From an uncultured Oscillospiraceae bacterium (GTDB taxonomy: Bacteria; Bacillota; Clostridia; Oscillospirales; Acutalibacteraceae), in contig UQRL01000034.1 of assembly GCA_900543555.1 (NCBI GenBank), positions 1-27,014 on the forward strand: a DNA stretch of 27,014 bases, written 5' to 3'. Shown here one piece after another: positions 1 through 27,014 of the stretch. Within the stretch, counting starts at the first letter, position 1. Each line of letters opens with the position of its first letter. The notes under the pieces are model-generated. The model was not told the DNA's origin and searched no databases. It saw only the letters and a list, made by a program, of their open reading frames with translations. A program made the translations under genes and the position numbers.

Positions 1-2
1 AC

Positions 3-2165
3 AACTTCTGGGAGCACGGCTCCGGCCCCTGCGGCCCCTGCTCGGAGATCTACTTCGACCGGGGGGAGAAGCACGGCTGCGGCAAGCCCACCTGCGGCGT
101 GGGCTGCGACTGCGACCGCTTTGTAGAGGTGTGGAACCTGGTGTTCTCCCAGTTTAACAACGACGGCCACGGCAACTACACCGACCTGGTGCAAAAGAAC
201 ATCGACACCGGCATGGGCCTGGAGCGCCTGGCCTGCGTCATGCAGGATGTGGACAACCTGTTCCTGGTGGACACCGTGCAGAACATTATGAAGAAGATCA
301 CGGAGATTGCCGGGGTACACTACGGCGACGACCCCAAAAAGGACGTGTCCCTGCGGGTTATCACCGACCACATCCGCTCCACCGTGTTTATGATCGGCGA
401 CGGCGTGCTGCCCTCTAACGAGGGCCGGGGCTATGTGCTGCGCCGGCTGCTGCGCCGGGCCTCCCGCCACGGCAAGCTGCTGGGCATCCAGGGGGCCTTT
501 TTGAAGGACGTGGTGGACACCGTCATCCAGGAGAACGAGAAGGCCTACCCCGAGCTTTTGGAAAAGCGGGAGACCATTAAGAAGATCGTCTCCTTCGAGG
601 AGGAGAGCTTCCAGAAGACCATTGACCAGGGCATGGCCCTTTTAAACGACCTGATCGACAAGGCCGACTCCAAGGTGTTCTCCGGCGACAACGCCTTTAC
701 CCTCAATGACACCTACGGCTTCCCCCTGGACCTGACCAAGGAGATCTTGGCAGAGCGGGGCATGCAGGTGGATGAGGAGCGGTTCCGCCAGCTGATGCAG
801 GAGCAGCGGGAGCGCGCCCGCAGCGCCCGGAAGGACGCCGGCGCCGACGCCTGGAAGGGTGAGGGCAGCGCGGCCTCTGGCCTGGAGGAGACTGTTTTCA
901 CCGGCTACACCCAGATGGAGGGCGAAGGCAAGGTGACCGCCATCATCCAGAACGGGCAGCGGGTGGACTCCGCTGCCGAAGGCGCTGAAGTCAGCGTGGT
1001 GCTGGACGCCACCCCCTTCTATGGGGAGGGCGGCGGCCAGGTGGGCGACACCGGCATTTTGGAAGCCGAGGGCGTTTCCGTGGATGTGGTGGACACCACC
1101 AAGCACGAGGGCGTGTACCTCCACCGGGCGGTGGTCTCGGAAGGGTCCTTGCGCGTGGGGGATGTGCTCACCGCCAAGGTGGATTCCGCCCGCCGGGAGG
1201 CCATTATGCGAAACCACACGGCGGCCCACCTGCTCCAGGCGGCCCTGCGGAAAGTGCTGGGCGACCATGTGGAGCAGGCCGGCCAGCTGGTCAACGACCG
1301 CCATGTGCGGTTCGACTTCACCCACTTCTCCGCCCTTACCCCGGAGGAGCTGCTCCAGGTGGAGGAGCTGGTGAACCGGGAGATCCTGCAGGCCGTGCCT
1401 GTGTCCGTGCAGGAGATGGGCATTGAAGAGGCCCGCAAGAGCGGCGCCATGGCCCTGTTTGGCGAAAAGTACGGCGACGTGGTGCGGGTGGTCAGCGTAG
1501 AGGACGGCTTCTCCAAGGAGCTGTGCGGCGGCACCCACATGGACAACACCGCCCGCCTGGGCCTGTTCAAGATTGTCAGCGAGAGCTCGGTGGCCTCCGG
1601 CGTGCGCCGCATCGAGGGCGTCACCGGCCTGGGCGTGCTGGCCCTGCTGAGCACGCAGGCGGCCACTTTGCTGGATGCGGCCCGCTCTATGAAGGTGGTA
1701 AATCCCATGGAGCTGCCCCTGCACGCCCAGCAGATGATGACCCAGCTGAAGGAGAAGGACAAGGAAATTGAGTCCCTCAACGCCAAGCTGGCCCAGAACC
1801 GCCTGGAAGGCGTGTTCCAGAACGCCCAGGAAGTGGAGGGCGTGAAGGTGGTATTTGCCCTGCTCTCCGGCACGGGCAGCGACGCCCTGCGGGCCCTGTG
1901 CGACAAGGCTAAGGAGCGCCCGGAGGCCATTGCGGCGGTGTTTGCCGGGGTTTCCGGCGGCAAAGCCACCCTGGCGGCGGCCTGCAGCAAGGCTGCCCAG
2001 CAGAAGGGCCTGAAGGCCGGCGTGCTGGTGAAAGAGGTGGCCCAGCTCTGCGGCGGCAACGGCGGCGGCCGCCCCGATTTCGCCATGGCGGGCGCCAAGG
2101 ACCAATCCAAGCTGGACGACGCTTTGGCTGCTGTGCCAGAGCTGGTAAAGAAGCAGATCGGCTGA
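3..2165 (+). CDS. alaS: Alanyl-tRNA synthetase, 5'-truncated by window edge
   Basis: Charges tRNA-Ala with alanine and clears mischarged Ser/Gly in its editing domain (cytoplasm). The frame is open from base 3, so the start lies upstream; about 720 of the usual 870-880 residues are visible. The catalytic core motif GPCGPCSEIYFDRG is read at the left edge. The editing-domain zinc motifs follow as NHTAAHLLQAALR (about 1210-1250) and ELCGGTHMDNTARLG (about 1518-1560). A coiled region (about 1740-1810) leads into the C-terminal DHHA1 domain with the glycine-rich CGGNGGGRPDFAMAG. It ends at TGA 2163-2165, 39 bp before the HIT gene. All family landmarks are intact, so I see no reason to doubt function. 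A longer minus-strand frame across this gene is a GC-rich shadow. Confidence 0.97.
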   Translation, partial: NFWEHGSGPCGPCSEIYFDRGEKHGCGKPTCGVGCDCDRFVEVWNLVFSQFNNDGHGNYTDLVQKNIDTGMGLERLACVMQDVDNLFLVDTVQNIMKKITEIAGVHYGDDPKKDVSLRVITDHIRSTVFMIGDGVLPSNEGRGYVLRRLLRRASRHGKLLGIQGAFLKDVVDTVIQENEKAYPELLEKRETIKKIVSFEEESFQKTIDQGMALLNDLIDKADSKVFSGDNAFTLNDTYGFPLDLTKEILAERGMQVDEERFRQLMQEQRERARSARKDAGADAWKGEGSAASGLEETVFTGYTQMEGEGKVTAIIQNGQRVDSAAEGAEVSVVLDATPFYGEGGGQVGDTGILEAEGVSVDVVDTTKHEGVYLHRAVVSEGSLRVGDVLTAKVDSARREAIMRNHTAAHLLQAALRKVLGDHVEQAGQLVNDRHVRFDFTHFSALTPEELLQVEELVNREILQAVPVSVQEMGIEEARKSGAMALFGEKYGDVVRVVSVEDGFSKELCGGTHMDNTARLGLFKIVSESSVASGVRRIEGVTGLGVLALLSTQAATLLDAARSMKVVNPMELPLHAQQMMTQLKEKDKEIESLNAKLAQNRLEGVFQNAQEVEGVKVVFALLSGTGSDALRALCDKAKERPEAIAAVFAGVSGGKATLAAACSKAAQQKGLKAGVLVKEVAQLCGGNGGGRPDFAMAGAKDQSKLDDALAAVPELVKKQIG

Positions 2166-2204
2166 CGCCGGTTTCCATACAACACACTGGAAAGGAGCAT
2201 TCCC

Positions 2205-2555
2205 ATGACTGACTGCATTTTCTGCAAAATCGCCAAGGGGCAGATCCCCTCGAAGATCGCCTATGAGGACGAGAACGTCATCGCTTTTTACGACCAGGAC
2301 CCCCAGGCCCCGGTGCATGTGCTGGTGATCCCTAAGGAGCACATCGCCTCCGCCATGGAGGTCACCCCGGAGAACAGCGGCCTTATTGCCAGGGTGTGGG
2401 AGGCCATTCCGAAGATTGCCGCCGACCTGGGCCTGGAGAACGGCTTCCGGGTGGTGAACAACTGCGGCAAGGACGGCATGCAGACTGTGCAGCACCTGCA
2501 CTTCCACCTGCTGGGCAAAAAGCAGATGGGCTGGCCGCCCTTCCCGGCCCAGTGA
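2205..2555 (+). CDS. HIT family nucleotide-binding hydrolase (HinT-like)
   Basis: A 116-residue histidine-triad protein, probably a purine nucleoside phosphoramidase or related nucleotide hydrolase. The triad reads HLHFHLLG with histidines at residues 97, 99 and 101, fitting the family HxHxHxx motif. The N-terminal CIFCKIAKGQIPSKI with Cys4/Cys7 is typical of HinT proteins. The start ATG at 2205 is preceded by AAAGGAGC at good spacing. The length matches single-domain HinT proteins (110-140 aa). It lies just downstream of alaS; HinT-type enzymes hydrolyse aminoacyl-adenylates, so the neighbourhood is suggestive, but that link is inference. Confidence 0.95.
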   Translation: MTDCIFCKIAKGQIPSKIAYEDENVIAFYDQDPQAPVHVLVIPKEHIASAMEVTPENSGLIARVWEAIPKIAADLGLENGFRVVNNCGKDGMQTVQHLHFHLLGKKQMGWPPFPAQ

Positions 2556-2579
2556 CCCCGGCGGGAAAAGCCGCGGGAC

Positions 2580-2680
2580 GGACGCTGAAGGCGTCCGGGC
2601 ACGGTGTGGGCCGCACACGCGCTGCCGCGAGGGGTCCCGGCCACACCGGGGTGCGCGGCTCTAAAGCGGCGTGCGCGAAG
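2580..2680 (+). other. GC-rich structured spacer between HIT and PRT genes
   Basis: The 180-bp spacer between 2556 and 2735 has no credible ORF but contains several complementary segments. GGACGC at 2580-2585 pairs with GCGTCC at 2591-2596 across a 5-nt loop. CGGTGTGG plus CCG (2602-2613, one bulged G) pairs with CGGCCACACCG at 2638-2648, enclosing a small CGCG/CGCG hairpin at 2618-2629. No T-run follows, so it does not look like a simple intrinsic terminator. It may be a leader or processing element for the phosphoribosyltransferase transcript, or GC-rich spacer with chance pairing. I recognise no known riboswitch class here. Confidence 0.35.
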
Positions 2681-2735
2681 GAAAGTTCTTTGCCAAGCTT
2701 TCTGACAAGAAAGCGGGAGAAAGGGAGGAATAGCA

Positions 2736-3275
2736 ATGGGTGAAGTGTATAAGATCAACATAGCCGGGTGCGACAGGGAGCTTCCCATCTGCCCCATCGA
2801 CGACCACATGGACATTGCGGGGTTTGTCATGTTCAGCGACGTGGAGATCACCGAGCGGACCGCCCAGGCCCTGATGGAGAAGTGCCCTGAGCACGATGTG
2901 ATCGTCACGGCGGAGAGCAAGGGCATCCCCCTGGCCTATGAGATGGCCCGCATTGGCTGCCGCAACTATGTGGTGGCCCGCAAGGGCATTAAGGCCTATA
3001 TGGAGGACCCCATCCATGTGGAGGTGAAGTCCATCACCACCGACCATGTGCAGAAGCTGTACCTCTCCAAGGCGGACTGCGAGAACCTGAAGGGCAAGCG
3101 TATCCTCATTGTGGATGACGTGATCTCCACCGGGGAGAGCCTGGCCGCTATGGAAGAGCTGCTGCACGCCATTGGCGGCAAGGTGGTGGGCAAGGCCTGT
3201 GTGCTGGCGGAAGGCGACGCCAAGGACCGGACGGACATCATCTATCTGGAGCCCCTGCCCCTGTTCTTCAAGTAA
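2736..3275 (+). CDS. Adenine phosphoribosyltransferase-like protein
   Basis: A 179-residue type I phosphoribosyltransferase. The PRPP-binding loop is clear at residues 122-134 as RILIVDDVISTGES, with the double acidic DD and the STGES phosphate loop. Upstream, VIVTAESKGIPLAYEMA matches the Apt-type segment that precedes the flexible loop. This fits the Apt/Xpt branch (purine base + PRPP to nucleotide), but substrate specificity cannot be settled by eye, so no symbol is given. The ATG at 2736 follows a strong AGGGAGGA site. comEC begins 3 bp after the stop, so the two are probably co-transcribed. Confidence 0.9.
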   Translation: MGEVYKINIAGCDRELPICPIDDHMDIAGFVMFSDVEITERTAQALMEKCPEHDVIVTAESKGIPLAYEMARIGCRNYVVARKGIKAYMEDPIHVEVKSITTDHVQKLYLSKADCENLKGKRILIVDDVISTGESLAAMEELLHAIGGKVVGKACVLAEGDAKDRTDIIYLEPLPLFFK

Positions 3276-3278
3276 GCG

Positions 3279-5567
3279 GTGGTCAGGCCCTTTGCCCTGC
3301 TGGGATTTTCCGCCTATGGGGCCTTGGCCCTCTGCGCGGCTTTGGGACCGGACGCTGCCCGGCCCCTGGGTTTCCTATGCCTGGGGCTGGCCTGCGCCAT
3401 TGCCCTGGGGCGGGCCGTGCTGGGCTTTTTCTGGGGGCGCCGGGGAATATGGACTGAGAATGAGCTTTCGGGGGAGACCCCGAGAGCTCTTTCTGCCTTT
3501 CAGAGCTTGTTTTGGGCGGCGGCAGCAATTGCTTTGGCGGGCGCTGCCTGCGTGCTCTACCTGTTGGCCTGGCAGCAGGCAGCCCCCTGGCAGGGACTGG
3601 ATGGGGAGAAGCTGCAGGTTCGGGCCCAGGTGCTGGACTACCCGGAGGAGCGTTACCACCGCTATTATTACAAGCTGCGGGTGGAGGCCCTGGGGCAGGA
3701 GGAGGGCGCTTTAGAGGCGGTTGGGCCCTTCACCCTGCGGCTCTCCTCCACCATGCCCCTTGCCTGCGATCCCTATGACCGGGTGGAGTGCCTGGTGACC
3801 TTCCGCGCCTTTGAGGAGGGCGGCGGCCTTTATTCCACCCGGAACGCCCGCCTGGCGGACGGCTTCCAGGCTGGGGCCTATCTCTCCCAGTACGAGGGCA
3901 TCGCTGTGGAGAGGGACAGCGCGGTTTCCCCGGGGGAGATGCTGGTAGAGCTGCGCCATCAGGTGGGCCGGGCCATGGACCGGCTACTCCCCCGGCGGGA
4001 GGCTGGGCTTTTGCGGGCCATGGTGCTGGGGGACAGCGGCGGCGTTTCGGAGGAGGACATGAGCCGTTTCCGGCAGCTGGGAGTCTCCCATATTCTGGTG
4101 GTCTCCGGGCTGCATATGACCATCTTGGCCGGCTTTATGCAATTTTTGCTTTGCCGCTTCCCTATCCGCAAGGCGGTGCGCAACGCGCTGACAGCTTTGG
4201 TGCTGGTCCTGTTCCTGGCCCTCTCCGGGTTCCAGCCCTCCGCCTGCCGGGGCGCGGCCATGTATGGGGTGCTGCTGTTGGCGGACTCCACCGGGTGCCG
4301 GGCGGACAGCCTGAATTCCTTGGGCTTGGCGGTGCTGCTGGTGTGCCTGTTCGCTCCCTTTTCCGGCGGGGACCTGGGGTTTGCCCTGTCTGTGTTGGCA
4401 ACGCTGGGCATTGTGGTCTTGTACCGGCCCGTTTACCAGGCGCTTGTGGGAAAGCGCCTGGCCGGGCTGGCCCGGCGGCTGTGGAAGCCGGTGGCCGCCT
4501 CCCTGGCAGTGACGGCAGCCGCCTTGCTGGGGACCTTTCCCGTACAGCTGGCGGTGTTTGGCGGGCTCCCCCTGCTGACGCCCTTGGCAAACCTACTGTT
4601 GGTGTTCCCCAGCACATTGCTGCTGTACGCCTCCTTCTGCGGGGCATTCCTCTCCCTGCTGCCAGCTACCGCGCCGCTGGCCGCCCCCTTTGTCTGGGCG
4701 GCGGGGTGGCTGGCCCGGTTCCTGCTGGGGGCTGCCGGATTTCTTGCCCAATGGAAGGGGACCTTCCTGCCCCTCACCGGCGAAGTGGCTTTGGCGGTGG
4801 TGATCGGGCTGCTGCTCCTGTTGATGGCAGCGGGCCTGGTGGGGCAGGACCGGCCCCTCCGGGCGGTGCTGGGCGGATGCATGGCTGTTTTGGCGGTGTT
4901 TGGAGGCGTCTTCCAGGGTTGGCTTACCCAGGATACGGTGATATTTGCGGCGCCCGCCGCGGAGGAGAGTTCCTGTGTGGTGATGATTCAGGATGGAAAG
5001 GCCGCGGTGCTCTCCTTGGGCGGGTACCGGACGGGTGCGGTGGCGGAGCTCCTCCAGCGCTACAGGGTTACCCAGGTGGAGGCACTGTGCCTGCCGGACC
5101 GGGGCCCAGAAGCCCGGGAGGCGGCGGTGCAGGTGCTGGAGGAGTACGGAGCAAAGCAGCTGGTCCTGCCGGGGGACGCCTATGTGGGACGGGACCTGGA
5201 GCTGGCCCTGGGGGACGCGCTCCCCGTGTTTTTGGAAGGCGGGGACAGCGTTTCCCTGTGGGAGGGAGTCTCCGCCCAGGTTCTGCCCCAGTGGGAGGGG
5301 CTGCTGCTCTCCGTTCATGGGGTGGAGGTGCTGGTGGAATGGGGCCCTGGCCAGAGCCGAGACTGCGGCCTGCTGTTTACCAACCAGCCCCAGACCCGGG
5401 TAAATGCCCCATTGTCTGTTTGGCAGACCGATGGTATAATAGGTGAAAACGGCCAAGGCTTGGCTTTCTCCCCAAAGGGGGAGGGGGCGGTGCTGCCGGT
5501 GGAGGAGGGATGCGCGGAGGTATCCGTCTCCCCGGAGGGGACCGTTTCCGTGAGAAGGGAGGGCTAA
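3279..5567 (+). CDS. comEC: ComEC/Rec2-type DNA uptake channel with degenerate C-terminal domain
   Basis: A 762-residue polytopic membrane protein that would carry transforming DNA across the cytoplasmic membrane. Residues about 1-100 hold N-terminal membrane segments and about 105-215 a DUF4131-type domain. The Competence domain starts near residue 230, with LGVSHILVVSGLHM at about 267-280 and LALSGFQPSACRGAAMYG further on, both hallmark motifs. The last 200 residues occupy the place of the metallo-beta-lactamase domain, but the usual HxHxDH metal motif is absent: where THPHxDH would lie one reads ALCLPDRGPEAREAA. The start is GTG at 3279, 3 bp after the PRT stop with no clear ribosome site, so translational coupling is likely. 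holA follows one base after the stop, the usual Firmicute order. Confidence 0.93.
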   Translation: MVRPFALLGFSAYGALALCAALGPDAARPLGFLCLGLACAIALGRAVLGFFWGRRGIWTENELSGETPRALSAFQSLFWAAAAIALAGAACVLYLLAWQQAAPWQGLDGEKLQVRAQVLDYPEERYHRYYYKLRVEALGQEEGALEAVGPFTLRLSSTMPLACDPYDRVECLVTFRAFEEGGGLYSTRNARLADGFQAGAYLSQYEGIAVERDSAVSPGEMLVELRHQVGRAMDRLLPRREAGLLRAMVLGDSGGVSEEDMSRFRQLGVSHILVVSGLHMTILAGFMQFLLCRFPIRKAVRNALTALVLVLFLALSGFQPSACRGAAMYGVLLLADSTGCRADSLNSLGLAVLLVCLFAPFSGGDLGFALSVLATLGIVVLYRPVYQALVGKRLAGLARRLWKPVAASLAVTAAALLGTFPVQLAVFGGLPLLTPLANLLLVFPSTLLLYASFCGAFLSLLPATAPLAAPFVWAAGWLARFLLGAAGFLAQWKGTFLPLTGEVALAVVIGLLLLLMAAGLVGQDRPLRAVLGGCMAVLAVFGGVFQGWLTQDTVIFAAPAAEESSCVVMIQDGKAAVLSLGGYRTGAVAELLQRYRVTQVEALCLPDRGPEAREAAVQVLEEYGAKQLVLPGDAYVGRDLELALGDALPVFLEGGDSVSLWEGVSAQVLPQWEGLLLSVHGVEVLVEWGPGQSRDCGLLFTNQPQTRVNAPLSVWQTDGIIGENGQGLAFSPKGEGAVLPVEEGCAEVSVSPEGTVSVRREG

Positions 5568-5568
5568 C

Positions 5569-6633
5569 ATGCCCACGGTGGAAGAAAGCGCGCTGCGCAA
5601 GCAGATGGCGGCTGGGGAGCTCTCCGGCCTGTTTGTGGTGGCGGGAGAGGAAAAGTACATGGTGGGGCGGCTCTCGAAGCAGCTTATCAAAAAAGCCGCA
5701 GGGGGGACCTTCCCAGAGTTCAACAACCAAGCCTTTACCAATGAGTCCTCCCTGGACGCCATCGGGGACGCCTCCCAGGCGCTGCCCTTTTTTGCGGAGC
5801 GCAAGTGCGTCTCTGTGTCTGATTTCGATGTGGAGTCCAAGAGCGCCGACGAGCTGAACAAGCTCTATGAGCTGTGGGAGCTTTGCCCGGAGACCACGGC
5901 CCTGGTGTTCTGGTACCCCACCTTGGATTTTGACGGGAAGCGCTCCTCCAAGTGGAAAAAGTTCCTCAAGCAGGCGGAGGAGCGGGGCACCGTGGTGCTC
6001 TGCGGCAGGCGCAGCCGCACAGAGCTGCTGCGCTTTCTCGGACGGGAGGCGGAAAAGTCCGGCTGCGTCCTGCCCAGGCCCAGTGGGGAGCGCCTGCTGG
6101 ACTATGCGGGGGAGGACCTGACCGCCCTGAAAAGCGAGATGGACAAGCTCTGTGCCTACGCGCTGGCCACGGGGCAGGGGCAGCCGCCGGAGATCACCCG
6201 GGAGATGGTGGAGGACATGGTGCCCAAGTCCACAGAGACCACGGTGTTCCTGCTGGCCAACGCCCTGGTGGCGGGGGACTATGAAAAAGCCTACGGGCTG
6301 CTGGATGTGCTCTTCTATCAGAACGAGGAGCCCATTGCCATCCTGGGGGCTCTGGGGGCCAGCTATGTGGACATGTACCGGGTGCGGGCCGCTTTGGAGA
6401 GCGGCCATCCCTATCAGGACGCCGCCCAGTACGGGGACTATAAGGGCCGGGATTTCCGCTTGCGCAATGCCCAGAAGAATGTCCGCAGCATCTCCCAGGG
6501 CGTGCTGCGCCAAAGCCTGCACCTGCTGCTGGAGGCCGACCTGGCCCTGAAGGGCTCCCGGCTGGAGGCCCGCATCATCCTGGATGAGCTCATTGCCAAG
6601 CTGCTGCTGGCCGCCCAGGAGGACCGGGTATGA
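5569..6633 (+). CDS. holA: DNA polymerase III delta subunit
   Basis: A 354-residue clamp-loader subunit that opens the beta sliding clamp. The N-terminus has the family pattern LSGLFVVAGEEKYMV followed by KQLIKKA, an AAA+-like delta fold. The central region includes the family-typical KRSSKWKKFLK segment, and the helical C-terminus contains ITREMVEDMVPKSTETTVFLLANAL, a characteristic delta stretch. The length matches bacterial HolA (about 340 aa). ATG 5569 lies one base past the comEC stop; the AAGGGAGG just before it inside comEC is a good ribosome site. The 3' end overlaps the next gene by ATGA (6630-6633). Confidence 0.94.
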   Translation: MPTVEESALRKQMAAGELSGLFVVAGEEKYMVGRLSKQLIKKAAGGTFPEFNNQAFTNESSLDAIGDASQALPFFAERKCVSVSDFDVESKSADELNKLYELWELCPETTALVFWYPTLDFDGKRSSKWKKFLKQAEERGTVVLCGRRSRTELLRFLGREAEKSGCVLPRPSGERLLDYAGEDLTALKSEMDKLCAYALATGQGQPPEITREMVEDMVPKSTETTVFLLANALVAGDYEKAYGLLDVLFYQNEEPIAILGALGASYVDMYRVRAALESGHPYQDAAQYGDYKGRDFRLRNAQKNVRSISQGVLRQSLHLLLEADLALKGSRLEARIILDELIAKLLLAAQEDRV

Positions 6634-7229
6634 TCCGCGTGAAAGAGGCCATCGTGGTGGAGGGCAAATACGACAAGATCAAACTCTCTTCGCTGGTGGA
6701 GGGTGTTATCATAGAGGTGGGGGGCTTCGGCCTGTTCAAGGACCGGGAAAAGCTGGAGTACCTGCGGGCCCTGGCCAAGGCCCGGGGCCTCATCGTCCTG
6801 ACGGACAGCGACGGCGCCGGGTTCCTCATCCGCAGCAAGCTGTCCTCCTGCATCCCTCCCCAGCAGCTGAAGCACGCCTACATCCCAGATATCCTGGGGA
6901 AGGAGCGCCGGAAGGCCGCCCCCTCCAAGGAGGGGAAGCTGGGGGTGGAGGGCATGGAGCTTTCCGTGCTGCGCCAGGCCCTGGAGCGCGCCGGGGCCAC
7001 CATCCAGGACGGCGGGGCCCCCTCTCCCCAGCGGGAACCCCTGACCAAAGGGGATTTCTACGAGCTGGGCCTGACCGGCCGCCCGGACAGCGCCGCCCGG
7101 CGGCAGGCGCTGCAAAAACGCCTGGGCCTGCCGGAGAGGCTCTCTGCCAATGGGCTGCTGCAGGCGCTGAACGCCCTGTACGGCCGGGAGGAGTTTCTGG
7201 CCTTGGAGCTTTGGAAGGAGGAAGAGTGA
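6630..7229 (+). CDS. rnmV: Ribonuclease M5-like TOPRIM protein
   Basis: A 199-residue protein with an N-terminal TOPRIM domain. The catalytic Glu is in VVEGKYDKIKL (residues about 9-19) and the acidic DxD pair in IVLTDSDGAGFLIRSKL (about 54-70). AYIPDILGKERRK and the later GKLGVEGMEL are typical of RNase M5, which matures the 5S rRNA precursor. The C-terminal segment from LTKGDFYELGLTG onwards resembles the DUF4093 domain of the family. It starts inside the holA stop (ATGA overlap), implying translational coupling. RNase M5 usually sits near ksgA, which is not seen here. A paralogous small TOPRIM nuclease is the main alternative. Confidence 0.85.
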   Translation: MIRVKEAIVVEGKYDKIKLSSLVEGVIIEVGGFGLFKDREKLEYLRALAKARGLIVLTDSDGAGFLIRSKLSSCIPPQQLKHAYIPDILGKERRKAAPSKEGKLGVEGMELSVLRQALERAGATIQDGGAPSPQREPLTKGDFYELGLTGRPDSAARRQALQKRLGLPERLSANGLLQALNALYGREEFLALELWKEEE

Positions 7230-7230
7230 G

Positions 7231-7650
7231 ATGGAGCGTTCCCAAGAGGCCCTGGGCCGGGCCCAGTTCCGCGCCAAGGGCAAGTGGTATCTGGCCCAGG
7301 AGGTGGACTCCCTCTTGGAAGAGCTCTCGGTGTGCCTGGAGGAGGACAGGCAGGATTGGGAAATCCAGGAAAAGGAGCTGCGGGAGGAGAGGGATTCTCT
7401 CCTTCAGGAAAAAGACCGCCTGGCCCAGGAGCTCCAGGAGGCCCGGGCCCGGCTGGCCCAGTGGGAGGAGACCTCGCAGGAGGCCCGCCAGCGCCGGGTG
7501 TGCCAAGAGCTGGAACGGGAGCGGGACAGCCTTATCGGGGATATCAAGGCCTTGCGGCGCTTTCGGGAGAGCTTCCGACAGGCGGTGGAGGAGGACGCCC
7601 AAAGCCTGCTGCGCCGGGCAGAGTCCCTCCCTTCGGAAAAGCTGCTGTAG
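7231..7650 (+). CDS. Coiled-coil protein with DivIVA-like N-terminus
   Basis: A 139-residue hydrophilic protein of unknown function. The first 30 residues, RAQFRAKGKWYLAQEVDSLL, resemble the DivIVA/GpsB membrane-binding motif (F....GY...EVD.FL), though the key glycine-tyrosine context is altered. Residues about 35-125 are nearly all Glu, Arg, Gln and Leu in heptad-like spacing, predicting one long coiled coil. The ATG at 7231 lies one base after the rnmV stop and uses the GAGGAAGAG at the rnmV 3' end. DivIVA-like proteins scaffold division or polar complexes; here that assignment is a weak inference. Confidence 0.75.
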   Translation: MERSQEALGRAQFRAKGKWYLAQEVDSLLEELSVCLEEDRQDWEIQEKELREERDSLLQEKDRLAQELQEARARLAQWEETSQEARQRRVCQELERERDSLIGDIKALRRFRESFRQAVEEDAQSLLRRAESLPSEKLL

Positions 7651-7739
7651 GGGGCTGGGCACGCAGGAAAATGACAGCACGCCTTTCTCCCCGCCGCGGG
7701 AGGAATGGGCACAACAGGATGGAGAGACGGGGGAACGCC

Positions 7740-8462
7740 ATGGATAGGGAACGGACGCAGAGCCGCATCGAGAGATTTTTAGACCTGTACAAACAGCTGG
7801 AGGACGAGCTGGAGGACAAGTACCGCAACGCGCGGAGGCATTACTCCAGCGTGGTGTTCGAGTTCATCCGGGATGAGGACAGCGCCCCGGTGCGGGACCA
7901 GCTGGAGACCTGTCGGGAGATCCGCAACCTGCTGACCCACAGCGCCAACCTGGGGGGAGAGCCCATTGTGGAGCCCTCGGCCCCGGTGGTGGCCGCCATG
8001 GAGGAGGTGCTGAATTTTGTCCGCAAGCCGCCCCTGGCCCTGGATTACGCCACCAAGTGGGACCAAGTGATGAAGGCCCACCTCCATCAAAAGGTGCTGC
8101 GGCTGATGGAGGTCATGGACAAAAACGGCTATTCCCACATTCCCGTTTTGAACGACGGGGAGTTCTGCGGTGTGTTCAGCGTGGGGGCTGTGTTCCAGTA
8201 CATTCTGCGCACAGGGGGGAAAGGCATCAAGCCCGAGACCACGGTGGCCGAGCTGGGGCGCCATATCCAAGTGGACGCCCACATGGAAAATTACGATTTT
8301 GTCCCCAAGGATGCCACCTATCTCTCTGTGCGGCGGAAGTTTGAAAAGGTGCGGGGCAAAAACAAGCGGATTTCCGTGATTTTTATTACGGAAAACGGCA
8401 AGCCCGGCGAGCGGGTCCTGGGCATGCTCACTCCCTGGGACGTGCTGGGCGAACCCGATTGA
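7740..8462 (+). CDS. HEPN-like/CBS domain fusion protein
   Basis: From ATG 7740 (AGACGGGGGA upstream) the product has 240 residues; ATG 7719 in the same frame is an alternative start. Residues about 1-95 are all-helical and contain CREIRNLLTHSA, in which R62-N63-x3-H67 fits the Rx4-6H signature of HEPN domains. Residues about 100-240 look like a CBS pair: first half SHIPVLNDGEFCGVFS, second half RISVIFITENGKPGERVLG then MLTPWDVL. CBS pairs usually bind adenine nucleotides, so a nucleotide-gated HEPN protein is conceivable but unproven. It closes the comEC-holA gene run and is followed by a strong terminator. Confidence 0.82.
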   Translation: MDRERTQSRIERFLDLYKQLEDELEDKYRNARRHYSSVVFEFIRDEDSAPVRDQLETCREIRNLLTHSANLGGEPIVEPSAPVVAAMEEVLNFVRKPPLALDYATKWDQVMKAHLHQKVLRLMEVMDKNGYSHIPVLNDGEFCGVFSVGAVFQYILRTGGKGIKPETTVAELGRHIQVDAHMENYDFVPKDATYLSVRRKFEKVRGKNKRISVIFITENGKPGERVLGMLTPWDVLGEPD

Positions 8463-8475
8463 TGGATGACCGGCA

Positions 8476-8512
8476 AACGGCCTCTGAGAAATCTCTTCAG
8501 GGGCCGTTTTTT
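8476..8512 (+). terminator. Intrinsic terminator after the CBS gene
   Basis: AACGGCCTCTGA (8476-8487) pairs with TCAGGGGCCGTT (8497-8508), a 12-bp stem with one T-G wobble and a 9-nt loop, running into TTTTTT. It begins 13 bp after the CBS gene stop and ends the long plus-strand transcript. Confidence 0.92.
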
Positions 8513-8535
8513 GCGTGAGTTTTTTTAAAAAAGCC

Positions 8536-8563
8536 TTTCTTTTTTTTGTGTATATGGTAGAAT
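8536..8563 (+). promoter_or_regulatory. Candidate promoter for the tandem membrane-protein pair
   Basis: An extended -10 element, TGGTAGAAT (TG at 8555-8556, hexamer 8558-8563), lies about 40 bp before the first gene. The -35 is poor (TTTCTT at about 8536-8541, 16-bp spacer). It lies just downstream of a terminator, where a new promoter is required. Confidence 0.45.
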
Positions 8564-8608
8564 ATAAATAGAAAGAGGTCCCCTATGTCTGAGAAAGGCG
8601 GTGATTCG

Positions 8609-9127
8609 ATGTCTGCTTCAAAGGAAAAACGGGGATTTTTCGTGAAGCTGCTGTGCTTTGTCCTGGCCCTTGCGGCGGGCGGCGCTCTGGGGGTGGGCGG
8701 CACCCTCTTCTTCCAATGGCAGGCCCTTCCCCCGCCGGAGGAAGTTTTTCCCTATTGGTATGAGCCGCCAGCCCCTGTGCGGGAGGAGAGCGGCGTCACT
8801 GTGACCCTCACAGAGGCCAACCGCAAACACACCGGGGCTGGGACCTTGGCCTATACGCTGAAAAACGACACGGAGCAGCCCCTCTCCTTTTCCGTGTCCA
8901 TGCGGGCGCTGGACTACCTGTACCAAGGGGAGTACCACCGCATCTACCCCAGTCCCAACTCGGAAGGATCTTCCGGGGAGATCACGCTGGAGCCCGGCGA
9001 GGAGCTGCCGTTGTCCTTGAGATTTTACACCAGCGTGCTGTCCCGGCCCGGGACATACCGGCTGTATGTGGAATCTGGGGATGAGGTCACGTTCCGTGTG
9101 GGGCTCAACAGCGACGTGATGTTTTGA
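8609..9127 (+). CDS. Membrane-anchored beta-sandwich protein, paralogue A
   Basis: 172 residues from ATG 8609; an in-frame ATG at 8585 would add 8. I prefer 8609 because it and its tandem neighbour share the same ribosome-site block, GAAAGGCGGTGA. The N-terminus is Lys/Arg-rich, then one hydrophobic segment FVKLLCFVLALAAGGALGVG, giving a single-pass anchor or uncleaved signal. The outer part is beta-rich with a Leu-Glu-Pro-Gly-Glu turn near the end and a PGTYRLYVESG strand, resembling bacterial Ig-like domains (Big_14 type). It aligns along its length with the next gene. Function unknown; the substrate or partner cannot be read from the sequence. Confidence 0.82.
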   Translation: MSASKEKRGFFVKLLCFVLALAAGGALGVGGTLFFQWQALPPPEEVFPYWYEPPAPVREESGVTVTLTEANRKHTGAGTLAYTLKNDTEQPLSFSVSMRALDYLYQGEYHRIYPSPNSEGSSGEITLEPGEELPLSLRFYTSVLSRPGTYRLYVESGDEVTFRVGLNSDVMF

Positions 9128-9149
9128 GAACGGGAAAGGCGGTGAGCGT

Positions 9150-9686
9150 GTGAACATCTCTCCACGAGCAGGAAAAAAGGGGCTGGGGAAAGTCCTGGCC
9201 TGTTTGGTGTTGACAATGGCTGTGGGAGCGGCTTTAGGCGTGGGAGGCACGCTGTTCTATCTGGAGAAGACCAGCGCGGTCCCGGAAAAAGCCTTCGCCT
9301 ACTGGTACGGCCTGCCCGATTATGTGCCGGAGGACAACGGCGTCACCCTCATCCTGGAGGAGGTGCGCCGCGAACCGGACGGCTCCGGCTCCATCCAGTA
9401 CACGCTGGAGAACCGGACGGATGAGGAGCTGTACTGGGTGGACTATGAGCCCGCCATTGACTACTTGGAGCAGGGGGAATCCCACCGGGTGTACCCCTTC
9501 CCGGTCCACACGATGGAAGGGCATCTTCCTAACTCCCTGCCGGCGGGGGAGTCGGTCTCCTTCACGCTGGAGCTGGAGCCCTGTGTGCTGGCTCTGCCGG
9601 GCACCTACAGCTTGTATGTGGATTCCATCGGCCGGGCGGAGTTTGAAGTGACCCAGAAGGGGGAGGCCTTGTTTTCTTCCCCGTAG
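9150..9686 (+). CDS. Membrane-anchored beta-sandwich protein, paralogue B
   Basis: 178 residues from GTG 9150, preceded by GGAAAGGCGGTGA. It is a tandem duplicate of the gene before it: both have the GAALGVGGTLF or GGALGVGGTLFF anchor, then a FAYWYGLPDY / FPYWYEPPAP block, a YLxQGExHRxYP segment and a closing PGTYSLYVDSIG / PGTYRLYVESGD strand. It should have one N-terminal membrane segment and an extracytoplasmic Ig-like domain. The 22-bp gap to the upstream gene implies one transcript. It ends at a bidirectional terminator. Function unknown. Confidence 0.82.
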   Translation: MNISPRAGKKGLGKVLACLVLTMAVGAALGVGGTLFYLEKTSAVPEKAFAYWYGLPDYVPEDNGVTLILEEVRREPDGSGSIQYTLENRTDEELYWVDYEPAIDYLEQGESHRVYPFPVHTMEGHLPNSLPAGESVSFTLELEPCVLALPGTYSLYVDSIGRAEFEVTQKGEALFSSP

Positions 9687-9752
9687 CGCACCCCAAAGGG
9701 AAAACGGGCAGTGCCCATGTGATCCAGCAAACTACAAAAGGGAAGGAATAAG

Positions 9753-9784
9753 AAAAAGAGCGGTGTGAAAACCGCTCTTTTTTC
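9753..9784. terminator. Bidirectional terminator between convergent genes
   Basis: AAAGAGCGGT (9755-9764) pairs with ACCGCTCTTT (9771-9780) over a 6-nt loop, extended by A-T pairs. T-runs occur on both strands. It serves paralogue B on the plus strand and the DUF47 gene on the minus strand. Confidence 0.92.
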
Positions 9785-9795
9785 GTATTGCTGGT

Positions 9796-10419
9796 TCAGC
9801 TGTTTTTCATAATGACGCTTTCCACGGCGTCTGCCACATGCTCGCAGGCGTCGGCGCATTTTTCCATGTAGATGTAAATTTCCCGCCAGCTGATGATCTC
9901 CAAGGGGTCGGTGCAGGTGGTGTGCAGGCGGCGCATGCTGTCGATGAACAGCTTGTCGGCCTGCTCCTCCATGGTGTTGATGTGGATGATGTATTCCCGC
10001 AGTTTCTTGGACTTGCGAAAGTCCGCGAATTCATCCAGCAGCAGCCGCAGCTCCTCGCAGCAGTTGATCAGCACCGCGCCCAGCTCGATGGCGTCCGGCC
10101 GGATGGACTGGATGTTGTTGCACCATAGCCGCAGCATCACGTCTTCGATTTTATCCGTGATTTCATCAATGCTTTGGCTCAGCAGCAGGATGTCCTCCCG
10201 CTCGATGGGGGTGATGAAGGCCCGGGCCAGCACGTTGGAGAGCTCGTGCTTTTTCTCATCGGCGGCGTGCTCCACCTGGTGCAGTCCGTCCAGCACGTCG
10301 TGCAGGCGCTGAGGGTCAAAGCTTTTCAGGGTGTCCTCCAAATAGTGGGCCGCCTGGCAGGCGCAGGCCACACATTCGCTGAAATTTTCATAGTAAAAGC
10401 TGTCCTGTTTTTTCGACAT
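9796..10419 (-). CDS. DUF47 (PhoU-like) phosphate transport accessory protein
   Basis: 207 residues, all-helical, matching the DUF47/PhoU-like family that accompanies PiT transporters. Readable family features include HQVEHAADEKKHEL near residues 47-60, the FITPIEREDILLLSQSIDE stretch (about 68-86), and a C-terminal EKCADACEHVADAVES helix; the acidic E(D)xxxD/H clusters are where PhoU proteins bind metals. ATG at 10419 is preceded on the minus strand by AAAGGAGC. It lies 49 bp downstream of the transporter gene and is surely co-transcribed. Family knowledge suggests it modulates the transporter, rather than PstSCAB, since no pst genes are here. Confidence 0.93.
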   Translation of the reverse strand: MSKKQDSFYYENFSECVACACQAAHYLEDTLKSFDPQRLHDVLDGLHQVEHAADEKKHELSNVLARAFITPIEREDILLLSQSIDEITDKIEDVMLRLWCNNIQSIRPDAIELGAVLINCCEELRLLLDEFADFRKSKKLREYIIHINTMEEQADKLFIDSMRRLHTTCTDPLEIISWREIYIYMEKCADACEHVADAVESVIMKNS

Positions 10420-10468
10420 AATTTTGCTCCTTTATCCGGTATCGGGGGCTGCTCCAGAGGGGGGTCCC

Positions 10469-11521
10469 TTAGAACAGCACCATAAACAATTTTGCCATTA
10501 CAAAGCTGATGAGCCCGCACCCAGGGAAAGTGAAAACCCAGGTGAGAACCATATCCTTTACCACGCCAAAGTTGATGGCGGAAAGCCGTTTGACAGCCCC
10601 CACGCCCATAATGGCGCTGGTCTTGGTGTGGGTGGTGGAGACAGGGATGCCGAATAGGCTGGAAAGCAGCAGGCACAGCGCCGCAGAGAGGTCAGCGGAG
10701 AAGCCCTGGTATTTTTCCAGCTTTACCATATCCATGCCCACAGCCTTGATAATCTTCTCACCACCCACGCTGGTGCCAATGCCCATCACCGCGCTGCACA
10801 AAAGCATGAGCCACACAGGGATCAAAACGCCTTCCACGCTGTTCATGCCGTTGGAGAAGGCCACGCCCAAAAACAGCACGCCAATGAACTTTTGGCCGTC
10901 CTGGGCGCCGTGCATAAAGCTCATGGCCGCGGCGCCAAAAATTTCCGCCCCGGTAAAGAATCGGTTGGTCCGGCGGCGGTCCATTCTGCGGCACAGCAGC
11001 GTTAGGCCCTTGCACACCAGCCAGCCGATGCAGAAGCCCAGGGCCAAACTGGCCACCAGGCCGTACAGCACCTTTACCCACTCTGACATATTGATGCCTC
11101 CTACGCCGTTCTGGATAGCGATGGCCGCGCCGGAAAGGCCGGCAATGAGGCTGTGGCTTTCGCTGGTGGGAATGCCGAACATAGAGGCCACAACGCTGTA
11201 CACCACAATAGAGAACAGGGCGGCGCACAGGGCAATGAGGGCCTCGTGGGTGTCCCCGCCGAAATCCACCATGTTGCTGATGGTAGAGGCCACCGAACTG
11301 TTGATGCGGGTCATCACCAGCACCCCTAAAAAGTTGAACGCGGCGCTGAGGAGAATGGCTGGCCGGGGGCGCATGCACCGGGTGGTGATGCAGGTGGCAA
11401 TGGCGTTGGGCGCGTCTGTCCAGCCGTTGACAAAGATCACGCCCAAGGTTAGAAGCACTGTGATTAAAAGCACAGGGCTTTGGGCCATAGCGTTGATAAA
11501 GTACGAGAATGATACATCCAT
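10469..11521 (-). CDS. pit: PiT family inorganic phosphate transporter
   Basis: 350 residues with about 9-10 membrane segments. The duplicated PiT signature is present in both halves: GWTDAPNAIATCITTRCM near residues 32-50 and GIPVSTTHTKTSAIMGVGA near residues 295-315. The family transports phosphate as metal-phosphate complexes with H+ or Na+. The first gene of a two-gene minus-strand operon with DUF47. ATG 11521 has AAGGAAAG upstream. The promoter region has four 11-bp-spaced repeats consistent with phosphate-starvation control. Sulfate permease CysP is a less likely PiT-family alternative. Confidence 0.94.
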   Translation of the reverse strand: MDVSFSYFINAMAQSPVLLITVLLTLGVIFVNGWTDAPNAIATCITTRCMRPRPAILLSAAFNFLGVLVMTRINSSVASTISNMVDFGGDTHEALIALCAALFSIVVYSVVASMFGIPTSESHSLIAGLSGAAIAIQNGVGGINMSEWVKVLYGLVASLALGFCIGWLVCKGLTLLCRRMDRRRTNRFFTGAEIFGAAAMSFMHGAQDGQKFIGVLFLGVAFSNGMNSVEGVLIPVWLMLLCSAVMGIGTSVGGEKIIKAVGMDMVKLEKYQGFSADLSAALCLLLSSLFGIPVSTTHTKTSAIMGVGAVKRLSAINFGVVKDMVLTWVFTFPGCGLISFVMAKLFMVLF

Positions 11522-11560
11522 ATGCTTTCCTTACCTACCTTCAAGTTTACCGGAAGGACG

Positions 11561-11600
11561 GGCCACCCCGTGGAAAGGAACACGTGGGGGCCGTTTTTTT
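11561..11600 (+). terminator. Plus-strand terminator-like hairpin in the pit leader
   Basis: GGCCACCCCGTG (11561-11572) and CACGTGGGGGCC (11581-11592) pair at 10 of 12 positions and are followed by a 7-T run on the plus strand. No plus-strand gene lies upstream, so it would stop antisense transcription into the next region; on the minus strand it is a hairpin in the pit 5' leader. Confidence 0.5.
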
Positions 11601-11611
11601 CCAGCAATACA

Positions 11612-11640
11612 AGAGTATCATCAAAACGGGGCAACGTCAA
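11612..11640 (-). promoter_or_regulatory. Promoter of the pit-DUF47 operon
   Basis: Read on the minus strand, TTGACG (11640-11635) is followed at 15-17 bp by GATACT/TACTCT (11619-11612). The -35 coincides with the last unit of a run of 11-bp direct repeats. A leader of about 85 nt precedes the pit ATG. Confidence 0.65.
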
Positions 11641-11673
11641 TAAAAAGTGAAATTTTTGTAAAGAAAAAGTAAA
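11636..11673 (-). promoter_or_regulatory. Candidate Pho box: four 11-bp direct repeats
   Basis: On the minus strand TTTAC, TTTAC, TTCAC and TTGAC occur with plus-strand starts at 11669, 11658, 11647 and 11636, exactly 11 bp apart, separated by AT-rich 6-mers. PhoB/PhoP regulators bind 11-bp-spaced direct repeats (TT(A/C/T)A(C/T)A-like in Bacillus). The position just upstream of and overlapping the -35 of a phosphate transporter fits activation by phosphate starvation. The regulator itself is not in the window. Confidence 0.7.
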
Positions 11674-11696
11674 GCACCGCCTTCCCCAGGGGATTT

Positions 11697-11882
11697 TTGG
11701 CGAAACGCGGTGCGGTGTTCCCTATGCCGGATCGGAACGTAAACTTTTACACCATGGAGTGGTGCCAGGAAGAAGAGGCCTGGGTGGGCCGCTGCCAGGA
11801 AATGGCCCCTCCCCCTGTGCTGTCCCTGTTGGAACCCCCCAGCAGGCCCCAGAGGAAAACGAGAAGGAGGAGAAGCGCGTGA
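11697..11882 (+). CDS. Small ORF coupled to the sigma-like gene
   Basis: A frame of up to 61 residues from TTG 11697; ATG 11724 gives 52 and ATG 11754 gives 42. None has a convincing ribosome site, so the start is unsettled. The stretch NFYTMEWCQEEEAWVGRCQE loosely recalls a HicB-like strand pattern, but that is weak. Its TGA (11880-11882) overlaps the GTG start of the next gene as GTGA, the usual mark of translational coupling, which is the best evidence that it is translated. A hairpin GCACCGC/GCGGTGC (11674-11680 with 11707-11713) spans the TTG start. Unrecognised. Confidence 0.4.
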   Translation: MAKRGAVFPMPDRNVNFYTMEWCQEEEAWVGRCQEMAPPPVLSLLEPPSRPQRKTRRRRSA

Positions 11883-12320
11883 GGACCAAGTGCAAGCCCC
11901 TCTCCCTTTGGGAGAAGCACCAGATTGACCAGTTCGTCAACGCCATCCTGGAAAAGATGGACCTTTCCCAAACGGATGAAGAGCTGCGCCAGTGTGCCTG
12001 GGCCGCGTTCCTGTCCGTTTTCCGGGAGGACCCGCGGCGCTTCCCGCTGGAAAGAAGTCTCCCTGGAGCGCCCGGTGAGTGTGGAGGTTCCGCTGCCCCT
12101 GTCCCAGCTGCTCCAGCAGCCCCACGGGGATTTTCAGGCCAGCGTGTGCTTTCACGAGTTTCTATACCACCTGGAGCCGGATGTGCGGCATATGGCCTAC
12201 GGCATCATCCACGGCGACACGCTGGAGGAGATGCGGCGCAGCCGCCTTTGGAGCTGCGAGCACGCCGGCCGCATCTATGAACATCTCCGCCAGGGGATGG
12301 AGGAATATGTAAAAAGCTGA
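11879..12320 (+). pseudogene. Frameshifted sigma-70-like gene
   Basis: GTG 11879 sits 6 bp after a strong AAGGAGGAG site. The first frame reads SLWEKHQIDQFVNAILEKMD and EELRQCAWAAFLSVFREDP, reminiscent of sigma region 2, then loses sense near 12050. The sense continues one frame on as VSLERPVSVEVPLPLSQLL and later YGIIHGDTLEEMRRSRLW, which resembles the region 4 helix-turn-helix, ending at TGA 12318-12320. One extra base in GGAAAGAAG (12049-12057) would explain the break; removing it restores a 146-residue product. No slippery heptamer is evident, so I read it as an indel (true mutation or sequencing error). The sigma assignment is tentative. Confidence 0.5.
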
Positions 12321-12358
12321 AAAGGGCCGCGCTTTGATCGCTCAAAGCGCGGTCCTTT
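12321..12358. terminator. Bidirectional terminator between sigma-like gene and eutH
   Basis: A 17-bp stem (12321-12337 with 12342-12358, one wobble) with the 4-nt loop TCGC. The minus-strand side leads into CTTTTTAC, the plus-strand side into CTT. Genes converge on it from both sides. Confidence 0.88.
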
Positions 12359-12382
12359 CTTGCCGGGAGGGGAGACCCCTGC

Positions 12383-13477
12383 CTATTTTCCCAAACCGGT
12401 CCCCGGCCGGGCGGAACCCTTTTCCTGTAAGAGCAGTGCCAGAACCACCGCCGCGAGCGCGCCGCTGAGCTTGGCCGCTATCAAAGGCGCCAGCATGGAG
12501 GGCTCCACGCTGAGCGCGAAGGCCATGTGGGCTGCCAGCAGGCTGGTGCCGCTGACAAGAAACGCCCCTGCCGCCACCTTGCCCCGGGGGTCCATCTCCT
12601 GGTACAGGGACAGGGTGGGCAGGGCGCTGACCAGCCCCACCAGCATACCTGTCAGGCTTTGGGGTTTCAGGCCCAAGCGCTCTCCCAGCCAGGCAAAGGG
12701 GCGCACCAGCAGGCGGCGCACCAGTTCCGCCATGGGCAGGCTGCCCAGCAGCACAATGCCAATGGAGGACACTGTGGCCAGGGCGTCTTCCAGAGGGGCC
12801 ATCCCCGGCAAAGGGCACCACCCTGTCATATATTCCACAGCCGCCAGCACCAGGCCAATGGTCACCAGCCAGCGGATGCCCTCCGAGAGCAGGATAAAGC
12901 CCTTGACCATCCGGTGGGGAAATTTCCACAGCCCCAAAAGGAGCAGCAGCGCAAGGGCAAAAATGGGCAGGTTCTGGTGCAGGCAGACCAGCACCGGCAA
13001 ACCGCAGAACAGGCCGCCTACCACCAGGCCCACGGGCATGGCGGACAGCCCCAGCATGATCCCCCGGGCAAAGAGGGGCCGGTCCCCCTTGGGGATCATT
13101 CCCATGCCCACAGGAATGGTGAACACCAGGGTGCACCCAAAGATGGAGGCCGCCACCAGCCCGGCGTAGCTGCCCAGCAGGGGGTCCTCCGCCAGCTCTT
13201 TGGCCAGCTGGTAGCCGCCCATGTCGATGGCCAAAAGGCTTCCGAACATGGCGGGGTCCACGCCGATAAGCCGGTACAGGGGGACGATGGCCTGCCCCAG
13301 CCACTGGGCCAGCACCGGCGTCAGGCAGATCATCCCCGCCATGGAGAGGGCCATGGAGCCCAGCAGCATGAAGCCCGTCTCGAACTTGTCCCCGAACCCC
13401 CACCGGTTGCCCCGCAGCCGGTCCACGCCGCCCAGCACGGCCCCGGCGGCCATGACGATCATCAGCACATCGTTCAT
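12383..13477 (-). CDS. eutH: EutH-type ethanolamine permease
   Basis: 364 residues from the ATG at 13477 (minus strand AAGAGGCGG upstream; a longer frame to 13528 lacks a ribosome site). It is very hydrophobic, with about 10-11 predicted membrane segments. The N-terminal half has EutH hallmarks: GVDRLRGNRWGFGDKFETGF, the LTPVLAQWLG and LLAIDMGGYQLAKELA segments, and FTIPVGMGMIPKGDRP. EutH brings ethanolamine into the cell. No other eut genes (eutABC, microcompartment shells) appear nearby, so it is an orphan here. It follows the M24 peptidase by 10 bp in the same operon, so a peptide or amine nutrition role is conceivable; that link is inference. Confidence 0.9.
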   Translation of the reverse strand: MNDVLMIVMAAGAVLGGVDRLRGNRWGFGDKFETGFMLLGSMALSMAGMICLTPVLAQWLGQAIVPLYRLIGVDPAMFGSLLAIDMGGYQLAKELAEDPLLGSYAGLVAASIFGCTLVFTIPVGMGMIPKGDRPLFARGIMLGLSAMPVGLVVGGLFCGLPVLVCLHQNLPIFALALLLLLGLWKFPHRMVKGFILLSEGIRWLVTIGLVLAAVEYMTGWCPLPGMAPLEDALATVSSIGIVLLGSLPMAELVRRLLVRPFAWLGERLGLKPQSLTGMLVGLVSALPTLSLYQEMDPRGKVAAGAFLVSGTSLLAAHMAFALSVEPSMLAPLIAAKLSGALAAVVLALLLQEKGSARPGTGLGK

Positions 13478-13487
13478 AGACCGCCTC

Positions 13488-14750
13488 TTATTGGAACGCC
13501 ACGAAGTTCCGGCGCATGGTCTCCTCAATCTCCGGGATGGTGCGGGGCGTCAGGGCGGAGAGGTTCTCGCAGCCGTCCGGGGTCACCAGGCAGTTGTCCT
13601 CCACCCGGAAGCCGATGCCCCACTCCTCGTGATAGATGCCGATGTCCACGCAGAACACCATGTTGGGGGCAATGACTTCCGGCGTCTCCACGGCGTCATG
13701 GACGTCAAAGCCCACATGGTGGGCGCCGCCGTGCCACATGTACTTGCCGATGTTCCCCACGTCGTCCAGCACCCTGGCGTCCTTTAAGAGCTGGGCGCAG
13801 TACCGGTGGGATTCCCCGTCCACGTCCTTCATGGGCATGCCGGGCTTGATGAGGGAGAACATGTGGTTGGAAGTCTCCAGGGCGATGTTGTACAGCAGGG
13901 CCTGGCGCTCATTGAACTTGCCGTTGCAGGGCCAGCCTCGGGAGACGTCGGTCATCACATAGTCGTGCCAGGCGCCCACATCGTTTAACACCATGTCCCC
14001 ATCGTGGGCCTGGCCTTTGTAGGAGTAGTAGTGGATGCAGAAGTTGTTCTTCCCCGCGGAGATGATGGAGGGGAACCCGGGCCCCTGGGGCCCATACTGG
14101 CCGATGGCATAGTCGAACACCGCCTTGTACTGGTACTCGTACATGCCGGGCTTAGAGGCCTTCATCATGGAGGTGATGCCCGCGCAGGTGATCTCCTCGG
14201 CCTTGCGCATGGCCTCCAGCTCGCAGGGCTGCTTGAGGGTGCGCATGCGGCGGATGGGGGCGTTGGCGTTCTCCACCCGCAGGAAGGGGTAGTCGCTGGC
14301 CACCCGCCGGAGCAGCAGATGGGCGGGCTCGTCCCGGTCGGCAGGGGAGACCCGGTACAGGTCCAGGTACAGGTGCCGGTAGCTGCCGCTGGCGGCCAGC
14401 TTGTGCAGGTCGCTTTCAAAGTCCGCCGCATAGCCAATATGCTGGATGCCGGAGAGCTTCTGCACCTGGTCCGGCTTCAAACGCTCTCCGGTCCAGCGCT
14501 CTGCCAGCCAGTCAGGGGGGAGAATGTAAACCTTCTCTGTGACCTGGCCCTGGCCGTCCTTGCGGGCGATGAAGGCGGTCTCCTTCTGGTCCACCCCGGT
14601 AAGGTAGAGAAAGTTCCGGTTGGTGTAAAAGGGGTAGAACTCATCGTTTGTCTTGCGCACTTCCGTGCCGGAGAACAGCACCAGAAGAGAGCTCTCCTTC
14701 ATTTGGGCGTAAAGCCTTGCCCGGTTGCCCTGAAAAAATTCCTTGGTCAT
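13488..14750 (-). CDS. M24 family Xaa-Pro aminopeptidase (PepP-like)
   Basis: 420 residues from ATG 14750 with a textbook AGGAGGAACC site; the frame continues upstream without one. Residues about 1-165 form the aminopeptidase P N-terminal domain (YTNRNFLYLTGVD). The pita-bread domain carries metal ligands D257 and D268 (LNDVGAWHDYVMTDVSRGWP), H344 in GGAHHVGFDVHD and E384 in FRVEDNCLV. Where most members have Glu in an EPG motif, this one has D369 in CVDIGIY. The enzyme would release N-terminal residues before proline using two metal ions in the cytoplasm. It is first in the operon with eutH and has a near-consensus promoter. Confidence 0.93.
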   Translation of the reverse strand: MTKEFFQGNRARLYAQMKESSLLVLFSGTEVRKTNDEFYPFYTNRNFLYLTGVDQKETAFIARKDGQGQVTEKVYILPPDWLAERWTGERLKPDQVQKLSGIQHIGYAADFESDLHKLAASGSYRHLYLDLYRVSPADRDEPAHLLLRRVASDYPFLRVENANAPIRRMRTLKQPCELEAMRKAEEITCAGITSMMKASKPGMYEYQYKAVFDYAIGQYGPQGPGFPSIISAGKNNFCIHYYSYKGQAHDGDMVLNDVGAWHDYVMTDVSRGWPCNGKFNERQALLYNIALETSNHMFSLIKPGMPMKDVDGESHRYCAQLLKDARVLDDVGNIGKYMWHGGAHHVGFDVHDAVETPEVIAPNMVFCVDIGIYHEEWGIGFRVEDNCLVTPDGCENLSALTPRTIPEIEETMRRNFVAFQ

Positions 14751-14819
14751 GGTTCCTCCTGTTCTGCCGCGCCGGAGAATGAACGGGCGCAGGCTTTTCT
14801 CTGGTTTCCGCTGTGTACG

Positions 14820-14848
14820 ATTGTATTCCACGTCCAGACAAAATGCAA
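14820..14848 (-). promoter_or_regulatory. Sigma-A promoter of the M24 peptidase-eutH operon
   Basis: On the minus strand TTGCAT (14848-14843), a 17-bp spacer and TACAAT (14825-14820). It lies about 70 bp before the peptidase ATG. Confidence 0.85.
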
Positions 14849-14881
14849 GGGGGTGATAGGGCAAGCCGGCAGCCGCACAAC

Positions 14882-14904
14882 AAAAAACCCTGGCAAAGCC
14901 AGGG
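14882..14904 (-). terminator. Intrinsic terminator of the small minus-strand gene
   Basis: CCCTGGC (14888-14894) pairs with GCCAGGG (14898-14904) with a 3-nt loop; the minus strand then reads TTTTTTG. It begins 6 bp past the stop of the 94-residue gene. Confidence 0.9.
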
Positions 14905-14909
14905 AAAAG

Positions 14910-15194
14910 CTATGGAGAAGGTGGGCAGGGGGCGGAGCCTTCCTCCACAATTTCCGAATGAACCAACGTCAAGCTGCCGTTTTTCTCTTTCCGGAACGTG
15001 TTCTCCTCATAGTAGAGCAGGCAGTGAAGGTGCCCCTTGGAAAAACTTGGCACAGCGTAATAGAGGCGGTTGACCAGAAAGTCCTTATCCTCAAACATGT
15101 CCACGTTCACAAGGGGCACCGGCGGATATTCCTGCTGGTCCGGAGGCAGGGACATCTCCCGTCTATGTTTTTGACAACGCCCGGTGTCTTCCAT
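14910..15194 (-). CDS. Small protein of unknown function
   Basis: 94 residues from the ATG at 15194, chosen because AAGGAGGGAG precedes it at ideal spacing; the frame extends further upstream but without a start site. There is no signal peptide, membrane segment or recognisable motif. The protein is mixed alpha/beta, with NRLYYAVPSFSKGHLHCLLY in its middle, Pro-rich near residues 17-27 and at the extreme C-terminus. It is monocistronic, between its own candidate promoter and a clear terminator, which argues it is real. I do not recognise it. Confidence 0.7.
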   Translation of the reverse strand: MEDTGRCQKHRREMSLPPDQQEYPPVPLVNVDMFEDKDFLVNRLYYAVPSFSKGHLHCLLYYEENTFRKEKNGSLTLVHSEIVEEGSAPCPPSP

Positions 15195-15331
15195 GAAACT
15201 CCCTCCTTGGCTGCCGCTGGTTTGCTGTGTTGGGGAAATTCCTAGACCAAGGAGCGTGCTCTCTTCCGGAGAAAGGGAGGACCTCGTGGGGCGGTGGATG
15301 GAATGGCTCCTGAAGCAGCGAATCTGCTGGT

Positions 15332-15340
15332 ATTGTAGCA
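15332..15340 (-). promoter_or_regulatory. Extended -10 promoter candidate for the small gene
   Basis: The minus strand reads TGCTACAAT (15340-15332), a TGn-TACAAT extended -10, with no good -35. It implies a leader of about 130 nt before the ATG at 15194. Confidence 0.5.
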
Positions 15341-15456
15341 TGAATAAAAGGCGCTGTTGGGCGAAAAATGTCGAAATGCCCACAATTTCCTTGGACGCGG
15401 CTGTTCCGGCAGGGCTTTTCCGGTGGAGAGCCGCCGGATGAGGCGGCAAACCCAGC

Positions 15457-15485
15457 TTGCTCTCGCCGCGGGGACGTGATACAAT
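15457..15485 (+). promoter_or_regulatory. Sigma-A promoter of the LytTR regulator
   Basis: TTGCTC (15457-15462), a 17-bp spacer, and an extended -10 TGATACAAT (hexamer 15480-15485). Transcription should begin near 15492, so upstream frame starts such as TTG 15457 lie outside the message. Confidence 0.85.
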
Positions 15486-15540
15486 AGTATTTATCATCAT
15501 TAGCCGCAAGGGTTGCTCTGAGAAAGGAAGGCGATCTCCG

Positions 15541-16248
15541 ATTTACCGCGTTGCGATATGTGAAGATGAAGCGCCCATTCGGGAAGCGCTTTTACAGATG
15601 TGCCGGGAGCTGCTTTCCCAGCTGGCGCCGGAGCATCAGGTGGAGGCGTTTGCCTCTGCCGGAGAGCTGGCGCAGTCTTTGGCAGACGGCGCCCCGTTTG
15701 ACCTGCTCTGCCTGGACATCCTGATGGAGGGCCAAAACGGCATGGAATTTGCCCAGAAGCTGCGGGAGGAAAACGAGCGCATCAGCATCCTCTTCATCAC
15801 GGGCAGCAGTCAATATCTAAAGGACGGCTATTCTGTCCGGCCCATCCAATACCTGTTCAAGCCCGTCCAGCGGGAGGAGCTGGAGGATGCCCTGCGAACG
15901 GACCTGCGCCTGCACCACCGGCCCCGCACCTTGACGCTGCGTACCGGCAACAAGACCACGGTGCTCCCCATTCAGGATATCCTCTATTTGGAGAGCCAGA
16001 ACCACTGGGTTGTGGTGCACATGAGGGAGGGCCAGCAGACCTTCCGCAGCAGCCTGTCGGAAGTGGAGCAGCTGCTGCCCCCGGATCAATTCTGCCGCAG
16101 CCACAACAGCTATCTGGTGAACATGGCCTGGGTGGCGCAGACCGGCCGGAGAGAGCTTCTTTTGCAGGATGGCTCTCAGGTCCCGGTCAGCCGGGGGTAT
16201 TATGAATCCATGCAGCGCCAGTTTGTCCGCTTTCTAAACTTGAAATAA
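15541..16248 (+). CDS. LytTR family response regulator with apparent ATT start
   Basis: 235 residues if it starts at ATT 15541, nine bases after AAAGGAAGG. This gives the family-like opening MYRVAICEDE; no ATG, GTG or TTG in frame lies between the mapped promoter and this point. The receiver domain (about 1-120) has acidic E8-D9, phosphoacceptor D59 in LLCLDILMEGQNG and the switch lysine in YLFKPV. The LytTR DNA-binding domain (about 135-235) contains ILYLESQNHWVVVH, FCRSHNSYLVNM and QVPVSRGYYE. It is AgrA/VirR-like, activating genes by binding direct repeats. Its probable kinase is the convergent, truncated gene next to it. Confidence 0.92.
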   Translation: MYRVAICEDEAPIREALLQMCRELLSQLAPEHQVEAFASAGELAQSLADGAPFDLLCLDILMEGQNGMEFAQKLREENERISILFITGSSQYLKDGYSVRPIQYLFKPVQREELEDALRTDLRLHHRPRTLTLRTGNKTTVLPIQDILYLESQNHWVVVHMREGQQTFRSSLSEVEQLLPPDQFCRSHNSYLVNMAWVAQTGRRELLLQDGSQVPVSRGYYESMQRQFVRFLNLK

Positions 16249-16297
16249 AGCCATCCCGATGAGCGTTCCCGCCTTTCGGGGTGGCCTTTCCTGTTTT

Positions 16298-16334
16298 ACA
16301 GCCCTTCCGGCCCCGGCCGGGAGGGCTGTGCTTT
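16298..16334. terminator. Shared terminator of the convergent two-component genes
   Basis: ACAGCCCTTCCGGCC (16298-16312) pairs with GGCCGGGAGGGCTGT (16315-16329), a 15-bp stem with one wobble and a 2-nt loop, then CTTTT on the plus strand. It fills the gap between the regulator stop (16248) and the kinase stop (16335). Confidence 0.75.
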
Positions 16335-16928
16335 TCAGGCTTTAAGGGCTGTCTGTACCGTAAAACGGCCCTCCTCCCAGCTCACATCCAGCACGCTGTG
16401 GTATTTTTCCGCCACGGCCCGCATCTGGGATAGCCCAAAGCCATGGCCCTCCTCCCGCTTGGTGAAGAGCAGCCGCCCCTTCTCATCCCGCTTCAATTCG
16501 CCGCTAAAGGTGTTCTCACACTGGATGGCCAAAAAGCCCTGGGATAGGGTGAGCTTGCACCAGACTTCTTTGGGCTCCGCCTGGCTGGCGGCCTCCAAGG
16601 CGTTGTCCAGCATGTTGAGCAAAAGGGCGCACAGGTCCTCCTCGCGGATTTCCACCTCTGCCGGAATGGACGCCTGGGCATGGAAGACCACCCCCATGGC
16701 CGCGGCTTTGGCGGCGCTGTTCTGCAGGATGGCGTTGATGGCGAAGTGCTGGGCGTAGGTTTTGGGGGACAGGTGCTCCAAAGTTCCCTCCAGCTCAGAG
16801 AGCCTGGCGCCCAAGGCGTCCAGTTTCTTTTCCCCCAGCATCAGGCGCAGCGCTGTAACCTGGTTTTTCCACTCGTGGCGCATCAGGTCTGTCCGTTGGT
16901 TCTGCTCTAAGATGTTCTGATAGCGGGC
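16335..16928 (-). CDS. Histidine kinase, GHKL/AgrC-like, N-terminally truncated
   Basis: Only about 198 C-terminal residues remain. They begin RYQNILEQNQRTDLMRHEWK: the dimerisation helix with the phospho-accepting His in MRHEWKNQ, typical of LytTR-linked kinases. The N-box follows as LNMLDNALEAASQ, the G-box as GHGFGLSQMRAVAEKY. Membrane sensor segments that should precede residue 1 are absent. Upstream of about 16928 the frame stays open by chance but is antisense to the surface-protein gene, so the 749-residue reading is false. It would phosphorylate the adjacent LytTR regulator but lacks its sensor, start codon and promoter here. Confidence 0.85.
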   Translation of the reverse strand, partial: ARYQNILEQNQRTDLMRHEWKNQVTALRLMLGEKKLDALGARLSELEGTLEHLSPKTYAQHFAINAILQNSAAKAAAMGVVFHAQASIPAEVEIREEDLCALLLNMLDNALEAASQAEPKEVWCKLTLSQGFLAIQCENTFSGELKRDEKGRLLFTKREEGHGFGLSQMRAVAEKYHSVLDVSWEEGRFTVQTALKA

Positions 16929-18797
16929 TATTACTTTGACGAAGCGGACTCCTACGCCCAGTGGAGCAGTTCTATAAACGACCGGCTGAAGCAGACGGTG
17001 GTTCTGGACGTGGTGGCCGGCAACTTTGACGGCAACGATGAGGGCCGGGAGCAGATTCTCTGTGTGACGGGCCTGGAAAAGTATTATTATCAGTACGAGA
17101 GCTACTCCAAGCTGTACTGTATCTATAACACAGGCGGCGGGACAAATGAGGACGGCAGTGTGGCGGAAGACAGCTGGGCCTGCAGCGAAACGGAGAATTA
17201 CCTGTTCAAGTCGAAAAAGCCCTGCTATATCACAGTGGCCGCCACGGACACCGGGGATGACAGCACCATTGTCGCCCTGAACCGGGTGGACCGCACCTAC
17301 AGTGAGCCCGGTGTGCTGGCTGTGCTGGAGGCGCCCCCCTATTTCCGGGAGATCGGCGACGGCGACACGGGCAACAGCCAGACCGTATATGGCACCACCA
17401 GCACCTCTGGCTCGGGCTACAGCAACAATGTGGGGTTTAGCGCGGGCATTACCTTTGGATATGAGGCAGACACCCTCCTGGGAGGGGGCGGCTGGGAGGT
17501 CACCATTGACAACAGCTTTAACTGGGGCTTTGCCAATACCACAGAGGTCTCCTTTTCCACCAACTTTGCCAACGACACCGGCGACAACCTGGTGGTGGTC
17601 TACCGCAGCCCGGTGGTGGGCTATGAATACTTGGATCAGGACGGGAACGCCCTGACGATCACCAAAACGGGCCTGCCCGCCGTCAACATGATCCCTGTAG
17701 AGGATTACAACGAAGCGGTGGCCCAGTACACCTCGAAAAATTTGGACCCCATCCTGGACGGCCTGCTGAGCAGCCCCGGAGACCCCCAAAGCTACCGCAG
17801 CACCACCGAGGGCCTGGATGAGGCTGTAGAGGGCTCCAGCGATTCTAACCCCAGCTGGATCCAATACAGCGGGCAGGGCACAGTGGAACAGAGCATTGAA
17901 ACCACCCAAACCAGGGAAAACGACTTTACCTATGAGCTGGATATCCAGGGAAGCCTCTGGGGCAAGGTGTTTGGTGGCAAGCTGGGCGGGCAGGCCGGCG
18001 TACAGTATTCCCACGGGATCTCCTGGTCCTCGGGCCAGGGCACGCTGATGTCCGGCTCTGTCACCGGCCAGCAGGAAACCGGCTATGACTTCCAGTGGAG
18101 GTTCGCCACCTGGACCACGCAGCTCAATGGGTCCGATGTGCCTGTGCTGGGGTATCTGGTGCGGGACGTGGTGGCGCCGCCCTCCCCCGGCGCCAACCTG
18201 CAGGTTTCCCATGTGAGCGAAACCACCGCCACCATCACCTGGGAACCGGGGACCCGCTCCTCCCAGCAGTACCGAATTTACCGCTTGACAGATGATGGCG
18301 TCTATGTGCTGGTGAGCGCGGTCAGCGGCAGTACCTATGAGTACACCTTGAGCGGGCTCCTTCCAGGAGAACCCTACACCTATGTGGTGCGGGGCGTGGC
18401 CTATGAGGAGGACGGAGACGAGCAGGAGTCGGTGGACAGTTCCCGCTTGACGGTGATGACACGCTCGGAAAACGCCGCGGATGTGGAGGTTCTGCTTTTC
18501 GGAGCGCAGGACGATGGGAGCTACCCCACCAGCGGCGCGGAAGTGAACCTTTCCGTGGAGGCCATTGTGACGGCGGACTACCAATACAACACCAGCTATC
18601 AGTGGCAGATCCTCCGGCCCGATAACTGGAAGGACGGGATCTCCAACTGGACAAACCTATCGGCCAGTGAAGAGGGGATCGAATCGGTAGAGGTTGACAA
18701 AAACAGCCTGCGTCTCACAGGCTTGGACAGCTCTTTGGACGGCGCGAGGCTGCGCTGTAGGGTGACCGTCCCCACTTCAGACGCCACCCCCAACTAA
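16926..18797 (+). CDS. Giant surface protein, N-terminal piece (5' missing, ends at premature TAA)
   Basis: Open in frame from just after a TAA at 16908, but with no start codon, ribosome site or signal peptide: the 5' end is lost at a junction with the kinase gene. The first readable residues include VVAGNFDG, reminiscent of FG-GAP-type repeats. A glycine- and threonine-rich amphipathic beta stretch follows (GFSAGITFGYEADTLLGG and later FANTTEVSFSTNF), of a kind seen in pore-forming proteins, though this is not diagnostic. A fibronectin type III domain spans about 18180-18460 (ATITWEPGTRSSQQYRIYRL) and an Ig-like domain follows. TAA at 18795 stops it in the same frame as the downstream piece. 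GTG 16998 is formally the first start codon but not believable. Confidence 0.8.
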   Translation, partial: GYYFDEADSYAQWSSSINDRLKQTVVLDVVAGNFDGNDEGREQILCVTGLEKYYYQYESYSKLYCIYNTGGGTNEDGSVAEDSWACSETENYLFKSKKPCYITVAATDTGDDSTIVALNRVDRTYSEPGVLAVLEAPPYFREIGDGDTGNSQTVYGTTSTSGSGYSNNVGFSAGITFGYEADTLLGGGGWEVTIDNSFNWGFANTTEVSFSTNFANDTGDNLVVVYRSPVVGYEYLDQDGNALTITKTGLPAVNMIPVEDYNEAVAQYTSKNLDPILDGLLSSPGDPQSYRSTTEGLDEAVEGSSDSNPSWIQYSGQGTVEQSIETTQTRENDFTYELDIQGSLWGKVFGGKLGGQAGVQYSHGISWSSGQGTLMSGSVTGQQETGYDFQWRFATWTTQLNGSDVPVLGYLVRDVVAPPSPGANLQVSHVSETTATITWEPGTRSSQQYRIYRLTDDGVYVLVSAVSGSTYEYTLSGLLPGEPYTYVVRGVAYEEDGDEQESVDSSRLTVMTRSENAADVEVLLFGAQDDGSYPTSGAEVNLSVEAIVTADYQYNTSYQWQILRPDNWKDGISNWTNLSASEEGIESVEVDKNSLRLTGLDSSLDGARLRCRVTVPTSDATPN

Positions 18798-21700
18798 TAT
18801 TACAGCGATGCCGTTACGCTGGAGATTTCTCTGGACAGCACGGAAACCTCTCTCAGCCTGAGCGGCAGCGCAGCTGGTAGTGGCAGCCTGGACGATCCCT
18901 ACACAGGCAACGCCGGGTACAGCATTACCACTACAACCAGCACTTCCGGTGAAGTGGAACAGGATGTGGCCATCCCCGCTGGAGAAAGCCATCCCGCCCT
19001 GAAGGTGTATTCCTACACCGCTAGTGAAGGAAATGCCCCTGTCTATGTGGGCGTGGGCACCGATGAGGGCGAGACCGTGTATTATGCGGTTACAAAAACA
19101 GAAACGGCAGAGGGCAGCGCCGCGTATTCTGTGGGAGCAAAGCTGGAACTGGGCGGCACGAAGTGGGTTAAGGCCACTGCCAGCGGAAGTGGCACCGAAG
19201 AGTATACGGTGCCGGAGGGATATGATGGAACCATTGAAACCGACCCCTCTACTGGCTACCGGCGCATGGCACTGGTAAAAACAGAAGATAGCTCCACCAC
19301 CTTTACGGAATATTGGATGTCTGTGCCCGCAGGGGATGAGGAAACCGCTGTGCAGTATTTTACTAAAGAAGACGGCGGGACCTTTAAAATTGTCACCTTG
19401 ACAGAGAATGAGGAAGAAGCTCTGCGCTATGTATATGTGGGCAGCGGTGAGGGAGTTCTGATCGTCAACGCCGCGGAGGAAGGTTCTGACGGCCCCGGCG
19501 CGGACGATGACCGCTATGTTACCTACGCAGTGAGCGGCGGCGCTCTTTCTGCCCCCACGGTGTTCTGGGGCGAGGCGGATACGGGCCTTTACGCCACGGA
19601 CGGAGAAGGGCAGGAAACTCTGTACGCCGGCAGCACCGGCCTGACGGTGGAAAGGGAGACGGTTACACAGGAGCAGACCGGCACCACAACCGCCTCTTAC
19701 GGCGGTACAGAGATCATCGTGGCCGCGAAGACTACGGTGGATACCAGCATCCTGTTTACCTTTGCCAACCTGACCACCGGCGGGTCGGAATCGGTGCAGG
19801 CCGGCGCGGATGGGAGGGCCACCTGGCAGGCGGCTGTCCCTGGGATGTACCGCATCACGGCCACCGCCCAGGCGACGGAGACCGCCGCCTCCAGCACCAG
19901 CGCCGCCCTGTACTACTACGCAGGGAGTGTCTCCGAAGGGGCTACAACTGAATACCGGTTGGTGGTGAGCAAAGGCAGCGCGCCCGCCTCTTCCATGGTG
20001 TACGACGGAAGCAGCGTGGCTTTGACTCTGCAGAGCCGTACAGCAGCAACCGCCAATGGCGGCACCGTGACCTCTCCCAGTGGTTCATGGCAGGATGTTG
20101 AGGACAATGTCTCTTACACAGTCCTGAACTTGAGCGGCAGCGATGAGGATGCGGCCGCGATAGAGGGCAGTGCCTATTATCGGCCCCAGGCAGCGGGGAC
20201 CTACCGCTTTACCGCCTCTCTTGGGGGAGTCCAAGTGGCCACGGCCCAGCTGGAAGTGACCCGGGCTGAGATTACCATTGCCCCCGCTTGGGAGGGGATG
20301 GAGGACGAAACCGTCCCCGCGGAACTGGACGATATCCAATTGACCGCAAGCGGCGGATTTTTAGAGGAGGACCAAGCTCTTTTGGAGCGGGCCATTGCAA
20401 TCCAATGCGGCTTGTATGGAAGCGATGGGGCCATCCGGGATGTGGGCGGCGTGTACGATGTGACTCTCAGCTATAAGAGCGATGGGGAGGGAGCCGCCGC
20501 GGCAGCGGAGCTTCAGAGCAAGTACAACATCACCCTGGAAAGCGGGGAGATTACCTACCTAAGCCATTCCGCGGTCGTCAATTATTCCGCTGGGGAAAAT
20601 GGAACGCTGCAGGCCCAGTATGTGGAGAATTCCGAGTACGGATTTGTCAGCGGGGCCTCCATTCCCGTGAGCTATGGGCTCCGCTTTGTTGCCACGCCTG
20701 CCGTTGGATTCCAGTTTGCGGAGTGGACCGTAACCCTGAACGGAACGGCCGTTGCATGGGAGGATGAGGCGCTCCAAGGTATTGTGACCTTTACCGAGAC
20801 AGAGAGCGCCGTGATCCTGCGCGTTTCCAGCCTGGAGGCGTTGATCCAAGCGGTCCAAGGGGAGAGCGAGGGCTCCGGCGAAGACGCGGCCCCTGTTTTG
20901 CAGGTGCAGGCCGCCTTTACCAGCCAGAACCGCACAGTGACCTTCTCTGCGGATGAATCGACGCCCAACGGCACTGTGACCGCCCAGCAGAACGGCCAGA
21001 GCCTGAACAGCGGCGTGTCCGTGGCCCACGGCAGCTCCATGACCTTTACCGCCACGCCCAACGAGGGGTATGTGGTAGAGAGCTGGGCTGTCAACGGCCG
21101 GGTGGAACAGAACCCTGACGGCACCCACTACACCGGAACCACTTTGGAGCGGGAGATCACCGAGGACACCGAGGTCAAAGTGACGTTCGCAGCCGAGGAG
21201 CAGTACGCTGTCTCCTATGAAGTCGTGGATGAAAACAACCAGCCCGTTTCGGGTGTGGCTGTCACCGTGGAAGGATTGACGGATGGCAAAGTGACCAAGG
21301 GCGGCAATGTAGCCTTTACCGCCCAGCCCTCTGTGGGCGTGGTGATCCAGCGGTGGGAGGTGCAGCGCGGCGATGGAGATTGGGAGACGGTCTCCGCCAG
21401 CGCCAACCGCTACACCCTGTACAACGTGCAGGCGGATACAAACGTCCGCATTGTGGCCAGCGGCGGCTCCAACCGTTACACGCTGACCTTTGGCGTGGTG
21501 GACGATACTGGTTCCCCTGTGACCGGCGGCACCTTGACAGCCACGTCCAATGGCGTCACGTTGGAAACCGGAAAGGAATACCCCTCTTACACGAATGTGG
21601 ACTTCACCTTTACAGAGGCTGAAGCCTATGAAGTGGTGGAATGGAAGGTCAACACAGATACGGTGCGGGAGGGCCGCGGCCAGCTCACCTACACCCTGGA

Positions 21701-24605
21701 GAACCCCTCTGCTGACACCACCGTCAACGTGGTGGTGCGGAAAAAGCCCTCTGTCACCGTTAAGGAAGTTTCAAACGGCACGGTTGATGTGACGTACACC
21801 TTGGACGGAGAAACCGTTCAACCCTCTGAGAACGGCTATGTGTACACCGGCACCGGCATTTCCGTTACGCTGGCGCCCGCTACCGGCTATGTGGTGGATG
21901 CCGGTGAAATGGAGGCAACATACGGTGTAGACTTGAGCTACACCAACGGTTCCGGCGCCACCACCGACAACATGACCTATACCCTTGACAATGTGCAGAG
22001 CGATGTGACGATTGCTCCCGTTTGGGAACAGCTTGCCGCCTACACCGTCGGTTACTATGTAGTGGACACCATTGGGGATGGCTCTGGCACGCATGGCGCC
22101 TTGTCCGCCTCTGTGGAGCGCAAGGGCATGGATAGCTATGAGAACAGCGAGTTTGTCAGTGGAAACACTGTCTACGACGGCTCCACCGCCACCTTTACTG
22201 CCAGCCCGGATAATGGCTATGTCGTGCAGGAGTGGCAGGTCGATGGCGAGGCGCAGGCAGGCGACACCAGCAACACGCTGACCCTGAGCGCGTCTGAATT
22301 GACGGCTGATACAACCGTTACTGTCCAGTTCCGCGAGATCGGCGACAAGGTCACCATCTCTGCGGGAGAAAATGGTGAAATCACCAGCGCCATCGCAGGT
22401 GGTGTGGACCAGATTGACAACATGGAAACCGGTTTTACCCTGGACGAAGGCGCGTCTGTAACCATCACCGCGCAGCCCGAGACGGGGTATGAAGTGGCTT
22501 CTTGGAGCGTCAATGGCGAGAGAATCGAAAATACGCAAGGGCAGAACACCTTCACCTACACGTCGCAGAGCGCAAATACCGGCGCGGCCATCTCTGTGGA
22601 GTTCCAGCAAGTGACCTATGCGGTCTCTTGGAGCGCTGCCGGGGGCACTGTCACGGCCGATGGTTACACCGGCACCAGCGCCGATATCCGGGGCGGCACC
22701 GAGGTGAGCTTCACAGCCGAGCCTGCTTACGGCTATGAGCTCACCGGATGGACCGTAAACGGCGAACCCCAGAATGGAGAAAGCGATGAAACCTTCACCT
22801 GGACCGTTCCCAACGGCCAGGCTGCGGACCCTGCTGTCTCAAGCTATCAAATCGAGGCGCTCTTTGAGCTGGTGGATACGGATTACACTCTGACCTATAC
22901 GGTTGCTGGTTCCGGCGGCACGATCTCTGTGCCCGGCGGCGAAAATGGGAGCGTTACCGTGTCCCATGGCGGCAGTATCACCTTCACCGGCGCCGTGCGC
23001 TATGATGTGAATTATGCTGTGGAAGGCTCCGGTGGTACTGTTTCGGCAACGGCAAACGGCGAGAGCATCGCCAGCGACACCACTGTGCAGGTGCTGGGCG
23101 GCAGCAAGCTGGTCTTTACCGCCGCGCCAGAGGAGGGGTACATGGTGGCCCAGTGGACGATGAACGGAGTAGCAATCTCCCGGGAGAACATGGGCCAGTA
23201 TGGCATGACCAATCCCTACGCAAAGGAGCTTGCTGTAGAGAGCCTCAGCGGAAACCTGGATGTGCAGGTCACATTTGAGGAATATGCGGGCTATGCTATC
23301 CCCACAGGTGATGCGGGCTACACGATCAAGAACATCGAGAGGAATCCCGATGACACAACGCCTGAGACTCAAATCCGAAAAGGCGGCGACGTGACCTTTA
23401 CCGTGGGGCTGAACGTGGAAGGCGGCTACGCCAACTTTAGCAAGCTGGTCATCAACGGCTATGACTGCCTGGAACAAACCGGGACTGCCACTGGCTGTGA
23501 CTCCGTCACCGCCACCCGCAACAGCGACGGCTGCTACACCGTGACCATCCAGAACGTGAGAGGCAATATCGATGCGGACATCGAGGCCCACCAGTTGGTG
23601 ATTGACGAAGGCTTAGAGGACTATGATATTCCTGACAGCCTAGAAAATCTGGAAATTGATACTCCGGAAGAAATTCAAACTCTTCTGAGCACGGCCATCA
23701 CTGGCAGCTATGACGGCATCACCTACATGGACATCGCCCTGATGTATTGGGACGGCGGCCAGTGGGTAGTCGTCACCGAAATGCCCGAAGGCGGCGTGGA
23801 TGTGGTCGTTCCGTATGATACGATCAATACGGAAGCCGCTTCCAACGACACCTTTACTGTGGCCCACATGCTGACCACAGGCGAAAATGCTGGTCAGGTG
23901 GACATTATCGAGGACGTGCGCAAGGAGTCCGACGGCCTGCACTTCCATGTAAACAGCCTGTCGCCCTTTGCCATCAGCTGGACCAAATATGAGGCGCCGG
24001 TCAATCCCGGCGGCGGCGGCACACCCTCCGAGCCGGAAGAGCCCACCTGGCCCTTCACAGACGTGACGGAAGGGGATGACTGGTTCTATGACGCCGTGGC
24101 CTATGTGTACGAGAACGGCATCATGGCCGGCACCGACGAGACCACCTTCGAGCCCTACATGGAGCTGGACCGCGCCATGGCTGCTCAGTTGTTCTACAAC
24201 CTGGAAGGCAAGCCCACCGTGACCGGCGACTCCACCTTTACCGACGTGACCTCCGGCCACTGGGCTGTGGACGCCATCACCTGGGCCGCCCAGAACGACA
24301 TCGTGGCGGGCATCGGCGGCGGCCTGTACGATCCTGACAGCAACGTGACCCGGGAGCAGTTCGCAGTGATGCTGTACAAGTACGCCCGCTTCAAGGGCTG
24401 CGACCTGACGGCTACTGGCGACCTGACCCAGTTCCCGGACGCTGGCTCCATCAGCAGCTGGGCGGAGACTGCTCTGAGCTGGGCCAACGGCAAGGGCCTG
24501 ATCAATGGCAACGAGGACGGCACCCTAGCTCCCGGCGGCACCGCCACCCGGGCCCAGGCAGCCAGCATTCTGGCCCAGTTTGATCAGAGTTTCGCAAACA
24601 AGTAA
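18798..24605 (+). CDS. Giant S-layer-anchored surface protein, C-terminal piece (B-repeats + 3 SLH)
   Basis: Same frame as the preceding piece, directly after the TAA, with sense immediately resuming (YYSDAVTLEISLDS); GTG 18954 is the first formal start but has no ribosome site. About 1,930 residues of beta-rich modules. From about 20690 to 23280 there are about nine B-repeat-like units ending in motifs such as GYVVESWAVNG, GYVVQEWQVDGE, GYEVASWSVNGE and GYELTGWTVNGE. The C-terminus has three SLH domains, about 24049-24215, 24230-24400 and 24420-24600, opening with FTDVTEGDDWFYDAVAYVYE, FTDVTSGHWAVDAITWAAQN and FPDAGSISSWAETALSWANG. It is a cell-wall-polymer-bound adhesin-type protein, ending at a strong terminator. 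Confidence 0.88.
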   Translation, partial: YYSDAVTLEISLDSTETSLSLSGSAAGSGSLDDPYTGNAGYSITTTTSTSGEVEQDVAIPAGESHPALKVYSYTASEGNAPVYVGVGTDEGETVYYAVTKTETAEGSAAYSVGAKLELGGTKWVKATASGSGTEEYTVPEGYDGTIETDPSTGYRRMALVKTEDSSTTFTEYWMSVPAGDEETAVQYFTKEDGGTFKIVTLTENEEEALRYVYVGSGEGVLIVNAAEEGSDGPGADDDRYVTYAVSGGALSAPTVFWGEADTGLYATDGEGQETLYAGSTGLTVERETVTQEQTGTTTASYGGTEIIVAAKTTVDTSILFTFANLTTGGSESVQAGADGRATWQAAVPGMYRITATAQATETAASSTSAALYYYAGSVSEGATTEYRLVVSKGSAPASSMVYDGSSVALTLQSRTAATANGGTVTSPSGSWQDVEDNVSYTVLNLSGSDEDAAAIEGSAYYRPQAAGTYRFTASLGGVQVATAQLEVTRAEITIAPAWEGMEDETVPAELDDIQLTASGGFLEEDQALLERAIAIQCGLYGSDGAIRDVGGVYDVTLSYKSDGEGAAAAAELQSKYNITLESGEITYLSHSAVVNYSAGENGTLQAQYVENSEYGFVSGASIPVSYGLRFVATPAVGFQFAEWTVTLNGTAVAWEDEALQGIVTFTETESAVILRVSSLEALIQAVQGESEGSGEDAAPVLQVQAAFTSQNRTVTFSADESTPNGTVTAQQNGQSLNSGVSVAHGSSMTFTATPNEGYVVESWAVNGRVEQNPDGTHYTGTTLEREITEDTEVKVTFAAEEQYAVSYEVVDENNQPVSGVAVTVEGLTDGKVTKGGNVAFTAQPSVGVVIQRWEVQRGDGDWETVSASANRYTLYNVQADTNVRIVASGGSNRYTLTFGVVDDTGSPVTGGTLTATSNGVTLETGKEYPSYTNVDFTFTEAEAYEVVEWKVNTDTVREGRGQLTYTLENPSADTTVNVVVRKKPSVTVKEVSNGTVDVTYTLDGETVQPSENGYVYTGTGISVTLAPATGYVVDAGEMEATYGVDLSYTNGSGATTDNMTYTLDNVQSDVTIAPVWEQLAAYTVGYYVVDTIGDGSGTHGALSASVERKGMDSYENSEFVSGNTVYDGSTATFTASPDNGYVVQEWQVDGEAQAGDTSNTLTLSASELTADTTVTVQFREIGDKVTISAGENGEITSAIAGGVDQIDNMETGFTLDEGASVTITAQPETGYEVASWSVNGERIENTQGQNTFTYTSQSANTGAAISVEFQQVTYAVSWSAAGGTVTADGYTGTSADIRGGTEVSFTAEPAYGYELTGWTVNGEPQNGESDETFTWTVPNGQAADPAVSSYQIEALFELVDTDYTLTYTVAGSGGTISVPGGENGSVTVSHGGSITFTGAVRYDVNYAVEGSGGTVSATANGESIASDTTVQVLGGSKLVFTAAPEEGYMVAQWTMNGVAISRENMGQYGMTNPYAKELAVESLSGNLDVQVTFEEYAGYAIPTGDAGYTIKNIERNPDDTTPETQIRKGGDVTFTVGLNVEGGYANFSKLVINGYDCLEQTGTATGCDSVTATRNSDGCYTVTIQNVRGNIDADIEAHQLVIDEGLEDYDIPDSLENLEIDTPEEIQTLLSTAITGSYDGITYMDIALMYWDGGQWVVVTEMPEGGVDVVVPYDTINTEAASNDTFTVAHMLTTGENAGQVDIIEDVRKESDGLHFHVNSLSPFAISWTKYEAPVNPGGGGTPSEPEEPTWPFTDVTEGDDWFYDAVAYVYENGIMAGTDETTFEPYMELDRAMAAQLFYNLEGKPTVTGDSTFTDVTSGHWAVDAITWAAQNDIVAGIGGGLYDPDSNVTREQFAVMLYKYARFKGCDLTATGDLTQFPDAGSISSWAETALSWANGKGLINGNEDGTLAPGGTATRAQAASILAQFDQSFANK
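20690..23280 (+). repeat. Array of about nine B-repeat-like protein modules
   Basis: The W-x-V-N-G core recurs near 20703, 21064, 21337, 21621, 21882, 22213, 22484, 22729 and 23137, that is every 245-410 bp. Each module has a G-T/S-V strand pair, then a FTATP-x-GY turn and a tryptophan strand, as in InlB B-repeat/Flg_new-like domains. Modules are diverged, so the duplication is old. Near 22885-23050 one module is cut short, adding to the largest spacing. Confidence 0.8.
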
Positions 24606-24620
24606 ACCTTTTGCATACAC

Positions 24621-24651
24621 AAAAAATGGCTTCCTTCGGGGGCCATTTTTT
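24621..24651 (+). terminator. Intrinsic terminator after the surface-protein gene
   Basis: AAAAAATGGC (24621-24630) pairs with GCCATTTTTT (24642-24651), a 10-bp stem closing an 11-nt loop, 15 bp past the stop. Confidence 0.9.
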
Positions 24652-24679
24652 GTTTTGTCACGTGGTAGCAGACCCCGAT

Positions 24680-24892
24680 TCTCCCACCCACCAAGGGGAG
24701 CACGAAATCCACTACTACGGCTTTGGCCGGCCCAGCTTCTGCAACTTCCGCAAGGAAGAGGGCGTTTCCTGGCGGGTGGAGGTCATCGACACCTGGGAGA
24801 TGACCGTCACCGACCTGGGTATCTTCTCCGCCAGCTTCCGGGTACCCCTGTCCGGGAAAGAGTACATGGCGATCCGACTGAGAAAAGTATGA
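24680..24892 (+). pseudogene. Remnant of a DUF5605-type glycoside hydrolase C-terminus
   Basis: A short frame ending at TGA 24890-24892 reads HYYGFGRPSFCNFRKEEGV, VEVIDTWEMTV and later SGKEYMAIRL. This matches the C-terminal beta-sandwich (DUF5605) that follows the TIM-barrel in DUF5060/DUF5605 glycosidases. The upstream catalytic part is absent, because the frame runs back into the terminator of the surface-protein gene. There is no start codon or ribosome site of its own. It is a gene relic, evidence that sequence was deleted between it and the surface-protein gene. The family match is from memory. Confidence 0.65.
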
Positions 24893-24893
24893 A

Positions 24894-24930
24894 AAAAGGG
24901 TCACCAACACAGTCCGGTGGTGGCCCTTTT
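24894..24930 (+). terminator. Intrinsic terminator after the hydrolase remnant
   Basis: AAAAGGGTCACCA (24894-24906) pairs with TGGTGGCCCTTTT (24918-24930), 13 bp with one wobble. It is the original terminator of the now-lost hydrolase gene. From here to 25071 I see no gene or clear signal. Confidence 0.88.
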
Positions 24931-25071
24931 CAAAATCAGAGGGACGAAGCAGCGCGCTTCGGATTGCGGAATTTTTCCCGATGGTTCACGAAAAATGGTA
25001 GAGGGTGCCGGAACATCCCCTTCCGTGCTTCCCAAAGCCCCTGAATTTCATTTCACACGCAAACGCGGGCA

Positions 25072-25107
25072 ATAAAAATCGCGAACCCCACAAAGTGAGA
25101 TTCGCGA
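25072..25107 (-). terminator. Terminator of the tRNA-Gly transcript
   Basis: TCGCGAACCCCAC (25079-25091) pairs with GTGAGATTCGCGA (25095-25107) over AAA; read on the minus strand it is followed by TTTTTATT. A shorter hairpin lies at 25114-25130 before the CCA end. Confidence 0.9.
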
Positions 25108-25129
25108 CGTGGGAGCGGCAGCTTGCCGC

Positions 25130-25203
25130 TGGAGCGGGCGAAGGGAATCGAACCCTCGTATTCAGCTTGGGAAGCTGATGTTCTACCATTGAACTACGCC
25201 CGC
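25130..25203 (-). tRNA. tRNA-Gly (TCC anticodon), CCA encoded
   Basis: On the minus strand the acceptor arms GCGGGCG and CGCCCGC pair, the D-arm is GTTC/GAAC, the anticodon stem TCAGC/GCTGA encloses TTCCCAA (anticodon TCC), and the T-loop is TTCGATT. CCA is encoded at 25132-25130. It has its own consensus promoter and terminator. Confidence 0.96.
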
Positions 25204-25233
25204 AAAACATCCCTGAACATTTGGGACTTTTCT

Positions 25234-25262
25234 ATTATAAATCCTAAACTAGGAAAAGTCAA
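25234..25262 (-). promoter_or_regulatory. Consensus promoter of tRNA-Gly
   Basis: Minus strand TTGACT (25262-25257), 17-bp spacer, TATAAT (25239-25234), about 30 bp upstream of the tRNA 5' end. Confidence 0.92.
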
Positions 25263-25307
25263 TGTGCCTGGGAAATTTTTTCGCGTGGGAAGGATCTGTT
25301 AGAAAAA

Positions 25308-25322
25308 GTGAATATAGTTCAC
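25308..25322 (+). promoter_or_regulatory. Operator-like inverted repeat
   Basis: GTGAA-N5-TTCAC lies between the divergent tRNA-Gly and XRE promoters. Its symmetry and place suggest a helix-turn-helix repressor site, perhaps autoregulation by the XRE protein. Only one copy is seen. Confidence 0.35.
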
Positions 25323-25348
25323 AATAGAATTAAACTTTGAAGAAACGC

Positions 25349-25377
25349 TGGCTTTTCTATCAAAACTGGTATATAAT
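25349..25377 (+). promoter_or_regulatory. Promoter candidate for the XRE regulator
   Basis: A perfect -10 TATAAT (25372-25377) with TGGCTT (25349-25354) 17 bp upstream. It leaves a leader of about 130 nt. Confidence 0.6.
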
Positions 25378-25517
25378 AAACTCCGCACGTTACATGGAAA
25401 GCCTTTTCTGAGCGGTTGTTTGACAGAGCTCGGGACATACTAAGCATGACAGCCTGTGTGATCTGAGGGCGCTGTAGGAAACAGACGATACAGGAGGAGG
25501 GCGCTGGGATCGTAATT

Positions 25518-25931
25518 ATGGGTAGGAATTTTGGCGGCTCCAATGGCTTTTTGGCGGACCGGCTTCGGCAGGCCCGGTTGCAGGCAGGGTATTCGCAGCA
25601 AAACATTGCGGATGCTTTGAATGTAAACCGAGCAACCTATACGTATTACGAAACTGGAAAAACCACGCCGGACCCTGTAACGCTGGGAAGGATTGCCCGC
25701 ATCTGTGGAGCTCCCATTGAGTTTTTCTTTGAGGAAGAGCCCGTTGCGCCGTTTCTGCTGACAGACCGTGAGCGCTGCCCAAAGAAAGCTATGCCGGATC
25801 CCAGCCGGATCGGAGAGCTTTCTGCGGAGGAAAAACAGCTGATTGCCCTGTTGCGCGCCTCTCAAAAGGTCAGCGTGGAAGAGACGGTGGATTGGGTCAA
25901 GGCAAGGAAGAAACTTCGCAACGAGGAGTAG
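25518..25931 (+). CDS. XRE-family helix-turn-helix transcriptional regulator
   Basis: 137 residues from ATG 25518. Residues about 11-70 form a clear Cro/C1-type helix-turn-helix: LADRLRQARLQAGYSQQNIA then ALNVNRATYTYYETGKTTPD, followed by the closing helix LGRIARICGAPIEFFFEE. The rest is charged, with EEKQLIALLRASQKVSVEE perhaps a dimerisation helix. The strong ribosome site AGGAGGAGG (25492-25500) is 17 bp from this ATG, too far; ATC at 25509 in frame would fit better, so the start is uncertain. It may autoregulate through the nearby inverted repeat. It sits at an AT-richer accessory edge. Target genes unknown. Confidence 0.88.
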   Translation: MGRNFGGSNGFLADRLRQARLQAGYSQQNIADALNVNRATYTYYETGKTTPDPVTLGRIARICGAPIEFFFEEEPVAPFLLTDRERCPKKAMPDPSRIGELSAEEKQLIALLRASQKVSVEETVDWVKARKKLRNEE

Positions 25932-26076
25932 CGGGGACCACAAAAGTTTTTTTGTTCGTCAAAATTCGCCTTTTTTCGCGTGGAATTGGGTGTAAGCTAA
26001 AGAAGCCTTTTAAAGGCGCACGTTGTTCAAGTTTTTACAGGATGGAATACGCTATATTGCGTTTTTCCTGATATAT

Positions 26077-26267
26077 GCGCTCGTAGCTCAGCTGGATAGA
26101 GTGACAGACTCCGACGGTTCAGGCCGATTCAGTTGAGACATTCCGAAAAAGCCAGTGTTTACCGGGCTTTGCGGGCTCGGCGGAACGGAAAATTCCCGCC
26201 GTTGACTACTGTTTGACTACTATTTTTCAAAAGGTGACTACCGCATCTGCGGTTCTCATACATATTT
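26077..26267 (+). repeat. Partial tRNA-Arg repeat, unit 1
   Basis: Starts with 39 nt identical to the 5' half of the tRNA-Arg at 26460, ending exactly at the anticodon loop, then about 150 nt that match unit 2 with scattered differences. It cannot fold as a tRNA because the 3' anticodon-stem strand and T-arm are missing. Both units carry the block TTGACTACTGTTTGACTACT near their ends. Confidence 0.85.
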
Positions 26268-26459
26268 GCGCTCGTAGCTCAGCTGGATAGAGTGACAGAC
26301 TCCGACGGTTCAGGCCGTTTCAGTTGAGATATCCCGAAAAAGCCAGTGTTTACCGGGCTTTGCGGGATCGGCGGAGAGAAAAAATCCTGCCGTTGACTAC
26401 TGTTTGACTACTATTTTTCAAAAGGTTGACTACCGCTTCTGCGGTTCTCATATATATTT
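26268..26459 (+). repeat. Partial tRNA-Arg repeat, unit 2
   Basis: A second copy, 191 bp downstream of unit 1, with the same 39-nt tRNA half and a diverged copy of the same tail; the intact tRNA-Arg begins 192 bp on. Together the units form a short direct-repeat array upstream of the tRNA, as left by integration and excision of mobile elements. Confidence 0.85.
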
Positions 26460-26536
26460 GCGCTCGTAGCTCAGCTGGATAGAGTGACAGACTCCGACTC
26501 TGTAGGCCGCTGGTTCGAATCCAGTCGGGCGCACCA
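26460..26536 (+). tRNA. tRNA-Arg (CCG anticodon), CCA encoded
   Basis: Acceptor GCGCTCG/CGGGCGC (one wobble), D-arm GCTC/GAGT, anticodon stem ACAGA/TCTGT enclosing CTCCGAC (anticodon CCG), T-arm GCTGG/CCAGT around TTCGAAT, then A and CCA. It is complete, unlike the two partial copies upstream. Confidence 0.95.
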
Positions 26537-26594
26537 AACGGGAAGGTGAAAAAGATATTGAGGGCGAAACCTCTGTGTTTTCAATCCTTCCAAG

Positions 26595-26626
26595 GCTCGT
26601 AGATTGGAAAATCTACGAGCTTTTTT
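26595..26626 (+). terminator. Terminator of the tRNA-Arg transcript
   Basis: GCTCGTAGATT (26595-26605) pairs perfectly with AATCTACGAGC (26610-26620) across GGAA, followed by six T. Confidence 0.93.
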
Positions 26627-26702
26627 ATCATTAAGCCCACAATCTTCACTCAGACAGGTATCGAACTTGCGCCTTGTCCTCGTTGAGTATGTTTTTGCCA
26701 AA

Positions 26703-26735
26703 CCGGGATCCTTGAAACAGAATCTCGGCTTTTTT
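26703..26735 (+). terminator. Weak terminator-like hairpin
   Basis: CCGGGAT (26703-26709) and ATCTCGG (26722-26728) pair with one wobble and precede a run of T. No gene ends just upstream; it may be a leftover of lost sequence. The rest of 26627-26819 shows no gene I can support. Confidence 0.35.
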
Positions 26736-26819
26736 AATACAGAAACAACAGGCTGGCAAATAGAAGCAAAATTAGTACCATTCATCGACTGCATATCCAT
26801 CACAGTGTTCAAAGAGGGT

Positions 26820-26848
26820 TTGACCAATTATAGACTTTTCCCTATTAT
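26820..26848 (+). promoter_or_regulatory. Sigma-A promoter of the terminal response regulator
   Basis: TTGACC (26820-26825), 17-bp spacer, TATTAT (26843-26848), giving a leader of only about 18 nt before the ATG. Confidence 0.88.
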
Positions 26849-26872
26849 GATACCAGCGAGCGAGGTGAAACC

Positions 26873-27014
26873 ATGAGCTATACAATTATGGTGATTGATG
26901 ACGAGCAGATGATTTTAGATATGCTCCGGGATCAATTTGAGATGGAACAGTATCAAGTAATCACCGCAAAAAGCGGCGAGGAGGCCCTGCAAAAGCTGAC
27001 CCAGCAGCCGGATA
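26873..27014 (+). CDS. Response regulator receiver domain, cut by window end
   Basis: ATG 26873 follows CGAGGTGA at good spacing. The visible 47 residues open MSYTIMVIDDEQMILDMLRD and go on to VITAKSGEEALQKL, the first beta strand, the acidic DDE pocket and helix 2 of a receiver domain. The phosphoacceptor Asp would lie just beyond the window. Codon use is more AT-rich than in the core genes, suggesting an acquired two-component operon (VanR-like or other OmpR family are candidates), but the output domain is not visible. Confidence 0.85.
   Translation, partial: MSYTIMVIDDEQMILDMLRDQFEMEQYQVITAKSGEEALQKLTQQPD

Follow-up and report, generated by a model that had tools for sequence, protein, structure and literature searches.

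The stretch of DNA analysed here (hereafter referred to as the window) comprises 27,014 nucleotides from an uncultured Oscillospiraceae bacterium and carries the remains of two genes that read away from a single point. On the minus strand lies the tail of a GHKL histidine kinase, adjacent to a convergent LytTR response regulator gene, and on the plus strand the middle and the end of a gene for a giant surface protein, the two remnants abutting head to head with no filler between them (Table 1). A head-to-head junction of two genes without 5' ends had been proposed near position 16925 by an earlier, sequence-only reading of the window; the junction is borne out by comparison with longer database proteins, which places it a few bases to the left.

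Table 1. Features of the window around the join
Feature	Position	Strand	Basis
LytTR response regulator, apparently intact	15457..16248	+	PF04397, PF00072; convergent with the kinase
GHKL histidine kinase, C-terminal remnant (residues 358-552 of 552)	16335..16922	-	PF14501; identity to P0227, P0002
Join	16920..16924	.	Window codons against native proteins P0002 and P0127/P0128
Surface protein remnant, first part (from P0128 residue 497), one fn3	16923..18794	+	96-98% to P0125-P0130; PF00041
In-frame stop	18795..18797	+	A residue at this site in all 13 near-identical entries
Surface protein remnant, second part (InlB-like repeats, three SLH stretches)	18798..24605	+	PF18998, PF00395; 94% to P0131
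Downstream flank, short frame with DUF5605 match	24644..24892	+	PF18310 (E 9.2e-23); flank common with P0125

Both halves follow longer, near-identical proteins up to one shared point and no further. Read backwards, the match to the surface protein includes Ala-Gly at 16923-16928 and also the Ile codon at 16920; since positions 16920-16922 serve both as this Ile codon and, on the opposite strand, as a Tyr codon of the kinase, the overlap of the two genes (the bases that fit both parents) amounts to 1-5 bp, as judged from the native protein sequences and not from DNA. The DNA of the join is known from the window alone, a single sequence. When the chimeric antisense-kinase frame was used as the query, none of the 53 matches spanned the join, a result of little weight given that the entries are clustered at 90%. 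A promoter search for either half gave no sigma-70-like site in 15300-17300, against a mean of 0.6 in shuffled sequences. The region 16000-18200 matched none of 72,556 plasmid records searched for a plasmid origin, and the viral contigs held no stretch fitting the kinase or the surface protein patterns.

The kinase remnant (PF14501 match, E 6.8e-17) is nearly identical to the tail of native proteins that are considerably longer. From Tyr358, where the native kinase sequence in the window ends, to the C-terminus, it shares 191 of 195 residues with P0002 (552 aa; 4 differences) and 188-191 with the six entries P0002-P0007, all of 552 aa (4-7 differences). The tail of a further entry, P0227 (301 aa), equals that of the window (195/195), and its sequence upstream runs on into the native sequence held in common with P0002. 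The missing part of the kinase, residues 1-357 of 552, corresponds to 1,071 bp of coding sequence and includes the four hydrophobic stretches that a hydropathy script located in P0002; the same script found none in the remnant. The membrane sensor half is thus absent, as the sequence-only reading had held, and its further claim that the LytTR system was left with no sensor applies to this locus, although another copy may exist elsewhere in the genome. The earliest possible start in the remnant is an ATG at 16883, which would give a product of 182 aa with the His of the RHEWKN motif, presumably the phospho-acceptor, as its third residue. Two other kinase entries (P0229 and P0231) begin at the position of Val355, close to the join of the window, not at it.

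Entries for the surface protein were obtained by way of P0122 of L001, an intact relative; the 7,979 candidates having most words in common with the query were scored, among proteins whose length was 0.55-1.75 times that of the query, and the 13 entries with at least 96% identity to the first surface part were taken as near-identical. Two of these, P0127 and P0128 (3,097 aa), have a hydrophobic signal-like start and match FG-GAP weakly around residue 200. Residue 497 of P0128 falls on the first surface position of the window (16923) and residue 499 of both proteins aligns with codon 16929; in the 622 residues that follow the join P0127 is 98% and P0128 96% identical to the window. Residues 1-495 of about 3,097 (approximately 1,485 bp), including the signal-like start and the FG-GAP region, are therefore missing, which bears out the claim that the surface protein has lost its start and signal peptide. 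Neither a signal peptide nor a continuous frame was found for the surface gene in the window. The in-frame stop leaves two surface ORFs, 16998-18797 and 18954-24605, the latter counted from its first start codon. Beyond the stop, the frame of the second part is open throughout to its end, with 94% identity to P0131 over 1,936 columns, and the C-terminal SLH domains are present as three stretches (E 1.5e-33). Among solved structures, 72 sequences were matched at E <= 1; the 60 listed all lie at or overlap the fn3 of the first part. The only possible surface starts in 16998-17250 are GTG codons, and by eye there is no evident ribosome site in the first 300 bases. Neither remnant therefore has a native start, the earliest candidates being internal (the ATG at 16883 and these GTG codons).

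Eleven of the 13 near-identical surface entries begin at four internal places: the starts comprise two that are signal-like, three MNSDN, one MRTGG, five MVAGN and two MGFSAG. Short entries by themselves are not proof of truncation, as gene callers may pick internal starts. Five entries (P0131-P0135) begin at the equivalent of the codon at 17010, at most 30 codons from the join, and since the longest contigs behind them measure 65, 25, 248, 116 and 17 kb, respectively, contig ends cannot account for all five starts. P0135 and the window alone have two residues, at first-part positions 329 and 580, that are absent from the other entries of the 13. P0131, P0132 and the window share an internal deletion in the repeat region together with the marker NMGQYGMTNP; the other 11 entries have neither, and P0126 and P0127 among them have no repeat stretch. 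The simplest reading of these sequences is that one truncated allele circulates in the species. The first part has 20 informative sites, at which P0131-P0135 do not form one group; this speaks against such a reading and makes recombination or separate origins possible. Their frames, although without a signal peptide, are open over 2,102-2,546 residues, which is odd for an old pseudogene.

The regulator has clear matches to both of its domains (PF04397, E 3.3e-21; PF00072, E 7.1e-15), its true start probably lying inside the ORF given in Table 1. On the other side of the surface gene, the downstream flank could be compared with P0125, which lies on a contig of 200,689 bp. The C-terminal extension of P0125 matches the window at 24570-24662 (94%) and 24760-25041 (96%), and P0125 therefore appears to come from the same chromosomal place. 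On the upstream side it runs some 320 residues past the join position; the locus is thus polymorphic and, as far as the surface gene goes, appears to exist at that place without the deletion. The DUF5605 frame directly after the surface gene resembles the tail of a lost gene; in P0125 part of it is read in a different frame and lengthens the surface protein. Further downstream, the 5' half of tRNA-Arg(CCG) occurs in each of two repeat units, spaced by 191 bp, that directly precede the intact tRNA-Arg, so that 26071-26536 holds three copies of this half gene; the units may be scars of elements once inserted within the tRNA gene.

Gene order was examined in related loci. Regulator and kinase are convergent in eight of the nine loci matching both queries (L037, L041, L043, L047 and L049-L052, of which L050-L052 are close orthologues of one another and not independent, and L049-L052 have remote kinases of 25-32% identity); L039 is the exception. 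L042, L044 and L048 have a kinase match with no regulator match, and the L053 kinase shares its strand with an ORF showing no match to the regulator query. Full-length forms of both genes, which the sequence-only reading proposed to look for in relatives, are present among the database proteins (P0002-P0007; P0127 and P0128), and divergent starts of a kinase and a large surface or secreted protein were found in related loci. At L037 the kinase ATG at 8097 (minus strand) and the ATG of an SLH protein at 8325 (plus strand) are separated by 227 bp, with a ribosome-binding-like sequence, as judged by eye, before both; at L048 a plus-strand kinase start at 12242 and the minus-strand start of a giant secreted protein at 12059 are 182 bp apart. 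In L042 and L047, too, the kinase and an SLH or giant gene are divergent. The SLH neighbours in L037 and L042 match the surface protein of the window in the SLH region only and the neighbour in L047 gave no match, so these divergent neighbours are of the same gene type and are not established as orthologues. The two genomes of L047 and L048 belong to another order (that of G001), and in both of them one giant secreted protein family is divergent from the kinase. In L041, L043 and L044 the kinases are intact and have other genes alongside, the gene for a large secreted protein lying one gene further in L044.

Among 398 genomes sampled from a single family, the nearest as judged by AlaRS is G793 (88%). 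A kinase match at E <= 1e-60 was found in three of the 398 genomes, with a best identity of 41%, and P0127 matched none of the 29 genomes of the genus of G793 at E <= 1e-80, in a search that had no positive control. Around the aminopeptidase gene, L038 (G861) and L040 (G793) have no regulator or kinase match, and L039 (G862) has another kinase (34% identity) and another regulator (32%), with an SLH match near them; the module is therefore patchy.

These observations are most probably explained by a single deletion that took the divergent promoter region and both N-termini and left two 5'-less pseudogenes; among the origins that the sequence-only reading had offered for the junction this is the best supported, given the longer versions of both genes and their divergent order in relatives. 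In the ancestral state two neighbouring genes would have been transcribed divergently, one on the minus strand for a sensor kinase of the LytTR type and one on the plus strand for a giant secreted SLH surface protein, an adjacency which for this very species is taken from the relatives, no same-species contig with the kinase beside the surface gene having been seen. One deletion of roughly 2.8 kb would then have removed the region between them, taking the promoter region common to both, the kinase's sensor half and surface residues 1-495; the size comes to about 2.7-2.8 kb because the spacer is assumed to have been as in L037 or L048. The remaining ends would have been joined without filler at the 1-5 bp overlap, perhaps by microhomology, leaving the two pseudogenes beside an intact LytTR regulator, and the stop codon in the surface gene was probably gained later. 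Both remnants are presumably non-functional, and the regulator would be without a sensor at this locus.

The same arrangement would result if the contig were chimeric, two parts of one genome or of two strains having been joined at 16922 during assembly, and the short overlap and the occurrence of the join in one DNA sequence, with no protein entry spanning it, agree with this. A study of spontaneous rearrangements deduced an 8-bp overlap for true deletions (PMC3411829); set against that value, an overlap of at most 5 bp means that the join itself cannot tell a deletion from a chimeric ligation. An assembly artefact is nevertheless improbable, because five surface entries from other assemblies, on contigs of up to 248 kb, begin within 30 codons of the join, because P0135, P0131 and P0132 have features in common with the window, and because a random join is not expected to hit two genes of the neighbouring type in the correct orientation. 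An inversion endpoint, with one side flipped and the missing N-termini elsewhere in the chromosome, would with a single breakpoint also yield two head-to-head genes without 5' ends, and some short inverted pairs do occur here: a perfect 11-nt pair (16749-16759/16951-16961) and an imperfect 17-nt pair (82%; 16787-16803/17315-17331) straddle the join, and a 19-nt pair (89%) has one arm at 16720-16738, about 180 bp from the join, and its partner at 11937-11955. The window has two inverted pairs of at least 18 nt, but neither has an arm at the join. Moreover, the usual convergent order of regulator and kinase in relatives indicates that the left side is apparently unflipped and makes an inversion unnecessary, and the downstream flank of the surface gene is that of P0125. 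An inversion is accordingly disfavoured and very unlikely.

It is also conceivable that selection maintains the truncated ORFs as functional genes, one for a soluble kinase and the other for an expressed fragment of the surface protein. The kinase remnant keeps the possible phospho-acceptor His and the ATPase domain in an open frame, and P0131-P0135 maintain their 2,102-2,546 open codons with no signal peptide. Against these stand the absence of a promoter-like site and of a signal peptide, surface starts confined to GTG codons with no evident ribosome site, and the stop codon in the surface copy of the window, and continued function is very unlikely.

Damage to the 5' ends of such genes is not confined to the window. 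Near-identical kinase entries comprise six of full length, six that are shortened or frameshifted (P0009, P0227-P0231) and two that are partial (P0248, P0270), although the contigs of P0227 and P0270 are short (2,188 and 818 bp, respectively) and their ends may account for these two entries. At L037 the kinase sequence is spread over two frames and contains a stop, and its SLH gene occupies several frames; the L042 kinase is spread over three frames, the SLH gene there being divided into three ORFs. The kinase of L047, beside a giant gene, is without about 150 N-terminal residues, which its L048 relative has up to the end of the contig, and the giant genes of both loci are split into several ORFs. 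In the four directly divergent loci (L037, L042, L047 and L048) the big gene is therefore split in all four and the kinase damaged in three; the intact kinases of L041, L043 and L044 are not directly beside such a gene. A counter-pattern is provided by the remote kinases of L049-L053, which are open over 433-553 aa; in L050-L052 a large exported protein is encoded on the same side, a few genes away. The pattern was spotted after the fact, in few loci and mostly in draft assemblies, and part of it could be due to assembly errors in these drafts and to the starts that gene callers choose. That loss of the 5' end is a recurrent, possibly selected off-switch for a linked kinase and surface protein, with the 5'-less frames kept as a reservoir, is accordingly a speculative and rather doubtful proposal.

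Some further observations concern the damaged kinases. In L047 the N-terminus of the kinase is lost at the shared start region, in parallel to the window. P0009, P0230, P0231 and P0248 have a common altered C-terminus produced by a frameshift within the ATPase domain, which adds a second kind of damage to this kinase. In P0248 (169 aa) a foreign start, which we take to resemble that of a tyrosine integrase, is fused in frame to the middle of the kinase; it looks as if a mobile element or an assembly join hit the same kinase elsewhere.

The genes of the window may be compared with known systems. Kinase and regulator of LytTR/GHKL systems are usually encoded in one operon. We take the kinase and the regulator of the window to be of this two-component type, resembling AgrC/AgrA; a GHKL ATPase kinase adjoins a LytTR response regulator as in those systems, but the two genes are convergent and the kinase is without its sensor half. 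The surface protein has the fn3, the InlB-like repeats and the C-terminal SLH domains of the giant SLH proteins of Clostridia (P0122 of L001, P0123 and P0128), from which the copy in the window differs by the missing residues 1-495 and the internal stop. Microhomology deletions in bacteria, as described in PMC3411829, likewise remove less than 5 kb and join the ends directly at a few shared bases; the overlap in the window is shorter than the value given there. Judged by titles or the beginnings of abstracts, none of the papers listed in the literature searches deals with such a locus.

As a single event, the deletion represents mostly ordinary gene decay. Its immediate consequence is a correction to the annotation, in that the regulator has no working kinase alongside and neither of the large ORFs begins at a native start. 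The recurrence of N-terminal damage is the mildly interesting part and deserves a second look; if true, the locus would be a natural case in which a giant surface protein and its probable sensor are repeatedly lost or switched as a pair.
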